Assembly (NCBI RefSeq): GCF_007559335.1 | Contig: NZ_VMBG01000001.1 | Location: 496,001-560,000 of the forward strand | Direction: 5' to 3' | Source of the DNA: Rariglobus hedericola | GTDB lineage: Bacteria > Verrucomicrobiota > Verrucomicrobiia > Opitutales > Opitutaceae | Length of the DNA stretch: 64,000 nucleotides | Part shown: in pieces, positions 1 to 64,000 of the stretch | How the letters are laid out: every line of letters begins with the position of its first letter | Position numbering within the stretch: position 1 is the first letter of the stretch | Notes under the pieces: generated by a model | Told to the model about the DNA's origin: nothing | Seen by the model: only the letters and a program-made list of their open reading frames with translations | Databases searched by the model: none | Program-made: the position numbers and the translations under genes

Positions 1-1
1 C

Positions 2-124
2 GGCTCCGCGCTGGTCACCACCGCGGCATCGGCCGGTCCGCTCTCCGTGGATATACGCGGCACCCTGATCAACTTGCAGCTGGTCAAACCTCCCTTCGTA
101 GAACTAAAAAAACCTTCATCATGA
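2..124 (+). CDS. gcvT: Aminomethyltransferase (glycine cleavage T protein), C-terminal end only
   Basis: This is the last 40 codons of a reading frame that enters from the left edge. The tail contains DIRGTLINLQLVKPPFVEL, which resembles the closing beta-barrel strand of GcvT proteins (typical pattern: IRGK..A.VVK.PFV). GcvT transfers the aminomethyl carbon from lipoylated GcvH to tetrahydrofolate in the glycine cleavage system. Its stop codon TGA overlaps the ATG of gcvH in an ATGA arrangement, which implies translational coupling and supports the assignment. Only the C-terminus is present, so catalytic residues cannot be checked. The family call rests on the short motif plus the gcvH neighbour. 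Confidence 0.8.
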   Translation, partial: GSALVTTAASAGPLSVDIRGTLINLQLVKPPFVELKKPSS

Positions 125-504
125 GCAACGTCCCCGCCGATCTCCGTTACGCCAAGTCCCACGAATGGTTAAAGCCTGCCTCTGATGGCACGGCCACGGT
201 CGGAATCACCGACTACGCGCAGAACAGTCTGGGCGACATCACCTACGTGCAGCTCCCCAAAGTGGGCACCGTTTTCGCCGCCGGCCAGGTCTTCGGCGTC
301 GTCGAGTCGGTGAAAGCCGCCTCCGATCTTTATCTGCCGGTCGCCGGTGAAGTGATCGAGGTCAACACGGCGCTCGATTCCGCTCCCGAGACCGTCAATC
401 AGGACGCCTACGGCGCGGGCTGGATTCTCAAACTGAAGCTCACGGCACCGGATTCCGTCAACGGACTGCTCGATGCAGCGGCCTACGAAAAAGCGATCGC
501 CTGA
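121..504 (+). CDS. gcvH: Glycine cleavage system H protein
   Basis: GcvH is the lipoylated carrier that shuttles the methylamine intermediate between the P, T and L proteins of glycine cleavage. At 127 residues it has the usual family length. The lipoyl-attachment region reads GVVESVKAASDLYLPVAGEV, with Lys65 as the predicted lipoylated residue, and the N-terminal YAKSHEWLK and GITDYAQNSLGDI blocks are typical. The start codon overlaps the gcvT stop. A strong intrinsic terminator follows immediately, so gcvH is the last gene of this transcript and a gcvP downstream in the same unit is excluded here. Confidence 0.97.
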   Translation: MSNVPADLRYAKSHEWLKPASDGTATVGITDYAQNSLGDITYVQLPKVGTVFAAGQVFGVVESVKAASDLYLPVAGEVIEVNTALDSAPETVNQDAYGAGWILKLKLTAPDSVNGLLDAAAYEKAIA

Positions 505-524
505 TCAGCTGGTTAATCCCGCAC

Positions 525-559
525 AAAAAAGCCCGGATCGATTCGATCCGGGCTTTTTT
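525..559. terminator. Bidirectional intrinsic terminator between gcvH and the DUF5069-like gene
   Basis: An 11-bp perfect stem (GCCCGGATCGA/TCGATCCGGGC) with almost no loop is flanked by six A on the left and six T on the right. It can therefore terminate transcription from both directions. It sits 20 bases after the gcvH stop, and the next gene converges on it from the right. Confidence 0.93.
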
Positions 560-612
560 ATGTCCAGGCGGGTTCAGGTTTAATGAACGGACTGGCTTGG
601 GCGTCCTTTATT

Positions 613-1146
613 TTAAAAGACTCCGCTGCTGCGACGGACGGCCCAGTCGATGATGGCTGCGTCGTTGCCATCGAAACGCCAGACGAGGTTCAGGAATTCG
701 GCCGGGTGAATGTCATTCGCCATGAAAAATTTACGGTCACCTCCGCAGGCATACATCGTGGAGGAACGGAGTTCGCCGCGGAGTTTGGCGCGGGCCTTGG
801 GAATGATGCGAGGGAGCCATTCGATACCTTCGGCGGTGGCGTTTTTGGCCGGCCAGGTGTCGGGATCGGCGATCACGCCTGTAGGCTGGCCATGTTGGAC
901 GTTGAGGAAGTAATCACGGCGCACGTATTCGATGCCGAGAGCGATGTCGTAGCCGGGTTCGCCTTCGTAGTTGGTCTGGTCCTCGGCGTAGTCGTAGATG
1001 TGCTGCGCGGTGATGCCGTTGCTGGCGAGCCAGGCATTTTCATCGGCGGTGAAATAAGTATCGGCGCCGCGTTGGCCGGAGGCGTAGAGGCTTACGGCCT
1101 TGTCATAAAGTGCGCGAAAGGTTTTGGCGAAAGTGTAGTGGGTCAT
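613..1146 (-). CDS. DUF5069-like protein of unknown function
   Basis: A 177-residue soluble protein with no signal peptide or membrane segment. The central and C-terminal part (WLPRIIPKARAKLRGEL, then CGGDRKFFM...) resembles my recollection of DUF5069 proteins, in which a LPR..DKARA..AG block is followed by D..FF. No catalytic function is known to me for this family. It stands alone: gcvH converges on it through the shared terminator, and rnr lies 97 bases upstream on the same strand. Family membership is moderately sure; function is unknown. Confidence 0.7.
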   Translation of the reverse strand: MTHYTFAKTFRALYDKAVSLYASGQRGADTYFTADENAWLASNGITAQHIYDYAEDQTNYEGEPGYDIALGIEYVRRDYFLNVQHGQPTGVIADPDTWPAKNATAEGIEWLPRIIPKARAKLRGELRSSTMYACGGDRKFFMANDIHPAEFLNLVWRFDGNDAAIIDWAVRRSSGVF

Positions 1147-1170
1147 GAGATGGAAAAGTGGAGTGAGTTT

Positions 1171-1199
1171 AACGCAGGGGCGCTAAGACGCAAAGCGAC
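1171..1199. repeat. Possible dispersed intergenic element (ACGCA...GACGCAAAG type)
   Basis: The short gap between rnr and the DUF5069-like gene contains ACGCAGGGGCGCTAAGACGC followed by AAAG. This is degenerate repetition of an ACGCA(G/A) unit, a style seen in dispersed intergenic repeats of some environmental bacteria. Only one copy is present in the window, so repetitiveness cannot be shown from this sequence alone. Confidence 0.3.
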
Positions 1200-1243
1200 C
1201 GCTGAGAAAAATCAGACGCCGGCAGTGCGTCAGGCGAACCGCT

Positions 1244-3736
1244 TCAGCGCTTCCTGGAGTTTTTAGGCTTTTTAGCCTTGGACGGCTTGGAAGGTTTGGA
1301 TGCCTTGCCCGAGCTGAAAGTTTTTTTCTTCGGGATCGGCACCGAAGGATGCGGTGACGGTTTGTCCATCGGAAGGGCTGAAACCGGAGCGCTTCCGCCG
1401 GAACCTGCGGGGCGGAAATCGATCAAGCGCTTGAAGCGATCCACTTTCTCAACCGCAACATCGAGGTGCGCTGCCAGTTGGTAGGTGTTCTTCGTGCGAC
1501 GTCCGATCAAGGCATCGCCGGCGTTGTTGATCGTGTAAACATCGTCGGACAGCACGGACATCGGGATGAAACCGAACGTCATCGATTCGGTGAGCTCGAC
1601 GAAAAGACCGTTGGGGCGCACGTCGGTGATGACGGCGGCGAAGGTGGATTTCTTTTCCTTGGCGAGTTCGCGCTCGAAGAACTCCAGCAGCTTGATTTTG
1701 ACGCTCTCGCGCTCGGCCTCCGTGGAGTTGATTTCGGTCTGGCTCAGGTGTTCGCCGAGCGTGTCCATCTTGGCGGCGCTGTAACCGTAGTTGTAATTGG
1801 CGGGAGCCTTTTGACCTTCGTGCTTGATCAGGTAGTGATCGAAAACGCGGTGGACAACCAAGTCGGAGTAGCGACGGATCGGCGAGGTAAAGTGCGTGTA
1901 ATCGTTTTTCGCGAGGCCGTAGTGTCCGTCGGGCGAGCCGCGGTAGGCGGCTTTTTTAAGGCTGCGTAGAAGTTGAGTGCGCAACGTGTAGCCCTGCGGA
2001 TGCGTGGAGAGCACGTGAAGGAGCTTAACGATTTCTTCGCGCTTGGAGAGGTCGCCGGTGCGGATGTCCTGCGCGCCGAGAAACTCACGCAGCTCGTTGA
2101 GCTTTTCGACGTCGGGCTCGTCGTGGACGCGATAGATCGACGCGAGCTTTTGCGTCTTGGTCATGCGAGCCACGGTTTCGTTGGCCGCGAGCATGAACTC
2201 TTCGATGAGCTGGTGACTTTCGTCGTGTTCGATTTTTTCGAGGCGGTCGGCGTAGCCCTCGGCGTCGACGAAGACCTTGGTCTCGGGCATGTCGAGGTCG
2301 AGGGAGCCGTTGGCCATGCGGTCCTGCCGGAGCTTGCTGGCGAGCGACCATAGCTGGCGCACCCATTTTTGGAGGTCGGCGAGCTCGGCGTCATCGAGTG
2401 AAGAAAGCGCGCGGCCCGTGGAGCCGGTCTGGTGCTTGGCCGGCAACGGAAGGGCGCGGATTTTTTCGAAACTGTCTTCGAAGAGGAGCGCGTAGGCCTG
2501 TTTGTAGGTGAGGCGTTTGCGGCTGCGGATAACGGTGTTGGCAAACGTGTGTGCTTTGGGGCGGCCCTTGGCATCGAACACGAGGAACACGGCCTTGGTC
2601 AGACGATCCTGGGCTTCGACGAGCGAGCAGAGACCGTTGGACAGTTTTTCGGGCAACATTGGGATGACCGTGCCGACGAGATAGGTCGAGTTGCCGCGAC
2701 GCTGGGCTTCTTTGTCGAGCGCGGTGCCCGATTTCACGTAGGCGGATACATCGGCGATGTGGATGCCGACGCGAATGTCTCCGTTATCCAGATACTCGAG
2801 CGACAAGGCGTCGTCGAAGTCCTTGGCGTCATCGGGATCTATGGTGAACGTGGGGATCTCGCGGTAATCCAGGCGGCCGGTGAGCTCGGCGGGTTGAACC
2901 GTGTTGGGAAGAGAAGCGACCTCGCGCTCGACGGCAGCGGAGAAAGTGGGGTCGAGGTTGTATTTGTGATAAATGCCGGCGAGTTCAGCGCGGGGTTCGA
3001 AGGTCTTGCCGAGGCGCTCGATGATTTCTCCCTGGATGAGCTGACTGCGTTTGGTCCAGTCGGCGAGACGCACGACGACCTTGTCGCCGATAGCCGGAGT
3101 GGGCTCGATTTTGGTTAATGCGGGATCGCCGACGACCACCTCGTGAAACATCCGAGGGTCATCGGGCTTCACGTAGTAGCTGTTACGGATTTTCTGAAGA
3201 TTCCCGACGATGGTGCCGCGCGCTCGCTCGATGACACGGAGGACACGGCCGGTTTGTTCGGTGCCGCGTCCGTCACGACGCTGGCGAATGCCGGGGTTGA
3301 TATAAATTTCAACGGTATCGCCGTGAAAAGCGACGCCGGTGTCATCAGGAAAAATCTGAATGGAGTCGGGTGCGGGGCCGGTGCCTGATTTGGCTAGGAC
3401 AACGTAGGCGGAACCACCGGCGCGGAAGTTGATTTTTCCGAGGTGGGCGTCACCCGAGGGCGCTTCGGCTTTTGGGGTGGAGCCGGAGCCAGCGCCGGAG
3501 CGTGGATGGAAAACCTCGCGCTTGCCGACGGATGATGAAGCACGACCGCCCGGAAGGGCGATGCGATCACCGTTTACGAGGGTGAATTCGCCTTTCGAGA
3601 GCAGCGTGCGAATTTCGTGGGCGAGTTGAGGGCGCAGCTTTTTATTGAGGCCAAGCGCGCGGGAGAGATCAAGAATCGTGGCGGGGCGATAGCCGGGCTG
3701 ACGAAGGAGTTCCAGGAGCGGTTCACGGAATTTCAT
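1244..3736 (-). CDS. rnr: Ribonuclease R (RNB-family 3'-5' exoribonuclease)
   Basis: RNase R degrades structured RNA processively from the 3' end and takes part in RNA quality control. The 830-residue protein has an N-terminal winged-helix region (about 1-60), cold-shock-like OB segments (about 100-280) and the RNB catalytic domain. The metal-binding motif IDPDDAKDFDDA places the key aspartates at D300, D306, D308 and D309. A C-terminal S1 domain follows (around 690-760), ending in a Lys/Ser/Pro-rich tail (SSGKASKPSKPSKAKKPKN) of the kind that aids RNA binding. The length is close to E. coli RNase R. The gene is divergent from glgA with an 82-base gap that must hold both promoters. Confidence 0.96.
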   Translation of the reverse strand: MKFREPLLELLRQPGYRPATILDLSRALGLNKKLRPQLAHEIRTLLSKGEFTLVNGDRIALPGGRASSSVGKREVFHPRSGAGSGSTPKAEAPSGDAHLGKINFRAGGSAYVVLAKSGTGPAPDSIQIFPDDTGVAFHGDTVEIYINPGIRQRRDGRGTEQTGRVLRVIERARGTIVGNLQKIRNSYYVKPDDPRMFHEVVVGDPALTKIEPTPAIGDKVVVRLADWTKRSQLIQGEIIERLGKTFEPRAELAGIYHKYNLDPTFSAAVEREVASLPNTVQPAELTGRLDYREIPTFTIDPDDAKDFDDALSLEYLDNGDIRVGIHIADVSAYVKSGTALDKEAQRRGNSTYLVGTVIPMLPEKLSNGLCSLVEAQDRLTKAVFLVFDAKGRPKAHTFANTVIRSRKRLTYKQAYALLFEDSFEKIRALPLPAKHQTGSTGRALSSLDDAELADLQKWVRQLWSLASKLRQDRMANGSLDLDMPETKVFVDAEGYADRLEKIEHDESHQLIEEFMLAANETVARMTKTQKLASIYRVHDEPDVEKLNELREFLGAQDIRTGDLSKREEIVKLLHVLSTHPQGYTLRTQLLRSLKKAAYRGSPDGHYGLAKNDYTHFTSPIRRYSDLVVHRVFDHYLIKHEGQKAPANYNYGYSAAKMDTLGEHLSQTEINSTEAERESVKIKLLEFFERELAKEKKSTFAAVITDVRPNGLFVELTESMTFGFIPMSVLSDDVYTINNAGDALIGRRTKNTYQLAAHLDVAVEKVDRFKRLIDFRPAGSGGSAPVSALPMDKPSPHPSVPIPKKKTFSSGKASKPSKPSKAKKPKNSRKR

Positions 3737-3818
3737 ATCGTTTCAGGTGCCGTCAAAACCTCGGCCTGTCCGAGTTTTGCAGTGGAAATAAGGCAACGCC
3801 ACGGGTTAGGGTGCGGCG

Positions 3819-5261
3819 ATGAAAATCGTTCAAGTCGCCAGCGAATTGTTCCCCTATGTGAAAACAGGGGGGCTGGCGGATGCAGTGAGTGCTTTGGCGG
3901 GAACCTTGGCCGAGCGGGGGCACGAGGTCTCGGTTTTTTTGCCGGGCTACCGTGCAGCCGTGGATCATCCGCTCGCGGCCGGTGCGCAACGCACATTGGG
4001 CCTGCGCATCGAGATGGGCGACACCTTCATGACCGGCGAAGTGCGGTCTTTTTCCCCGGCTCCGAATCTCACGCTGCATTTGGTGTGTCGCGAGGAGTTC
4101 TTCGACCGTCGCAATCCCTACGGCACGCCGGAGCGCGACTACGAAGACAACCACCACCGGTTCATCTTTTTTTGCAAAGGCGTGGTCGAGGCCATGCGTT
4201 TCATGGAGCTGCGGGCCGATGTGATTCACGGCCACGACTGGCAATGCGGATTGCTGCCGCTGTTGCTGCGGCACACGGAGCAACGTTACGGCATCACGCT
4301 CGCGATGAAGACGGTGTTCACGATTCATAACATCGCGTTTCAAGGCGTGTTCCCGATGCGTTCGTTTTACCGGACCAATCTGCCGGACGAACTCATGGGC
4401 ATCGATGGCGTGGAGTTCTATGGGCAGATGAGCATGATGAAGTCGGGCATTCTGTTCTCCGATCGCGTCACGACGGTGAGTCCGCGTTATGCGCGGGAAA
4501 TCCAGACGGCGGAGTTTGGCTGTGGACTCGACGGCGTGGTGATGACGCGGGCGGATGACATCGTCGGCCTGATCAATGGCATCGATACCGACGTCTGGAA
4601 CCCGGCGACGGACACCTTGATTCCGGCTAACTACACGGTGGATAACCTGACAGGCAAGGCGGGCTGTCGCGCGGACTTGCTCAAGCGCAGCGGATTTGAC
4701 CCGAAGTTCGCCGGTCCGGTTTTTGGCATGGTCTGCCGGCTTACCGAGCAGAAAGGCGTCGATCTCGTGTTGGCCAACGCAGAATTTTTCAAAAAGAACG
4801 ACGTGCGGTTCATCGTGCTGGGCTCGGGAGACAAAGAACTCGAGGCTGGCTTGCGCGAGCTGGTGGCGGCGATTCCCAGTCGTGTGTCGCTCTCGGCGCG
4901 ACTCGATGAAGGCATGAGTCATCTCATCGAGGCGGGCAGCGACTTTTTCCTCATGCCATCGCGCTTTGAACCGTGCGGATTAAACCAGATGTATTCGCAA
5001 GCCTATGGAACGATTCCGCTGGTGACGCGGGTGGGCGGGCTGGCCGACACGGTCATTGACCTTGATCATAATCCGCACGCAGGCACTGGCGTGCTGTTTC
5101 ATCCCAGTGAAGAAGGCGTGAAGGCCGGTTTGGACCGGGCGCTGACGTTGTTTGCGGACAAGACGTCGATGGCCGTGGTGCAGGCTCGCGGCATGCACTC
5201 AGATTTCGGTTGGGATAAGACGGCGCAGGCCTACGAGGACCTTTACGGCGATGCGATCTGA
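3819..5261 (+). CDS. glgA: Glycogen synthase (ADP-glucose type, GT5)
   Basis: GlgA elongates alpha-1,4-glucan chains with ADP-glucose in the cytoplasm. The protein is 480 residues, the usual GT5 length. The N-terminal KTGGLAD motif (K15-D21) binds ADP-glucose. The C-terminal GT-B half carries RFEPCGLNQMYSQAYG with the conserved Glu at about residue 384, and TRVGGLADTV follows. No other glycogen genes are adjacent, so it is an isolated member of the pathway here. It ends 11 bases from a convergent gene without an obvious terminator. Confidence 0.96.
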   Translation: MKIVQVASELFPYVKTGGLADAVSALAGTLAERGHEVSVFLPGYRAAVDHPLAAGAQRTLGLRIEMGDTFMTGEVRSFSPAPNLTLHLVCREEFFDRRNPYGTPERDYEDNHHRFIFFCKGVVEAMRFMELRADVIHGHDWQCGLLPLLLRHTEQRYGITLAMKTVFTIHNIAFQGVFPMRSFYRTNLPDELMGIDGVEFYGQMSMMKSGILFSDRVTTVSPRYAREIQTAEFGCGLDGVVMTRADDIVGLINGIDTDVWNPATDTLIPANYTVDNLTGKAGCRADLLKRSGFDPKFAGPVFGMVCRLTEQKGVDLVLANAEFFKKNDVRFIVLGSGDKELEAGLRELVAAIPSRVSLSARLDEGMSHLIEAGSDFFLMPSRFEPCGLNQMYSQAYGTIPLVTRVGGLADTVIDLDHNPHAGTGVLFHPSEEGVKAGLDRALTLFADKTSMAVVQARGMHSDFGWDKTAQAYEDLYGDAI

Positions 5262-5272
5262 GGGCGGGCCGT

Positions 5273-5950
5273 TTACTTTTTCCCTGCGTAAACGTGATCT
5301 GAATAGGTCACGGTCATTTCCTGATCCAGCGATCGAAACCACATCGCGCGGCCGCGGATTCGCACCGTGACCAGCTTGAGGAAAGTGGGCGTGTCGCCGT
5401 CGGGAAGAGAGTAGGTCATTACTGTGCGCGCTTCCTGGACCTTGACCATGAAGACCGGCGAGAACGGGCCGGTGCTGGCTAGTTCTACTTTTTCAATGGT
5501 GCCCGTGGGGCGGTGCAGTGTGAACGTGGCGCGCATGAATACGGCGGAGTGATCGTCATCGTCGCCCGGCTTGAGCTGGAAACGGTATTCACCGCGTTCG
5601 GCGGTTTCGCTCAGGACTTCACAGGTGCCGGGTGCAATCTGGTCTTTGACGTTGGGCGCGGTTTCGTTGGAGGAACGGCGGGATTTGAGCTCGAGGTATT
5701 TTTGCGTTTCCTCGGTGGTCGGAGCGCGTCCGTCCTGTTGCACGAGCGTCCACAGGCGAAAGTTTTTACCCAAGGGGTCATAGCGCTCCACACGTCCGCG
5801 ATCACCGGCGATGGTGGTTTGGGTGAAGGCCCAGCCCTTCGTTCCTTCCGCATGAAACCCTTTGAGGGCTTCAGCGAGTTCGGGCGGGGTCGGTGCAGCA
5901 ATCAGCGGGCAACCGAGGGCGAGTAGAAAGAGGCAGGCAAACAGGCGCAT
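5273..5950 (-). CDS. Secreted protein of unknown function
   Basis: I start this 225-residue protein at an internal ATG because it is followed directly by a convincing signal peptide (MRLFACLFLLALGCPLIAA). The longer frame upstream encodes an unlikely Arg/Pro-rich stretch. The mature part begins with TPPELAEALKGFHAEGTKGWAF and has a Lys/Arg/Asn-rich middle and an acidic DDDD run. Its beta-rich pattern, with a W-x-LVQQDGRAPT-type segment, vaguely recalls periplasmic proteins of unknown function. I recognise no family or active site. It probably acts in the periplasm. The GreA/GreB-like gene starts only 58 bases upstream on the same strand. Confidence 0.7.
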   Translation of the reverse strand: MRLFACLFLLALGCPLIAAPTPPELAEALKGFHAEGTKGWAFTQTTIAGDRGRVERYDPLGKNFRLWTLVQQDGRAPTTEETQKYLELKSRRSSNETAPNVKDQIAPGTCEVLSETAERGEYRFQLKPGDDDDHSAVFMRATFTLHRPTGTIEKVELASTGPFSPVFMVKVQEARTVMTYSLPDGDTPTFLKLVTVRIRGRAMWFRSLDQEMTVTYSDHVYAGKK

Positions 5951-6008
5951 CCCGACTGAAAAACGCGACGCGGCGGGTGGATGCAATCCTACTCTGCGGG
6001 TTCGCCGG

Positions 6009-6488
6009 TCAGGCCAAGGCCACGACCTTATGGGAAACCGCACCGGTTCGCCCCGGAAGTTGCACGGAATCTCCGGTGACACGCCCGAGCAACTGGCGTC
6101 CCAGCGGGGAAGACGGCGTGACGACGAGGCAGGATTCGCCCGCTTCGTTGATCTCCATGCCGCCGTTGCGAGGGCCGAGAAAGTAAGTCGTCTGCCGACC
6201 CTTCGTTTCGAGTGTGATCACTGCGCCCAAGGCGGCGGGACGGCCGCTGGAAAAATCCGGCAATTCCAAGGTGCGATAGAGCACGATGGACTCGGCGATC
6301 TCGGCGGCGAGGCGGGCCTGGCCTTCGGCGAGATAGGCAGCTTCCTGCCCGCGCATGTCGAATTTACCCTCCTGCTTGTTTTCGGTGCTGGTGGCCTCTT
6401 CGCGCGATTCGTGGGCCGCACGGGCCTGGAGATCGAGTTCTCGTTGGAGCTGGGCGACGATGGCGTCGCGGACGGCTGACTTCTGCAT
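6009..6488 (-). CDS. GreA/GreB-family elongation-factor-like protein
   Basis: The 159-residue protein (start taken at the internal ATG; an upstream GTG would add 8 residues) has a helical N-terminal half and a C-terminal FKBP-like half. The C-terminal block SSPLGRQLLGRVTGDSVQLP matches the Gre C-domain signature (SPLGRALLGK.VGD.V). True GreA/GreB insert an N-terminal coiled-coil into the RNA polymerase secondary channel and use acidic tip residues to stimulate transcript cleavage. Here the corresponding loop reads ENKQEGKFDMRGQEAAYLAE. This resembles a divergent Gre-like subfamily, so cleavage activity is uncertain. It lies between a secreted protein gene and a receiver gene on the same strand. 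Confidence 0.75.
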   Translation of the reverse strand: MQKSAVRDAIVAQLQRELDLQARAAHESREEATSTENKQEGKFDMRGQEAAYLAEGQARLAAEIAESIVLYRTLELPDFSSGRPAALGAVITLETKGRQTTYFLGPRNGGMEINEAGESCLVVTPSSPLGRQLLGRVTGDSVQLPGRTGAVSHKVVALA

Positions 6489-6532
6489 CCGGACCAACGT
6501 AGAGTTCACCACGAATGACGCCAGCGAAACTC

Positions 6533-6916
6533 TCAGGCGTGCGCCGCGGATTCTTTGCGCAAATTGAGAAGTTTTTGCACGCGCTCGGTGAGTTCGCGCG
6601 GGCTGAAGGGCTTGGTGAGATAGTCGAGTGCCCCCAGTTCCAGTCCGAGGCTGCGCGCATCCGTCGTGGCCCAGGCGGTGAGGATCACGATGGGAATGGC
6701 GGCCGTGGCGGCGTCACGACGAAGGATTTCACAGATGCCAAAGCCATCGATGTCGGGTAACATCAGATCCAGCAGGATGAGATCGGGCTTCCGGCGGGCC
6801 ACCGTAGCGAGCGCGTCGTGTCCGTTGGCCGCGGTCATGACTTCGCAACCGGCCCGTGTGAGGTGAAACTGCACAAGGTCGGTCACGTCCTGCTCATCAT
6901 CCACACTGAGAATCAA
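6533..6916 (-). CDS. Single-domain response regulator
   Basis: A 127-residue CheY-like receiver with no output domain. I place the start at a TTG codon because a perfect AAGGAGG Shine-Dalgarno lies 8 bases before it, and the product then begins directly with MILSVDDEQDV. The longer frame adds 29 non-receiver residues. Phosphorylation site residues are visible: acidic pair D6/D7, acceptor D50 (LILLDLMLPDIDG), T80 (VILTAWA) and K102 (YLTKPFS). No kinase is adjacent; the GreA/GreB-like gene follows 44 bases downstream on the same strand. The partner kinase and target are unknown. Confidence 0.88.
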   Translation of the reverse strand: MILSVDDEQDVTDLVQFHLTRAGCEVMTAANGHDALATVARRKPDLILLDLMLPDIDGFGICEILRRDAATAAIPIVILTAWATTDARSLGLELGALDYLTKPFSPRELTERVQKLLNLRKESAAHA

Positions 6917-6919
6917 GGG

Positions 6920-6930
6920 TCGCACCTCCT
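6920..6930 (-). promoter_or_regulatory. Strong Shine-Dalgarno sequence deciding a TTG start
   Basis: Read on the minus strand, AAGGAGG precedes the TTG start of the receiver gene by eight bases. Most genes in this window have weak or no Shine-Dalgarno sequence, so this match is unusual and outweighs the longer reading frame upstream. Confidence 0.75.
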
Positions 6931-7131
6931 TAATATGAACGATATGCGTGTCGGTGCGGTGACGTAAAGGTGACGATGCGGTAAAAAACATGTTCAGCCG
7001 CACCCGTGCACCTCCGTAGTCCTGCGAAAAAACCGTTAAAACAAGAGGTTAGGGCGATCCGTTCTCGCGGCGGGTGGCCGGATCATCATGGTGAGAAATA
7101 GCTAGTGTAACGGCATTTTCAATACACCTAG

Positions 7132-8022
7132 ATGGCCAGAAAAATCAGCTTTCTTAATTACAAGGGCGGCGTCGGAAAAACCTCCTTGATCGTAAACACC
7201 GCAGCCTGTCTGGCAGCGAACGGACGTCGCGTCTTGCTCTGCGATTTTGACACGCAGTCAAATGCCAGCATCTGGCTCATGCGCCTCGAGCGCTGGAACA
7301 AGCTCAATGCCGACGGGCATGGCTCGGTCTATTCGTTCTTCGAGCCGGGCGGCGTTCAACTGGAAGACCTGATCGTGCGCGACGTGGTTCAGGACAAGGG
7401 CGGAAAACCCGCGCTGCCGGGGCTCGATCTGCTGCCGACCACGTTCAACCTCGTTGATCTCGAAAACGAGTTCACGGGCGACCCGCGCCGGCCTGCTTAT
7501 TTGCTTTTTCAGGAGCAGTTGGCCGAAGTGGCGAAGAATTACGATTACGTGCTCTTTGACTGCCCGCCCAATCTGCTGCGCGCCTCGCAGTGCAGCGTTT
7601 TCAGCTCCAACGAAATCTACGTTCCGTCGAATCCCGATGCCCTGAGCCTGATCGGATTCACGCTGTTGGTGGAAAAACTGGGACGTTTTCAGCAGCTCTC
7701 CGCCGGCTTCCGCACCACCGCGATGGGCACGCCGACGCAGATCCGCGGAATCATTTTTAACTCGATCAAGACCGGCGTGGATATCGAGGTGCCGAAAATG
7801 CGAATGCAGCTCCGGCTGAACCAATTCAAGGCCGCCAAGCGCGCCTCATCGGACGCCAAAATTTTTGATACCCAGATACGCGATGCGATGGTGGTGCGCC
7901 GCGCCGTCACGTTGGGGTTGCCCGTCAACCTCATCGGACAGGAAAGCGCCGAAGCCACTCGCGACAACGTTGTCCAAGACTACCGCCAGCTCGCGGCAGA
8001 AATTGAAAGGCATGAACCATGA
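7132..8022 (+). CDS. Orphan ParA/MinD-family ATPase
   Basis: A 296-residue P-loop ATPase with the deviant Walker A motif KGGVGKTS (K11-S18, signature lysine K11), Walker A' D40 (CDFDTQSN) and Walker B FDCPPNLL. Such ATPases form ATP-dependent dimers that bind DNA or membrane and position a cargo (chromosome origin, plasmid, carboxysome, chemoreceptor array, flagellum). There is no ParB, parS-like cluster or gidAB neighbourhood, so this is probably not the chromosome-segregation ParA. Its stop overlaps the ATG of the next gene (ATGA), and a coiled-coil gene follows, so the three products likely form one positioning module. The cargo cannot be told from sequence. Confidence 0.88.
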   Translation: MARKISFLNYKGGVGKTSLIVNTAACLAANGRRVLLCDFDTQSNASIWLMRLERWNKLNADGHGSVYSFFEPGGVQLEDLIVRDVVQDKGGKPALPGLDLLPTTFNLVDLENEFTGDPRRPAYLLFQEQLAEVAKNYDYVLFDCPPNLLRASQCSVFSSNEIYVPSNPDALSLIGFTLLVEKLGRFQQLSAGFRTTAMGTPTQIRGIIFNSIKTGVDIEVPKMRMQLRLNQFKAAKRASSDAKIFDTQIRDAMVVRRAVTLGLPVNLIGQESAEATRDNVVQDYRQLAAEIERHEP

Positions 8023-9011
8023 ACACGACTATCCCCACCACGACGATGCGCCGAACCCAATCACCCTTCGCAACCACACGCTACACTTCGAAAGATTGGG
8101 ACGAGGTCCGCGTGGCCTTCGGCTCATCCATCCTGGTGGACACGTCACTCACCAGCCTCGCGCAAAACCTTGAAGGCGCCGCCTGGCCGCTCGCCGGCCT
8201 CGACGAGACGCCAGCCACCTACATCGACCTGTCGTTTGACGACATGCGCGAACGCCTTGCGCTGCAGGGGCAGCCCCCGCGCATCGCGGACCAATTGATC
8301 GAAATCCTCAAGGAGACCCTGGCGTTCGATGAACCGTTCGGCGACATGGTGACGCAGTCGGAGTCCGCCACCGTCGATGAAAATCCCTTGGTGAAGAATC
8401 TCTCGAAGTTGAAAATCCCCTTGGATTTCCCGGTGACGCTGACGGCCCTCTCGGCCGAGACGCTGTTGTTCTGCCGTTTGGAAAACATCACCACGATCGG
8501 CGGGTTCGCCCTCACGGCGCAGCGCATGGCCGGCACGGTGGTGGTGGGCGGCGACTTCCGCTCACTGCTCAACGCGCTTTCCAATATCGATGAACGCACG
8601 CTGGCGCGTTACCTGCCGTTCCGTCCCGGATCGAAAGGTCTGCACTACATCGAAGGCCTCGCCCAGTGCGTCGAGTCGCAGCCGGTGGCGATTCAGGCGG
8701 CGCTGGCCCGTAGTTTGAAACAAGAGATATCCGCCGCCGCTGAAGAGCTGGCCCGCGGGATTTCCGACGAGCAACTGGCCAAGGCCAAACACGATCTGCA
8801 GGTGCAAGCGGCGGCGCTGCGCGGTTTCTGCCCCGAGGATTACGCCGACCTCCAGGCACAAATCGCTTCGGGCACGAGTCCGCGTAGGTTGACCACCGTG
8901 CTGGGCGAACCCTCGCTTGAGGCCGTGGTGACCGAGTTCATCACACCGGTGGCCGCGAAGCCCAAGGCGACCGGATTTTTCGCACGGTTAACGCGTCTTT
9001 GGAGGAAATAA
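8019..9011 (+). CDS. Unknown protein in ParA operon, with amphipathic C-terminal helix
   Basis: A 330-residue protein that I do not recognise. It is translationally coupled to the ParA-like gene by an ATGA overlap. The central region (about 140-225) is Leu-rich with short helices; the part reading LSAETLLFCRLENITTIGGF loosely resembles a helix-hairpin-helix or RpoA-CTD-type repeat. Residues about 225-285 are helical and Ala/Gln-rich. The last 13 residues (TGFFARLTRLWRK) form a strongly amphipathic basic helix like the membrane-targeting tails of MinD-type proteins. I infer a possible adaptor linking the ATPase to membrane or cargo, but no domain assignment supports this. Confidence 0.75.
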   Translation: MNTTIPTTTMRRTQSPFATTRYTSKDWDEVRVAFGSSILVDTSLTSLAQNLEGAAWPLAGLDETPATYIDLSFDDMRERLALQGQPPRIADQLIEILKETLAFDEPFGDMVTQSESATVDENPLVKNLSKLKIPLDFPVTLTALSAETLLFCRLENITTIGGFALTAQRMAGTVVVGGDFRSLLNALSNIDERTLARYLPFRPGSKGLHYIEGLAQCVESQPVAIQAALARSLKQEISAAAEELARGISDEQLAKAKHDLQVQAAALRGFCPEDYADLQAQIASGTSPRRLTTVLGEPSLEAVVTEFITPVAAKPKATGFFARLTRLWRK

Positions 9012-9015
9012 AATC

Positions 9016-9717
9016 ATGGCTACCACGGCATCGTTTTCAACATTCGTTCGCCCCCCGGGAAGCCCGATCTACTCGCCAGCGGGACCGTCCCTCGTGTTGC
9101 CGCGTCGCTCACCGTCCAATCGAGTGCAGCGTTTGCCGAATGAAGTGAAAGATTCTCCCGCTGCGGAAGCCCGCCGGCAAATTGCCCAGGTGCTGGCGTT
9201 GATCCGTGCGGCCGAGGAGATGGAGCCGCCATGTCCCGTGGTCGATGCGCAGAATGAAGAACTGGCGCGCTCGTTGCACCAACTGGAAGCGAAACTGGCA
9301 GAGCGTGAACGCGAGGTGGCCGAAAAGGAACTGCGCCTCGCTGATCGCGAGCGTGATCAGGCGGAGACGAATGCGTTGCTACAACACCGCGAGGCGTTGT
9401 TGGCCGCCGCGCGTAAACTGCCGGTGGTGCGTGCACCGCTTTCCGTGGCGGAACACGCGGCGCTACTCAACCTGAAGGGCGAGCTCGACCGGCAGGAGGC
9501 GTCTCTGCGCGAACATCGCGAAGCGCTGCGTGAACGCGAAAAATTTATCGAAGACAGTGAACGCCGGCTTTTCGAAAAAGTGCAGGAACAGCAGGAAAAA
9601 GAAATGGAGCTGGAGCAGCGCGAGGAAGAGTCGCAGTTCCGTGCATTGAATGCCGCGCCAGTCGGAGCCGATGCGCCGCCTGCGGTTAAAAAGACCTTCG
9701 ACGAATTTACCGAATAA
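9016..9717 (+). CDS. Coiled-coil protein, third gene of the ParA operon
   Basis: A 233-residue protein with a disordered Pro/Ser-rich N-terminus (about 1-50) and long Glu/Arg-rich heptad-like stretches at roughly 72-130 and 145-210 (for example LAEREREVAEKELRLADRER). These predict extended coiled coil. The N-terminus contains PPGSPIYSPAGPS, a possible short interaction motif. A good Shine-Dalgarno (GGAGG, 10 bases before ATG) lies at the end of the preceding gene, with only four bases between the genes. Small coiled-coil or disordered partners are common for ParA-type positioning ATPases (for example McdB for McdA), which suggests a scaffold or cargo-adaptor role. This is inference; no family is recognised. 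Confidence 0.75.
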   Translation: MATTASFSTFVRPPGSPIYSPAGPSLVLPRRSPSNRVQRLPNEVKDSPAAEARRQIAQVLALIRAAEEMEPPCPVVDAQNEELARSLHQLEAKLAEREREVAEKELRLADRERDQAETNALLQHREALLAAARKLPVVRAPLSVAEHAALLNLKGELDRQEASLREHREALREREKFIEDSERRLFEKVQEQQEKEMELEQREEESQFRALNAAPVGADAPPAVKKTFDEFTE

Positions 9718-9769
9718 AGAGGACGGCCCCATGTTGGTGCTGTGAGCCCGCACCGTCCGACGGATCGGT

Positions 9770-11542
9770 TCACGCCTTGATGGCAAAGGCTTCGATACCG
9801 GCCTGGACGTCGGCGATGGAGCGAATTTCCGACGCAGGAAACAGGCTGTTGATGCGGGTGATTACCTGCTGGATAACGCCGTCGGGACACGACGCGCCGC
9901 CCGTGATCAAGATATGGCGAGGGCCCTGGCCGGACGATGCCTCGGGCCAAAGCGAATTCACTTCCACGTGACCGCCATGGGCGGGGCCGGCGGCCGGGAA
10001 GACGTAGTGTTCCACTTCACTTAGGGAACGGATGTTGGTTTCGCTCTGAATAAAGAACGCCTTGTCGCCCAGCTTTTGCGCACAGAGGCGATAGAGCTGA
10101 TACGTGTTGGAGGAGTTTTTTCCTCCGATGATGAACGCGGCATCAAGCGGCTCTTCCAGCGCGCGTGCGAGGGCATCCTGGTTGACCTGCGTGGCGTAGC
10201 AGAGCGTGTCGTTGCGGCCGCTGCCGCCGACGCGTGCGGGTTCGCCGGCGACGTCGGGGCCGAAGATGTTCGCGTAGAGCTCGCGAAGGTGAGCAATGAT
10301 CTCGCGCGTCTCGTTCATGAGCAGCGTCGTTTGGTTGACGACCGCGACACGGGCTAGATCGCGGGCCACAGCGAAGCCGGGAGTGTGTCGGTCGGCGAAG
10401 ACGCTTTCAAAACGGGTTTGGGCACCGGCTGGATCGGTAAGCGATTGGGTGATGACTTCGCCGAGCAGTTGGGTTTCGGCGAGATTGCGCACGATGACGG
10501 CGGGCGCGTAACGGCGGGTGTTGGAGAACGTGGCCTTGGTCTCCTCGTGCTCGTGCTTGCCGTGGATGACGACGGTGTAGCCTTCACGACCGTAGGTGCG
10601 GGCGGCTTTCCAGACCTTTTCAACGAGCATGCAGGTCGCGTCGTATTGGCAGACGGCGATGCCTTTGCGGACGAGGCGTTTTTTGTCTTCGTCGGTCGCG
10701 CCAAAGGCGGGGATGATCACGACATCGTCCGAGGTGAGCGTGTCCCAGAGCAGCGGGAGGAACGGGGCGGCGGTAGCTTTCTGCCCGTTGACCGCAAAGG
10801 GCACGCCTTTTTCCGACTGAAGATAACGCAAGCCGCGGCGGAGCAGGTCCTCGTTGACGAACGGATTGTGGATCAGCTCGGAGAGCATGAACACGCGACG
10901 GCCGGGGTTGGCGGCAAGTGTTTCGTAGGCACGATCGATGGCGTTTTTCACGCCGAGGCAGAATCCGAAATGACTCGGGATAAGGTAACGCACCGCGCCG
11001 AAATCGAGAGGGATGGGCGCGGTAGCGACGCCTTCGCGCCGGCGGGCGATGGCCTTGATCGCGGAGCAAAGCGCCGACTGATAAAGCGCACTGGTGTCCG
11101 CGTCCTGTGAGTAGAGCGCGAGGTTGCGATCTTTCTCGGGGCGGAATTTGTAGATGAAATCGTTTTCCCCGAGTTGCAGATAGGGAATGTGGATCAGGTA
11201 GGGATCAATGGCTGCGAGCACGGTTCTAAGTCCGGCGCCGAGTGTCGCAGTGTGGGCCTCCAGTTGCTCTATTGATTGAAACTGGAGCGACGGATCGGAG
11301 GGCCGACCGCTAATCTGCGTGAAGACGACGCGATGGCGCGTCTGGTTGATCTCCGCGTGAAAATATTCAGCCAGCCCGGTGTGCGCGGGGAAAACGGCGT
11401 CCAGTTGAGCCAAGGCTTTCGATGTGTCGGGGCCGGTGAAAGCGAGGTCGAAGCCTGCACCCTCATGCTTGCGCACGAGGAGTTGATTCGACGCGTTGAA
11501 CGCGAGGATGACGCAGGCTTTGGAACTGGACGGTGAAATCAC
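9770..11542 (-). CDS. ispH: 4-hydroxy-3-methylbut-2-enyl diphosphate reductase with N-terminal extension
   Basis: IspH carries out the last step of the MEP isoprenoid pathway, making IPP and DMAPP with a [4Fe-4S] cluster. The three cluster cysteines are visible: C195 (HFGFCLGVKNA), C304 (DATCMLVEKV) and C552 (GGASCPDGVI), together with substrate residue H225 (LIHNPFVN). At 590 residues it is far longer than E. coli IspH (about 316). About 185 residues precede the canonical start and include a segment reading ACVILAFNASNQLLVRKH. The catalytic part is itself of a long type. The GTG start overlaps the stop of the upstream small gene, implying coupling. The function of the extension is unknown. 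Confidence 0.93.
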   Translation of the reverse strand: MISPSSSKACVILAFNASNQLLVRKHEGAGFDLAFTGPDTSKALAQLDAVFPAHTGLAEYFHAEINQTRHRVVFTQISGRPSDPSLQFQSIEQLEAHTATLGAGLRTVLAAIDPYLIHIPYLQLGENDFIYKFRPEKDRNLALYSQDADTSALYQSALCSAIKAIARRREGVATAPIPLDFGAVRYLIPSHFGFCLGVKNAIDRAYETLAANPGRRVFMLSELIHNPFVNEDLLRRGLRYLQSEKGVPFAVNGQKATAAPFLPLLWDTLTSDDVVIIPAFGATDEDKKRLVRKGIAVCQYDATCMLVEKVWKAARTYGREGYTVVIHGKHEHEETKATFSNTRRYAPAVIVRNLAETQLLGEVITQSLTDPAGAQTRFESVFADRHTPGFAVARDLARVAVVNQTTLLMNETREIIAHLRELYANIFGPDVAGEPARVGGSGRNDTLCYATQVNQDALARALEEPLDAAFIIGGKNSSNTYQLYRLCAQKLGDKAFFIQSETNIRSLSEVEHYVFPAAGPAHGGHVEVNSLWPEASSGQGPRHILITGGASCPDGVIQQVITRINSLFPASEIRSIADVQAGIEAFAIKA

Positions 11543-11793
11543 GATTCGTCGTCGGTCGATTCACTGTCGTCGTCGAAGGAGTGGCCGGCAAAACCGCCGT
11601 TGAAAAAGCTCTCGTCCTCCAGCGTGGCCATGACGGCATCGCTCACGATCTTGCGATCGGCAGCCACGAGGCCGGAGTAATCCATGGTGAGAAGCTCGGC
11701 AATGCCGGCGCGGGCTTGTTCACGGCTGGTGACGCCGTCGAGAAAGTCATCCGCCTGGCTGGCGATTTCGTCGATGATGGGACGGAGGTTCAT
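11539..11793 (-). CDS. Small acidic protein of unknown function
   Basis: An 84-residue protein that I do not recognise. Its N-terminal two thirds look helical (MNLRPIIDEIASQADDFLDG, then a Leu/Ala-rich segment). It ends in an acidic tail (DDDSESTDDES). Its stop overlaps the GTG start of ispH, and alkC ends 24 bases upstream, so it sits in the middle of an alkC-this gene-ispH run on the minus strand. The coupling argues that it is a real, translated gene, possibly expressed in step with IspH. Confidence 0.65.
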   Translation of the reverse strand: MNLRPIIDEIASQADDFLDGVTSREQARAGIAELLTMDYSGLVAADRKIVSDAVMATLEDESFFNGGFAGHSFDDDSESTDDES

Positions 11794-11817
11794 GAGTGGT
11801 CTCGTATAAAGTTTCGG

Positions 11818-12903
11818 TTATACTGAAAGGGAGAAAGCCGCTTCCGCAAGACGTCGTCCGTTGATCTGCAATTCGACGATATGGCGGCCGGCATGGTGGC
11901 GGCGGGTGCTGAAATCACGGATCGTTTGCCGCTTGGTGAGAGTGAGGTTACCGCGAGCGGGCAGATCGAGCGTTTTCCATTTGAAGACTTTTTGGGAGCT
12001 CGTGCCGCGAGCCCGGGCATAATGAATCACGTAGTCGATGACCAGTCGCTGCGACTTGTTTGCGCGGGAGGTGATCGTGGCCGTCAACGCCAGGGTGTCG
12101 CCAAGGGCGAGCTTGCGTGGTGCCGCTTGGAAACAATCAACGTCGAGACGGGCGGCGGCGCCGGCACCGATGAGCTCGAGAGCTTCGGTGCGGCCGGCTT
12201 TGATGAGCGTGCGCAAGGCGTGGCGAATGATCCAGGCCGTGCGTGCGTCGGAGTCATCCCAGGTTTTTAGCAACGCGATGACGCGGTCGGGATGATCCTT
12301 GGCTATGTCGTTGAGATGGTTGGCGACAGACTTGCGGACGTAGAGCGAGTCGTCGGCGCGAAGGGTTTCCAGAATCGGAAACGTGGGAGAAGGATCGGCG
12401 ACGAGCGATTGCAGTCGGGCGCCCCAAGGAAGACGCGGACGCGAGCCTTCGCTTGCGAGGCGGCGGACATGTTCGTCTTCGGACACAGACCAATCGAGGA
12501 GGACGGCGAGGGTAGCGGCTTGGTCGCGCAGGATGAAGGGTCGGATCGCGAATTCGGCGGAGCCGAAGCGGGTGAAAAAACGAAGCGCGTCGAGCGATGC
12601 GGGGACGTCGTCGAGTCCGTGTTGGGCGACGAAGTCGGAGAGGAAGATGCCAATAAACCCGCGGTCGATGCGCGCGGCGAGGGCGCGGAGCACGGCGAGT
12701 TGTTCGCGGTAGGGAAGGGGCAGTGCGAGCGCCACGCCGGTCGAGGTGCGGCGCATGCGATCCATTAACTCACGGGAGGACAGGCCGGTGAGCGTGTGGT
12801 CTAGGAAGGTAGTTGCGTTGAAGGCGGGCGACAACGCGGAGAGTTCGGACGCGAGCGAGCGGTAGCGCGCGGCGTCGAACATGTCCTTGAGTTGGTCGGA
12901 CAT
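11818..12903 (-). CDS. alkC: AlkC-type DNA glycosylase (alkylation repair) with C-terminal Ig-like domain
   Basis: A 361-residue HEAT-like-repeat protein. The block VRRLASEGSRPRLPWG is characteristic of AlkC (COG4335), a non-base-flipping glycosylase that removes 3-methyladenine-type lesions from DNA. The helical repeat region covers about 1-250. The remainder (about 258-361: LGDTLALTATITSRANKSQR..., ending AEAAFSLSV) is beta-rich and matches the immunoglobulin-like domain known in AlkC proteins. A long imperfect palindrome lies just upstream, after alaS. The gene starts the minus-strand run leading to ispH. Confidence 0.86.
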   Translation of the reverse strand: MSDQLKDMFDAARYRSLASELSALSPAFNATTFLDHTLTGLSSRELMDRMRRTSTGVALALPLPYREQLAVLRALAARIDRGFIGIFLSDFVAQHGLDDVPASLDALRFFTRFGSAEFAIRPFILRDQAATLAVLLDWSVSEDEHVRRLASEGSRPRLPWGARLQSLVADPSPTFPILETLRADDSLYVRKSVANHLNDIAKDHPDRVIALLKTWDDSDARTAWIIRHALRTLIKAGRTEALELIGAGAAARLDVDCFQAAPRKLALGDTLALTATITSRANKSQRLVIDYVIHYARARGTSSQKVFKWKTLDLPARGNLTLTKRQTIRDFSTRRHHAGRHIVELQINGRRLAEAAFSLSV

Positions 12904-12922
12904 TTTCGGAGACGGAATTTTC

Positions 12923-12998
12923 TAACCACTAATTTTCACTGATCGGCACTAATTTCGGAGGTTCGGAATTAGTGATAATCAGTGTTAATTAGTGGTTA
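12923..12998. repeat. Long imperfect palindrome between alaS and alkC
   Basis: Two 32-base arms (12923-12954 and 12967-12998) are inverted repeats matching at 27 of 32 positions and separated by 12 bases. The arms are built from short AT-rich units of the CACTAATT/CACTGAT type, in contrast to the GC-rich genes on both sides. It may be a dispersed REP-like or MITE-like element, and as RNA it would fold into a long hairpin after the alaS stop codon. Confidence 0.7.
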
Positions 12999-13011
12999 AC
13001 CTCGTTTGGAT

Positions 13012-15702
13012 TTAGCCGAGGACTTCGGCGAGCTTGGCGGCGTCTTTGCCGCCGCCCATCGCGAAGTCGGGTTTGCCGCCGCCTTTGCCGCCGAGTTGGG
13101 CGGTGAGCGCGCTGATGATCTTGCCGGCTTGGTGTCCTGCTTTGATCGCAGCAGGAGAAGCAAAGGCGACGAGGCTGACTTTCTCCGGGCCGAAGGCGGC
13201 ACCGAGGATGACCACGCCTTCGCCAAGCTTGGCGAGGACTTGCGAACCGATTTCGCGGAGGGCTTCGGGGGCCTCGACGGTTACGACGGCTGAGACGCGC
13301 GCGAGTCCGTCGGTGGTGACGGCTTTGGCGGCGAGTTCGGTGGCGAGGACGGCGGCGGCGCGTTGTTCGAAGGCTTTGAGCTTTTTGTCGGTCTCGGCTT
13401 TTTGGGCGAGAAGCGCGTCGATCTTTTGGTCGAGCTGTGAGAGCGGGACGCCGATTTTGGCGGCCGTGGCGGCAAGCTGGGATTCGACGGAGGAAACGTG
13501 GTCGTAGGCGGCTTGGCCGGAGACGGCTTCGAGGCGGCGGGTGCCGGCGGCGACGGCGCCTTCGGACACGATTTTCACGAGGCCGATTTCGCCGGTGGTC
13601 GAGACGTGGGTGCCGCCGCAGAGTTCGCGGGAGTAGCCTCCGGCGTCCACGACGCGGACGGTCTTGCCGTATTTCTCACCGAAGAAGGCGAGGGTGCCTT
13701 CGGGCTTTTTGTCGAAGTCGGTTTCGTAGGATGTGACCGTGGCGTTTTCGAGAATGCGCTCGTTGACGAGGCCTTCGATTTCGCGGAGCTGGGCGGGCGT
13801 GACGGATTCGAAGTGAGCGAAGTCGAAGCGCAAGCGGTCGGGCGTGTTGAGCGAGCCGGCCTGGCGGACGTGGGTGCCGATCACTTTGCGCAGCGCCCAG
13901 TGGAGGAGGTGCGTGGCGGTGTGGTGGCGGTTGATGGCGCGGCGGCGGGTGGCATCGACCGAGAGCGTAGCCTTTGATCCGGAGGAAAGCTCGGTGGTGA
14001 GCTTGGCGACCTTGTGGAGGTAGCGGCCGGACTTATCTTTGATCGTGTCGGTGATGTGGACGAGTTGGCCGTTGATGAGAGACTCGCCGGTGTCCCCGAC
14101 CTGGCCGCCCATTTCGGCGTAGAAAGGCGTGGCTTCGAAGACGAGGTAGGTGTCTTTCTCGGTTTTAACGACGTCGATGAGCGTAGTCTCGGTGGTGAGC
14201 GAGAGATAACCAGTGAATTGCGTGGGCTTGATCTCGGTGGTGTCGGCACCCTCGGTCGCGGCGACGATGATTTCTTTCTTGGTTGAGGCCCGACCGCGGT
14301 TGCGCTGCTCTTCCATGAGGCGTTCGAACTCTTCGGTATCGACGGTGAGACCGCGCTCAGTGGCGAGGAGCTGCGTCATGTCGAGGGGGAAACCGTAGGT
14401 ATCGTAGAGCTCGAAGGCGAGGGCACCGGTGATTACGGAGGCGCCGACAGCGGCTTTGTTGAAGATCGCGAGACCGCGGTCGAGCGTGCGGCCGAAGGAC
14501 TCTTCCTCGCTCTTGATGACGCGGCGGATGATGTCTTGGCGTTCGACGAGTTCGGGGAACACGGAGCCGAGCGACAACACGACGGGGGCGACGAGTTGTT
14601 CGAAGAATCCGGTTTTGAGGCCGAGCTTGGTGCCGTAGAGGATGCCGCGGCGGAGGATGCGGCGGATGACGTAATTGCGGCCTTCATTGCCGGGCATGAT
14701 GCCGTCAGCGATGGAGCAGCTGATCGTGCGAGCGTGGTCGGCGAGAACGCGGAAGGCGACGTCGGTGATTTCCTGCTCGGTGAGACCTTCGCGCTTAGTC
14801 GGCACGGTGCCGAGGTAGGTCTTGCCGGAGAGTTCGGTGATCTTGGCGAAAAGAGGCGCGAAGACGTCCGCGGAGTAGTTGGACGGCTCGGGAGCAAAGT
14901 CGGTAAAGCCTTTGGTGTTGGCGTAAATGCCGGCGACGCGTTCGAAGCCCATGCCGGTATCCACGTGTTTGGCGGCGAGCGGGGAGAACGTGCCGTCGGC
15001 GTTGGCGTTGAACTGGATGAAAACGTGATTCCAGATCTCGATGCAGCGCGGGCTGGAGGAGTTCACGCCCTTGCGGCCTTCGACCTCGTTGTCGTCGACG
15101 AGCAGGTTGAAATGGATCTCGGAGCAAGGGCCGCAAGGGCCGGTGTCACCCATCTGCCAGAAGTTGTCCTTGCGGTTGCCGTGAACGATGTGAAGCACGG
15201 GGTCGAGACCTTCAGCTTTGAAGAGTTCCGTCCAGATGGCGTTGGCTTCGGTGTCGAACTCAGAGGGGTCGCCGGGCTTGGGCGCGTAAACGGTGGCGAA
15301 GAGACGCTTGGCGGGGATGCCCCAGACTTTGGTTAGCAAATGCCAGCCCCAGGTAAGCGAGTCTTGCTTGAAATAGTCGCCGAACGACCAGTTACCCAGC
15401 ATCTCGAAGAGTGTGTGGTGGTAGGTGTCGTAGCCGACGTCCTCGAGGTCGTTGTGTTTGCCGCCGGCGCGGATGCACTTCTGGGTGTCGGCGGCACGGG
15501 TGTCCTTGGCGGGGCGGGCGCCGGCCCAGCTGGCAACATTGGGGGCTTTTTCACCCAGGAAGATGGGCACGAATTGGTTCATGCCGGCGTTGGTGAAGAG
15601 CAGTCCGGGCGAGTCGGGCAGCAAGGACGACGACGGGACGATCGTGTGGCCTTGGGAGGCGAAGAAATCGAGGAAGGACTGGCGGATCTCGGCGGAGGTC
15701 AT
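13012..15702 (-). CDS. alaS: Alanyl-tRNA synthetase
   Basis: AlaRS charges tRNA-Ala and edits mischarged Ser/Gly. I start at the internal ATG giving MTSAEIRQSFLDFFASQGHT, the family's usual beginning; the upstream frame adds 33 Pro/Arg-rich residues. The result is 896 residues, a normal length. The class II catalytic core is at the N-terminus (FTNAGMNQFVPIFLG), the editing domain has ATHLLHWALR and the zinc/editing motif CGGTHVSTTGEIG, and the C-terminal region ends in the Gly/Lys-rich GGKGGGKPDFAMGGG typical of the family. It is divergent from the large histidine kinase gene. Confidence 0.97.
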   Translation of the reverse strand: MTSAEIRQSFLDFFASQGHTIVPSSSLLPDSPGLLFTNAGMNQFVPIFLGEKAPNVASWAGARPAKDTRAADTQKCIRAGGKHNDLEDVGYDTYHHTLFEMLGNWSFGDYFKQDSLTWGWHLLTKVWGIPAKRLFATVYAPKPGDPSEFDTEANAIWTELFKAEGLDPVLHIVHGNRKDNFWQMGDTGPCGPCSEIHFNLLVDDNEVEGRKGVNSSSPRCIEIWNHVFIQFNANADGTFSPLAAKHVDTGMGFERVAGIYANTKGFTDFAPEPSNYSADVFAPLFAKITELSGKTYLGTVPTKREGLTEQEITDVAFRVLADHARTISCSIADGIMPGNEGRNYVIRRILRRGILYGTKLGLKTGFFEQLVAPVVLSLGSVFPELVERQDIIRRVIKSEEESFGRTLDRGLAIFNKAAVGASVITGALAFELYDTYGFPLDMTQLLATERGLTVDTEEFERLMEEQRNRGRASTKKEIIVAATEGADTTEIKPTQFTGYLSLTTETTLIDVVKTEKDTYLVFEATPFYAEMGGQVGDTGESLINGQLVHITDTIKDKSGRYLHKVAKLTTELSSGSKATLSVDATRRRAINRHHTATHLLHWALRKVIGTHVRQAGSLNTPDRLRFDFAHFESVTPAQLREIEGLVNERILENATVTSYETDFDKKPEGTLAFFGEKYGKTVRVVDAGGYSRELCGGTHVSTTGEIGLVKIVSEGAVAAGTRRLEAVSGQAAYDHVSSVESQLAATAAKIGVPLSQLDQKIDALLAQKAETDKKLKAFEQRAAAVLATELAAKAVTTDGLARVSAVVTVEAPEALREIGSQVLAKLGEGVVILGAAFGPEKVSLVAFASPAAIKAGHQAGKIISALTAQLGGKGGGKPDFAMGGGKDAAKLAEVLG

Positions 15703-16081
15703 GGATCTGGAATAAAGAGGGTTGAGCACAGAGGGCGGGCGAGGGGGTGGCAAGGCGTGAATGGTCGGTGTCGAGCGGGCATTTCCGACGCGTTCGTGCA
15801 CGGGAAGGTGCCGGCGTGATGCAAGAGGGCTTAAAATATTGCCGCAGTATTATGCAAAGACTTGTCATTTTATGGGGGCGAATTCAGGCTGACTCATAAC
15901 CCCCTAATCAGCCGAAGTTAGCCGAGTGTTGTCTGAACTCCTTCGCATTTTTTTACTTAAGATTAACTTCAGATGAGCGATACCTTCGGTTTCACCTTGG
16001 ACGACCAGACATTTGGACCTTTGAATTTTGCGGGCGGAGCGCGTGGATTTGGTTTCAACCCGTTCATGAGGATTTAATTGT
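15703..16081. other. Divergent intergenic region between alaS and the sensor kinase gene
   Basis: This is the longest gene-free stretch of the window and must carry promoters for both flanking genes. It is AT-richer in the middle (around 15830-15960). I see no convincing -35/-10 pair, riboswitch or tRNA. A 34-codon frame (15973-16077) lies just before the kinase gene but has no Shine-Dalgarno sequence and is not supported. A GAGG ten bases before the kinase ATG is a plausible ribosome binding site. Confidence 0.5.
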
Positions 16082-19000
16082 ATGAAGAAATCGCATACAA
16101 CACGAGAGGTGGTTCCGGCTGCATCATCAGGCGGTGCGGCGGGTGGGCCCAAAGCAACTTACAGCCGGTGGATCATGTATGTGCTCGCAGTTATGGCGAC
16201 GGGGGTGACCGCGTATGCGAGGATGGAGGCGAGTCAGTGGTTTGGGGATCGGCAGATGTTAATCGTGTTTTTGTTTCCGGTGATGCTGGCGGCGTATGTG
16301 GGCGGCCTGGGACCCGGGCTGACCGCGACGGTGCTGGCGGCGTTGTGGACGTCTTATTACATCGTGCCGCCGGTCCAGGCGTTTACGTTTGGGTGGACGG
16401 CGGATTTCGCGCAGTGGCTTATATTTGTGCTCAGCTGCCTGTTCGTGTGCGTAGTGATCGAGTCGTTGCATCGATCACGACTGAGGGCGGCGCTTAACTC
16501 CGAAAAGAACAGCGGCAATCTCTCGACTGAACGCAAGGTGCAGGCGGGATTCGCGGCTGCGCTTATCTGTTTGGGCGTGATCGGAGTGATGTCGTTTTTG
16601 AACGTGCTGCGACAGGAGGCCAACGAGGAGAAGACACGGCATGCCGAGCAAGTGGTCGCCGCGCTGCGTCTGATGATGTCCAACGCCACGGATGCGGAGA
16701 CTGCCGAGCGTGGATTCGTAGTCACGGGCGACGAAGTTTATTTGGAGCCCTACGAGAAGGCGAAGCAGCAGCTTGCCGATGGTATTAAAAATGTAACACG
16801 CCTGATAGCAGACATCCCTGCGCAACAGAAACGCATGGAGACTCTGGTGCCTTTGCTGGACGAGCGCATGGGGCTCGTTGCGGGGCATATCGATTTGCGC
16901 AGCAGGCGCGGCTTTGATGCGACGAGAGATTCGGTCGCGAGCGGCCGAGGCAAAATCGTGCACGACCGTATTCGCGGGATTATTGCAGAGATGGAGGCGT
17001 TTGAGCAGAAACAGTTGAATGTCATGAACGCGAACGCCAGGAGCGCCCTCATCCTGACCAAGGGCGTGATCATCGGCGGGAGTGCACTGGCCTTGGGCGT
17101 GGTGGTTGTGGCCTTGCTCATAATTGGAAAGGACATCGGTCGCGGTCGCCAGGTGCGCACGGAGTTGAGCCAGGCGCGTGATGAGCTGGAGGAACGCGTC
17201 CGGGAACGCACGGCACAGTTGGAGCAAATCAACGAAGCATTGAAGGAGGGAGAGTCGCGTTACCGGGTGCTGGCACAACTATCGCCGCACGCGATTTTCC
17301 TCAATCAGGACAATCGCATCACGTTCATCAATGAAGCGGGGTTGCGGCTGTTTCGTGCCAACAGCAGGGAAGATGTGATCGGGCGTTCGCCGCTCGATTT
17401 TTTCCATCCTGATTTTCATAATCTGATTCTAGAACGGGTCGGACAGATGCTTGAAACACCTCAGACCGTGGGGCTGGTCGAGGAAAAGATGATTACGCTG
17501 GACGGCTCGGAAATCGATGTGGAAGTGGCGGCTGCTTCCTACTGGCAGGATAGGAAGCCCGTCATCCAAGTGGTTTGCCAAGATATCACGGAACGCAAAG
17601 CTGCGGAGGCTCGCCTGCGAGCCTCAACTCGCGAGGTGCTTGATCTGAAGGCGGCGCTTGATGAACACGCCATCGTGGCGGGCACCGATGCGGCGGGGCG
17701 GATCACCTTTGTGAACGACAAGTTTTGTGCGATTTCCCAGTATGCACGTGAAGAACTGATAGGGCAGGATCATCGGATTATTAATTCGGGATATCATCCC
17801 CGGGAGTTTTTCCGTGATCTCTGGTCGACGATCACCAGTGGTCGGGTATGGCAGGGGGAAATCCAAAACCGAGCCAAGGATGGTTCATATTATTGGGTTG
17901 ATACGACGATCGTTCCTTTCGTAGGCGACGATGGAAAGCCCCATCAATACGTGGCCATACGCGCCGACATCACCGAGAAAAAGCGGGGGGAAATGGCCTT
18001 GCGCGCCAGTGAACAGAGATTTCGGTCCACCTTGGATAATCTGATGGAAGGCGCTCAGATCTTGGGACGGGATTGGAGTTACCTTTATATGAACGCGGCG
18101 GCGGCAGGACATAATCGCAAGCCTGCGGCCAGCATGATCGGGCAGACGATTATGGAGTGTTTTCCCGGAATCGAGACGACGAAAGTATTTGGTTTTATGC
18201 GTGCGTGCATGAACGGAACTGAAGCTCACGACGTGGAAAATGAATTTGTTTATCCAGATGGTTCATCGGCCTGGTTTCACTTAGTCATCCAGTCGGTTCC
18301 GGAAGGCGTGTTTATTCTTTCCGCCGATATTACTGCACGCAAAGAGTCCGAGGCTTTGCTCCGTCGGCAGACTGAGGAACTGCGCGTGTTGTTCGACCTG
18401 ATACCCGCGCTGATCTGGTTCAAGGATACCAACAACCGGCACTTGCGCGTGAATCAACGGGTGGCTGATGAACTCGGGTTGCCGGTGTCGGAAATTGAAG
18501 GACGGCCGTGTGCGGAGGTTTATCCTAATGAAGCGGAGCGATTCTACGCCGATGACCAGATTGTCATTTCATCCGGCCTACCTCGCCTCGGGATCATCGA
18601 AAAAATCCACGATGCGCGCGGACGTGTGCGCTGGATGCAAACTGACAAAGTGCCTTATCGCGATGATGCCGGAAAAGTTGTGGGTATTGTAGTCGCATCT
18701 CAGGATATCACCGAGCGCCGGGAGGCGGATGAGAGGCTGCGGTTTCAGGAATCTTTGCTACGTGAAACCGGACACATTGCGAAGGTGGGAGGGTGGAGTT
18801 TTGATCCAGCCACGGGTGAAGGTTCATGGACCGAAGAGGTGGCGCGCATTCATGAACTTGATGCTGCCAGCAATACCTCGCTTCAAAAAGGCCTCGATTT
18901 TTATGTCGGTGAATCGCGAGCGATTATCGAAACAGCCCTTAAGAGAGCCATCGAAAATGGCGTGGCGTATGACTTGGAACTCAATCTGATCACGGCCAAA

Positions 19001-20356
19001 GGGAACAATAAGTGGGTGAGAACCATCGGACATCCGCAGATGGAAAACGGACGAGTAGTCCGGGTTCAGGGATCATTTCAGGATATTACCGAGCGTAAGC
19101 TCGCGGAACGTCGTCTGGCTACGCAAGGGGCGGTCAGTCGTGTGCTGGCGACGGCGGAATCCCTGGACGAAGCGGTGCCTTTGATTATTGCAGCAGTAGC
19201 CGATTCCGAGGGGTGGGAATTTGGCGCCTTTTGGGAAGTAGATCAAAAAGACGAAGTGCTGCGATGTCGGGAAATTTGGAATCGTCCTGGATTACCCATG
19301 CGCGAGTTAATTTCCATGACGCGGGCACTGACATTCGGCAGAGGCGTGGGATTGCCCGGACGGGTATGGAATTCGGGCGTGCCGGTGACCAGCGCTGATA
19401 TCTCCAAGGATACAAACTATTGCCGGGCCGCACTGGCGGGAAATGCAGGGTTCCGGAGTGCGCTTGGCTTTCCTGTTCTTCAAGGAGACCAGGTGATTGG
19501 AGTGATGGACTTTCTCTCGTCAGAAATGCGTGGACCGGATACGAAACTCGATGAGGTATTCGGACTGATTGGACGTCAGATCGGTTTGTTTATTCAACGA
19601 CGTCAGGCCCAAGAAGAAGTGCGGGTGTTAAACACGGAGCTGGAGCATCGGGTGCATATGCGGACCGCTGAACTGGAGTCGGCCAACAAAGAGTTGGAGG
19701 CTTTCTCCTATTCGGTATCCCATGATTTGCGTGCACCATTGCGCGCCGTGGATGGCTTCTCGCAGGCGTTGGTCGAGGATTTTGGTGAGCAACTTTCGGA
19801 CGATGCGCGTCGGTATTTAAATACGATTCGCGGAGAGACTCAGCGGATGGGTGAGTTGATCGATGATCTTTTAACTTTCTCCCGCTTAAGTCGCGCCTCT
19901 CTGGATCGACTACCGGTGGATACGGGCGGGCTGGTTCGCTCGATATTGAAAGATTTGGTGTCCGATCAACCGGATCGTAATTTTGATATTCGCATCGGCG
20001 ACCTGCCGGCCTGTGAAGGAGATCTGGCTTTGATGCGGCAAGTCTGGATCAACCTGATTTCCAATGCATTCAAATACACCGGGAAAAATGTGGCGCCGGT
20101 GGTTGAGATCGGCAGCTTGCGGGATGGCGCGACCACGGTTTATTTCGTTAAAGATAATGGGGCCGGTTTCGATATGCGCTATGTGCACAAGCTGTTTGGC
20201 GTTTTTCAGCGTTTACATCGTTCCGATGAATACGAGGGGACCGGCGTGGGCCTCGCTATTGTGCAACGTATTGTGCACCGGCATGGCGGGCGAGTATGGG
20301 CCGAGGGCGTTGTCAATGAAGGGGCCTCTTTCTATTTCACTCTCAATCAAGAATAA
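16082..20356 (+). CDS. Membrane-bound multi-PAS sensor histidine kinase
   Basis: A 1424-residue kinase. The N-terminus has several membrane segments resembling the KdpD/DUF4118 bundle (about 25-130). A CHASE3-like sensor region follows (about 175-310, with ATDAETAERGFVVTGDEVYLEPY), then a further membrane helix (about 325-350). After it come five PAS domains starting near 393, 518, 646, 766 and 891, a GAF domain (about 1016-1165), a HisKA domain with phosphoacceptor H1214 (YSVSHDLRAPLRAVDGFS) and an HATPase domain (INLISNAFKYTG, then GTGVGLAIVQRIV). The layout resembles phytochrome-type kinases that signal to Rcp1-like receivers, and such a receiver is encoded right after it. The signal sensed is unknown. 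Confidence 0.93.
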   Translation: MKKSHTTREVVPAASSGGAAGGPKATYSRWIMYVLAVMATGVTAYARMEASQWFGDRQMLIVFLFPVMLAAYVGGLGPGLTATVLAALWTSYYIVPPVQAFTFGWTADFAQWLIFVLSCLFVCVVIESLHRSRLRAALNSEKNSGNLSTERKVQAGFAAALICLGVIGVMSFLNVLRQEANEEKTRHAEQVVAALRLMMSNATDAETAERGFVVTGDEVYLEPYEKAKQQLADGIKNVTRLIADIPAQQKRMETLVPLLDERMGLVAGHIDLRSRRGFDATRDSVASGRGKIVHDRIRGIIAEMEAFEQKQLNVMNANARSALILTKGVIIGGSALALGVVVVALLIIGKDIGRGRQVRTELSQARDELEERVRERTAQLEQINEALKEGESRYRVLAQLSPHAIFLNQDNRITFINEAGLRLFRANSREDVIGRSPLDFFHPDFHNLILERVGQMLETPQTVGLVEEKMITLDGSEIDVEVAAASYWQDRKPVIQVVCQDITERKAAEARLRASTREVLDLKAALDEHAIVAGTDAAGRITFVNDKFCAISQYAREELIGQDHRIINSGYHPREFFRDLWSTITSGRVWQGEIQNRAKDGSYYWVDTTIVPFVGDDGKPHQYVAIRADITEKKRGEMALRASEQRFRSTLDNLMEGAQILGRDWSYLYMNAAAAGHNRKPAASMIGQTIMECFPGIETTKVFGFMRACMNGTEAHDVENEFVYPDGSSAWFHLVIQSVPEGVFILSADITARKESEALLRRQTEELRVLFDLIPALIWFKDTNNRHLRVNQRVADELGLPVSEIEGRPCAEVYPNEAERFYADDQIVISSGLPRLGIIEKIHDARGRVRWMQTDKVPYRDDAGKVVGIVVASQDITERREADERLRFQESLLRETGHIAKVGGWSFDPATGEGSWTEEVARIHELDAASNTSLQKGLDFYVGESRAIIETALKRAIENGVAYDLELNLITAKGNNKWVRTIGHPQMENGRVVRVQGSFQDITERKLAERRLATQGAVSRVLATAESLDEAVPLIIAAVADSEGWEFGAFWEVDQKDEVLRCREIWNRPGLPMRELISMTRALTFGRGVGLPGRVWNSGVPVTSADISKDTNYCRAALAGNAGFRSALGFPVLQGDQVIGVMDFLSSEMRGPDTKLDEVFGLIGRQIGLFIQRRQAQEEVRVLNTELEHRVHMRTAELESANKELEAFSYSVSHDLRAPLRAVDGFSQALVEDFGEQLSDDARRYLNTIRGETQRMGELIDDLLTFSRLSRASLDRLPVDTGGLVRSILKDLVSDQPDRNFDIRIGDLPACEGDLALMRQVWINLISNAFKYTGKNVAPVVEIGSLRDGATTVYFVKDNGAGFDMRYVHKLFGVFQRLHRSDEYEGTGVGLAIVQRIVHRHGGRVWAEGVVNEGASFYFTLNQE

Positions 20357-20361
20357 AAAAC

Positions 20362-20820
20362 ATGACTACCCCGAATTCCGACATAATTGAAATCCTACTT
20401 GTTGAGGATAATCCGAACGATCTTGCGCTCACCCAGCGCGCGTTGAAAAAGGCCCGTCTCGCGAACCATCTTCATGTCTGTCGCGACGGAGCAGAAGCGC
20501 TGGACTTTTTGTTTGGCGAGGGTGTTTACGCAGGCCGTCGATTGGACCAGCCGCCCCGCGTGGTGCTGCTCGATATTAAATTGCCGAAGGTCGATGGCAT
20601 CGAGGTCTTGCGTCGCATAAAAGCGAATCCACTCACCCGCACCATTCCGGTGGTCATGCTGACATCATCGAAGGAGCAAAAAGACGTCGTGGAAAGTTAC
20701 CACTTAGGCGTAAACAGTTATATTGTGAAGCCGGTCAATTTTGAGGGTTTTGCGTCTGCGGTGGAGCAGCTTGGCATGTATTGGCTGCTGGTGAATCAGT
20801 CTCCCAACCGGGAAAGTTAA
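20362..20820 (+). CDS. Rcp1-like single-domain response regulator
   Basis: A 152-residue receiver without an output domain. It begins ILLVEDNPNDLALTQRALKK and has the acceptor D71 (VVLLDIKLPKVDG), then VVMLTSSKEQ with the conserved Thr, and IVKPVNF with the conserved Lys. The VEDNPND start and the long loop before D71 (FGEGVYAGRRLDQPPR) are typical of Rcp1-type receivers that accept phosphate from phytochrome-like kinases. It follows the large kinase by five bases and precedes a hybrid kinase by three, so it likely connects the two in a phosphorelay. Confidence 0.92.
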   Translation: MTTPNSDIIEILLVEDNPNDLALTQRALKKARLANHLHVCRDGAEALDFLFGEGVYAGRRLDQPPRVVLLDIKLPKVDGIEVLRRIKANPLTRTIPVVMLTSSKEQKDVVESYHLGVNSYIVKPVNFEGFASAVEQLGMYWLLVNQSPNRES

Positions 20821-20823
20821 CCG

Positions 20824-23121
20824 ATGACACCGGTCCTCAAAATTCTGTTTGCCGAGGACAATCCTCTCGATGCCGAGTTGGTGCTGCGGCAGCTGCGTCG
20901 TGACGGATTCACCTTTGAGTCGCTGCGGGTCGATACGGAGCCGGCCTTCAGTGACGCGTTGAATGCAGAGTGGGATCTGATCCTTTCGGATTTTGATCTT
21001 GGTTCGTTCAACGGGCTGCGGGCACTGGAACTTGTTAAATCGCGGAAGCTCGATATACCATTTATTCTTATTTCCGGAACGATTGGCGAGGATCTGGCGG
21101 TTGAGGCGATCAAGCAGGGGGCATCCGATTATTTGCTGAAGGATCGGCTGGTGCGGCTGGGGACGGCAGTCACCCAGGCGATCATGGAGGCGCGCTTGCG
21201 TCGCGAGCGTCGCGAATCCGAAGCCGCGCTGGCGGTGAGTGAATCACGCTATCGTCTCCTGGTGGAGCAGGCGTCCGACGGTATTTTTACGGTCTCGGAG
21301 GAAGGACGCTATACCGATGTAAATGCGCGCGGATTGGAAATGCTTCAGTATTCGCGGAGTGAGTTTCTGGGGCTGACACTGGGCACCTTGCTGGCCCCGA
21401 CGGACTGGCCGCGTCTGGCGGAGGAAGTGTCTTATCTGCGCAATGGACAAAGTCGTGTATCTGAATTTAGAATACGAAGGCGCGATGGAACCTGGTTCGA
21501 TGCCGAAATCAGCGCGCGGGCACTACCCGACGGCCAGTTGCTGGGCATCGTCCGTGATTTGACCGAGCGACGCCGTTCCGAGCAGGCCTTGCGTGAGAGC
21601 GAAGAGCGTTTCCGCCAGATTGCGGAAAACATCAATGGTGTCTTTTGGATCACGGATCCCCTGAATCAGGACCTGCTCTACGTCAGTCCCGGGTATGAGA
21701 TGATCTGGGGCCGCAGTTGTGAGAGCCTCTATGGGGCGCCATCGACGTGGACGGATGCAATCCACGAAGACGATCGAGAGCGGGTGGAGCGGGCCGTGTC
21801 GCTTCAAGCGATGGGCGGTTATCATGAGGTTTACCGCATTTTGAGACCGGATGGCACGTTGCGCTGGGTGCGGGATCGGGCATTTCCGATCAAAGATGCA
21901 TCGGGAAATGTTTATCGTATCGTCGGAACGACGGAGGATATCACCGATTGGCGGAAACTGGAGGAACAGTTCCTGCAGGCGCAAAAGCTGGAAGCCATCG
22001 GCACGCTCGCCGGCGGGATTGCGCACGATTTTAATAATATTCTGGGGGCGATCATCGGTTACATTGAACTGGCCAAAATGGGACTGAAGGGAAATCCCAG
22101 TGCGCACCAATACTTGGAAATGGTGCTGCAGGGTGCGAACCGGGCGGCTTCACTGGTGAAGCAAATTCTGGCCTTCAGCCGGCAGCAGGATCATCAGCGT
22201 GTGACGCTGCAATTGCGACATGTGGTCGCAGAGCCCATCAAGCTTTTGAGGGCGACGATTCCGGCGATGATTGATTTTGATGTGTCGCTCGATTCGGACC
22301 TGCCGGTGGTGCAGGCCGATCCGACGCAGATTCATCAAGTGGTCATGAATCTATGCACCAATGCGGCCCACGCCATGCATGGCCGGCCCGGTCGATTGGG
22401 CGTGAAGTTGGAGAAATTTTTAATGGATCCGCGTCAGACGGAAGTGGTGGCAGCCAACCTGAAGCCCGGCCTTTATGTGAGGTTAATCGTAAGTGATACC
22501 GGTTGCGGAATGGAACGCTCGACCTTGGAGCGCATCTTCGAACCCTTTTTTACCACCAAGGGGCCGGGTGAAGGAACGGGGTTGGGCTTGTCGGTGGTGC
22601 ACGGCATCATGCAGAGCCACGAAGGCGCGGTCACGGTGCACAGTGAGCCCGGCGAGGGCACTTCGTTTCATTTGTATTTCCCGGCTGATGGCACGGCTGC
22701 GGTGGAGGTTAAACCCATCGAAAAAAACGAGATTGCCCGTGGCTCCGGCCAGCACGTGTTGTTTATCGACGACGAGCAACCGCTCGCGCAACTCGGCCAG
22801 TCCATATTGGAAGCACTGGGTTACCGGGCCACCGCATTCACGGATGCGGCCGAGGCACTGGCCCATTTCAAGTCTGCGCCTGGAGATTTTGATTTGGTGA
22901 TTACCGATCTCAGCATGCCAGGGATCATGGGCACGGATTTGGCTGCGGAGATCCTGGCCATACGGAGTGATATTCCCGTTGTTTTGACCACGGGTTATTC
23001 AGCCAAGATGGATTCCGGCGCGGTGCAGTCTCTGGGCATCGGCGAACTACTCTTAAAACCCTTTAGTTTCCGTTCTTTGAGCATAGCCGTTGATCGGTTA
23101 TTGTCGGAATCGCGTTCTTAG
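20824..23121 (+). CDS. Hybrid histidine kinase (REC-PAS-PAS-HisKA-HATPase-REC)
   Basis: A 765-residue cytoplasmic kinase without membrane segments. An N-terminal receiver (about 6-120) precedes two PAS domains (about 135-245 and 255-370). The HisKA domain is of the AHDFNNILGAIIGYIELA type with H401, followed by an HATPase (MNLCTNAAHAM, then GTGLGLSVVHGIM). A C-terminal receiver starts near 635 (LFIDDEQPLAQLG) with acceptor in DLVITDLSMPG. Receivers at both ends suggest that it takes phosphate from an upstream kinase and passes it on. Tight spacing to the preceding receiver gene and the next one supports one phosphorelay. Confidence 0.93.
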   Translation: MTPVLKILFAEDNPLDAELVLRQLRRDGFTFESLRVDTEPAFSDALNAEWDLILSDFDLGSFNGLRALELVKSRKLDIPFILISGTIGEDLAVEAIKQGASDYLLKDRLVRLGTAVTQAIMEARLRRERRESEAALAVSESRYRLLVEQASDGIFTVSEEGRYTDVNARGLEMLQYSRSEFLGLTLGTLLAPTDWPRLAEEVSYLRNGQSRVSEFRIRRRDGTWFDAEISARALPDGQLLGIVRDLTERRRSEQALRESEERFRQIAENINGVFWITDPLNQDLLYVSPGYEMIWGRSCESLYGAPSTWTDAIHEDDRERVERAVSLQAMGGYHEVYRILRPDGTLRWVRDRAFPIKDASGNVYRIVGTTEDITDWRKLEEQFLQAQKLEAIGTLAGGIAHDFNNILGAIIGYIELAKMGLKGNPSAHQYLEMVLQGANRAASLVKQILAFSRQQDHQRVTLQLRHVVAEPIKLLRATIPAMIDFDVSLDSDLPVVQADPTQIHQVVMNLCTNAAHAMHGRPGRLGVKLEKFLMDPRQTEVVAANLKPGLYVRLIVSDTGCGMERSTLERIFEPFFTTKGPGEGTGLGLSVVHGIMQSHEGAVTVHSEPGEGTSFHLYFPADGTAAVEVKPIEKNEIARGSGQHVLFIDDEQPLAQLGQSILEALGYRATAFTDAAEALAHFKSAPGDFDLVITDLSMPGIMGTDLAAEILAIRSDIPVVLTTGYSAKMDSGAVQSLGIGELLLKPFSFRSLSIAVDRLLSESRS

Positions 23122-23135
23122 CATTTATTAGCCGA

Positions 23136-23528
23136 ATGCCGCGTATTTTGATCATCGATGATGAGGTTTCCTTCAGATCGATGTTGCGTGTGGCGCTGGA
23201 GCAAATGGGGCATGTCGTCAGCGAGGCAGCCGATGGTGGCGCGGGTGTGCAGGCTTATATCACAGAACCGGCCGATGTGGTGGTTACCGACCTGATTATG
23301 CCCGGGAAAGAAGGCATCGAGACAATCATGGATCTCCGCCGGCATGATCCGCAGGTGAAGATCATCGCCATGTCGGGTGGCGGACGCATGACGACAATTG
23401 ATTACCTGCAAATCGCCAAGCGGGTGGGTGCAAAAAAAATACTACCCAAGCCTTTTGGTTATGAGGAAATCCGGGTGGCCATCACCGAGATTCTTGCGCC
23501 AGACGCTACGAATCCGCCGGCCAGCTAA
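23136..23528 (+). CDS. Single-domain response regulator, last gene of the signalling cluster
   Basis: A 130-residue receiver: RILIIDDEVSFRSMLRVALE at the start, acceptor D52 (VVVTDLIMPGKEGIE), S80 at the usual Thr/Ser position (IIAMSGGG) and K105 (ILPKPFG). There is no output domain. It begins 14 bases after the hybrid kinase and is the probable terminal receiver of that relay. A 10-bp hairpin spans its stop codon, and the convergent leuB gene follows. Confidence 0.92.
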   Translation: MPRILIIDDEVSFRSMLRVALEQMGHVVSEAADGGAGVQAYITEPADVVVTDLIMPGKEGIETIMDLRRHDPQVKIIAMSGGGRMTTIDYLQIAKRVGAKKILPKPFGYEEIRVAITEILAPDATNPPAS

Positions 23529-23545
23529 GCCGACGGGCGGATTCG
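23509..23545. terminator. Possible hairpin terminator between the signalling cluster and leuB
   Basis: A perfect 10-bp stem (CGAATCCGCC/GGCGGATTCG) with a 17-base loop spans the stop codon of the receiver gene. It lies between convergent genes. There is no T tract on either side, so efficient intrinsic termination is doubtful. Confidence 0.4.
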
Positions 23546-23564
23546 GACGATACCTTAACGTTGG

Positions 23565-24680
<1,116 letters not shown>

Positions 24681-24763
24681 TTAGCTAAACCGGCCAACGG
24701 GAGGCAAAGGCAATTTTTCGCGATTGCGGCGCGACGGATTCCGCTTCTGTTGGCGACCTTACA

Positions 24764-25405
24764 ATGACGATGATCATTCATACGCTGCCCGCCGGACCGA
24801 TTGAGACCAATGGCTTTTTGCTGACGGACGCCGCGCGCGGGGAGGCCGTGTTGATTGACGCCCCCGGCGGAATCTGGGCGTTCGTGGAGCCGATTCTCAT
24901 CCGCGAGAAGTGCCGGTTGACGGAGCTTTGGCTGACGCATGGACACTGGGACCACATTCAAGACGCGGCCAAAGTAGTGCGGGCCAGTGGGGCAAAAGTT
25001 CGCGGGCACCTGGCGGACCGGACTTTTTTCGATACGCCAGAAATCATGTCGGCGTTTCTGAGCAGTCGCATCACATTGGAGAAAATCGCCATCGATCATT
25101 GGGTGGCGCAAGGTGACCGCTTTGAAGCCTTGGGACGCTCGGTCGAGGTGCGCCACGTTCCGGGTCACTGTCCGGGGAATGTGTTATTCTATTTTGCGGA
25201 TGAATGCGCAGCGTTTGTGGGAGATGCACTGTTTGCCGGTAGCGTGGGCCGCACGGATTTGCCCGGCGGGAGCCGCGAGCAGTTGCTGGCGGCGATCCGC
25301 GCGCAAATTTATACGATGCCTGATGCGACCACGGTTTATCCGGGACACGGTCCGAGCACGAGTGTGGGCGTGGAAAAACGGAGCAATCCGTATGTGCGCG
25401 GATGA
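24764..25405 (+). CDS. Metallo-beta-lactamase-fold hydrolase (glyoxalase II-like)
   Basis: A 213-residue protein with the metal-binding motif THGHWDH (H59, H61, D63, H64), a further PGHCPG histidine, the bridging aspartate in FVGDALFAGSVGRTDLPGG and a final histidine in VYPGHGPSTS. The AGS.GRTDLPGG block is typical of YcbL-type glyoxalase II-like enzymes, which hydrolyse thioesters. The actual substrate is not determinable. It is divergent from leuB and followed by ribD. Confidence 0.88.
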   Translation: MTMIIHTLPAGPIETNGFLLTDAARGEAVLIDAPGGIWAFVEPILIREKCRLTELWLTHGHWDHIQDAAKVVRASGAKVRGHLADRTFFDTPEIMSAFLSSRITLEKIAIDHWVAQGDRFEALGRSVEVRHVPGHCPGNVLFYFADECAAFVGDALFAGSVGRTDLPGGSREQLLAAIRAQIYTMPDATTVYPGHGPSTSVGVEKRSNPYVRG

Positions 25406-25456
25406 GTTTTCGCGTTTGTCATTTCGGTGGTGACGCGGGTTGATGATCGGCAACCA

Positions 25457-26620
25457 ATGAGCGATCTCCAGCAGGATGAATTTTTTATGCGCCGAGCGAT
25501 CACGCTGGCGCGAAAAGCGTGGGGGCAGACCCATCCGAATCCATTGGTTGGTGCAGTGATCGTCGAGGGCGGAAATGTAGTGGCTGAAGGCTTTCATGCC
25601 CAAGACGGTGGGCCGCACGCGGAGCGCGTTGCTTTGGCGAATCTGGGTCGTGCGCCAAAGCCGGGGGCAACCCTATATGTGACCTTGGAACCATGTTCTA
25701 CGCATGGGCGCACGGGGGCTTGTTGCGACGCTATACGCGAGTCAGGTATTCGCCGGGTGGTGGTTGGGGCGACTGATCCAAATCCGGCGCACACGGGGCG
25801 TGGATTTGAGGTGCTCAAGGCGGGCGGCATCGATGTGACTAGCGGTGTTCTCGCGACCGAGTGCGCAGACCTGAACCTGATTTTTAATCAATGGATTGCG
25901 ACGGGGGGCCCGTTATTGGCCGCCAAGGTGGCAATTACGCTGGATGGTAAAATAGCCTGTCGCACCGGCGAATCCAAGTGGATCACCGGGGAAGCGGCGC
26001 GAGCTGATGTTCATGCCTGGCGTCGGTATTTTCCGGGTATTGGCGCCGGTGCGGCCACGATCATGAAGGACAATCCCAAGCTCACCGCGCGCACCGCTTC
26101 GGGTGAGGTCTGGTGCCCGTTACGCTTTGTATTCGATGGCTTGTTACGCACGGTGACGGATGCTCACTTGCCCGATGTTTACACGGATGAGTTTCGTGAC
26201 CGCACGATAGTCGTCACGACTCAACATGGCGGGATGGGCTACGTGAAGAAATTGCGTAACATGGGTGTGCAAGTCTGGGTGATGGACACGCCTACCCAGC
26301 GAGTGGGTTTTGCCGATTTCAGAAGGAAGTGCGTGGAGGAGAAAATCGGCGGAGTTTATTTCGAAGGAGGTGCTCAGTTGATTAGCGAATTACTGCGTTC
26401 GCGACAGCTGGACTACCTGTTTGCCTACCGCGCGCCGCTGTTGTTTGCCGACGACAAGGCGAAGACAATGTTCACGGGTTTGCGGCCGGAACGCATCGAT
26501 CAAGCGGTGAGGTTGTCGGAAGTGAGAAACGAAGTCTTTGGTGATGATTCGCTCATGCGCGGTCGAGTGACGTATCCGGAAAAACTTTTGCTCGATGAAA
26601 CTGTATTTAGCCTCAGGTAA
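25457..26620 (+). CDS. ribD: Bifunctional riboflavin biosynthesis deaminase/reductase
   Basis: RibD deaminates and then reduces the pyrimidine intermediate of riboflavin synthesis. I use the ATG giving MSDLQQDEFFMRRAITLARK rather than an upstream GTG, since the family starts just before the F.MR.A...A segment. The deaminase domain has the zinc motif HAE (H54-E56) and LEPCSTHGRTGACC (C80 and C89/C90), the latter slightly unlike the common PCSH.GRTPPC. The reductase domain follows from about residue 145 (KVAITLDGKIACRTGESKWI). The final 26 bases overlap the start of rdgB. Confidence 0.95.
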   Translation: MSDLQQDEFFMRRAITLARKAWGQTHPNPLVGAVIVEGGNVVAEGFHAQDGGPHAERVALANLGRAPKPGATLYVTLEPCSTHGRTGACCDAIRESGIRRVVVGATDPNPAHTGRGFEVLKAGGIDVTSGVLATECADLNLIFNQWIATGGPLLAAKVAITLDGKIACRTGESKWITGEAARADVHAWRRYFPGIGAGAATIMKDNPKLTARTASGEVWCPLRFVFDGLLRTVTDAHLPDVYTDEFRDRTIVVTTQHGGMGYVKKLRNMGVQVWVMDTPTQRVGFADFRRKCVEEKIGGVYFEGGAQLISELLRSRQLDYLFAYRAPLLFADDKAKTMFTGLRPERIDQAVRLSEVRNEVFGDDSLMRGRVTYPEKLLLDETVFSLR

Positions 26621-27203
26621 CGCACACAAAGCAGCCGAGATGAACGCGCTCGCACAGGCGAGCGGACTCGACGTGGAAATCATATCCGCAAAGGAGGTGG
26701 GAGGAATGCCTGCGGTCGTTGAAGACACGGGCACATTTATTGGTAACGCACGCAAAAAGGCATTGGCACTTAAGGCGATGCTGCCGGCTGATGCTTGGGT
26801 GCTCGCGGATGACAGCGGCCTCTGTGTCGATGCACTTAGCGGAGCGCCGGGGGTAGAGTCGGCATATTACGCCGGTCCACAGGGTGATAGTGCGGCTAAT
26901 CTAACAAAATTGGTCGAAGTGATGAAGGGAGTGCCTATAGACAATCGAGGCGCTCATTTTATCTGTATCCTACTGCTTGCGGGGCCTCAAAATGTAGAGC
27001 ATGTCATCGAGGGGCGCTGTGAGGGCAGGCTATTAAGTAAACCAGAAGGAGGGGCGGGCTTTGGTTACGACCCTTTGTTTGTTCCTCAAGGTTATGAGGA
27101 GAGTTTTTCCCGTTTGGGTGATGAGGCTAAGAATATCATCAGTCACCGTGCCCGGGCTTGGGCGGGATTGACTGAAATTATAAAGACATTGGATTGTCGC
27201 TAA
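26595..27203 (+). CDS. rdgB: Non-canonical purine NTP pyrophosphatase (RdgB/HAM1)
   Basis: This house-cleaning enzyme hydrolyses dITP/XTP to monophosphates. The 202-residue protein has the N-terminal SGNAHK motif (S7-K12), the metal-binding ADDSGLCVDAL (D72/D73) and FGYDPLFVPQG. Its start lies inside the end of ribD, implying coupling. Its 3' end overlaps the convergent prepilin-like gene by 26 bases. The second half is visibly less GC-rich than the first, which coincides with the start of the AT-richer stretch. Confidence 0.95.
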   Translation: MKLYLASGNAHKAAEMNALAQASGLDVEIISAKEVGGMPAVVEDTGTFIGNARKKALALKAMLPADAWVLADDSGLCVDALSGAPGVESAYYAGPQGDSAANLTKLVEVMKGVPIDNRGAHFICILLLAGPQNVEHVIEGRCEGRLLSKPEGGAGFGYDPLFVPQGYEESFSRLGDEAKNIISHRARAWAGLTEIIKTLDCR

Positions 27204-29154
27204 GTTGCCAGATAAAATAATCACCTCGCGAAAACTTGGTGGTATTAGGTGCTCCGGCGGGAGGGGAGCTTGCAAGCTTGCTATCAAAAGTGAGTTCACG
27301 TCCGGAAGGCACCAGATATAAATTTCTTCCTGCACCGGATCCCGTTGATCGTATGGCTCCGGTAAAATATTTAGATTCAAAAAGTTGCCCAAGTGAACCT
27401 ACGAGCTTTACGTTTTGCCCGCTCCAGTTTTCCATCAGGCGAACAAGATTTTGGACGCCGCCACTATTGATGCCTGCTGCGGTATTTGTAGGAGTATTTC
27501 CACTAACAAGGGCTGCATATACTGCCGTTGTTGCGCTTGCGTTACCTTCTCCATCTGGCGGATTTCCTGCAAGTCTTACATCGCTGACATCAGCCGTGGC
27601 ATTATCATCATTCCAGTTTGCAGATAGTAATGTGATGGCGTCTGCCATGATTGCCGCCGGATTTCCGGCGTTGTCTTCGGTGTTAGCGGTGCCTTGTGGG
27701 TTCGATGTGTTATAGTTACCCTGAATATAGACGCCATTGTCGCTAGCGACTGTGAAGCCTACGGGCTTTCCATCCACGGTGGTGTAAGGTAGCTCGGATG
27801 CATTGCTCAATCTGATACCATTAATAGTCGTGGTTTGGGGGTTTGGGTCATAAGCGTATATGATTCCGTTGTAAGCGGCTTTAAGCGCAGCTGGTGTTGA
27901 TGGCGCGGCTAGTCTGGCTTTTAAATTGCCTATATCGATTGTCGTAATGTTTACATTTTTATTTTCGCGTGTATCGAAGACCTCTTTTCTTGCCGATGTA
28001 ATGATGCTGGCGGCCAATGCTGGATTTGTAATTGCGTAATCGATGGAGGGGTTGGCTTTTGTGTAAATTTTTACAGGATAGAGAAGATAGAGGATATCAG
28101 TGGTTTTCCTTACCTCTATTGTTATGCCGGCCTTTTCGGACATGCGATTCGCTTTGATCACGGGGTCTTCTACTATAGAAACACCGGCGGGGGTTTTGGG
28201 GCTTGGAGATATGATGGATCGATAGACATCGTTAGTTGATGAATATGCGTTAGTGCCACTGGGACCATAAACTTGGAAACTTAGGTCTGCATCGGTGCCG
28301 CCAAGAAAGTTTTCTGGTTCTTGTAATTTTTTTATTTGATTTTTTCGGGCAACCATCTCGTCGTCATCTGAACTGAAATTAGGGTTCGAAAGTGTATTTG
28401 CGACGCCTGAGTTGTGGCGGAAATATATAGCGGTTGCTGGATCTATTGCCTTATTTAAATCAGTCATTCCGTTGAATGAATTCGCGTAAAATATTTTATC
28501 TACAACGGTTAGGTTTACTCCTGATTGGGCGCCGATGTAAAGACTGCCATTTGATGATATATCGCCTTTAATAGTCATCGGGCTTCCCGTGCTAAATTCC
28601 ATGACGTCTTGGTAGAAAACGCTGAATTGGAAAAGTGCGGAGCGGCTTAAGGCAAAACGGCGACCCAGTTGATAGTGGATTTCGCCTAATAATGGGTGGG
28701 TTTGTGAAGCACGCGTTAATGCCGTATAATAATTAACCTGGGCTGGACGGCTAACTCCGGATACCTTGGTTGTCCCGACTTTTGTCGGCCCATTTGAACG
28801 AAGGGTCCTGGAGATGGTCCAGTCGGCCCCGCCAAATGCAGTATTGGCGAGATCTGTATTTGGTATCGTCGAGAAGTCCACAATGAAGCCTTTGCCGCTT
28901 AAGTTGTTGTCAATATCTTGAAGTGGAACACTCTCTTTTATAGATGTAATCCACTGAAAATAGAGAAATTCCATTTCGGCTTCCGCTGAAAGCTTGGCTT
29001 TATCCAGTAAAGCCTGACGCATGCTCGCTCGATAACTTGTTACGCTATAGCTTAGTGATGCGGCTGCCAAATAGGACATTACTGCAATTACAAGGACAAC
29101 AGCGACCAATGCGCTTCCCTTGGTCGCTCTTTTATTATTAGAGAGTGCTTTCAT
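27178..29154 (-). CDS. PilX-like minor-prepilin-type protein
   Basis: A 658-residue exported protein. The N-terminus (TKGSALVAVVLVIAVMSYLA) is a prepilin/PilX-type hydrophobic helix after a short basic leader, and is followed by a helical spine (residues about 40-75). The rest is Ser/Thr/Asn-rich and likely beta-structured and extracellular. I recognise no named domain beyond the N-terminus. It is the last of three co-oriented prepilin-like genes (PilV-like, PilW-like, PilX-like order), four bases after the preceding one. Its 3' end overlaps rdgB on the opposite strand. It is likely part of a minor pseudopilin complex of a type IV pilus or type II secretion-like machine; the machine itself is not in the window. 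Confidence 0.75.
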   Translation of the reverse strand: MKALSNNKRATKGSALVAVVLVIAVMSYLAAASLSYSVTSYRASMRQALLDKAKLSAEAEMEFLYFQWITSIKESVPLQDIDNNLSGKGFIVDFSTIPNTDLANTAFGGADWTISRTLRSNGPTKVGTTKVSGVSRPAQVNYYTALTRASQTHPLLGEIHYQLGRRFALSRSALFQFSVFYQDVMEFSTGSPMTIKGDISSNGSLYIGAQSGVNLTVVDKIFYANSFNGMTDLNKAIDPATAIYFRHNSGVANTLSNPNFSSDDDEMVARKNQIKKLQEPENFLGGTDADLSFQVYGPSGTNAYSSTNDVYRSIISPSPKTPAGVSIVEDPVIKANRMSEKAGITIEVRKTTDILYLLYPVKIYTKANPSIDYAITNPALAASIITSARKEVFDTRENKNVNITTIDIGNLKARLAAPSTPAALKAAYNGIIYAYDPNPQTTTINGIRLSNASELPYTTVDGKPVGFTVASDNGVYIQGNYNTSNPQGTANTEDNAGNPAAIMADAITLLSANWNDDNATADVSDVRLAGNPPDGEGNASATTAVYAALVSGNTPTNTAAGINSGGVQNLVRLMENWSGQNVKLVGSLGQLFESKYFTGAIRSTGSGAGRNLYLVPSGRELTFDSKLASSPPAGAPNTTKFSRGDYFIWQLSDNPMSL

Positions 29155-29158
29155 GGCC

Positions 29159-30781
29159 TTAAAAGTCGGGTAACGGCGTAGGTGTAGGTGTGCGTGTGCG
29201 CGTAGGGCTGGGCGTGGGCGTGGGCGTGCCTGTGGGAGCGGGAGTAGGTGTGCGGGTCGGCGTGGCGACCGGAGTGGGTGTAATGGTGGGTATAGGGGTG
29301 CGTGTGGGCGTGGGCGTAATTGTGGGTGTCTGTGTCGGTGTATTGGTTGGCAGCGGTGTGGGTGTAATCGTGGGTGTAGGTGTGCGCGTGGGGGTAGGTG
29401 TAATTGTGGGCGTCGGTGTGATGGTCGGCGTCCTTGTGGGTGTGGGTGTAATGGTGGGTGTGCGCGTGGGGGTGCGAGTGCGTGTCGGCGTGCGAGTAGG
29501 CGTAATTGTCGGAGTGGGCGTTATCGTGGGTGTGGGTGTGATTGTGGGCGTGGAGGTTCGCGTAGGCGTGCGCGTGGGGGTAGGTGTGATTGTGGGAGTC
29601 GGGGTGATGGTCGGTGTCGGTGTAATCGTGGGCGTTCGCGTAGGCGTGGGGGTGAGCGTAGGTGTCGGGGTGATGGTCGGTGTAAGCGTAGGAGTAGGCG
29701 TAGCCGTTGGAGTGCTTGTGGGTGTCGGCGTAGACGTAGGCGTGCGCGTGGGCGTAGGGGTGCGCGTCGGCGTAGGTGTTACAGTGGGTGTAGGTGTAGG
29801 TGTAGGCGTATTGTTAGGGATGTCCGGTGGATCAATACGATTAAAGGTGTCACCTCCTTTGTTGATGAGTATGCCTGCAACTGAGCCCTTGGTGTAAAAA
29901 TCACTGTTTTTACCTTGGTAAATGGTGAGTTTTTCCGTGGGGGCGGAATTGATCCTGATATCCAAAGTGACAAACTTATCGGGCACTTTTTTATTCCCGT
30001 CAGCGGTTCCGTCTTTTACTGATCCGAATGGATATTGGTCCGGCTCTAGGTAGTCTGCTATGAACTTTGGCGTGGGATCTCCTGCGGTATTTTCATACCA
30101 AGCCAATTTGGTTATACCGTCTTGAGCTAAGACCTCATAGGCCCGTTGACGCAGTATTGTAGCCAATCGATCTGCGGGAATTGACTCGACTGCTTTTCCG
30201 GCAGCAATGGAGTAGGCAGAGAAAGGCTGGCTGAATGTTAATGTTACATCCCCATCGGCATTGGCGCCGCGATTATCCGTGACGCTGGCGATACGGGCGC
30301 CTGCGATACCTGGGTTATCATTCCCCGCTGCATCTGTGTATGCATCAATTGAAAAACTAGGGCTAGCCAGCACAAGAAAGTCTCCGGCTTGAGGTTTTGT
30401 GCGGGCTTTAAATGTTACTACTATCGATGAGGCGAATGAGTCGGCTGCTTTTGTTGACCCCGGCACGCCAACGTTCACTAAATAGCTGATGCGCGCATAA
30501 TGTTGAGGTTCAGCAGGATTTGGTTTCTCGAGATAGGGCGGAGCAATTGCCGCAGAAATCTCTGTTGTCATATGCTGATGCAGATAGCTTGAACGCTCAT
30601 TCAGGCGGGTGACGGTGGTGACTTTTTTTGCCGTCACCGAACTGCTAATTAACAGGCTTAATGCGAAGCCTAGTATAACGATGGCAATCGTCATCGAAAT
30701 CAAGATCTCGACCAAGGTGAATCCCTTTTTGAGTCTTAACCGTTGCCACAGCGAAAGTATTTTGGCGCGAGCGGAGTTCAT
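29159..30781 (-). CDS. PilW-like minor prepilin with Thr-Pro repeat tail
   Basis: A 540-residue protein with a textbook prepilin cleavage site and helix ([20 protein letters not shown]; cleavage before F). A globular region covers about 60-320. The last 215-220 residues are almost entirely Thr-Pro repeats with scattered Ile, Arg, Ser, Ala and Leu ([14 protein letters not shown] type), ending PTPLPDF. Such a tail would be an extended, rigid, mucin-like stalk and a good O-glycosylation substrate. Its start overlaps the end of the preceding prepilin gene (ATGA). The divergent neighbouring cluster encodes polyprenyl-phosphate-dependent glycosyltransferases, which makes glycosylation of this tail an attractive but untested idea. 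Confidence 0.82.
29165..29818. repeat. Low-complexity hexanucleotide-type repeat encoding the Thr-Pro tail
   Basis: About 650 bases are composed of degenerate six-base units (ACN CCN on the minus strand, seen as GGNGTN on the plus strand). Codon third positions vary strongly, with T, C and A mixed. This indicates selection on the protein rather than very recent slippage of one DNA unit. The region is prone to length change and to assembly error. Confidence 0.9.
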
Positions 30782-31461
30782 GGCACTGAGCGAAGCACGG
30801 TGATTGATTGGGTCAGTGGTCGTCCTAAAATCGTGAATCGTGCGGAAAAGTCCGCACGGAGAAGAAATCCAGCAGGGCTATTGGCCAAATCTGGCGTCAT
30901 TTCTGTCCCCGTCGATGGGCTTATGCGTATAACGGATCTCGTGAAAACGACATTGATTGGTGCACCGCTGGCCGCACCCATTGGCACAGTAAGCCCGGAC
31001 GAAGTTCCATTTATGTAGACGTCACTATCTGCCGTGGTTGGTTTAACGGTAAATACGTTTAAGTCTTTTCGCCAAGACAGTCCTTCTCCAGTTGGCGTGG
31101 CGGCAAATTTAAACAGTGGAGTAGGCGGGTTGGCTACCAGCTCGGCTGCTGCTGTGTAGGGGATGCTGTTGAGCAAGAACTGATCAGCCATCGAGCGAAG
31201 CGCGAATCGGACTTCGTTACGTATGCGGGTTTCGGCGGACAGTCGATATGACTGCACCAGAGCCATGAGCAGGCCGGCCATGAGCATCGTGAGGAGTATG
31301 GTGGCCACCATAACTTCCACCAGTGTTAGACCACGTTTTTTTGGTGATCGGACATTTGTTTCACGCGCGCAGGCACCCCTCCGTGGGTTGAGGAACGTCG
31401 TTTCAAATGTGCTGTATTTTGGGTTCATGCTAGGCTGCTGGAAAAGCCTGGTGAAATTCAT
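30778..31461 (-). CDS. PilV-like minor prepilin
   Basis: A 227-residue prepilin-like protein starting at the ATG that has GGAGAG ten bases upstream; a GTG six codons earlier is less likely. The leader is unusually long (about 41 residues) before the cleavage motif [20 protein letters not shown]. The family usually has 5-25 residues there, so an internal start cannot be excluded. The hydrophobic helix and following amphipathic helix ([20 protein letters not shown]) are typical of minor pilins. It is the first gene of the three-gene prepilin operon and overlaps the next by four bases. Confidence 0.8.
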
Positions 31462-31683
31462 AAGCAAGTTTCTCTCCACTTATGATTTTCCGATCAGATG
31501 TCAGCAGGCGGGGTGACCTGATGGAAGTTAATTAGTGTCAATTTTTGGTAATAACGAGCGTCGTCGTATCCTGCGGATGTCTCATTCCTGCTTGTGTTTC
31601 GCCAAGGTTCCGTGCGGTTTTGCGTGCGCAGGTGGCCTGACTTGCGGGCACCGCTTCAATCGCGATTAAATTTCTCCGGTATC

Positions 31684-33708
31684 ATGCAATATTTAGGCAC
31701 GGGTTTTACGGTGATTCTTCTTTGGGTTAACCTATGGGGACTCGGGCTGGCGACGGGGTTGTTTTGGCGTAACCGTTGGCTGGCGCTGTCGGTTGGACCC
31801 TGGCTATGGGCCACTGTGTTTTTCGCGATCGAAACCCACTGGGGGCTGGGCAGTCTTCGAGGCTTGGGATCGGTGGCCACGGTTGGCGCACTTGGGTTGA
31901 TCGTCCTGAGCAACACGAAGTGGCTTCCGAATCGACTGAGAGGTTTGGATGGCTGGCTGCAAGGCTGGCGTGAGGAATTTAATTTGGTTTCGGCGAAAAC
32001 CTGTCTGTTCACGTTTGGCGGACTCTTTTTGTATGTTTTTGCCTGGAGGTGGGCATTTCCGAGCATTGATGGATCGGCCGAAAAGATAGCGGACCTGTCC
32101 TTTATCAGCAGCTATCTGGTTGGCGGCACCATTCCCGTGGCCGATGCCTGGCTCTACCCGTATCGATTTACCCAATACTACAGTTTTCAGCATTATTCGG
32201 GGGCTTTGCTGGGGCGCATGTTTGGGTTTTCTCCGGGTGAAACTTATAACTACGCTTTTTGCGTTTTGAACGCCTTGGCCGCACTGGCTTTTGCCGGCGG
32301 TGTGTCCCTGCTGGCGCGCCGGAATTGGGTGAAGATCATGTTGGTGGTCGGATTTGTGGTGGGTGGCAGCGGCGTGTCCGGGCTCACCCCTTTGTTTTTC
32401 CAAGATGCAAAGCTATGGAACAGCCAGCGATTCATCGGCACGGAGCCTTACAGTCAGGCTCCTGTTGGCACTTGGTTGAAGGAATATGCCGACAACTATC
32501 CGACGGTAGAGCTTTCCGGCGAGTGGTTCTCCTACTCGGTTTCCCTCGGTGACTACCACGCGCCTTTGGCAGGATTTTATCTTTTGGCGCTAGGAGTGCT
32601 TAGCGTGGTTTTAGCTGAGCGAACGAAGCTTCGCCGTTACACGTTTTTGGTGGGAGCGACGCTTACGTGGACGGTCATGGCGAACACTTGGAGCTTTCCT
32701 CTTCAATTGATGGCGGTCGGTGCATGGTGCATGTGGAATCGCTCCCGATGGCGGGTGGACTGGCCAATGGTGGTGTTGGGAGCGGCAGCCACGTGGCTGG
32801 CGGCGGCAATTTATCTGAAGATTTTCACCGTGGCTGCTTCCGAGTATCAGAACAACCTGCGCTGGGTATCCTCGGAACTCCATGCTCCATGGCTGCTGTT
32901 CACGATGTATATGCTGCCCACGATTGGGTTGGCGGTGCTGGCGTTTTATTCACGCAGCCGGGCCCTGCTAGGGCTGGGATTGTTGGCGTTGGCCTATCTG
33001 GCCTTCAGCGAATTGTTTTACATCGACGATGTTTACGAGGGGGCGCACGAGCGTTTCAACGCGACGCTCAAGTGGTGGCCATGGATAGCCACTTGGGTTC
33101 TTTTGGTTCTGGGGCCGCTCCTCATTGACGGCGCCAAACAGCGATGGGTGCGAGTGCTTGCCATCATTCTTTGCGCATACCCTTCGTTGTATGCGTGGGA
33201 GTTAGGACGCTACTGGTTGCTCACTCCGAAGTTCTATGCGGGACGCATGGAGGGGGATGGCTATTTGCGCAGGGATGAGCCGGCCAAGCAGCTTTTGGAG
33301 CGATTGAAACTGGAACCTTACGGCGCAGTCATCGAGCGGACCAATCGTGATTCGTTTACGGATTCGTCGTATCTGCCGCTTTTTGCAGGAAAACCCATGT
33401 GGTTGGGTTGGTCGGGACATGAGGCGCTCTGGCGCGGATATCCGTCGTTCGTCTGGCAGCGACTTGATCGCCTTGAGCGCTTCTTCAAAGGTGAAATCAC
33501 GGGGAATGATGCTGACTGGAAGTCGGAGAGAATTTCCTATGTCTTGTGGTATCAGCCCGCCGACACCGAAGAGCTTTGGTTAAAGCTCAATGAGGCGATC
33601 CAAAAGGATTACGAGTGGTGCGTGATTTACATCACACCGGATGGAAAGCGGGTGGGCTTCTGGCGCTTGCGCTCAATGGTGGCGCTCAACACACAGGTCT
33701 CCACTTAA
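31684..33708 (+). CDS. DUF2298-type multi-spanning membrane protein, putative GT-C glycosyltransferase
   Basis: A 674-residue protein with at least a dozen hydrophobic segments. I start at the ATG giving MQYLGTGFTVILLWVNLWGL, since the first membrane helix begins there and the longer frame adds a charged 30-residue lead. The blocks RFTQYYSFQHYSGALLGRMF and FSYSVSLGDYHAPLAGFYLL resemble the INYYYFGY and FLYGDLHPH signatures of DUF2298 (Chlor_Arch_YYY) proteins, also seen in the 1453-residue protein nearby. The C-terminal third is soluble. DUF2298 proteins are suspected GT-C membrane glycosyltransferases; substrate unknown. Its stop and the next start share a base (TAATG). Confidence 0.78.
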   Translation: MQYLGTGFTVILLWVNLWGLGLATGLFWRNRWLALSVGPWLWATVFFAIETHWGLGSLRGLGSVATVGALGLIVLSNTKWLPNRLRGLDGWLQGWREEFNLVSAKTCLFTFGGLFLYVFAWRWAFPSIDGSAEKIADLSFISSYLVGGTIPVADAWLYPYRFTQYYSFQHYSGALLGRMFGFSPGETYNYAFCVLNALAALAFAGGVSLLARRNWVKIMLVVGFVVGGSGVSGLTPLFFQDAKLWNSQRFIGTEPYSQAPVGTWLKEYADNYPTVELSGEWFSYSVSLGDYHAPLAGFYLLALGVLSVVLAERTKLRRYTFLVGATLTWTVMANTWSFPLQLMAVGAWCMWNRSRWRVDWPMVVLGAAATWLAAAIYLKIFTVAASEYQNNLRWVSSELHAPWLLFTMYMLPTIGLAVLAFYSRSRALLGLGLLALAYLAFSELFYIDDVYEGAHERFNATLKWWPWIATWVLLVLGPLLIDGAKQRWVRVLAIILCAYPSLYAWELGRYWLLTPKFYAGRMEGDGYLRRDEPAKQLLERLKLEPYGAVIERTNRDSFTDSSYLPLFAGKPMWLGWSGHEALWRGYPSFVWQRLDRLERFFKGEITGNDADWKSERISYVLWYQPADTEELWLKLNEAIQKDYEWCVIYITPDGKRVGFWRLRSMVALNTQVST

Positions 33709-34667
33709 TGTCGCATATGAGAATCGAGCTGTCGGTCGTGATGCCTTGTTACAACGAGGCCGAAGGTCTCGCTCAGGCAATCAGGCGGGTTCACGCAGTG
33801 TGCAAAGGACTTTTTCTCACCCATGAAATCTTGATCATCGACGATGGCTCGACTGATGGATCTTGGGCCATCGTAGAGGATGCAGCGCAGTCGATTCCCG
33901 AGGTCAGGGGCCTGCGTTTTTCAAGAAATTTCGGGCACGAAGCTGCGTCGTCGGCGGGGCTGCGGCATGCCCGTGGTATTCAAGTTCTGATACTGGATGC
34001 CGATTTGCAAGACCCTCCTGAATTGCTGGCCGAATTGCGTGCAAAAATGGCGGAAGGTTATGATGTGGTCTATGGAGTGCGTCGTTCCCGTGCGGGCGAA
34101 TCGTGGTTGAAACTGGTTTCTGCAAAGTTGTTTTATCGTGTTTTCAATCTGCTCACGGATAACCCGATTCCCGAGGATACGGGAGACTTCCGATTGATGA
34201 CCCGGCGTGCGGTTGATGCATTTGTCGCCATGCCTGAGTCGGTGGTTTTCTTGAGGGGAATGATCAGTTGGATCGGGTTTCCGCAGGTTGGCATTTACTA
34301 TGATCGCAAGCCGCGTGAGACCGGGCGTTCCAAATATAATTTCAGAAAACTGCTGGGATTGTGCATCGAGGCTATCACGGGGTTTTCCGTTCGTCCGTTG
34401 CGAATCGCATTTGTGATGAGCATGGCGTTGTTTCTCGGGGCGCTGGGGCTGACTGCGGTCATTTTGATCGGCTGGCTGAGCGGACGAGGAAGTTCGGACA
34501 TCGCCCTGGTCATGATGGTGATTTCATTCATCGGCGGTGTTCAGACATTGGTGATGGGTGTGATCGGCGAGTATCTGGGAAAGCTTTTTGTCGAATCCAA
34601 AGGGCGACCGCTTTATCTGATCCGTGACACCATTGATAAGGCAGCGCTTGACGCTGAAAGCCGTTAA
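33708..34667 (+). CDS. Polyprenyl-phosphate glycosyltransferase (GT2, GtrB/DPM-like)
   Basis: A 319-residue GT2 enzyme: LSVVMPCYNEAEGLAQAIRR at the N-terminus, IIDDGSTDGSW (D45/D46) and the DXD metal-binding motif in LDADLQDPPE (D97-D99). Two membrane helices close the protein (about 225-250 and 262-290). This is the architecture of GtrB/dolichyl-phosphate mannosyl synthase-like enzymes that load a sugar onto polyprenyl phosphate at the cytoplasmic face, for use by GT-C enzymes outside. Several GT-C-like proteins are encoded in the same run, which fits. Upstream coding sequence could extend the frame, but the chosen ATG overlaps the previous stop. Confidence 0.9.
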   Translation: MSHMRIELSVVMPCYNEAEGLAQAIRRVHAVCKGLFLTHEILIIDDGSTDGSWAIVEDAAQSIPEVRGLRFSRNFGHEAASSAGLRHARGIQVLILDADLQDPPELLAELRAKMAEGYDVVYGVRRSRAGESWLKLVSAKLFYRVFNLLTDNPIPEDTGDFRLMTRRAVDAFVAMPESVVFLRGMISWIGFPQVGIYYDRKPRETGRSKYNFRKLLGLCIEAITGFSVRPLRIAFVMSMALFLGALGLTAVILIGWLSGRGSSDIALVMMVISFIGGVQTLVMGVIGEYLGKLFVESKGRPLYLIRDTIDKAALDAESR

Positions 34668-34676
34668 TCTGGACGA

Positions 34677-36128
34677 ATGAGTCTTCCAGACTATCAGACG
34701 AGTCGGGTGGTGGCGGTGGATCTTGATGGAACGTTGTTAAAGGCGGATTTGTCCTGGGAGCTTTTAATGGCTTACCTGCGAGCACGTCCGTGGCGGCTGT
34801 TCTGTGTTTTGGGCTGGGTGAGCGCGGGTGGCCTTGTCCGGTTAAAATCAAATCTGGCTGAGCGCGTATTGATAGAGGGCGAACACCTGCCTTGGAACGA
34901 CGAGGTGATCGACTGGTGCGAGCAGCATGCGCAAAAGGGCGGGCGTGTCGTGCTCGCCACGGCGTCTCCTCTAAAAGCGGCTCAATCAATCACTGGGCAT
35001 TTTAAGTTTATCACCGAGGTTTTGGGGAGCGATGAAGTGATTAATCTCAAGGCTCAAGCCAAGGCGGATGCACTTACATTCAGGTTTGGCCACGAAGGAT
35101 TTGATTACATTGGAAACAGCTCGGCCGACCTCCCGGTTTGGCGTGCGGCTCAAAATGCGTTTTTTGTGGGGACGGAGTCGGTGCGCAATGGATTTCAACA
35201 CCGGCTTGAGGCGAAACGCTTGATCCCGATTACTGGTGGAAGTGACCGTTTGGAGCCTGTGCTGCTGGCTGCATTGCGTCCTCATCAATGGCTGAAAAAC
35301 TTATTGATACTGGTGCCTTTGCTCGGAGCCCATCGTTGGAATGATCCGGCTTGCTGGTGGTTGATTGGACCTGCACTGCTGGCGCTTTGCTGCGTGGCAT
35401 CCGCTACCTATATTTTAAACGACCTGACTGACCTTGAGTCGGATCGCAGGCATCCACGAAAAAAACGAAGGGCGTTCGCTAGTGGTCAATTAGGGATTCC
35501 TACGGGACTGCTATTTATCGGAGTGCTCTTGTTTACGGGTGGCGCGCTGGCACTCGTTTCCGGCCTGACGGCTTTGGCGGCCGTGAGCGGATACGTGATT
35601 CTATCGATCGCGTATTCTTTAGGTCTCAAGAAAATCGCAATCGTGGATGTGGTGTGGCTTTCGTGCATGTATACGTATCGCGTTCTGATCGGAGGAGCGA
35701 TTACCGGCGTGGTGGTTTCATCCTGGCTGCTGGCGTATACGATCAGTTTGTTTCTTGGGCTGGCATTTTTGAAGCGTTATGTGGAGTTGGGGTCATCAAA
35801 TGCCGGCGAATCGGTGCAGGTTCCCGGGCGTGGTTACGACGGAAGTGATGCATCGCGAATACGAGCGGGAGGTATTGCCGCGGGTTTGGTATCGACGGTG
35901 GTGCTGGGCTTTTATTTACGAAGTCCGGCCAGCATCGTATTGTATGCTGATCCACGCTGGTTGTGGGTGGTTGTTCTCGCGATGGCTGGCTGGTTGGCCA
36001 GAATATGGATCATGGCAGGTCACAAAAAAGTGGATGATGATCCCGTTTGGTTCGCGGCAAAAGATCCGGTGACTTGGCTTATTTCGGCGGTATGCATCGC
36101 GGCTTTGATGTTGGCGGGACCTCTGTGA
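34677..36128 (+). CDS. HAD phosphatase-UbiA fusion: polyprenyl-phosphate phosphoribosyltransferase
   Basis: A 483-residue fusion. The N-terminal HAD domain (about 10-185) has the nucleophile motif VAVDLDGTLL (D15, D17), VVLATASPLKAA and the closing IGNSSADLPVW. The C-terminal UbiA-type domain (about 195-483, around nine membrane helices) has LRPHQWLKNLLIL, the Asp-rich motif ILNDLTDLESDRRHP (D249, D252, D256) and YSLGLKKIAIVDVV. These match decaprenyl-phosphate 5-phosphoribosyltransferases such as mycobacterial Rv3806c rather than quinone-pathway UbiA. The HAD half plausibly removes the 5-phosphate in the next step. The DprE1- and DprE2-like genes follow, completing a route to polyprenyl-phospho-arabinose. 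Confidence 0.87.
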   Translation: MSLPDYQTSRVVAVDLDGTLLKADLSWELLMAYLRARPWRLFCVLGWVSAGGLVRLKSNLAERVLIEGEHLPWNDEVIDWCEQHAQKGGRVVLATASPLKAAQSITGHFKFITEVLGSDEVINLKAQAKADALTFRFGHEGFDYIGNSSADLPVWRAAQNAFFVGTESVRNGFQHRLEAKRLIPITGGSDRLEPVLLAALRPHQWLKNLLILVPLLGAHRWNDPACWWLIGPALLALCCVASATYILNDLTDLESDRRHPRKKRRAFASGQLGIPTGLLFIGVLLFTGGALALVSGLTALAAVSGYVILSIAYSLGLKKIAIVDVVWLSCMYTYRVLIGGAITGVVVSSWLLAYTISLFLGLAFLKRYVELGSSNAGESVQVPGRGYDGSDASRIRAGGIAAGLVSTVVLGFYLRSPASIVLYADPRWLWVVVLAMAGWLARIWIMAGHKKVDDDPVWFAAKDPVTWLISAVCIAALMLAGPL

Positions 36129-37441
36129 TGACGTCGGTAACCCTACCTTTTCGTTCTTGGGGCGGGCTGACGACGGCACGCACACGACGCGAATACTTAG
36201 CCTGGAAAAATGATCCATTGCCGCGACATGAAGGCGCATTGCTGGCCTACGGCATGGGCCGCAGTTATGGTGATTCGTGTCTGTTGGATGACGGTGTGAT
36301 GATTGAGACGCGGATGCTTGATCACATTTTGGAGTTCGATGCCATTGCAGGCGTCGTGCGCTGTGAGGCCGGATGTTCAATGGCTGGTTTGCTCGATTTC
36401 TGCGTGCCGCACGGTTGGTTTCCCCCAGTCACACCTGGAACAAAATGGGTCACATTGGGAGGCTGTGTGGCGAATGACGTGCACGGGAAAAACCATCACG
36501 TGGCGGGAACGTTTGGCTGTTTTGTCAACCGGCTGGGTTTACGACGGTCCGATGGGACTACATTGGAGTGCAGTTTGACGTGTAATCAGGATTTTTTTCG
36601 AGCGACGATCGGTGGGCTGGGGCTTACCGGCGTGATTTTGTGGGTGGAGCTGAGGTTGAAACGTATTCGCACATCTCAGATCACTCAGCGCCTAAGCAGG
36701 CTGCGGGGAATCGATGCGTTTTTTGACTGTTTTCAGCAGAACGAAAAGATGCCCGAGTATTCGGTTGCATGGCTCGATACGAGTCATGCAGGCGAACCGC
36801 GTGGATTACTGATATCGGGCGATCATGCCGGGGATTCGGACGAGCTGATTGTGCGGGGTGCTCACCCCAAACTATCCTTGCCGGTTATGTTGCCGGATTT
36901 TGTGCTGGGGCCTGACGCGATACGGTTGATGAACCGAATTTACTATGCGGCAAATTCGGGAAAGCGGGCGGTGAAAAATGTGCATTACGATCCGTTTTTT
37001 TACCCGCTGGATGCGGTGGGAAACTGGAATCGTGCATATGGAAAAAAGGGACTGGTTCAGTATCAATTCGTAGTGCCTAAAAACTACGGAAAAGATGTTC
37101 TGGTCGAGACTCTGGCCAAGGCGAGATTGGCGGGGCATGCATCCTTTCTTACGGTGGTAAAAATGTTCGGATCGATCGTATCGCCAGGTTTGCTCTCGTT
37201 TCCGCGGCCGGGAGTGACGGTATGTTTTGACTTTCCTAATCTTGGAGATCGAACGGCCCGATTGCTGGAAGACATGGATCACACGGTTTTTTCAGCAGGC
37301 GGGGCGTTGTATCCCGCAAAGGACTGTCGGATGAGTCGCGATGCGTTTGAACGATCATTTCCTGCTCATGATGCATTTAAGTCGTTGATCGATCCTGCAT
37401 GTTCTTCGAGCTTTGCGAAAAGAACCGGCCTAACTGCATGA
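36128..37441 (+). CDS. dprE1: DprE1-like FAD-dependent polyprenyl-phosphoribose 2-oxidase
   Basis: A 437-residue VAO-type flavoprotein. The FAD-binding region reads YGMGRSYGDS and GGCVANDVHGKNHHVAGTFG (H123/H124), matching mycobacterial DprE1 closely. Substrate-site residues have counterparts: QYQFVVP (Q311/Q313), VVKMFG (K345), a cysteine in VTVCFDFP (C366, corresponding to the benzothiazinone-target Cys387, with one extra residue in between) and LYPAKDCR (K398). DprE1 oxidises polyprenyl-phospho-ribose at C2. The start overlaps the preceding stop (TGATG), and the stop overlaps the DprE2-like start (ATGA). FAD is expected to be non-covalent, as in DprE1. Confidence 0.92.
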   Translation: MTSVTLPFRSWGGLTTARTRREYLAWKNDPLPRHEGALLAYGMGRSYGDSCLLDDGVMIETRMLDHILEFDAIAGVVRCEAGCSMAGLLDFCVPHGWFPPVTPGTKWVTLGGCVANDVHGKNHHVAGTFGCFVNRLGLRRSDGTTLECSLTCNQDFFRATIGGLGLTGVILWVELRLKRIRTSQITQRLSRLRGIDAFFDCFQQNEKMPEYSVAWLDTSHAGEPRGLLISGDHAGDSDELIVRGAHPKLSLPVMLPDFVLGPDAIRLMNRIYYAANSGKRAVKNVHYDPFFYPLDAVGNWNRAYGKKGLVQYQFVVPKNYGKDVLVETLAKARLAGHASFLTVVKMFGSIVSPGLLSFPRPGVTVCFDFPNLGDRTARLLEDMDHTVFSAGGALYPAKDCRMSRDAFERSFPAHDAFKSLIDPACSSSFAKRTGLTA

Positions 37442-38175
37442 AGATCATTTTAGTTTTGGGTGCGACCTCGGCAATCGCCCAGGCGTATTGCCGGTTGCAG
37501 GCTTCGTCGGGGGCCTGCTTCTGGTTGCTGGGAAGGAACGAAGACCGGTTGCGGACCGTGGCTGGAGATCTGCGTTTACGCGGGGCTGGTGACGCGGAGA
37601 TAAGGCTCATCAAAGCGGATAATTGCGCGAGTGTCAGTGAGGGGATCGCGGATGCGGTGAAGGCACACGGACGCATTGATGTTTTTCTCATCGCGCAAGG
37701 GGAGTTGCCTGATCAGATGCGTCTTGAAGAGGAGCCGGAGAGTGTGCGGGATTTTTTTCAAGGCTCGGTGGTGACGGTTGTTCAGGGCGCGTTGCTGGCG
37801 GCCGCACAGCTGGAACTTCAGGGTGGGGGCGATTGCGTGATCATCGGTTCGGTGGCGGGTGATCGCGGACGGCGTCGTAATTATATCTATGGCGGAGCGA
37901 AGGCGGCGTTGGAGGTGTTTTCCCAAGGGCTGAGGCAACGGCTGGCTCCTCAAAGCCGGGTTGTCCTGCTCAAGCCGGGCCCGGTTGATACGCCGATGAC
38001 CGCGCATCTGGCCAAGTCTGCTTTGTTCACAACGCCTGAAGCGGTCGCGGGCGTGCTCGCGCGTGCATTGAACCGGCGCCGGCCGACTGTGGTTTACGCA
38101 CCTGGCTACTGGCGTTGGGTGATGATGATCGTGCGGGCGCTTCCCGACTGCGTGGTTAAAAAAATGCGGGCTTAA
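37438..38175 (+). CDS. dprE2: DprE2-like short-chain reductase (polyprenyl-phospho-arabinose formation)
   Basis: A 245-residue short-chain dehydrogenase. It has the Rossmann glycine motif VLGATSAIAQAY, and catalytic S138 (IIGSVAGDRGRRRNYIYGGA), Y151 and K155. The segment VAGDRGRRRNYIYG resembles the VAGERVRRSNFVYG of mycobacterial DprE2, which reduces the 2-keto intermediate to arabinose. The C-terminus has a hydrophobic stretch that may associate with membrane. It overlaps the DprE1-like gene by four bases, and the next gene starts three bases after its stop. Confidence 0.92.
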   Translation: MKIILVLGATSAIAQAYCRLQASSGACFWLLGRNEDRLRTVAGDLRLRGAGDAEIRLIKADNCASVSEGIADAVKAHGRIDVFLIAQGELPDQMRLEEEPESVRDFFQGSVVTVVQGALLAAAQLELQGGGDCVIIGSVAGDRGRRRNYIYGGAKAALEVFSQGLRQRLAPQSRVVLLKPGPVDTPMTAHLAKSALFTTPEAVAGVLARALNRRRPTVVYAPGYWRWVMMIVRALPDCVVKKMRA

Positions 38176-38178
38176 AGC

Positions 38179-41100
38179 ATGAACCACGAAATGAATCACG
38201 ATGCGGAATCAGATAACGGGCTATCGGCGCGCAGCTCGCGCTGGTTGTTGCTGTTGATTCTGTGCCTCGGAGCGGCGGCGCGCTTTTTTGGTATCAACTG
38301 GGATGAAGGAACGGGGCAACATCCCGACGAACGGCATGTGACGATGTGCACGTGGCGGCTGGAGTGGCCGGGATCGGTTGCCGAGTATTTGGACGAAGCC
38401 AAATCGCCGCTCAACCCACGTAATCGCGAGGCGCATTTTTATGCTTATGGCACTCTGCCCGGCACGCTGCTGCGCGGCGTGATGAAGTTGGGCGGGATTA
38501 AAAAGCCCGAGCAAATGGTTCTCGCCGGACGCGCGCTTTCGGCACTCGCGGACACGGCGGTGATCGCGCTCGTGTTCGCACTTGCGCGAATTCTTTACCG
38601 GCGGAGGGCGACTGCGGTGCTGGCGTCTTTCTTGTATGCGGCGGCGGTTTTGCCGATCCAGCACGCGCATTTTTTTGTGGTGGATCCATTCGCGAATTTG
38701 TTCGTCGCGCTCGCGCTGGTATTTCTAGCAAGGGCGTGGCGGGACGGATATTGGCGGGATTACGCGGCAACGGGCGTGGCGCTGGGGCTGGCGGTGAGTT
38801 GCAAGATTTCGGTGGCAACGTTTGGGCTGCCGGTGGCGTTGACGGCGCTTTTGTCGATGACGGGTAAAGGCGCGGATTGGGGGGGCGGTTGGCGTGCACG
38901 TGTTGGGTTGGCTGCGGTGCGGACGGCAGTGTTTAGCCTGATGGCGCTAATCACGGTGCGACTGGCATTACCTGATGCGTTTGCGGGTGTGTGGCCATGG
39001 CAACTGGCACCGCGTTGGCTGGCCAATATGCGCGAGGTGATCGCGATCAGTAATGGCACCACGGATATTCCGTTCACGAGGCAGTTCTACGGACGCCTGC
39101 CGTTGATCTGGCCGGGATGGAACATGGTTGTATGGGGAATGGGTCTCGCTTTGGGCTTGGCCGCTTGGACCGGATGGATTGCCGCCGGATGGGAAATCGT
39201 GCGTGCGCGGTGCCGTGAGCATACCGTGCCCGTGCTATGGGTGGCGGTGGTTTTTTTCCATCTCGGCTTCACCTATCAAGCGACGCTGCGGTATTTTTTG
39301 CCGATCTACGGGTGTCTCGCGCTGCTGGCGGCGTGGTTCTTGGTGGAACGGGTTAGAATCGAAAAGCTACGGGGCAAACTGACCACGGCGGTGGTGGTGA
39401 TTTTCACGGCGGGCTGGGCGCTGGCGTTTATTTCGATCTATACCAAGCCGCATACGCGCATCGAGGCATCGGAGTGGATCTACAAAAACGTGCCGGCGGG
39501 AAGTGTGCTGGCCTGTGAGCATTGGGATGACTGGCTGCCGCTGGCCTTGACGGAGAACCGAAGCCCCGAACGTTATCAACAAATCGAACTGCCGTTGTAT
39601 GTCGCCGACGACGGGGACAAGCGCGGCGAGCTGCTGGCCAAGCTGAACCGTGCTGAATACATCGTAACCGCTAGTCAGAAGCTGCGCGACTCGATCCCAC
39701 GGATGCCCCACCGGTATCCGTTTACGATCAATTATTACGAAGGCTTGGAGGATGGTTCATTGGGTTTTGATTTGGTTGCTTCGTTCACGCGGAAGATGCG
39801 GGTTGGTCCCTTTGCGATTTCGACACGCTCTGCGGAAGAGGCGTTCAGCGTTTACGATCACCCGCCGGTGATGATCTACAAAAAGTCCGCTCGATATGAT
39901 GCGGAGGCGTTGGTGCAGCGGTTCAATGCAATCCCGCTAGATGGAGTGACGGACACGCGCAGCCCTCAAAAATCCCAACAGGCGCTGAAGGCTCAGGTAA
40001 AACCGGCGAGGGTGGCGCAGGGGCGAGCCGAGTCTGCGATCCTGCTTTCTCCGGATAAGTGGACGGCCGCTCAGAAGCAGGGCACCTGGGCGCGGATGTT
40101 TGATCGCGAATCATGGGCGGCCCGGTTCCCGATTCTGGTCTGGGTGCTGAACCTCTTGGTGTTGCAAGTGGTGGGGTGGGGACTGTTAGGACCGTTGTTG
40201 GGCAAGTTGCCGGACCACGGCGCGGCTCTGGCACGCCCGTTTGCGATACTCATTCCTGCGTGGGTGCTGTGGTTGTTGGCGAGCACGGGGCTGGGGCGAA
40301 GCGACCGACCGACTTACTGGTTGATTGTAGTGGTGTTGGCGGGACTTGCGCTTGCCCTGACCAGGCGTTTCAGGAACGAGTGGATCGAATGGTGGCGTGA
40401 TCGCGCCGGAGTGCGCGCATTCCTGCGAGTCGAGGCGGTTTTCTGGATAGCGTTTACAGGGTTTCTCCTGATACGCGCGGCGAATCCCGATGTGTGGCAT
40501 CCATTCTGGGGCGGAGAGAAACCGATGGAGATGACCTTCCTTTACGGTGTGTTGAAGTCGGAAACATTTCCGCCGATGAACCCGTGGTATGCGGGTGGTT
40601 TCATCAATTATTACTATTTTGGTTATGTGCTTTGTGGCACGCTTATCAAGGGACTGGGTATACTTCCCGAGGTTGGTTTTAATCTTTGTCTGGCGACCTT
40701 TTTTGCATTGGCGTGCGCCGCCACTCTATCCGTAGCGCGGGCTCTTCGTCCGGTGGGTAGCTGGTTGGTTGCTGGGTCTGCCACAGTGATGGTGATGCTA
40801 CTCGGGAATCTGTTTCAAATCGTGTTTATTTGGAGGCAACTGTTGCGGCTCGGTCAGGCGGATCACGAGCTGAGCTTCCCGATGATATCGGATCTGATTC
40901 GGGCCATTCATGGGATCGGGCATGTTTTGAACGGCGAGCGACTGGCACCTTATGCGGCGGATCTTTATTGGGTGTCGGCACGAGCCATCAGCGGTGACGA
41001 GGTCGCCCCTGTGACGGAATTTCCTTTCTGGAGCTTTCTCTACGGCGATCTACACCCGCACCTCCTGGCGCTACCTTACACCCTATGCGTGATCGGCCTG

Positions 41101-42540
41101 TTGGTGGCGTGGGTAAAAACAACGACGTTGAGGGCACGCATCGCGCTGACGTGTTTGCTCGGACTGAATCTGGGCTTTTTCTGGCCGACGAATACTTGGG
41201 ATTGGCCGACCTACGGTGCACTGACGGGATTGGTGATTTTCTTGGGATTTTGGAGACAGGAGCTGTCGGTGCTGAAAGCATTCACGGTGGCGCTGGGGAA
41301 ATCGTTGTCGGTTTTTGCAGTCATACTTGCGACGGGTTATCTGGCGTTTTGGCCCTATCATCACAGCTATGTTCCCGGATATGGTTCTTTTGAAAGCTGG
41401 CGGGGGAACCGGACTTCTCTGGGGGATTATTTTTACGTCCACGGCCTGTTTCTCTTCATTCTTGGATCGGCGCTGATGGTGTCATTCCGTAGAAAGGCGT
41501 TCGGCTTTGTGCGTGGATTCCGGTTATGGGGCCAAGTGATCCGGGCATTGCCCCGAGATGATCGCGCCACGGGACGTAGAAGGTTGATAGCCCTCGGTCT
41601 TCAACGGCGTGCGAGTATTGGCGGTGCAGTTTTCGGTGCGCTTATGATCGTGCCGTGTCTGGCGGTTATTCTTCATGGCTCGTTGCCCGCTTTGCTGACC
41701 GGCGGCGTTGTCCTGTCGGTTTGCGCCGTCTGGCATCGGAGGAATGATCCGGTTCAAGCCCTGCCTGCTTTGCTTACCTTGATGGCCTTCGGGCTTTCGT
41801 TGCTGGTCGAGTATGTCGTGCTGGTGGGTGACATCGGTCGCATGAACACGGTGTTCAAATTCTATTATCAGGTGTGGGTCTGCTACGGTCTTGCCTGTGC
41901 GATGACCTTGCCCGGGTTGTTTGCCGCTTGCCGTGGGTGGTCGGCCGGCGTGAGACGGATATGGATAATCATGCTGGCGTTGCTAATGGCGCTGGCGGCG
42001 TTGTATCCGATTTCGGCTACACCGGCCAAGATACGCGACCGGTTTCTCTCCACGCCGCCGACATTGGACGGCCTTAAGTTTGCCGAAGGGGCCGAGTATG
42101 AAATCGAGAGCCGGCAATTCCCCCTGAAGCCTGACTTGCTGGCGATCCGCTGGCTGCAGGACAATATCGAGGGATCACCCGTGATCCTGGAAATCAACAC
42201 CGGGGCCAGGTTGTATAGCTGGGGATCACGTTTCTCCATCCACACCGGGCTTCCTTCTGTGGTGGGCTGGAGCTGGCACCAGAGGCAGCAACAGGCCGGT
42301 CTGGAGAAAAATCATGTAGATGAACGGATCGCCGATGTGCTGACAATTTATCAAACAACTGACATTGCTGAGGCGAAGAGGCTCCTGACCAAATACAATG
42401 TGCGGCTTGTGGTGGTGGGTGAGTTGGAGCGGGTATTCGCATCAAATGAAGGCTTGGATAAATTTGAGCGCATGAATCTAGTGAAAATTTACGACCAGCT
42501 TGGTGTGCAAATTTATCGGGTTCCGGTTGAAGCCCCATGA
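38179..42540 (+). CDS. Giant GT39-DUF2298 fusion membrane glycosyltransferase
   Basis: A 1453-residue integral membrane protein joining two parts. Residues about 20-450 look like a GT39/ArnT-type GT-C transferase, with the acidic catalytic-type motif GQHPDERH (D50/E51) just after the first helix and a Lys-rich soluble segment after the last. Residues about 660-1440 are DUF2298-like, with NPWYAGGFINYYYFGYVLCG and PFWSFLYGDLHPHLLALPY. Both halves are multi-spanning. Such enzymes use polyprenyl-phosphate sugars at the extracytoplasmic face. Its place right after the DprE1/DprE2-like pair makes polyprenyl-phospho-arabinofuranose a candidate donor. The next gene overlaps by four bases. Confidence 0.85.
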   Translation: MNHEMNHDAESDNGLSARSSRWLLLLILCLGAAARFFGINWDEGTGQHPDERHVTMCTWRLEWPGSVAEYLDEAKSPLNPRNREAHFYAYGTLPGTLLRGVMKLGGIKKPEQMVLAGRALSALADTAVIALVFALARILYRRRATAVLASFLYAAAVLPIQHAHFFVVDPFANLFVALALVFLARAWRDGYWRDYAATGVALGLAVSCKISVATFGLPVALTALLSMTGKGADWGGGWRARVGLAAVRTAVFSLMALITVRLALPDAFAGVWPWQLAPRWLANMREVIAISNGTTDIPFTRQFYGRLPLIWPGWNMVVWGMGLALGLAAWTGWIAAGWEIVRARCREHTVPVLWVAVVFFHLGFTYQATLRYFLPIYGCLALLAAWFLVERVRIEKLRGKLTTAVVVIFTAGWALAFISIYTKPHTRIEASEWIYKNVPAGSVLACEHWDDWLPLALTENRSPERYQQIELPLYVADDGDKRGELLAKLNRAEYIVTASQKLRDSIPRMPHRYPFTINYYEGLEDGSLGFDLVASFTRKMRVGPFAISTRSAEEAFSVYDHPPVMIYKKSARYDAEALVQRFNAIPLDGVTDTRSPQKSQQALKAQVKPARVAQGRAESAILLSPDKWTAAQKQGTWARMFDRESWAARFPILVWVLNLLVLQVVGWGLLGPLLGKLPDHGAALARPFAILIPAWVLWLLASTGLGRSDRPTYWLIVVVLAGLALALTRRFRNEWIEWWRDRAGVRAFLRVEAVFWIAFTGFLLIRAANPDVWHPFWGGEKPMEMTFLYGVLKSETFPPMNPWYAGGFINYYYFGYVLCGTLIKGLGILPEVGFNLCLATFFALACAATLSVARALRPVGSWLVAGSATVMVMLLGNLFQIVFIWRQLLRLGQADHELSFPMISDLIRAIHGIGHVLNGERLAPYAADLYWVSARAISGDEVAPVTEFPFWSFLYGDLHPHLLALPYTLCVIGLLVAWVKTTTLRARIALTCLLGLNLGFFWPTNTWDWPTYGALTGLVIFLGFWRQELSVLKAFTVALGKSLSVFAVILATGYLAFWPYHHSYVPGYGSFESWRGNRTSLGDYFYVHGLFLFILGSALMVSFRRKAFGFVRGFRLWGQVIRALPRDDRATGRRRLIALGLQRRASIGGAVFGALMIVPCLAVILHGSLPALLTGGVVLSVCAVWHRRNDPVQALPALLTLMAFGLSLLVEYVVLVGDIGRMNTVFKFYYQVWVCYGLACAMTLPGLFAACRGWSAGVRRIWIIMLALLMALAALYPISATPAKIRDRFLSTPPTLDGLKFAEGAEYEIESRQFPLKPDLLAIRWLQDNIEGSPVILEINTGARLYSWGSRFSIHTGLPSVVGWSWHQRQQQAGLEKNHVDERIADVLTIYQTTDIAEAKRLLTKYNVRLVVVGELERVFASNEGLDKFERMNLVKIYDQLGVQIYRVPVEAP

Positions 42541-44585
42541 GTTTGGAATCTCAGGAAAATAATCCGGTGCGGCCGCCGATGCATGAGCGAACCGTGTGGC
42601 TGCTGTTTGTTGCGGGCTTGTTGATGTATGCGATGATGCGCCTGTATCGGATCGAAGATTTTCCGATCTATTTTTTCACCGATGAGGCGGTCCACATGGT
42701 TCAGTTCCGGGCCATGATGGAAAATGGCTGGCACTCTACGGAAATTCCGCGGGAGTTTTTGCCGGCTTATTTCGTCAACGGCGGAATGTTCAACCTGTCC
42801 TTGAGTGTTTATGTTCAAGGAATCGCCGGATTGTTATTCGGGCAAACGGTTGAGACCGTCCGCATTACGTCAGTGCTGTTCAGCCTTACCGGAGCGGTCG
42901 CGCTGGCATTGATGTTGCGCAAGGTATTCCGCATCCGCGAATGGTGGGTGGTCGTGCCGATACTGGCGGTGCTGCCATGCTGGTTTTTGCACAGCCGCAC
43001 GGGATTTGAAACGGTGCTGATGGTCACTGCCTACAGCTGGTTCCTATATTTTTATTCACGGTATCGCGCGGGCGAACCACGTTGGGTAGTTGGTGCCATG
43101 CTTTCGGGTGCCGCGGTATTTTACGCCTATGCACCGGGGCAGGGCATCATGTTCATGACGGGGTTGCTGCTGTTGGTTTCTGACGGGCGCTATCACTGGC
43201 AGAATCGAAAATGGTTTTTGGCCGGCGCGGCTCTGGCGCTGGTGCTGTTCGTGCCCTATCTCCGATTCAGATGGCTGCATCCGGAAATGCTTTCGGGCCA
43301 TCTGGCCATTCTTGAAAGCTATTGGGTGAAGCCAATTCCACTGACGGAAAAGTTGGTGATTTTTCTTAACAATTACCTGTCGTGTATCTCGCCTCGTTAT
43401 TGGTTTTTTGCCGAGACTGACATTGCGATCAGGCACCTCGTGCCGGGTCATGCCCATATTCCATTTTGGCTGGCGCCCTTCGCTTTGGGTGGGATGGCGG
43501 TATGTGTTTATAAATGGCGTGATCCGGCTCACCGGATGATTCTGCTAGTGTTTTTAGCCACGCCTTTCAGCAGTGCCTTGGTCTCTCCGATGGTGACACG
43601 ACTACTAGCGGTCACGGTTCCTTTCGCACTATGTGCCGCATTGGGGTTTGGTTTTCTGATGGATAGATTTGCCGGACGATGGTTGGTGTCCCTGCGAGTT
43701 TTCGTGCTGGTGGGTTTATCTTTGGCGGGGGCATTTCTTGTGCGAGATGCGCTACGGAAACCTCGCGCCAAGGGGATTGATTATGGGCTTTATGGGTATC
43801 AGTGGGGCGCGCAGGCGGTCTATCGTGATTTGATTCCCGTCTATTTGCAGACAGATCCCGCAGCCAATATCATCATCACTCACATCACTTATAACTCGCC
43901 TGAAGTATTTCCGGCGTTTTTCGGTTGGATGAATCAAAACAGAGTCATTTTTGCCAGTCTGGCTGACATTGAGACGGGCGAAACTTTACCGGAGCCCAAG
44001 GACTTGGTTTTGTTGAGCAACGCGGAATTTTTGCGGTTGGAAAACAACCCGAAAATCACCGCAGTCACCAAGCGGGCAGAAGTGAAATTGCCTGATGGAA
44101 ATCCAGGGTTTTATCTTGTGCAGCTCGACCTGGATGCCGGCTTCGTAGCGGCGACGCGCAAAGCGCGTGGCCATGGAATAAGGCCGATGTCTGATCGTGC
44201 TTTGCTGAATGGCGTGCCCGTTTCGTTTGCTTTGACCGGTGCCGAAAGCGGTCGTGCGGAGGATCTGGCCAAGGGGCTGGAGATAACGAGTGAAGCAGGG
44301 AAGCCGATCAATCTGCAGATGTTCTTCGACGTGTCGCTGAGGTTTAGGAGCGTGGAAGTTCATTCACGAAAAGGTGCCGTATCACGTATCTCCATCTGGG
44401 GATTCAAGCGCGGGCAGCTGGTCAATTCACGCGTAGGATACTGGGGCGAGTCACCCGTTGCTTTGATTGCGGCCGGTGATTTTTATGACTCGGTGCGTAT
44501 CGAGTTGACGGGTGGGCCGGGGTTGGTGAATACGCTGACCAAAGTCGTGCTGATTCCTGAAGCAGGCAAGGCGGAGCAGCCATGA
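42537..44585 (+). CDS. GT39/ArnT-like membrane glycosyltransferase
   Basis: A 682-residue multi-spanning protein. After the first helix comes IYFFTDEAVHMVQF with the acidic pair D49/E50 in the position of the GT-C catalytic residues. Helices continue to about residue 405, followed by a soluble extracytoplasmic C-terminal domain of around 275 residues (helical and beta segments, ending TKVVLIPEAGKAEQP). Likely transfers a sugar from a polyprenyl-phosphate donor to a surface acceptor. Overlaps both neighbours by four bases, so it is tightly coupled in the run. Confidence 0.83.
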   Translation: MSLESQENNPVRPPMHERTVWLLFVAGLLMYAMMRLYRIEDFPIYFFTDEAVHMVQFRAMMENGWHSTEIPREFLPAYFVNGGMFNLSLSVYVQGIAGLLFGQTVETVRITSVLFSLTGAVALALMLRKVFRIREWWVVVPILAVLPCWFLHSRTGFETVLMVTAYSWFLYFYSRYRAGEPRWVVGAMLSGAAVFYAYAPGQGIMFMTGLLLLVSDGRYHWQNRKWFLAGAALALVLFVPYLRFRWLHPEMLSGHLAILESYWVKPIPLTEKLVIFLNNYLSCISPRYWFFAETDIAIRHLVPGHAHIPFWLAPFALGGMAVCVYKWRDPAHRMILLVFLATPFSSALVSPMVTRLLAVTVPFALCAALGFGFLMDRFAGRWLVSLRVFVLVGLSLAGAFLVRDALRKPRAKGIDYGLYGYQWGAQAVYRDLIPVYLQTDPAANIIITHITYNSPEVFPAFFGWMNQNRVIFASLADIETGETLPEPKDLVLLSNAEFLRLENNPKITAVTKRAEVKLPDGNPGFYLVQLDLDAGFVAATRKARGHGIRPMSDRALLNGVPVSFALTGAESGRAEDLAKGLEITSEAGKPINLQMFFDVSLRFRSVEVHSRKGAVSRISIWGFKRGQLVNSRVGYWGESPVALIAAGDFYDSVRIELTGGPGLVNTLTKVVLIPEAGKAEQP

Positions 44586-46192
44586 GTGATCAAACGAAGC
44601 ACGAGGGATCATTGTTGAGTAATTTCATCCATCGCCATGCATGGGGGCTGACGTTTGCCTTTGTCTTTATGGTGTCAGCGGTGACCGGCTATTGCGCTCA
44701 CTTTAAACTGGTCCGGCCGCTCATAAATGACGAGGCGTTGGAGCTGATTCAGGGAGTCGGTATGCCCTTGGATAAGTTTTATTTTTTCACGCCCGACAGC
44801 GTTTACCCTATGGGCACGGCTGATATTATCGAAACGTTTTGTCCCTACATTGTCCGATTCGCGGTGGATGCCGGAGGAGAATTTGGTCCGCAAACCAGCT
44901 CTGTTTTTCTACTGAGAGGGTTTTATGCCGCCTGTTATCTGATGGGCTGCGTGGCATTCGCTTGGGCGGCCGGAAAATTATGGGGAGCGGGATGGGCGGC
45001 GGGTGCGGGACTGGCCTTGGCGAGTTCCCCGTTTGTGCTGGTCATAAATAATATTCTGACGCGTAACGGCATTTCGATCCTGTGGGTGTGCTTGATCGTG
45101 GCGGCATTAGTATGGTGGACACGCCGTGATGCCAAACAGTCCGTGGTTTCAACTTACACGCCGGCGCTGGTGGTTGCCGGACTGTTGATTTTGGGGTGCT
45201 GGACTTACACCGCGTTTCGCCTGGTGGCGATTGCGGTGTATGCTGCGCTGGTGGTGGACTGGTGGTATTTCGAAAAAACGAAAGCGCGTGCGATAAAAGT
45301 CATGGTGAGCGGAATTCTTTTCGGGGCCGTGCTGCTGGTTTTGATGGCATGGAATAGTGATTCGCTGCTGATCATTTTGAGGCGAGGTGGCTATGCGGTC
45401 GGGGACAGCAGTGGGTATCTGGCGAGATTGGCATTGACGCTCGCCACTCCCTTTAACCATCCGGGAAATCGAGTGACCCCCTTTATTATCGAGGATGTGC
45501 ATGCCCTCGTGGGCGGCGCGGTGTTGTCGAAATGGCTGGCCGTTTTTTTTGTGGTCGGGTGGCTGGCGGCCTGGGTTGGGAGCTGCCGGGTTGCGTTTAT
45601 GGCGGCAGTGATCTGGACGACGGGCATGCTGTTATGCGCGGTTGCCGGGCCCAACTTTAAATACCTGCTGCCGTTTATGCCGTTCGCGCTGTTGCTGGCG
45701 ATATCGGGCCTGAGGATGTGCGTGCAATATCTGGCCTCCCGATTTGAGTGCGGGCGTGTTCTCATGGCCTGCGTGGTTTTGATATTTAGCGGAGTTGCCT
45801 GGAGCGGGCTGAACGACTTCTTCGGACGATTTCCGGCGGATCCGCAGAACGAGGGCAACCGGGTATCGAATGTGATGGCGGATGTTGCCGTTGAAATGGT
45901 GAAGGGCGGGGCGCCTCGCGTGTATGTTCAGCCGGGTAGGGGCGTGGATATTGTTTTCTGGCGCATCAAACCCTTGATCGATTCCGGGCGCGTGGCGGTT
46001 TATTCCACATTGCCGAGATTGCTGGACGGATTCGGCGAAACCGCACCGGTGCCGCCCGGTTCTGTTTTGCTGATCGATTACCCGATCCAGCAGTTCAGGA
46101 ATAGTATCCTGAATTGGGATACGTTTCCGGCCATTAAAATAATCAACACCCGTGAACTGAAGGACGAGCGCGCGGGTGAGGCCGGTTTGTGA
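44582..46192 (+). CDS. GT-C/ArnT-like membrane glycosyltransferase
   Basis: A 536-residue multi-spanning protein. The first external loop has PLINDEALELIQ (D50/E51), placed as in GT39/ArnT-type catalytic loops. About ten membrane helices extend to residue 410, followed by a short soluble domain. It is more divergent from ArnT than the preceding protein. It is the last gene of the plus-strand glycosylation run; the convergent glf gene ends seven bases away with no terminator between. Confidence 0.8.
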   Translation: MSDQTKHEGSLLSNFIHRHAWGLTFAFVFMVSAVTGYCAHFKLVRPLINDEALELIQGVGMPLDKFYFFTPDSVYPMGTADIIETFCPYIVRFAVDAGGEFGPQTSSVFLLRGFYAACYLMGCVAFAWAAGKLWGAGWAAGAGLALASSPFVLVINNILTRNGISILWVCLIVAALVWWTRRDAKQSVVSTYTPALVVAGLLILGCWTYTAFRLVAIAVYAALVVDWWYFEKTKARAIKVMVSGILFGAVLLVLMAWNSDSLLIILRRGGYAVGDSSGYLARLALTLATPFNHPGNRVTPFIIEDVHALVGGAVLSKWLAVFFVVGWLAAWVGSCRVAFMAAVIWTTGMLLCAVAGPNFKYLLPFMPFALLLAISGLRMCVQYLASRFECGRVLMACVVLIFSGVAWSGLNDFFGRFPADPQNEGNRVSNVMADVAVEMVKGGAPRVYVQPGRGVDIVFWRIKPLIDSGRVAVYSTLPRLLDGFGETAPVPPGSVLLIDYPIQQFRNSILNWDTFPAIKIINTRELKDERAGEAGL

Positions 46193-46199
46193 GCATGCT

Positions 46200-47321
46200 T
46201 CAGCGTTCCTGCAGTTTTTCGAAGGTGTGCAAGGCTCCCGCTACGATCTGGTCCATGTTGAGGTAGCGATATTGGGCGAGACGACCGACGAAGGTCACGT
46301 TGGGTTCATCCGCGGCCAGCATGCGGTAGCGTTCGGCGAGGGCGCGGCTTTCAGCTCCTGGCAGCGGATAATAAGGCTCGCTCTGGCCGGCTTGGTATTC
46401 GCCCGGAAACTCGCGGACGATGTTGGTCCAAGGTGAAGACTGGCCGGTTACGTGTTTTACCTCGACGGTGCGTGTAAAGGGCTCCGGGCCCGGGTAATTG
46501 ATTTGAAGTGCGGGTTGCGCGAATCCATCGGGACCGGCGGGCACTTCGTCGAGTTCGAAGCGGAGCGTGCGGTAGGGGAGCGGGCCCCAACGGCAATCAA
46601 AGTATTCGTCGATCGGTCCGGTATAAATCAGGTGTCCGTAAGTGAGCCCGGGCAACGCGTGTCGGTAATCGGTTTCGAGACGCAATTCCGCGCCGGATGC
46701 CGCCAGCAACCGTTCAAACATTCTCGTATAGCCTTCGCTGGGTAGCGCTTGAAAGTCTTCTTGGAAATAGCGGTCGTCGGCGTTGGTGCGAATGGGGATG
46801 CGCTGGGTGACCGATGCATCGAGGGACTCGGGCGGGCGGCCCCATTGCTTGGCGGTGTAACCTGCGTAGAACAGATCGTAGAGCTCACGTCCGGCGACGG
46901 AGAGGATGGCTTCTTTCGCGTTGGCGGGTGACGGGATATCGAGGGCGTTATCCTTGAGGTATTGCTTGAAGTCATCCTCGGTGGCGGCGGGTGCGGCCTT
47001 AAGCTGGCGAAAAGTCTCCAGGTTGACGGGAAAGCTCCAGTAGGTGCCACGGGTGAATACGCGGACCTGATAGCGCACTTCATTCCATTCCGTGAAGCGG
47101 CTGAGATACGCGCGAACTTGGGCTGAATACGTCCGAAAATAATGCGGACCGTAAACGTGGTAGAACAAGCCGTGACGGTCTTTGCGGTCGTAGCAGTTGC
47201 CGCCGATGTGATCGCGTTTTTCGATTACAAGGCAGCGTTTGCCGATTGAGCCGAGCCGCTCCGCGAGGACGAGACCGGAAAATCCAGCCCCGACGATGAC
47301 ATAATCATAGGTCGCGCTCAT
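46200..47321 (-). CDS. glf: UDP-galactopyranose mutase
   Basis: Glf converts UDP-galactopyranose to UDP-galactofuranose with reduced FAD. The 373-residue protein starts YDYVIVGAGFSGLVLAERLG (FAD site) and has IGGNCYDRKDRHGLFYHVYG with PHYFRT, typical of the family. Further blocks are the FPVNLETFRQL and YTAKQWG motifs and PYRTLRFELDEV. The length is standard. It overlaps the upstream GT2 gene by 17 bases. Its presence next to arabinofuranose-pathway genes suggests a glycan that uses more than one furanose sugar. Confidence 0.96.
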   Translation of the reverse strand: MSATYDYVIVGAGFSGLVLAERLGSIGKRCLVIEKRDHIGGNCYDRKDRHGLFYHVYGPHYFRTYSAQVRAYLSRFTEWNEVRYQVRVFTRGTYWSFPVNLETFRQLKAAPAATEDDFKQYLKDNALDIPSPANAKEAILSVAGRELYDLFYAGYTAKQWGRPPESLDASVTQRIPIRTNADDRYFQEDFQALPSEGYTRMFERLLAASGAELRLETDYRHALPGLTYGHLIYTGPIDEYFDCRWGPLPYRTLRFELDEVPAGPDGFAQPALQINYPGPEPFTRTVEVKHVTGQSSPWTNIVREFPGEYQAGQSEPYYPLPGAESRALAERYRMLAADEPNVTFVGRLAQYRYLNMDQIVAGALHTFEKLQER

Positions 47322-48018
47322 GCCGGATGGTTTTCAAATCGCGAAAAAGTCTCAGCGCTTTTTGGGCGAACCCCGTCCAGCGCACGGAGGCATGGCCGCC
47401 CGCGCGATCCCGAAAATGGATGGGCAGTTCGATGAAGCCTTGGGGCTCCAGCAGGAGCGCCATCGCAATGTTGGCGAGTTCGAAGGACGGGGGGATGCGA
47501 TCAGCCGTTTTGGCGGCGAGCGTGGCGGGATACAGACGGAAGGGCACGTTGGTATCGTTGAGGCGGGTGGAATGCATCCAGCGCAGACTCAGGCGCAGCA
47601 CCCGCGTCACCAATTTTCGCGCCCAACCATCGTCACGCGTGGTGCGACGCCCATAGATCGCGGTGGCGCGGGAGCGATTGCTCCAAGCATCCGGAAATCC
47701 GGCCGGATCGCATTGTCCGTCGGAATCGATTTGGAAGACATGGGACGCCCCCAAGGCAGCGGCCTGCCGGTAACCCACGAGACAACTTTGACCGTGTCCG
47801 CGATTGGTATGCGTGTGAACGCGCAGTTCGGGCCAGTCGAGCGACGCCAGTTTCGCGGAGGTGCCATCGGTCGAGCCGTCGTCGATCACCAGGATGACGA
47901 ATTGGCTGATGCTCGGGGCCAAGGCTTGGCGCCATTCGGTCAGAACCGGAATAATCGTTTCTTCCTCGTTATAAACGGGAACGATTAAAACAAGTTCAGG
48001 CGAAGGAGCGCTGGTCAT
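47305..48018 (-). CDS. GT2 family glycosyltransferase
   Basis: A 237-residue soluble GT2 enzyme: LVLIVPVYNEEETIIPVLTE, then VIDDGSTDGT, and the metal motif region FQIDSDGQCDPAGF. It has no membrane helices, unlike GtrB-type enzymes. It may build a lipid-linked or surface glycan, possibly with the UDP-galactofuranose made by the mutase encoded downstream, with which it overlaps. The acceptor cannot be predicted. Confidence 0.88.
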   Translation of the reverse strand: MTSAPSPELVLIVPVYNEEETIIPVLTEWRQALAPSISQFVILVIDDGSTDGTSAKLASLDWPELRVHTHTNRGHGQSCLVGYRQAAALGASHVFQIDSDGQCDPAGFPDAWSNRSRATAIYGRRTTRDDGWARKLVTRVLRLSLRWMHSTRLNDTNVPFRLYPATLAAKTADRIPPSFELANIAMALLLEPQGFIELPIHFRDRAGGHASVRWTGFAQKALRLFRDLKTIRHERDL

Positions 48019-48064
48019 GAAATAACTGAAAGTGGGGAGCCCGTGGAATGCGGGCGAGCCAAAC

Positions 48065-48080
48065 CGGTTTGATTAAACCG
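48065..48080. other. Small perfect hairpin upstream of the GT2 gene
   Basis: CGGTTT-GATT-AAACCG forms a six-bp stem with a four-base loop, in the gap between the tRNA and the GT2 gene. It follows the larger hairpin on the minus strand, so it may be part of the tRNA termination region or the leader of the GT2-glf transcript. Confidence 0.4.
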
Positions 48081-48082
48081 TT

Positions 48083-48125
48083 AAAATCCGCGCCTTGTGG
48101 AATTGTGCGACCGTGCGCGGATTTT
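48083..48125 (-). terminator. Hairpin downstream of tRNA-Met
   Basis: An 11-bp perfect stem (AAAATCCGCGC/GCGCGGATTTT) with a 21-base loop begins ten bases after the tRNA 3' end. The stem ends in four T on the minus strand, followed by AA. It is a plausible terminator or processing signal for the tRNA transcript. Confidence 0.6.
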
Positions 48126-48134
48126 GGCTGAAAG

Positions 48135-48209
<75 letters not shown>

Positions 48210-48322
48210 GAAATCGAAGGGTCGGAGGGAAAATGTCCGCTCGGGAATTGTCAAGTGCCCGAGCGGACTGAATTCAGCGGTTTATGCGGCCCTCAAGTTA
48301 AAGCAGCCGTCGGCGGGAAGGC

Positions 48323-50275
48323 TCAGGCCTTTTTACGGGCGGGCTTTTTCTTGGGCGTCCGCTCGATGTTGAGGTAGGTTTTGGACCGCATCTGCTCCTC
48401 GTAGAACTCAACCAGGCGCACGCCCTCGCGGGGTTTGACGAGGTCCTTCTTGGTGGCGGCATCGATCTGGGCCTTCATCTTGCGGCACAGTTCTTCCCAT
48501 TGGTATTGCACACCATCGATGACGTCGGAAACGCGGCTGCCGGCGAGGGCTTCCTCGATGTAAAAACCGTTGGGTTCGTCGGGCTCGAGGAACACGTGCA
48601 CTTCGTTCACGCGGCCGAAGAGATTGTGGAGGTCGCCCATGATGTCCTGGTAGGCGCCGGTGAGGAAGACGCCGAGGTAGTAGGGCTTGTTGTTCAGCGG
48701 GTGGAGCGGCAGGTGGTCCTTGGTATCCTGCAGGTCGATGAACGTGCTGATCTTGCCGTCGGAATCGCAGGTGATGTCGACCAAGATGGCATTAACCGAC
48801 GGTTTCTCGGCCAGGCGGTGCAGCGGAGTGATCGGGAAGAGCTGCTTGAGCGCCCAGTGATCGAGGAGGGACTGGAAGACCGAGAAGTTGCAGACGTATT
48901 GATCGGCCAGGAGTGCGTTGAGATCCTGCAATTCCTCGGGGACGTAGCCGGAGTCGCGGATCTCCTTGGCGATCTGTTCGCAGACCTGCCAGTAAAGCGA
49001 CTCGGCGGCGGCCCGATTCTCGAGGTCTAGGTAGCCGAGATTGAAGAGCGAGAAGGACTCTTCTTTTTTCTGAATGGCGTCGTGAAAACGTTCGAGTTTG
49101 CCGAGCTTGGCCTTGTTTTTGAGGAGGAGTTCGAGGTCGGTGACGACCTTGTGCTTCACCTTGGGCTGGTGCTGGACGCCGAGGGTTTCGCGCTTGTTGA
49201 TGCGTTCGAAGACCTCGACGACGAGCATGGAGTGGGGGGCGACGACGGCGCGGCCGGACTCGGTGATGATGTCGGGCACGGCGACGTTGGAGGCGACGCA
49301 GATGTCGCGGATGTTGGCGACGACGTCACGGGCATATTCGGCCATCGTGTAGTTCATCGATGACTCGAAGTTGGTGCGCGAGCCGTCGTAATCGATGCCG
49401 AGGCCACCGCCGCAGTCGAGGAAACCCATGGGGAAACCCATCTTCACAAGCTGGCAGTAAAAGCGCGTGGCTTCGACCACGGCGTTCTTGATCGTGATGA
49501 TGTTCGGCACCTGCGAACCGATGTGGAAATGGACGAGCTTCACGCATTGGGTGAGCTTGGCGGCGCGCAGCTTTTCGGTGGCGAAAAGGATTTCGGCGGT
49601 GTTAAGGCCGAACTTGGCGTTGTCACCGGTGGAGGAGGACCATTTGCCTTCGCCGCGAGTCTGGAGTTTCGCGCGGAAACCGATGAGGGGCTTCACGCCG
49701 ACTTCTTCGGAGATGGCGATGATGTCGTCCACCTCGGCGAGCTGTTCGACGACGATGATGATCTTTTTGCCGATCTTGCGGCCGAGCAGGGCCAGACGGA
49801 TGTAATCGTGGTCCTTGTAACCGTTGCAGATGATGAGACGCTCGGTGCCTTCGTGCATCGCGAGTGCGATCATGAGCTCGGGTTTCGAGCCCGCCTCGAG
49901 ACCGTAGCCGAACTCCTTGCCGGCCTCGACGATCTCATCGACGACCTCGCGGAGCTGGTTGACCTTGATGGGAAACACGCCGCGGTATTCGCCGTCGTAG
50001 CCCTCTTCCTTGATGGCTTTGCGGAAACACTCGTTGAGCTGCGTGACGCGGTGGCGCAACAGGTCCTGGAAGCGGATGACGAGAGGAGCCTTCAGGCCCA
50101 TGCCGAGGGACTCGTTCACGACATCCATGATGCGGATCTCGCGGCCGTCGGCGAGGGGCTGGACGTTGACGAAACCATCGGCGCCGGCGCCGAAGTGGCC
50201 GGAACCCCAGCGCTTAAAACCGTAGAGTTCTTCGGACTGTGAAACAGACCAGGATGAGGCGGATTTGCTTTTCAA
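48323..50275 (-). CDS. speA: Biosynthetic arginine decarboxylase
   Basis: SpeA converts arginine to agmatine for polyamine synthesis. The 650-residue protein has PLP-binding K104 (GVFPIKVNQLREVVDEI), the FLDCGGGLGIDYDGS motif, ESGRAVVAPHSM and the C-terminal catalytic-type DITCDSDGKI. The N-terminal WSVSQSEELYGFKRWG is the family's usual start. The only in-frame start before it is TTG, preceded by a C/T-rich stretch without a Shine-Dalgarno sequence. The C-terminus is Lys/Arg-rich (RTPKKKPARKKA). It lies between tRNA-Met and the divergent yajC. Confidence 0.95.
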   Translation of the reverse strand: MKSKSASSWSVSQSEELYGFKRWGSGHFGAGADGFVNVQPLADGREIRIMDVVNESLGMGLKAPLVIRFQDLLRHRVTQLNECFRKAIKEEGYDGEYRGVFPIKVNQLREVVDEIVEAGKEFGYGLEAGSKPELMIALAMHEGTERLIICNGYKDHDYIRLALLGRKIGKKIIIVVEQLAEVDDIIAISEEVGVKPLIGFRAKLQTRGEGKWSSSTGDNAKFGLNTAEILFATEKLRAAKLTQCVKLVHFHIGSQVPNIITIKNAVVEATRFYCQLVKMGFPMGFLDCGGGLGIDYDGSRTNFESSMNYTMAEYARDVVANIRDICVASNVAVPDIITESGRAVVAPHSMLVVEVFERINKRETLGVQHQPKVKHKVVTDLELLLKNKAKLGKLERFHDAIQKKEESFSLFNLGYLDLENRAAAESLYWQVCEQIAKEIRDSGYVPEELQDLNALLADQYVCNFSVFQSLLDHWALKQLFPITPLHRLAEKPSVNAILVDITCDSDGKISTFIDLQDTKDHLPLHPLNNKPYYLGVFLTGAYQDIMGDLHNLFGRVNEVHVFLEPDEPNGFYIEEALAGSRVSDVIDGVQYQWEELCRKMKAQIDAATKKDLVKPREGVRLVEFYEEQMRSKTYLNIERTPKKKPARKKA

Positions 50276-50378
50276 AAGAGGGAGGGGGAACGGACTGGGT
50301 TATGGCTTGCGTTCGTAAAGGTGTAAGCGGTTATGTAGCTGTTTCATTTTTCAAAAACCACAACACGAAATCACAACC

Positions 50379-50696
50379 ATGTCCCTATCCTCAGTTGTCT
50401 CGCCTATTCTCGCCCAGCAGTCCGGTCCCAGCGGTGGCATGGGGCAGATTATCTTCCTGGTGCTGATGTTTGCCGCGATGTATTTCCTGATGATCGCCCC
50501 CCAGCGCAAGAAGCAGAAGGAGCACGCCAAGATGCTTGAATCCCTCTCTACGGGCGACGAAGTCATCACCGGTGGCGGCATCTATGGCGAGATCACCAAC
50601 AAGAAGGACGACCGTTATGTCATCCGCATCGCCGAAGGCACTAAGATCGAAGTCGGCAAGGCTTTCATCCATGCTTTGGTGAAGAAAGCCGGCTGA
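50379..50696 (+). CDS. yajC: Preprotein translocase subunit YajC
   Basis: A 105-residue protein with one N-terminal membrane helix (QIIFLVLMFAAMYFLMIAPQ) followed by RKKQKEHAKMLESLSTGDEV and a conserved VITGGGIYGEI block. This is the YajC layout. YajC associates with SecDF at the inner membrane, and secDF follows on the same strand. No Shine-Dalgarno sequence is visible before the ATG. It is divergent from speA. Confidence 0.95.
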   Translation: MSLSSVVSPILAQQSGPSGGMGQIIFLVLMFAAMYFLMIAPQRKKQKEHAKMLESLSTGDEVITGGGIYGEITNKKDDRYVIRIAEGTKIEVGKAFIHALVKKAG

Positions 50697-50895
50697 AAAT
50701 TTAACCCTGCCGTAACACACGGCGGGGGATTTATCCCGTCCCTGGGGATGTTTTCAGACCACGCAGTTTCTTAATCAATAGCAGCCTCCCTGCACCTTAT
50801 AGGGTGTCCGGAGGTTTTCGTGTTTTTCAGCCGGATGATCCGGCGCTCTGCTTTTGAAGCAGGATTACCCCGTTTTATTTTAAACCAAACCCACC
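50697..50895 (+). promoter_or_regulatory. Structured leader between yajC and secDF
   Basis: The gap holds several predicted RNA hairpins: GCCGGA-TGA-TCCGGC (50830-50844 region), CTGCTT-TTG-AAGCAG immediately after it, and weaker pairing around CACC-TTATA-GGGTG and CCGT-AACAC-ACGG. A 24-codon frame (50835-50909) begins inside the first hairpin and overlaps the secDF start, but has no Shine-Dalgarno sequence. This could be a cis-acting leader controlling secDF. The alternative is simply a terminator remnant plus spacer. Confidence 0.4.
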
Positions 50896-53466
50896 ATGTT
50901 CAAACGTAACTTCTGGAAGTTGACGCTCAGTCTGGCCGTCGTCCTCTGGGCCCTGTCGTCCCTGCTTCCAATCCAAGACCAGCCTTTCGCTGAGTTTGCG
51001 AAATCCAAGTCCGAGGCCAAGTCGGCAGAGTTCGCGGCGCTCATCAAAGAGTCGTCCGATCGCGTTGTTTCCAAGCAGGCTCCCAGCGTTTTCGTCGCGC
51101 TCAAAGCCATCGCCAAAGAACGGAAGATCGATCTCAGCCAATACTTCCCCCAGTTCCCCCTCGAATCCTCGTTGGGCAACGTCGAGAAGCGCAACGCCAT
51201 CCTCCTTGATCACTTGCTCGCCAAGTCCAAGGGGCGCCTGCAGCTCGGTCTCGATTTGAAGGGCGGCGTCGCTTTCACCTTGGAAGCCTCCGACACACCG
51301 GCCACCGCCAATATCGGTGATGCGGAGCGCAAGGAAAAGTTGTCGAAAGCCATCGAGATCATTGGTGACCGTATCAATGGCCTTGGCGTCGCCGAGCCGA
51401 TCATTCGCGCGGTCGGTGCGAACCGCATCGAAGTGCAGCTCCCCGGCGTCAACACCAAGGATAATCCGGAGATCGTCGCCAGCGTGCAGAAGCCCGCGCG
51501 TCTTGATTTCCGTCTGGTGTATCCGTTCGGAACGCCCGCCATGCTGGGCGAGACTCCGTCCGGCTACGAAGTGCTCACGCTCGAGCAGGACATTCGTGGT
51601 CAGGTTTCATCCGAAGAAGTGTATGTGAAGCGCCTGCCCGCGATGACGGGTGAAGGTATCTCCGGCGCTTATCCGGTCATGGACGAGTTCGGTCGCTTTA
51701 AGATCAATCTTCGTTTTGACGACGCCGGCTCCAAGCGTTTCGCCGAGGTCACCCGTGAGATCGCCGGTTATTCCCAGCAGCTGCAGCAGCAGACCGGCAG
51801 CGCCAATGCCCGCGCACGTCTGGCTATCGTGCTCGACGGCAAGCTCTACTCGGCCCCCGGTGTCGAGAAGGAGATTGCCGGTGGTTCCGCCGAGATTTCC
51901 GGCAGCTTCTCTCAGCGCGAAGCCTTCGAACTGGCCAACGTGTTGAACAACCCCCTCGACCTACCCTTGCAGATCAAGGAGCAATACGAGGTCGGTCCCT
52001 CCCTGGCGGCCGACGCGGTTTCGAGCGGCAAGCTCGCGTTCATCATCGGCACGGCGCTCACCGCTGCGTTCATCATTATTTTCTACACTTCCGGCGGCTT
52101 CCTCGCGGTCATTGCGATGATCCTCAACGTCGTGATCATTCTCGGTGTGATGGCCAGCATCGGCGCCACGTTGAGCATGCCCGGCATCGCCGGCATCGTG
52201 CTCACCATCGGTATGTCGGTGGACTCGAATATTCTTATCTTCGAGCGTATGCGCGAAGAGTTGAAGCTCGGGAAATCCCTGCCGTCCGCGCTTGAGGCCG
52301 GTTTCGAGAAGGCGTTCTCCGCCATTCTCGATGGTAATTTGACCACGCTGATCACCGCCGCGATCATGATCGTGCTGGGCACCGGCCCGGTGAAGGGCTT
52401 CGGCGTGACACTCGCAATCGGTATCTTCTCCACGATGTTTGCGGCGCTGGTCATCAGCCGCCTCTTCCTCGATTGGTCCATTCACGGCGGTTACATCAAG
52501 CGCATGCGCATGGTCTCCATTTTGGAGAACACCAACTATGACTTCCTTAAGTATGCACGCGGCGCCTTCATCGTATCATGGCTGATCGTGTTGACCGGCG
52601 TCGCGGTGGTCGCCTTCAAAGGCAAGGACATCTACGGCATCGATTTCACGGGAGGCGATCAAGTCACGCTCGCGTTTGAGAAAGCCATCCCGCTTTCGGA
52701 GGTGCGCAAAACCGCCGCCGCCCAAGGCATCGAGGATCTCAGCCTTTCCTACACGAAACAGATTGGTGGTGACACCGAGGTGCTTCGACTGACGACCACG
52801 TTCGACCAGGCCAAGCCGTTCGTGCAGGCTCTTCAAGCTGCGCATCCCGACGCCGGATTCACGCTGGTGAGCGAAGCGCGCATCGGTCCGTCCGTGGGCG
52901 ACGAAATCAAATCCAATGCCTTGTGGGCGATTTTCTGGTCGCTGGTTCTTATCCTCGTCTACGTGGCTTTCCGTTTCGAGATGGGCTACGGCATTGGCGC
53001 GGTGGTTTCCACGCTGCACGACGTCGTGCTCACCATCGGTATTTTCGTGATGCTCGGAGGCCAGTTTAACGCCTCCATGGTCGCGGCGATCCTGCTCATC
53101 GTGGGTTACTCGATCAATGACACGATCGTGGTATTCGATCGTATCCGTGAAGAACTTACGCTCAACCCGTCGGCTTCGCTGAAGAATGTGATCAACCGTT
53201 CGCTCAACCTCACGCTCTCCCGCACCCTGATCACGGGTGGCACGACCTTCCTCACGGCTGTGGTGCTGGCGACGGTTGCCGGCGGCGAAGTGCGCGACCT
53301 GGCGATTACGCTGATCATCGGTGTCATCACCGGCACCTTCTCGTCTCTCTACATCGCCAGTCCGGTTTTCTACTGGTGGCACAAGGGCGACCGTCGCCAT
53401 GTCGAGAAGAGCCATGATGTGAAGCCCACCTACGAGTGGGACGCCGGCAGCAAGGCTTCGCAGTGA
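50896..53466 (+). CDS. secDF: Fused SecD-SecF protein translocase subunit
   Basis: An 856-residue fusion. The SecD half has an N-terminal membrane helix, a long periplasmic domain (LQLGLDLKGGVAFTLEA, the conserved D1-type motif, around residue 114) and six helices. The SecF half starts near residue 545 (FLKYARGAFIVSWLIVLTGV) with FKGKDIYGIDFTGGDQV and its own helices, including the VGYSINDTIVVFDRIREEL block. SecDF uses the proton gradient to pull exported proteins through SecYEG. Fused SecDF is common outside enterobacteria. The C-terminus ends in the cytoplasm. The recJ start follows 21 bases after the stop. Confidence 0.96.
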   Translation: MFKRNFWKLTLSLAVVLWALSSLLPIQDQPFAEFAKSKSEAKSAEFAALIKESSDRVVSKQAPSVFVALKAIAKERKIDLSQYFPQFPLESSLGNVEKRNAILLDHLLAKSKGRLQLGLDLKGGVAFTLEASDTPATANIGDAERKEKLSKAIEIIGDRINGLGVAEPIIRAVGANRIEVQLPGVNTKDNPEIVASVQKPARLDFRLVYPFGTPAMLGETPSGYEVLTLEQDIRGQVSSEEVYVKRLPAMTGEGISGAYPVMDEFGRFKINLRFDDAGSKRFAEVTREIAGYSQQLQQQTGSANARARLAIVLDGKLYSAPGVEKEIAGGSAEISGSFSQREAFELANVLNNPLDLPLQIKEQYEVGPSLAADAVSSGKLAFIIGTALTAAFIIIFYTSGGFLAVIAMILNVVIILGVMASIGATLSMPGIAGIVLTIGMSVDSNILIFERMREELKLGKSLPSALEAGFEKAFSAILDGNLTTLITAAIMIVLGTGPVKGFGVTLAIGIFSTMFAALVISRLFLDWSIHGGYIKRMRMVSILENTNYDFLKYARGAFIVSWLIVLTGVAVVAFKGKDIYGIDFTGGDQVTLAFEKAIPLSEVRKTAAAQGIEDLSLSYTKQIGGDTEVLRLTTTFDQAKPFVQALQAAHPDAGFTLVSEARIGPSVGDEIKSNALWAIFWSLVLILVYVAFRFEMGYGIGAVVSTLHDVVLTIGIFVMLGGQFNASMVAAILLIVGYSINDTIVVFDRIREELTLNPSASLKNVINRSLNLTLSRTLITGGTTFLTAVVLATVAGGEVRDLAITLIIGVITGTFSSLYIASPVFYWWHKGDRRHVEKSHDVKPTYEWDAGSKASQ

Positions 53467-53487
53467 TCCTGCGAGACTGAACCGCCG

Positions 53488-55203
53488 ATGCTTTGGACCT
53501 ATAAGCCGTTCCCGGCCGAAGAGGTCGGGAACTTGAGCCGGACCGCGGGGGTGAGCCCTGTGCTTGCCGAGCTGTTGCTTCGCAACGGCCTCGGTGAGCC
53601 CGCAGCCGCCGCGAGTTTTCTTCGTCCTGCCCTGGCCGAGCTCAACGACCCCTTTCTTCTGCATAATGTAGAGGCGGGGGCCGCGCGCTTGCGCAAGGCC
53701 ATCGACGCGGGCGAAGACATCGTCGTGCTCGGTGACTACGATGTGGACGGTGTAAGCAGCACCGCTCTCCTTGTCAGCATTCTGCGTCGCTTCGGGTCGA
53801 AGCCGCGCTTTGTGGTGCCGCGTCGCATGGAGGATGGTTATGGTCTGTCGCGCAGCGCCATTGACCGCGCCTTGGAGCAGGGGAAGCCACAGCTCTTCAT
53901 AGCGCTCGATTGCGGCACAAATTCGCATGACGAAGTGGCCTATCTCGTTTCGCAAGGAATCGAGGTCATGGTGGTCGATCACCATCGATCCAAAGAGAAA
54001 CCGCTTGATCAGGGACTGCTCATCAATCCGCATGTGCATGGCCGTGCGGGCGACGAAGCCTGGCATAACCTCTGCACGGTCGGGTTGGTTTTTAAACTCG
54101 CGCATGGTTTGTTGAAATTACTGCGTGCTGAAAACCATCCGGTGGCTCACAGCATCAAACTGCGTGACTATCTCGATCTCGCGGCGATGGGCACGGTGGC
54201 GGATCTTGTGCCGCTGACCGGTGAGAATCGTATTCTTGCACGTTACGGTCTGCGTATCCTTCAAGGATGCGAACGTCCCGGTGTGCGCGCACTCATGCAG
54301 ATCGCGGGAGTGAAGCCTGATCACGGGGTGAATCCCGTGGATATTTCTTTCCGTCTAGGGCCTCGCATCAATGCGAGCGGGCGCCTGGCTGATGCGGCGT
54401 TGTCCGTCGAACTGATGCTTAGCGACGATGAACAGTTCTGCAACGAGACCGCCCAGCAGCTCGATGTATTCAATCGCGAACGACAGGAGATCGAGCGACA
54501 TATCACGGAAGAGGCCGAGAAGATGATTGAGCGCGATTTTGCCGACTGGCCGGGCATCGTGCTCTTTGGCGAAAACTGGCACCCCGGCGTCGTTGGAATC
54601 GTGGCCGGACGTGTAACCCGTAAATACAATCGCCCGTGCGTCGTTCTCGGCAACGAAGGTGAATTCGCGAAGGGCTCGGGCCGCAGTATCAACGGCGTGA
54701 ATTTGGTCGAAGTGCTCGGTTCATGCTGCGAACAGCTCACGAGCTGGGGTGGACATCCGATGGCGGTCGGCGTGTCGCTGGAAAAAGTCCACCTGGAGAC
54801 ATTCCGTGCCCGGTTTGCCGACGCGGTGCGCACGGCGGCCGGCGGTGATTTGATCGATCCGATCCTGACGTTGTCCGCCTGGCTGACGCCGGATCAGATC
54901 AACGAGCAGCTGATGGATGATCTGGAATCGCTGCAGCCGTTCGGACAGGGAAACCCTGAGCCTATTTTTGGTGTGCGCGGCGTCGTGCTGCGTTCGCGGC
55001 CGGATGTTTTTAAGCAGGCGCACTTCCGGTTTAATTTCGATGATTCGCGTGGTCGCCGACTGTTTGGCGTGGCTTGGAAGATGGCCACGCGCCTGCCTCC
55101 GACGGGCGTGCCGCTCGACTTTGCAGTGGAACTGGCGTGGAACCACTTCAACGACCGCAAGCTCTTGCAGCTGGAGCTGGTGGATTGGCGGGTAAGCGAA
55201 TAA
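53488..55203 (+). CDS. recJ: Single-stranded-DNA-specific exonuclease RecJ
   Basis: RecJ degrades single-stranded DNA 5' to 3' in recombination and mismatch repair. The 571-residue protein has DHH phosphoesterase motifs: GDYDVDGVSSTALL (D83, D85, D87), ALDCGTNSHDEV and VVDHHRSKEK (D164-H166). The DHHA1 region includes GRSINGVNLVEVLG and GGHPMAVGVSLEKV, and a C-terminal OB-like domain follows (PEPIFGVRGVVLR onward). Length is normal. tRNA-Phe follows 74 bases downstream. Confidence 0.96.
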   Translation: MLWTYKPFPAEEVGNLSRTAGVSPVLAELLLRNGLGEPAAAASFLRPALAELNDPFLLHNVEAGAARLRKAIDAGEDIVVLGDYDVDGVSSTALLVSILRRFGSKPRFVVPRRMEDGYGLSRSAIDRALEQGKPQLFIALDCGTNSHDEVAYLVSQGIEVMVVDHHRSKEKPLDQGLLINPHVHGRAGDEAWHNLCTVGLVFKLAHGLLKLLRAENHPVAHSIKLRDYLDLAAMGTVADLVPLTGENRILARYGLRILQGCERPGVRALMQIAGVKPDHGVNPVDISFRLGPRINASGRLADAALSVELMLSDDEQFCNETAQQLDVFNRERQEIERHITEEAEKMIERDFADWPGIVLFGENWHPGVVGIVAGRVTRKYNRPCVVLGNEGEFAKGSGRSINGVNLVEVLGSCCEQLTSWGGHPMAVGVSLEKVHLETFRARFADAVRTAAGGDLIDPILTLSAWLTPDQINEQLMDDLESLQPFGQGNPEPIFGVRGVVLRSRPDVFKQAHFRFNFDDSRGRRLFGVAWKMATRLPPTGVPLDFAVELAWNHFNDRKLLQLELVDWRVSE

Positions 55204-55277
55204 ATTTATCGCGGAAAAGTCAGGAGATTCCCATTGACGCCACTCATACGTCCCTTTTTCTCTGACCCTTCGGTTAT

Positions 55278-55353
55278 GGCAAAATAGCTCAGTTGGTAGA
55301 GCAGCGCACTGAAAATGCGCGTGTCCTCGGTTCAATTCCGAGTTTTGCCACCA
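55278..55353 (+). tRNA. tRNA-Phe (anticodon GAA)
   Basis: A complete cloverleaf: acceptor stem GGCAAAA/TTTTGCC, D arm GCTCAGTTGGTAGAGC, anticodon stem GCGCA/TGCGC with loop CTGAAAA, T arm with GGTTCAATTCC, discriminator A and an encoded 3' CCA. A strong terminator follows directly. Confidence 0.97.
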
Positions 55354-55364
55354 CTCTCAAAAAA

Positions 55365-55395
55365 GCCGCGCTTCAAAACGAAGCGCGGCTTTTTT
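55365..55395. terminator. Intrinsic terminator after tRNA-Phe
   Basis: A perfect 10-bp stem (GCCGCGCTTC/GAAGCGCGGC) with a five-base loop is flanked by an A run on the left and six T on the right. It terminates the tRNA-Phe transcript and, from the other side, the minus-strand rpe operon that ends 32 bases away. Confidence 0.93.
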
Positions 55396-55426
55396 GTGCC
55401 CTTAGATCTACTTGGCTGGGATTGCG

Positions 55427-56083
55427 TTACCAACTGCCAATGGTGCGGGCCACGGAGGCTTTGTCCGCAGCGCCAAAGAAAGAGGTGCCCGCCACGAAGG
55501 TATCGGCTCCCGCCGTGCGGCATTCCAAGCCGGTCACGAGATCTACGCCACCATCGACTTCGAGGCGGAAGGTGAGTCCGCGTTCCTGACGCCAACGATC
55601 AATCTGGGCAATCTTTGGCAACATATCGCGGCGGAAGGGTTGTCCGCCAAAACCCGGTTGCACGGTCATTACCAGAACGAGATCCACTTGATCGAGAAAC
55701 GGCTCGATGGCTTCGGCGGGCGTGCCGGGGTTCAACACGATGCCATTCTGGCAACCGAGTGACCGGATGCGGGCGAGGGTGGCGGCGTGATCGTAAGCAG
55801 GCTCGATGTGAATACTGATGAGGTTGGAGCCGGCTTTGGCGAAGGCTTCGATGTAGCGGTGTGGTTCGTCGAGCATCAGGTGCGTATCGAAGAACAAAGA
55901 AGCGCCTTTCCGGAGGGCGGCCACCGTTTGCGGGCCGAAGGAGAGGTTGGGCACGAAATGCCCGTCCATGATGTCGAGGTGGATCCAGTTAATGCCGAGG
56001 GACTCGACGATCTGGGCGCTGTCCGCAAGGCGGGCATGGTCGCCGGCTAGGATTGAAGGGGCGAGGACGGAGGCGTGCTTCAC
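55427..56083 (-). CDS. rpe: Ribulose-phosphate 3-epimerase
   Basis: Rpe interconverts ribulose-5-phosphate and xylulose-5-phosphate. The 218-residue TIM barrel has VLAPSILAGDHARLAD, the metal-binding WIHLDIMDGHFVPNLSFGP (H35, D37), TVQPGFGGQPF and the EVDGGV aspartate. The length is usual. It is the last gene of the minus-strand envelope run and is separated from the LptE-like gene by 135 bases with a hairpin. It ends at the shared terminator with tRNA-Phe. Confidence 0.96.
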   Translation of the reverse strand: MKHASVLAPSILAGDHARLADSAQIVESLGINWIHLDIMDGHFVPNLSFGPQTVAALRKGASLFFDTHLMLDEPHRYIEAFAKAGSNLISIHIEPAYDHAATLARIRSLGCQNGIVLNPGTPAEAIEPFLDQVDLVLVMTVQPGFGGQPFRRDMLPKIAQIDRWRQERGLTFRLEVDGGVDLVTGLECRTAGADTFVAGTSFFGAADKASVARTIGSW

Positions 56084-56183
56084 GCGCTTAGAATCAGGCC
56101 GGAGGCCGTGCGATGTGAAGCTGAATTCGCGGATACTTGTTTCGAAACCGAACTGGCTGCGAGGCGATGCCTGCCACTTCGGT

Positions 56184-56210
56184 TCGCGCCTGTTGCTGAG
56201 ACAGGCGCGA
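56184..56210 (-). terminator. Perfect hairpin after the LptE-like gene
   Basis: A 10-bp perfect stem (TCGCGCCTGT/ACAGGCGCGA) with a seven-base loop lies eight bases after the stop of the LptE-like gene. There is no T tract, so it may attenuate, stabilise the 3' end or aid processing rather than terminate fully. Confidence 0.5.
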
Positions 56211-56218
56211 TGGCTGGA

Positions 56219-56728
56219 TTACCAGATGTCGAGCGTAGCGCTGCGAACGTTCTTTGCCAGGCTTTCGGCAAGGAGCGGGATATTCTGATACTCAGCCTGA
56301 AGCTGCTGACCGCCATCGGTGAAGATTTGGCGGGTGGCGTCGATGGCGCGATCAGTGAAGATGGGCTTGTTGTCGCGGTTGTCGCGCAAGGTTGCCTTGG
56401 CGCTGAGGGTGACGTCGAATTTACGGGCTAGGCCGGTATCACGGGTCTCGCGGGTTTGAATTTCACGGCCGTATTTGACGAGATGGACCGTCAGCGTGGC
56501 GTCGGCTTCCTCGGCAGTGTTTACGAGAATAACGCGAGAATCGTGCAAGAAAGCCTCGCGGATCTGGGTGCTGACAATGGCGACGGTTTGCGGTGCATTG
56601 GTCTCATTGACCACAGGTGCGACGTAAAGCGTGCGGAAGGAAACCTGGCCACCCGTGCCGAGACGGTAGTTGGCACAGCCGGTGAAAAAGAGGAGGCCGG
56701 CGAGGCAGAGAAAAAAGGAAGCGCGCAT
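56219..56728 (-). CDS. LptE-like outer-membrane lipoprotein
   Basis: A 169-residue lipoprotein: the signal sequence ends in a lipobox LLFFTGC (lipidated C18). The mature part YRLGTGGQVSFRTLYVAPVVN, with TQIREAFLHDSRVILV and RKFDVTLSAKATL, fits the LptE (LPS-assembly) family pattern of an N-terminal Y.L.G segment followed by a helix and beta strands. LptE plugs and supports LptD, which inserts LPS into the outer membrane. The lptD gene is not here. The BamD-like gene lies 40 bases upstream, so both products belong to outer-membrane building. Confidence 0.82.
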   Translation of the reverse strand: MRASFFLCLAGLLFFTGCANYRLGTGGQVSFRTLYVAPVVNETNAPQTVAIVSTQIREAFLHDSRVILVNTAEEADATLTVHLVKYGREIQTRETRDTGLARKFDVTLSAKATLRDNRDNKPIFTDRAIDATRQIFTDGGQQLQAEYQNIPLLAESLAKNVRSATLDIW

Positions 56729-56767
56729 GAATGGGGGCGCACCGAAGTGCGATGGGGTGAGGTGGTA

Positions 56768-57820
56768 TCAGAACAACCAGAACGAGCGCTTGGGCTTGCT
56801 GCGGGGGACGTCGGGGGTCTTGGCTTTTTTCTCGGCGGCATCGACCTCGGCGAGGCGCTTGCGGGCATCGACGGCCGTGGCGGAGTCCGGGTAGGCGGTG
56901 ATGGCTTCGTTATAAAACACGCGGGCAGCCTTATAATTGTCGCGTTTGTAGAAGTAGAAATCGCCGATCTTGATTTTGCTTTCGGAGAAAGTCGTGCGGA
57001 CATCGACCAAGCCTTTGTCCACGGCGGGCACATTGACGTCGGTGGGGAAAAGGATGAGAAAATCCTCGAAGTAGGTGATGGCCTGGCGGGTGGAGGCTTG
57101 ATCGTAGTAGGGGCCTTGCACGAGGGACGCATGGGTCTCGGCCAGTTTGAAATAGGCGTCGGGTGCGAGCAGGCTTTGCGGGTAGTTGTTGATCATGCGG
57201 TCAAGCGCATCGATGGCCTCGTCGGGTTGATCGAGCTTTTGGTGGCCGCGGGCGATGCTCATCAGTGTGATCGGCGCGTAGTCGCTGTAAGGCGCGGTCT
57301 CGAGGATCTTCTCGAAGTATTCGATACCGCGGGAACGGTTTTTGAAGCCCGGGATGATGCCGAAATAACGCGGGCGTTTGCCCTCAACGAGCGCATTGGC
57401 GATGCGGTATTGATCGCCGATAATGGCGTTGAAGTGAGGGGAGTTGGGATAGCGAGTGACGACGTTCTGAAACTCGTTGAACGACTTGGAATATTGGCGT
57501 CGCTCCATGCGCAGGCGGGCGGCGCGGTAAAAGGCCTCGGGGGCGTAGATGGAATTCGGGTATTTTTTGGCGATGGACTCGTAAAGTTTCATTGCCGAGG
57601 TGCGCTTGCCGTTTTCTTCGTCGGCACGCGCCTTGTTCATCGAATCCAGGGCGTTGCGGCCTTCCTCGACGATCAACCCGGAGAGCATGCCGCCTTCAGC
57701 CTTCCAGCCCGTGGCCGGAGTCCACACGAGATCGGCATGGAGCGCGGTGCTCGCGAGAATCGCCGACGCGAGACCAAGAATAGCGATACGAGGCAGGGCG
57801 CGGGCGATGAAATTGAGCAT
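56768..57820 (-). CDS. BamD-like outer-membrane assembly protein (TPR)
   Basis: A 350-residue TPR protein. I start at the ATG giving MLNFIARALPRIAILGLASA, because a signal peptide follows at once; the longer frame adds 12 residues. TPR-like repeats cover about 55-310 (YESIAKKYPNSIYAPEAFYR, ALDRMINNYPQSLLAPDAYF). This matches BamD/YfiO, which assembles beta-barrel proteins with BamA. Oddly, the signal peptide ends ALHADLVW with no cysteine, so there is no lipobox, whereas BamD is normally a lipoprotein. The C-terminus is basic (RSKPKRSFWLF). It starts ten bases after the fabH stop. Confidence 0.82.
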   Translation of the reverse strand: MLNFIARALPRIAILGLASAILASTALHADLVWTPATGWKAEGGMLSGLIVEEGRNALDSMNKARADEENGKRTSAMKLYESIAKKYPNSIYAPEAFYRAARLRMERRQYSKSFNEFQNVVTRYPNSPHFNAIIGDQYRIANALVEGKRPRYFGIIPGFKNRSRGIEYFEKILETAPYSDYAPITLMSIARGHQKLDQPDEAIDALDRMINNYPQSLLAPDAYFKLAETHASLVQGPYYDQASTRQAITYFEDFLILFPTDVNVPAVDKGLVDVRTTFSESKIKIGDFYFYKRDNYKAARVFYNEAITAYPDSATAVDARKRLAEVDAAEKKAKTPDVPRSKPKRSFWLF

Positions 57821-57830
57821 GTCGAAAGAG

Positions 57831-58820
57831 TTACCAGCGAACCAGTGCGGACCCATAGGTCAAGCCCGCCCCGAATGCGACGAACAGCGTGGTGTCGCCG
57901 GATTTGATGCGACCGGAGCGTCGAGCCTCATCGAGAGCGAGGGGAATGGAGGCGGCGGACGTGTTGCCGTAGCGCTCGAGATTCAAGAAAAAGCGATCCG
58001 AGGGCAGTTCGAGGTATTGGGCGAGTGCGTCGATGATGCGAAGGTTGGCCTGATGCGGAATGACACAGGCAATCTCGGTGGCGGAAATCTGGTGTTGGTC
58101 CAAGATTTCCCGGGCGGCCTCTTCCATCTCGCGCACGGCGATTTTGAAGATCTCGCGCCCTTTCATAGTGATGGTGCCCGGAGTGCGCAGGGGATCGGTG
58201 ACGGTCTCGGCGGGGTTGCTGCCGCCATCAGGGATGCACAGGAGCCGGGCGTGAGCACCTTCGGCGTAGAGTTTCGTGCCGAGAATCTGCGCGGTTCCGC
58301 GGGAAGTTCCCAAGACGACAGCGCCGGCGCCATCGCCAAAGAGCACGCAGGTGGTGCGATCTTTCCAGTCGAGAACCTTGGAGAGTTTTTCCGCACCGAT
58401 CACGAGGGCATTCTTGTAGCGGCCGGAGCTGAGCATGGCCCAGGCGGTATCCATCGCATAAAGAAACCCCGAGCACGCAGCGTTGAGATCGAAGCAGGCG
58501 GAGTGGGCGGAGACTCCGAGATGGTTTTGCACGAAGCAGGCGGTGGCCGGCATCGGCATGTCGGGCGTTACCGTGGCGACGATGATCAGATCGATATCAG
58601 CGGCGGTGAGACCGGCATCAAGGAGCGCGGCGCGTCCCGCGGCGGCAGCCATCATCGAGGTGGTTTCGTTGTCAGCGGCGATGCGACGCTCGCGAATACC
58701 GGTGCGGGAGAAGATCCACTCGTCCGACGTATCCACGATTTTGGATAGGTCGGCGTTTGTCAGGATTTTTTCGGGGGCGTAAGAGCCGGTGCCGAGTATG
58801 GCGATAATGGGGGAACCCAT
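57831..58820 (-). CDS. fabH: 3-oxoacyl-ACP synthase III
   Basis: FabH starts fatty-acid synthesis by condensing acetyl-CoA with malonyl-ACP. I start at the ATG giving MGSPIIAILGTGSYAPEKIL; the longer frame adds 87 residues that are out of keeping with the family. The 329-residue protein has the catalytic cysteine C116 (DLNAACSGFLYA), CVIPHQANLRII with the catalytic His, and YGNTSAASIPLAL with the catalytic Asn. It follows plsX by 49 bases in the classic rpmF-plsX-fabH order. Confidence 0.96.
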   Translation of the reverse strand: MGSPIIAILGTGSYAPEKILTNADLSKIVDTSDEWIFSRTGIRERRIAADNETTSMMAAAAGRAALLDAGLTAADIDLIIVATVTPDMPMPATACFVQNHLGVSAHSACFDLNAACSGFLYAMDTAWAMLSSGRYKNALVIGAEKLSKVLDWKDRTTCVLFGDGAGAVVLGTSRGTAQILGTKLYAEGAHARLLCIPDGGSNPAETVTDPLRTPGTITMKGREIFKIAVREMEEAAREILDQHQISATEIACVIPHQANLRIIDALAQYLELPSDRFFLNLERYGNTSAASIPLALDEARRSGRIKSGDTTLFVAFGAGLTYGSALVRW

Positions 58821-58869
58821 GGATTGGTCGGTCAAAAAGCGCTCGCCGGAAGGCTCGGCGCGTTTGGTC

Positions 58870-59958
58870 TCAGGTGGCGGGGCTTTCGAGTGGCGGTGTG
58901 GTCGCGATTTGCTGCGGGCGGATAATCGTGTTGGCGACGGCGGCATCGGCCTCAATGAGGTGAAGCATGTCGGCCTTGATGATTTTGTTGGCGGCGCGGA
59001 TCGCGTTCTTGATCGCGTGACGGCTGCTGGAGCCGTGGGCCTTGAGGACGTTGCCGCGCAGGCCAAGCAACGGCGCACCACCGTAAACCTCGGGGTTCAT
59101 GCGCTTCTTGAGGGCTTTGAAGGCGCCTTGTGACAAAATCGCTCCACCCATCCGCAGCGGGTTGGCCTTTAATTCGGATTTAAGTGTGGCCGAGAAAAAA
59201 TGAGCCAGCGACTCCCAGCTCTTCAGCAACAGATTGCCGACAAAACCATCACATACGGCGACGTCGCAGTGATCGGTGAACACTTGGAATCCTTCGGTCG
59301 GTCCGACGTAGTTGATAAGATCACCCAGGCTCTTGAGGTGAACATTGGTGGCGCTGATCAGGGCGTTGCCCTTGCCTTCTTCGGTGCCGATGGTAAGCAG
59401 GCCCACGCGAGGATTGGCGATGCCCAGAACAACACGGGCGTAGTGGGAGCCCAAAAGCGCATTGTGCGCGAGATGCTCGGCTTCGGCCTCAGGATTGGCG
59501 CCGGCATCGATGAGAATGAAGTGGCCGTTTTCGCGTGGAATGATCGCGGCCAGTGCGGGGCGATCGATTCCTGCGAGTGTGCGCAACTTGATGGTTCCAC
59601 CGGCCATGAGGGCACCGGTATTGCCGCAACTCACGACGGCGGAGGCTTCTCCGGACTTAACGAGCTCAATGGCCCGAAACATGGAGGCATCCTTCTTTCG
59701 CTTCAGCGACGGAAGGGGCTTGTCCTCCATGGTGATCACCTCGGAAGCATGAAAAAGCCTCAACGAGGAGTGCCCGTCGAGGCCGTGCTGCGCGAGCAGC
59801 GGTTTGAGCACAGCCTCATCACCCACGAGAGTGATGGGGTTTAACTCAGGGAATTCCGATAGGGCGAGGGCGACTGCAGCCACCACTTCGGGTGGGCCCA
59901 AATCGCCTCCCATCGCGTCAACCGCGATACGCCCGGTCAGGCCGGAAGAGGTGACCAT
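58870..59958 (-). CDS. plsX: Phosphate acyltransferase PlsX
   Basis: PlsX makes acyl-phosphate from acyl-ACP for phospholipid synthesis. The 362-residue protein begins RIAVDAMGGDLGPPEVVAAV and has VVSCGNTGALMAGG, LIDAGANPEAEAEHLAHNAL and NYVGPTEGFQVF. The length is slightly above the usual 330-345, with extra residues at the C-terminus (RPQQIATTPPLESPAT). It starts 42 bases after rpmF on the minus strand. Confidence 0.96.
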   Translation of the reverse strand: MVTSSGLTGRIAVDAMGGDLGPPEVVAAVALALSEFPELNPITLVGDEAVLKPLLAQHGLDGHSSLRLFHASEVITMEDKPLPSLKRKKDASMFRAIELVKSGEASAVVSCGNTGALMAGGTIKLRTLAGIDRPALAAIIPRENGHFILIDAGANPEAEAEHLAHNALLGSHYARVVLGIANPRVGLLTIGTEEGKGNALISATNVHLKSLGDLINYVGPTEGFQVFTDHCDVAVCDGFVGNLLLKSWESLAHFFSATLKSELKANPLRMGGAILSQGAFKALKKRMNPEVYGGAPLLGLRGNVLKAHGSSSRHAIKNAIRAANKIIKADMLHLIEADAAVANTIIRPQQIATTPPLESPAT

Positions 59959-60000
59959 CGCGAGGGATGGTGATGACTCAAAGCGATGGTGCCGCGAGGA

Positions 60001-60180
60001 TTAGACCTCGACGTTGACCACCTGGCGACCGCGATAGGTGCCGTTGGTGGGGTTCACGTGGTGAGGACGGAAGGCGGTGCCATCGGTCGGGTCACGGGCG
60101 ATTTCGGGAGCTTTGAAGGCGTTGGCTGCGCGGCGGTTGGCGCTACGGCGTTTGGACTGCTTGCGTTTCGGATTAGCCAT
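60001..60180 (-). CDS. rpmF: 50S ribosomal protein L32
   Basis: A 59-residue basic protein beginning MANPKRKQSKRRSANRRAAN and ending in RGRQVVNVEV. The N-terminal pattern (A.PK.K.SK.R...RR) is the L32 signature, and it precedes plsX and fabH, the standard arrangement. It lacks the zinc-binding cysteines found in some L32 proteins. No Shine-Dalgarno sequence is visible. The 135 bases upstream, after uppP, probably contain its promoter. Confidence 0.95.
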   Translation of the reverse strand: MANPKRKQSKRRSANRRAANAFKAPEIARDPTDGTAFRPHHVNPTNGTYRGRQVVNVEV

Positions 60181-60315
60181 GGTCGGTGTAGTTTAAAGGG
60201 TGGGTGACGTTCGTGTGAACAGGTCTGTAATAAGTGATAAAGGATGAAAGTAGAGGGCGGCGCTTTACGTCGTCAAGTGCCATCTCGGGGGTGACGCCGA
60301 GTGTTTTAATTTTAT

Positions 60316-61341
60316 TCAACCGAAAAACCACGCAGCCAACAGCGCCGCGAGCACGAGGCGGTAAACGGCGAAGATGCCCAGTCCATTTCTCGCGAGGTAG
60401 CTGACCAGAAACTTTACGGCAATCGCGGCCGAGAGGGCGGCGACGAAGCTGCCGAGCAGCACCGAGGGAACGCCGAGCACGGAAATCATAGCCGGTCCCG
60501 CCTTGTAACCTTTTAAGAGCGCGGCCCCCGTCAGAATGGGCAGGCCGACGAGAAAACTGAATTCGGCCGAGCGCGCGGGGGAAAGACCGGCAAAGTAGCC
60601 GCCGACCATGGTGACCATCGAACGGCTTGTGCCCGGCCAAAGCGCAAGACACTGCATGAGACCGATGCCGAGCGACTGTTGAACCGTGAGGTCGGCAGGA
60701 TCGAGTTTCGACGTCGCTGTGCTCGGCCGTTGTTTGCGCCAGCGTTCGGCGGCAAACATCAACACGGCGCCGCTGATCAGGGCGACGATCACGGCTTCGA
60801 TGGAAAAAAGATAATCGTCGATCAGTTTCCCGAATGTAAGCCCAAGCGCGACCGCCGGCACGCAGGCAATGATGATGTTGCGGAGCAAGCGCAGGCCGGG
60901 CGTGTTTTGGCCCATTAATCCGCGCAAGATGCCGGTGAGTCGCCCCCAATAAATAAGCACGACCGCGATGATGGCACCGGCTTGAATGACGACCGTGTAA
61001 GTATCGACGGCGAGTTTTTGCGTGAGAGGAATACCTTCGGGGTATTTTTTCGAGGGCTCCTTATACCAGATCGGCTGACCGGCTGAATCACGGAGCGGTT
61101 CTTCGCTTTCGAGGCCGAGCGCATGGCCTGCAATGATCAGGTGTCCGGTGGAAGAAATGGGCAAAAATTCCGTGACGCCTTCGATCACGCCTAGAATAAT
61201 CGCATCTCGTGTGCTGAGCTCTTTTAGTGGTTCACCGCCAATGAGCGCGGTTTCGGACTGCGCGGTCGAAGGTGGAGTTTGCGCGGATGCGGAGAGGGCC
61301 GCCGCGAGGCTGAAACTGAGGATCAAAAAAATACGACGCAC
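60316..61341 (-). CDS. uppP: Undecaprenyl-diphosphatase (BacA/UppP) with signal-like N-terminus
   Basis: UppP recycles undecaprenyl diphosphate to the phosphate carrier used for peptidoglycan and glycans. I start at a GTG with GGGAG about nine bases upstream, giving 341 residues. Active-site motifs are GVIEGVTEFLPISSTGH (E54, E58) and PGTSRSMVTMVGG. Two features are unusual: an extra signal-peptide-like N-terminus (RRIFLILSFSLAAALSASAQ) about 40 residues before the normal start, and an insertion of about 30 residues (80-110, RDSAGQPIWYKEPSKKYPEG) in the loop after the first motif. Typical UppP is 265-275 residues. It is divergent from trpD. Confidence 0.94.
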   Translation of the reverse strand: MRRIFLILSFSLAAALSASAQTPPSTAQSETALIGGEPLKELSTRDAIILGVIEGVTEFLPISSTGHLIIAGHALGLESEEPLRDSAGQPIWYKEPSKKYPEGIPLTQKLAVDTYTVVIQAGAIIAVVLIYWGRLTGILRGLMGQNTPGLRLLRNIIIACVPAVALGLTFGKLIDDYLFSIEAVIVALISGAVLMFAAERWRKQRPSTATSKLDPADLTVQQSLGIGLMQCLALWPGTSRSMVTMVGGYFAGLSPARSAEFSFLVGLPILTGAALLKGYKAGPAMISVLGVPSVLLGSFVAALSAAIAVKFLVSYLARNGLGIFAVYRLVLAALLAAWFFG

Positions 61342-61412
61342 GGTCGTTTGCTCCCAGAACGGGCGGGGCCTGTCGAGTTTATGCTTCCCTCGCGCGGAGG
61401 TTTTTCGATTCC

Positions 61413-62471
61413 ATGCTGCCCCACATGTCTGCACTTGTAGAACTTACCCGCCAGCTGGCCGAAGGTCAGGATCTGACTGAAGCCCAAATCGCTCCGGCGG
61501 CCGATGCCCTGACATCGCCCGAGATAGCTGATCCGCAAAAAGCGGCGTTTCTTTCCGCGTTTTCCGACAAGGGTGAGACCGCCGGCGAAATCGCAGCGTT
61601 TGCCCGCGTGTTTCGTGAACGTGCAGTGGATCCGGGCGTGGGGCAATGGTCGGCCGACGCCATCGATGTGGTCGGCACCGGCGGTGATCGCACGGATGGT
61701 TTTAATATTTCCAGTCTGGTCACGCTGACTCTGGCGTCGGCAGGCGTGAAGGTCATGAAGCATGGCAATCGCGGATTCACTTCGAAGTGCGGCAGCGCCG
61801 ATTTGCTTGCCGCTCTCGGCTTCGATTTGGAAGCACGTCCGGAAAAAATCCGCGGAGCACTGGATCAACTCGGCTACGCGTTCTTTTTTGCTCCGGCTTA
61901 TCATCCGTCGTTCAAGCACATCGGTCCGGTTCGCAAGCAGCTGGCCGCGCAGGGACGTCGCACGATTTTTAATATTTTCGGGCCTCTGCTTAATCCTGGG
62001 CGCCCGGCGTTCATGCTTTTCGGCGTGTTCCCCGAGCCCATGGTTGAGAAGCTCGCGGATGTATTTCAACTGTTGGGGACCAGCGCCGGACTGGCCGGCC
62101 ATGGCATCCTTAATGACGGCCGCGGTATCGATGAAATCACTACGGCGACCGTGAATCACGTGCGCGGCTTTGGCCGTCTGCGGTCGACTGCGGGGGAGTG
62201 GAGGGCGGCTGATTTCGGGCTGAAGCAATCGGCTTTCTCTGATTTGCAGGGCGGGGATCTCGCCATGAACATGGGTATTGTGGACGCATTGATCGAAGGC
62301 CGGGCGCCGCAAGGATTGGTCGATACAATTTCACTGAATGCCGCGCTCGGACTCTGGATTACGGGACGGACTGGATCGGTGGCTGAAGGCGTGGAGCAGG
62401 CCCGCGAATTATTGGTGGGTGGTGCGGTGAAGGCGAAGATCGCCGCAACCCGTGAGTTTTTCCAAAAATGA
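61413..62471 (+). CDS. trpD: Anthranilate phosphoribosyltransferase
   Basis: TrpD joins anthranilate to phosphoribosyl pyrophosphate in tryptophan synthesis. The 352-residue protein has the PRPP-binding VVGTGGDRTDGFNISS, the VKVMKHGNRGFTSKCGSADL block and NIFGPLLNPGRPAFMLFGV. The first ATG has GGAGG twelve bases upstream; a second in-frame ATG four codons later is possible. No other trp genes are adjacent. The stop overlaps the glmM start (ATGA). Confidence 0.96.
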   Translation: MLPHMSALVELTRQLAEGQDLTEAQIAPAADALTSPEIADPQKAAFLSAFSDKGETAGEIAAFARVFRERAVDPGVGQWSADAIDVVGTGGDRTDGFNISSLVTLTLASAGVKVMKHGNRGFTSKCGSADLLAALGFDLEARPEKIRGALDQLGYAFFFAPAYHPSFKHIGPVRKQLAAQGRRTIFNIFGPLLNPGRPAFMLFGVFPEPMVEKLADVFQLLGTSAGLAGHGILNDGRGIDEITTATVNHVRGFGRLRSTAGEWRAADFGLKQSAFSDLQGGDLAMNMGIVDALIEGRAPQGLVDTISLNAALGLWITGRTGSVAEGVEQARELLVGGAVKAKIAATREFFQK

Positions 62472-63790
62472 AGCGTAACTATTTCGGCACCGACGGGGTG
62501 CGCGGTCCTTATGGCGGTCATGTGGTGAACGAAGCGTTTGCCGCACGCCTGGCGGAAGCTGCGGGCCGCTGGGCGGGCGGGCGCGGTCGTGTGCTCATCG
62601 GGCGCGATACGCGCGGCTCGGGTGAAGCGTTGATGAAGGCGGTGGCCGCCGGTCTCGTCGCGGCAGGAATGGAGCCGGTTTCGCTCGGTGTATTGCCCAC
62701 GCCGGCGGTGGCTCGCGCGGTGCGGACATCCGGCGCGGCCTTGGGCGTGGTCATCACGGCTTCGCACAATCCGGCCTCGGATAACGGCATTAAATTTTTT
62801 GCAGGCTCTGGTATCAAACTGACCGATGAGGATGAGGTTCGCATCGAGTCTTTGCTGCCGGATGCAGCCGCCGCGCCGGTGTTAACCGTGCCGGAAATCG
62901 ATGGCGTGGCCGACTACATCGACGTTGCGCGCGGCGTATTGCCGGCCGGCTCGTTGGCTGGCTGGCGTATTATTTTGGATACAGCGCACGGCGCTACGAC
63001 CTCCACGAGTCCCGCGGTGTTGCGTGCCTTGGGCGCCGAAGTGATTGGTATCGGCGACCAACCGGACGGACGGAATATTAACGAAGGTGTGGGCAGCGAA
63101 CATCCCGAGAAACTGGCCGAAAAAGTTCTCACCGCCGGCGCACGTTTAGGCATCGCGCATGACGGCGATGGTGATCGCTGTATTTTGTGCGACGAAAACG
63201 GCTCCGTGTTGGATGGAGATGAAGTGTTGACCCTGCTGGGATTGCACGCTCTGGAAAAAGGCACGCTGGCCGCCTCGACACTCGTGATTACGGTGCAGAG
63301 CAACCTCGGGGTGGACTCCGCAATCAACGCCGCCGGCGGACGCGTGGTGCGCACCTCGGTGGGTGACCGTTATGTGATTGAACGCATGCTCGCGGATGGA
63401 GCGACGCTGGGCGGCGAATCCAGCGGGCATATCATTTGTGCGGATACATCGCCCACGGGTGACGGGTTAGTGGCAGCCCTCAAAGTGATCGAGGTCATGC
63501 TGGCGACGGGACGCCCGTTGTCGGCACTTCGCACCGGAATGAAAAAGTTTCCGCAAGGGACGCGGAATCTCAAGGTCCGTGACAAGCGTGAGCTGACGAC
63601 TTGCGCGACTCTTTCAGCGGCGATTTCAGCGTTGGAATCCGATCTCGGCTCCGAAGGCCGTGTTCTCGTGCGCTTCTCTGGAACCGAGCCAAAATTGCGT
63701 CTTTTGGTGGAAGGTCCGTCCGACGATGTGGTGACGGCGGGCTTGATGCGATTGGAGCAAGCGGCCCGCGCTGATTTGCAGGTGATTTGA
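62468..63790 (+). CDS. glmM: Phosphoglucosamine mutase
   Basis: GlmM makes glucosamine-1-phosphate for UDP-GlcNAc, hence peptidoglycan and LPS. The 440-residue protein has FGTDGVRG at the N-terminus, the phosphoserine loop VVITASHNPASDNG (S99), the metal-binding HDGDGDRCILCDE and the sugar-binding GGESSGHII. The C-terminal RFSGTEPKLRLLVEG is typical. Overlap with trpD is four bases, so the two are translated together although they belong to different pathways. Confidence 0.96.
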   Translation: MKRNYFGTDGVRGPYGGHVVNEAFAARLAEAAGRWAGGRGRVLIGRDTRGSGEALMKAVAAGLVAAGMEPVSLGVLPTPAVARAVRTSGAALGVVITASHNPASDNGIKFFAGSGIKLTDEDEVRIESLLPDAAAAPVLTVPEIDGVADYIDVARGVLPAGSLAGWRIILDTAHGATTSTSPAVLRALGAEVIGIGDQPDGRNINEGVGSEHPEKLAEKVLTAGARLGIAHDGDGDRCILCDENGSVLDGDEVLTLLGLHALEKGTLAASTLVITVQSNLGVDSAINAAGGRVVRTSVGDRYVIERMLADGATLGGESSGHIICADTSPTGDGLVAALKVIEVMLATGRPLSALRTGMKKFPQGTRNLKVRDKRELTTCATLSAAISALESDLGSEGRVLVRFSGTEPKLRLLVEGPSDDVVTAGLMRLEQAARADLQVI

Positions 63791-63846
63791 AAGGCAATCT
63801 AGCGTTGACCCATGGGGTGTCGGTGAATTCGTTAATTCATCCCCTT

Positions 63847-64000
63847 ATGCCAGAAATCCCCGTTTCATCGCTAGACCCTCGCGTTCAGAAACAGATCGAG
63901 AATTCCCAGATCGCGCTGCAGCGCGGCAATCTCGATTATGTGCTGGATGTCACCACCCAAGTTTTGAAGGCCGCCCCCGGCTGTCTGCCGGTGCGTCGTT
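63847..64000 (+). CDS. Start of a gene cut by the window edge, possibly TPR protein
   Basis: Fifty-one codons are visible (MPEIPVSSLDPRVQKQIENS, then a helical segment with LQRGNLDYVLDVTTQVLKAAPG). The pattern GNLDYVLDVTTQVLKAAPGC resembles a tetratricopeptide helix pair. It starts 56 bases after glmM. Function cannot be judged from the fragment. Confidence 0.6.
   Translation, partial: MPEIPVSSLDPRVQKQIENSQIALQRGNLDYVLDVTTQVLKAAPGCLPVRR

Follow-up and report, generated by a model that had tools for sequence, protein, structure and literature searches.

A chromosomal ParA-type gene trio with two unnamed partner families in the Opitutaceae, a possible cargo-positioning module

The window analysed here, a stretch of 64,000 nucleotides, comes from a genome of the Opitutaceae. 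Three consecutive genes on its forward strand encode a ParA-type ATPase and two proteins of no known family, referred to as ORF2 and ORF3. The three are confirmed to be real, strongly linked genes, and their coordinates in the initial annotation of the window were correct. The features of the locus are the following:

6009-6512, minus strand: GreA/GreB C-terminal-like protein (PF01272, 2e-6); found in 54 of the 80 loci; a neighbour, not counted with the system
6533-7003, minus strand: response-regulator receiver protein, divergent to ParA (PF00072, 1.4e-28); found in 21 of the 80 loci; likewise a neighbour, not counted with the system
7132-8022, plus strand: ParA-type deviant Walker A ATPase, 296 aa, without a ParB partner (AAA_31, phrog_164, Soj 6iub)
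7162-7182, plus strand: deviant Walker A motif KGGVGKT, ParA residues 11-17 (alignment)
8019-8022, plus strand: ATGA overlap of the ParA stop and the ORF2 start (sequence)
8019-9011, plus strand: ORF2, 330 aa, predicted all-helical, no known family (family searches, AlphaFold2)
8973-9008, plus strand: basic-aromatic tail of ORF2, GFFARLTRLWRK, putative membrane-targeting (composition, likeness to MinD)
9016-9717, plus strand: ORF3, 233 aa, Pro-rich and coiled-coil, no known family (family searches, AlphaFold2)
9091-9108, plus strand: basic motif LVLPRR, ORF3 residues 26-31 (low-confidence N-terminus; alignment)
9238-9651, plus strand: long helices of ORF3, probable coiled coil, residues 75-212 (AlphaFold2, pLDDT at least 90 in most blocks, pTM 0.29)
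9697-9714, plus strand: C-terminal FDEFTE of ORF3, candidate docking tail (end-motif counts)

The ATGA overlap makes translational coupling of ParA and ORF2 likely. The gap between ORF2 and ORF3 is 4 nt, and a GGAGG, read by eye, lies within the final codons of ORF2, ahead of ORF3. Purifying selection acts on all three genes, as found by comparing the window with three congeners (NG86): dN is 0.07-0.08 and dS 1.1-2.2 for ParA, 0.22-0.24 and 1.0-1.8 for ORF2, and 0.23-0.31 and 1.2-1.8 for ORF3, for which one of the three dS values was not computable. No RNA families were found in positions 5000-12000, and neither promoter-like nor terminator-like sites rose above shuffles.

The ATPase is intact, as initially annotated. 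It matches Pfam AAA_31 (E 1e-34) and the ParA-like PHROGs family phrog_164 (5.2e-41, residues 1-293), and its closest solved relative by sequence is Soj 6iub (E 4.9e-16); a match to PADLOC models (1.9e-6) covers residues 3-43 only. The Walker A motif is invariant in all 22 aligned ParAs of the trio and, together with the family matches, places the protein in the ParA/MinD family. This alignment (A3) holds 22 of 24 rows, without L036 (frame-broken in the genome G029) and L049; L036 was also omitted from the tree, and alignment A1 holds 23 of 24 rows, without L049. The C-terminus of the window ParA, DYRQLAAEIERHEP, has no basic-aromatic end, nor was one seen by eye in the other aligned rows, and the ATPase does not carry the membrane-targeting tail that defines the MinD type. 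The absence of a nearby ParB, noted earlier, holds for the whole window: the single TIGR00180 match of the genome lies at C1:329666, about 170 kb away. The ParABS systems are resembled in the ParA sequence family and in the closest solved relatives by sequence, which are Soj proteins, but here ParB is not encoded beside ParA, and a congener (G002) has a canonical Soj-like ParA elsewhere in its genome. With the sole ParB match so distant and a separate Soj-like ParA in that congener, the trio ParA is probably not the one that segregates the chromosome.

ORF2 had been described as belonging to no recognised family, and the searches agree. Neither ORF2 nor ORF3 scored above the family cut-offs of Pfam and NCBIfam, and PHROGs returned one match for each, both only at E 0.12. 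The AlphaFold2 model of ORF2 (mean pLDDT 83.6) found nothing at E <=0.001 in the PDB by Foldseek (best 5.5) and nothing at 0.001 among viral structures (best 0.95), while a second look at the fold reached Z 2.8 at most. HEAT repeats gave no Pfam match, and the structural second look, which is weak as an exclusion, revealed none either. Two more matches of ORF2 were judged to be chance, one by sequence profile to designed Armadillo proteins (46 positions, best E 0.0035) and one in Pfam to MIC19/MIC25 (0.11). Against the PADLOC anti-phage models, the best matches of ORF2 (E 0.005) and ORF3 (E 0.0084) are partial, and neither protein is assigned to defence. The family matches of ORF3 in general, including those in PADLOC, are weak and were set aside as coiled-coil look-alikes or chance.

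The tail of ORF2 is modelled as a helix (residues 320-329) with modest confidence, the final two blocks of ten residues having pLDDT 54 and 68. When a basic-aromatic tail is defined by at least two F/W and a net charge of at least +2 in the last 12 residues, it is found in 77 of 79 ORF2 relatives, against 22 of 589 control ORFs. In the window, the tail has a high hydrophobic moment (0.73), but the values of the 79 relatives exceed those of composition shuffles only weakly (mean z 0.5, 54% above 0.5). The conserved feature is therefore the basic-aromatic composition. This part of the basic amphipathic helix proposed in the initial annotation stands, whereas a consistently high hydrophobic moment does not. 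The tail resembles that of E. coli MinD (EEKKGFLKRLFGG), which suggests putative membrane binding.

The AlphaFold2 model of ORF3 (mean pLDDT 77.5) starts with a low-confidence, Pro-rich N-terminus, followed by helices at residues 46-69, 75-134 and 144-212. At the level of the model, this layout agrees with the disordered Pro-rich region and coil read from the sequence earlier. Residues L26, L28, R30 and R31 are nearly invariant in the alignment, and the pattern L.L(.)[RK][RK] occurs in 19 of 22 ORF3 rows, including the window, against a mean of 0.19 and a maximum of 3 in shuffles. According to PMC13170346, the proteins known to activate ParA/MinD ATPases do so through a short basic stretch located at the N-terminus or close to it, and by this analogy LVLPRR is a candidate ATPase-activating peptide. 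At the other end, 54 of 76 ORF3 proteins terminate in DE[FLWM]xE, compared with 0 of 646 other ORFs of the same loci. Five ORF3-like proteins end in DEFxE or NEFxE; proteins of this kind are larger (about 500 aa) and separately encoded, and share the coil and the end.

A homology and gene-neighbourhood search for ORF2, as initially suggested, shows strongly conserved linkage. In the 80 named loci, which are the 80 best of 156 confirmed relatives, ParA is always upstream of ORF2 on the same strand (80/80), and ORF3 lies downstream of the pair in 77, with the order ParA-ORF2-ORF3 on one strand likewise in 77. The linkage of the trio goes beyond chance, and the loss of linkage in relatives, which would have spoken against the initial proposal, did not appear. 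ORF3 is missing behind ParA-ORF2 in L153, L172 and L235, and in L236 ORF2 stands without an adjoining ParA. A related ParA-ORF2 pair is located behind a kinase-like gene in L230-L234 (Pfam kinase match checked in L230 and L234), and the ORF2 relatives of L230-L233 have acidic C-terminal ends instead of basic-aromatic ones. Some C-terminal likeness is visible by eye, and is not taken as evidence, between the DEFxE end of ORF3, a protein of about 240 aa in the kinase cluster (such as MDEFDSKF) and the acidic partner (such as LLDSYFKGL). The trio often sits between IspH (45 of 80 loci) and the GreA-like gene, and these opposite-strand neighbours look like ordinary synteny. On the strand of ORF3 and downstream of it, 44 of the 80 loci have a barrel-like gene, which was scored as directly following ORF3 in 30. 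By eye, its N-terminus is signal-like and its last residue F. In the window itself, no gene of this kind was found.

Among 56 relatives, ORF2 is present in 27, ORF3 in 26 and ParA, at 63% identity or more, in 26, which are largely the same genomes. Larger loci were read for 23 of the 26 other ORF2-positive genomes, the three omitted being G006, G008 and G009. The 29 relatives with no ORF2 match include one with a cut contig (G034). The edge of that contig carries the end of an ORF3 with the barrel gene behind it, and the contig end has probably truncated the trio. The congener G003, whose genome is 99% complete, matched none of the trio, and ten complete relatives without an ORF2 match retain the GreA-like neighbour gene. 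In the phylum, ORF2 was found in 40 of 387 genomes, all within the order of the window. Searches of 72,556 plasmid and 50,697 phage records returned nothing for ORF2, and ORF3 likewise had no match in the same plasmid records. Homology to ParB or to a plasmid or phage partition family would also have counted against the novelty of the partners, and neither ORF2 nor ORF3 showed any in the three family libraries or in the records just named.

None of the 56 relatives yielded a MinC, for which the control gave a match in 6 of 14. The presence and absence of candidate cargos was compared with that of the trio. The flagellum was rejected as cargo: flagellin is present without an ORF2 match in G013, G017, G020, G022, G024, G025 and G031, and was not found despite ORF2 in, e.g., G004, G005, G007, G021, G028, G029, G054 and G055. 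Bacterial microcompartments (BMC) were rejected as well; shell proteins are present in 27 of 56 relatives in a pattern unlike that of the trio, and the shell family PF00936 has no match in the genome of the window. Three other candidates are too common to discriminate and were dropped as well, so that no cargo emerged from the comparison: the pilT family, with a match in 55 of 56 relatives at E 0.001 and in 49 above the cut-off, MreB (55 of 56) and ParB (52 of 56).

ATPases of the ParA/MinD family organise numerous bacterial cargos, both genetic elements and proteins, the ParA-like ones using the nucleoid and the MinD-like ones the inner membrane (PMC10241942). The ORF2 tail, roughly GFFxRLFxK, is very like the MinD tail GFLKRLFGG; Min is nevertheless a poor parallel, because the tail is located on the partner rather than on the ATPase and MinC was not found. 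McdB is a disordered or coiled partner of McdA, and the trio shares with this carboxysome-positioning pair an ATPase, a partner of such a kind and the lack of ParB. Here, however, there is a second partner, and McdAB is a poor parallel because no BMC shell match exists in the genome of the window. The initial scheme of ATPase, membrane adaptor and scaffold is partly supported, by the linkage and the conserved MinD-like tail, but its two model systems fit poorly. By layout, and not by homology, PomXYZ, which positions the division site in Myxococcus xanthus, appears the closer functional parallel, with a ParA-type ATPase and two partner proteins, as in 77 of the 80 loci. In the published description of PomX (PMC7993993), the N-terminal region is rich in Ala and Pro and contains a basic activating peptide of 22 residues, and the C-terminal part is a coiled coil, a layout that ORF3 would share through its basic N-terminal peptide, Pro-rich region and predicted C-terminal coil. 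ORF2 differs in its membrane-type tail and in the lack of detected HEAT repeats, and the phylum is a different one.

The layout best fits a nucleoid-riding ParA with ORF3 as an activating scaffold and ORF2 as a membrane anchor. About an even chance is given to the reading of the trio as a cargo-positioning module of the ParA type, chromosomal and with two new partners. The linkage, the conserved tail and basic motif, the PomX-like layout of ORF3 and the failure to find MinC speak for this reading; the inconsistent hydrophobic moment of the tail, the acidic ends of the kinase-linked ORF2 relatives, the loci with an incomplete trio, the relatives with no ORF2 match and the lack of a matching cargo pattern speak against it. 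Four steps are proposed for it. ParA-ATP dimers would bind the nucleoid, as suggested by the sequence family of ParA and by its lack of a membrane tail. ORF3 would act as the ATPase-activating adaptor, whose basic LxLPRR in the unstructured N-terminus triggers hydrolysis, while its long coil may build an oligomeric scaffold and its DEFxE end may dock another component. ORF2 would be a helical linker tying the complex to the inner membrane via the basic-aromatic tail. The ParA gradient could then centre or space the complex at the membrane together with its cargo. In these bacteria, in which MinC was not found, the cargo would probably be an assembly related to the envelope or to division.

Several other explanations compete with the positioning module. 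The trio could be a counterpart of PomXYZ that places FtsZ without Min, with ParA as PomZ, ORF3 as PomX and ORF2 as PomY with an added membrane link. The make-up of one ATPase plus two partner genes, the PomX-like order of Pro-rich N-terminus with basic residues and coil in ORF3, and the lack of a MinC match in all 56 genomes suit this reading, as does the description in one account of PomXYZ as the sole ParA/MinD system with two activators (PMC13170346). It is held to be rather unlikely, given that many complete genomes of the same family have no ORF2 match and so must divide without ORF2, that ORF2 matches neither Pfam HEAT nor a solved fold, and that no known division gene is among the identified neighbours in the window. 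The remnant of a partition system from a plasmid, phage or integrative element, fixed in the chromosome, is very improbable: the ParA does match the phage-protein family phrog_164 and plasmid ParAs (at 28-29% identity among the ten matches listed, out of 1574 records), but the partners have no match in the plasmid records, nor ORF2 in the phage records, ORF2 turned up in a single order and often lies between IspH and the GreA-like gene, ParB is not nearby, and the whole trio is under purifying selection.

Alternatively, the trio may regulate an envelope apparatus by placing or activating a secretion, surface or signalling assembly. FlhG, ParC and TadZ place or activate their machines in this manner. 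The barrel-like gene behind ORF3, the ParA-ORF2 pairs behind the kinase-like gene and the divergent receiver-domain gene all point in this direction. Against them stand the window itself, which has no barrel gene, the failure of flagellin to track the trio, the near-universal pilT family, and the synteny-like character of the IspH and GreA-like neighbours, and the explanation is regarded as doubtful. A tentative extension of the positioning module is a modular ParA family in this order, in which ParA and a near-constant ORF2 linker are combined with interchangeable accessory parts. These parts might, just as tentatively, comprise coil-plus-DEFxE scaffolds (ORF3 and the ORF3-like proteins), the kinase cluster and the acidic disordered protein. 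The common DEFxE end would then mean that several scaffolds, and thus several cargos, plug into one ParA system.

The trio adds two unnamed partner families, tightly linked to ParA, in a group of bacteria in which none of 56 genomes gave a MinC match. Its short motifs, LxLPRR, DEFxE and the basic-aromatic tail, offer clean mutants, and cultured relatives allow direct tests. Should ORF2 anchor to the membrane and ParA ride on the nucleoid, both surfaces would be brought together in one system. The modular family, if true, would be a positioning machine of a new class, serving several cargos at the inner membrane.

The initial annotation described an orphan ParA gene followed by a gene of no recognised family and a coiled-coil protein gene, and this observation is borne out in coordinates, strand, gene overlap and the lack of a family for either partner. 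The source genome, G000, taken to be that of an Opitutaceae bacterium (Verrucomicrobiota), comprises 4.15 Mb in 16 contigs, and the window (G000:C1:496001-560000) carries the three genes as follows, assigned from sequence.

7132-8022, plus strand: ParA
8019-9011, plus strand: ORF2
9016-9717, plus strand: ORF3

The end of ParA overlaps the start of ORF2 in the sequence ATGA, and 4 nt separate ORF2 from the start of ORF3. The family libraries place ParA among the ordinary deviant Walker A ATPases, and its nearest PDB relative by sequence is Soj (4.9e-16); ORF2 and ORF3 match no family above chance in Pfam, NCBIfam or PHROGs. Substitution patterns between the window and three congeners indicate purifying selection on all three genes alike. 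The ParA frame is broken at L036:10768-11667 (genome G029) and at L172:5052-5886 (a MAG), possibly through assembly errors or decay.

The conservation of this linkage was checked in relatives. ParA with at least 63% identity occurs in 26 of 56 relatives (in G029 split over two frames), ORF2 in 27 and ORF3 in 26 of the 56, the window's genome being counted among the 56 and one ORF3 (G034) lying at a contig edge. ParA and ORF2 adjoin in all 23 larger loci, and BLAST places ORF3 next after ORF2 in 21 of these; a diverged ORF3 is detected by profile in L048, and L049 shows none by BLAST or profile. The search of GTDB contigs confirmed 156 relatives; in the best 80 of these, ParA lies upstream of ORF2 in 80/80 loci and ORF3 downstream in 77/80. 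The three exceptions are L204, where the contig end cuts the locus, and L153 and L172, where ORF3 is absent. All titles of the best 80 of 156 name Verrucomicrobiota, as Opitutaceae, Opitutae/Opitutia, Opitutus, Rariglobus, Cephaloticoccus, Cerasicoccus or unspecified members. ORF2 is present in 33 of 286 genomes of the class and in 40 of 387 of the phylum (27 belong to the family of the window, 13 to others), every one within the window's order, where order means kinship as assigned by the genome search and NCBI puts one relative, Cerasicoccus, in Puniceicoccales. The partners had been said to look new; ORF2 has no match in plasmid or phage records, nor ORF3 in plasmid records.

Related ParA genes also occur in other arrangements. 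A second or sole ParA-ORF2-like pair is found in five genomes (G086, G095, G219, G587 and G167), and at loci L230-L234 such a pair is preceded by a kinase-like gene and a gene of about 240 aa of no assigned role; a Pfam kinase match was seen in L230 and L234, the two tested of the five. Three genomes (G020, G024 and G031) carry a related ParA transcribed divergently from the gene of a protein that is acidic and probably disordered; at the loci below this protein is highly acidic, with an N-terminal basic stretch and a C-terminal LLDSYFK.

L237:6105-7912: orphan ParA with divergent acidic-protein gene
L238:6369-8608: orphan ParA with divergent acidic-protein gene
L239:4265-6976: orphan ParA with divergent acidic-protein gene

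The claim that no ParB gene is near holds, the sole ParB match in G000 being at C1:329666. For all 26 genomes with trio-type ParA, every listed ParB match is either on a contig other than that of ParA or no closer to it than about 33 kb; small contigs may conceal some neighbours. Congener G002 has a canonical Soj-like ParA at a different locus, and G000 has a weak ParA match at C1:1539659 whose neighbourhood, by eye, resembles that locus. In the tree, the trio ParAs group with both the kinase-linked and the acidic-partner sets and stand well apart from Soj and MinD; extremely long branches lead to these two outgroups, and only the separation is drawn on. The trio ParAs do not form one clade (two changes). 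The trio ParA is thus probably distinct from the segregation ParA.

The AlphaFold2 model of ORF2 is all-helical and mostly confident (mean pLDDT 83.6), with a weak linker followed by a terminal helix at 320-329. The C-terminus is conserved, with a consensus of roughly KxGFFxRLFxK. Of 79 complete relatives, 77 carry two or more F/W and a net charge of +2 or higher within their final 12 residues, compared with 22 of 589 other ORFs of the same loci; the charge alone holds in 79/79. The tail of E. coli MinD (NC_000913.3) reads EEKKGFLKRLFGG. In the tail originally described as amphipathic, the basic-aromatic composition is what relatives conserve; the hydrophobic moments, just weakly above shuffles (mean z 0.5), count against amphipathicity.

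The model of ORF3 passes from a low-confidence N-terminus into long helices. Residues L26, L28, R30 and R31 are nearly invariant, and the motif L.L(.)[RK][RK] occurs in 19 of 22 aligned rows including the window (shuffles: mean 0.19, maximum 3). A looser form is present in 61 of 76 complete named frames, the remaining 15 being mostly LSLRR-like variants or overlong start calls. The terminal DE[FLWM]xE, a candidate docking tail, ends 54 of 76 ORF3 frames versus 0 of 646 other ORFs. The coil with a DEFxE/NEFxE end recurs in larger proteins of 477-525 aa at separate loci, which have their own conserved N-terminal region ahead of the coil. These were reached via weak ORF3 matches, in the genomes with such matches (G019 with two copies, G006, G011 and G010); G000 has no second ORF3 match.

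L107:298-1806: ORF3-like protein
L108:1456-2889, minus strand: ORF3-like protein
L109:217-1785: ORF3-like protein
L110:344-1921, minus strand: ORF3-like protein
L255:5879-7402, minus strand: ORF3-like protein

None of the three scanned against Pfam has a domain above the cut-off, and two of them give sub-threshold ATG16 coil matches.

Of the 80 named loci, 44 carry, downstream of ORF3 and in its orientation, a barrel-like gene (about 430 aa), which is scored immediately after ORF3 in 30. It was not found in the window, and the two proteins tested match no Pfam family. Long IspH forms, as in the window, are also present in relatives.

L041:11398-12690, strand of ORF3: barrel-like secreted protein gene
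Window 9770-11542, minus strand: IspH (LytB), lengthened at the N-terminus by about 185 residues

Flagellin and BMC were considered as cargo and rejected, as the presence pattern of neither follows the trio. Since MinC was found in 0/56 genomes, division-site placement is a possible role. The order does not require the trio, because complete genomes without it exist. Among the open-licence literature matches listed, no title or abstract start concerns this operon, and a text search of the V. spinosum essential-gene paper gave no ParB, MinD or Pom term, its 'para' matches being unrelated words.

The nearest system in its way of working is PomXYZ of Myxococcus xanthus, to which the trio is not assigned. 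As described in PMC13170346 and PMC7993993, a short basic peptide, placed N-terminally or close to the N-terminus, is common to the known activators of ParA/MinD ATPases, and PomX combines an N-terminal region rich in Pro/Ala with a coil at the C-terminus. The basic peptide, Pro-rich region and coil of PomX are likened to those of ORF3, and because of this likeness ORF3 is proposed as a candidate ATPase activator and scaffold. Judged by linkage and motifs, the trio is a well-supported candidate for a new positioning module, and it is placed as a putative variant among ParA-type positioning systems.
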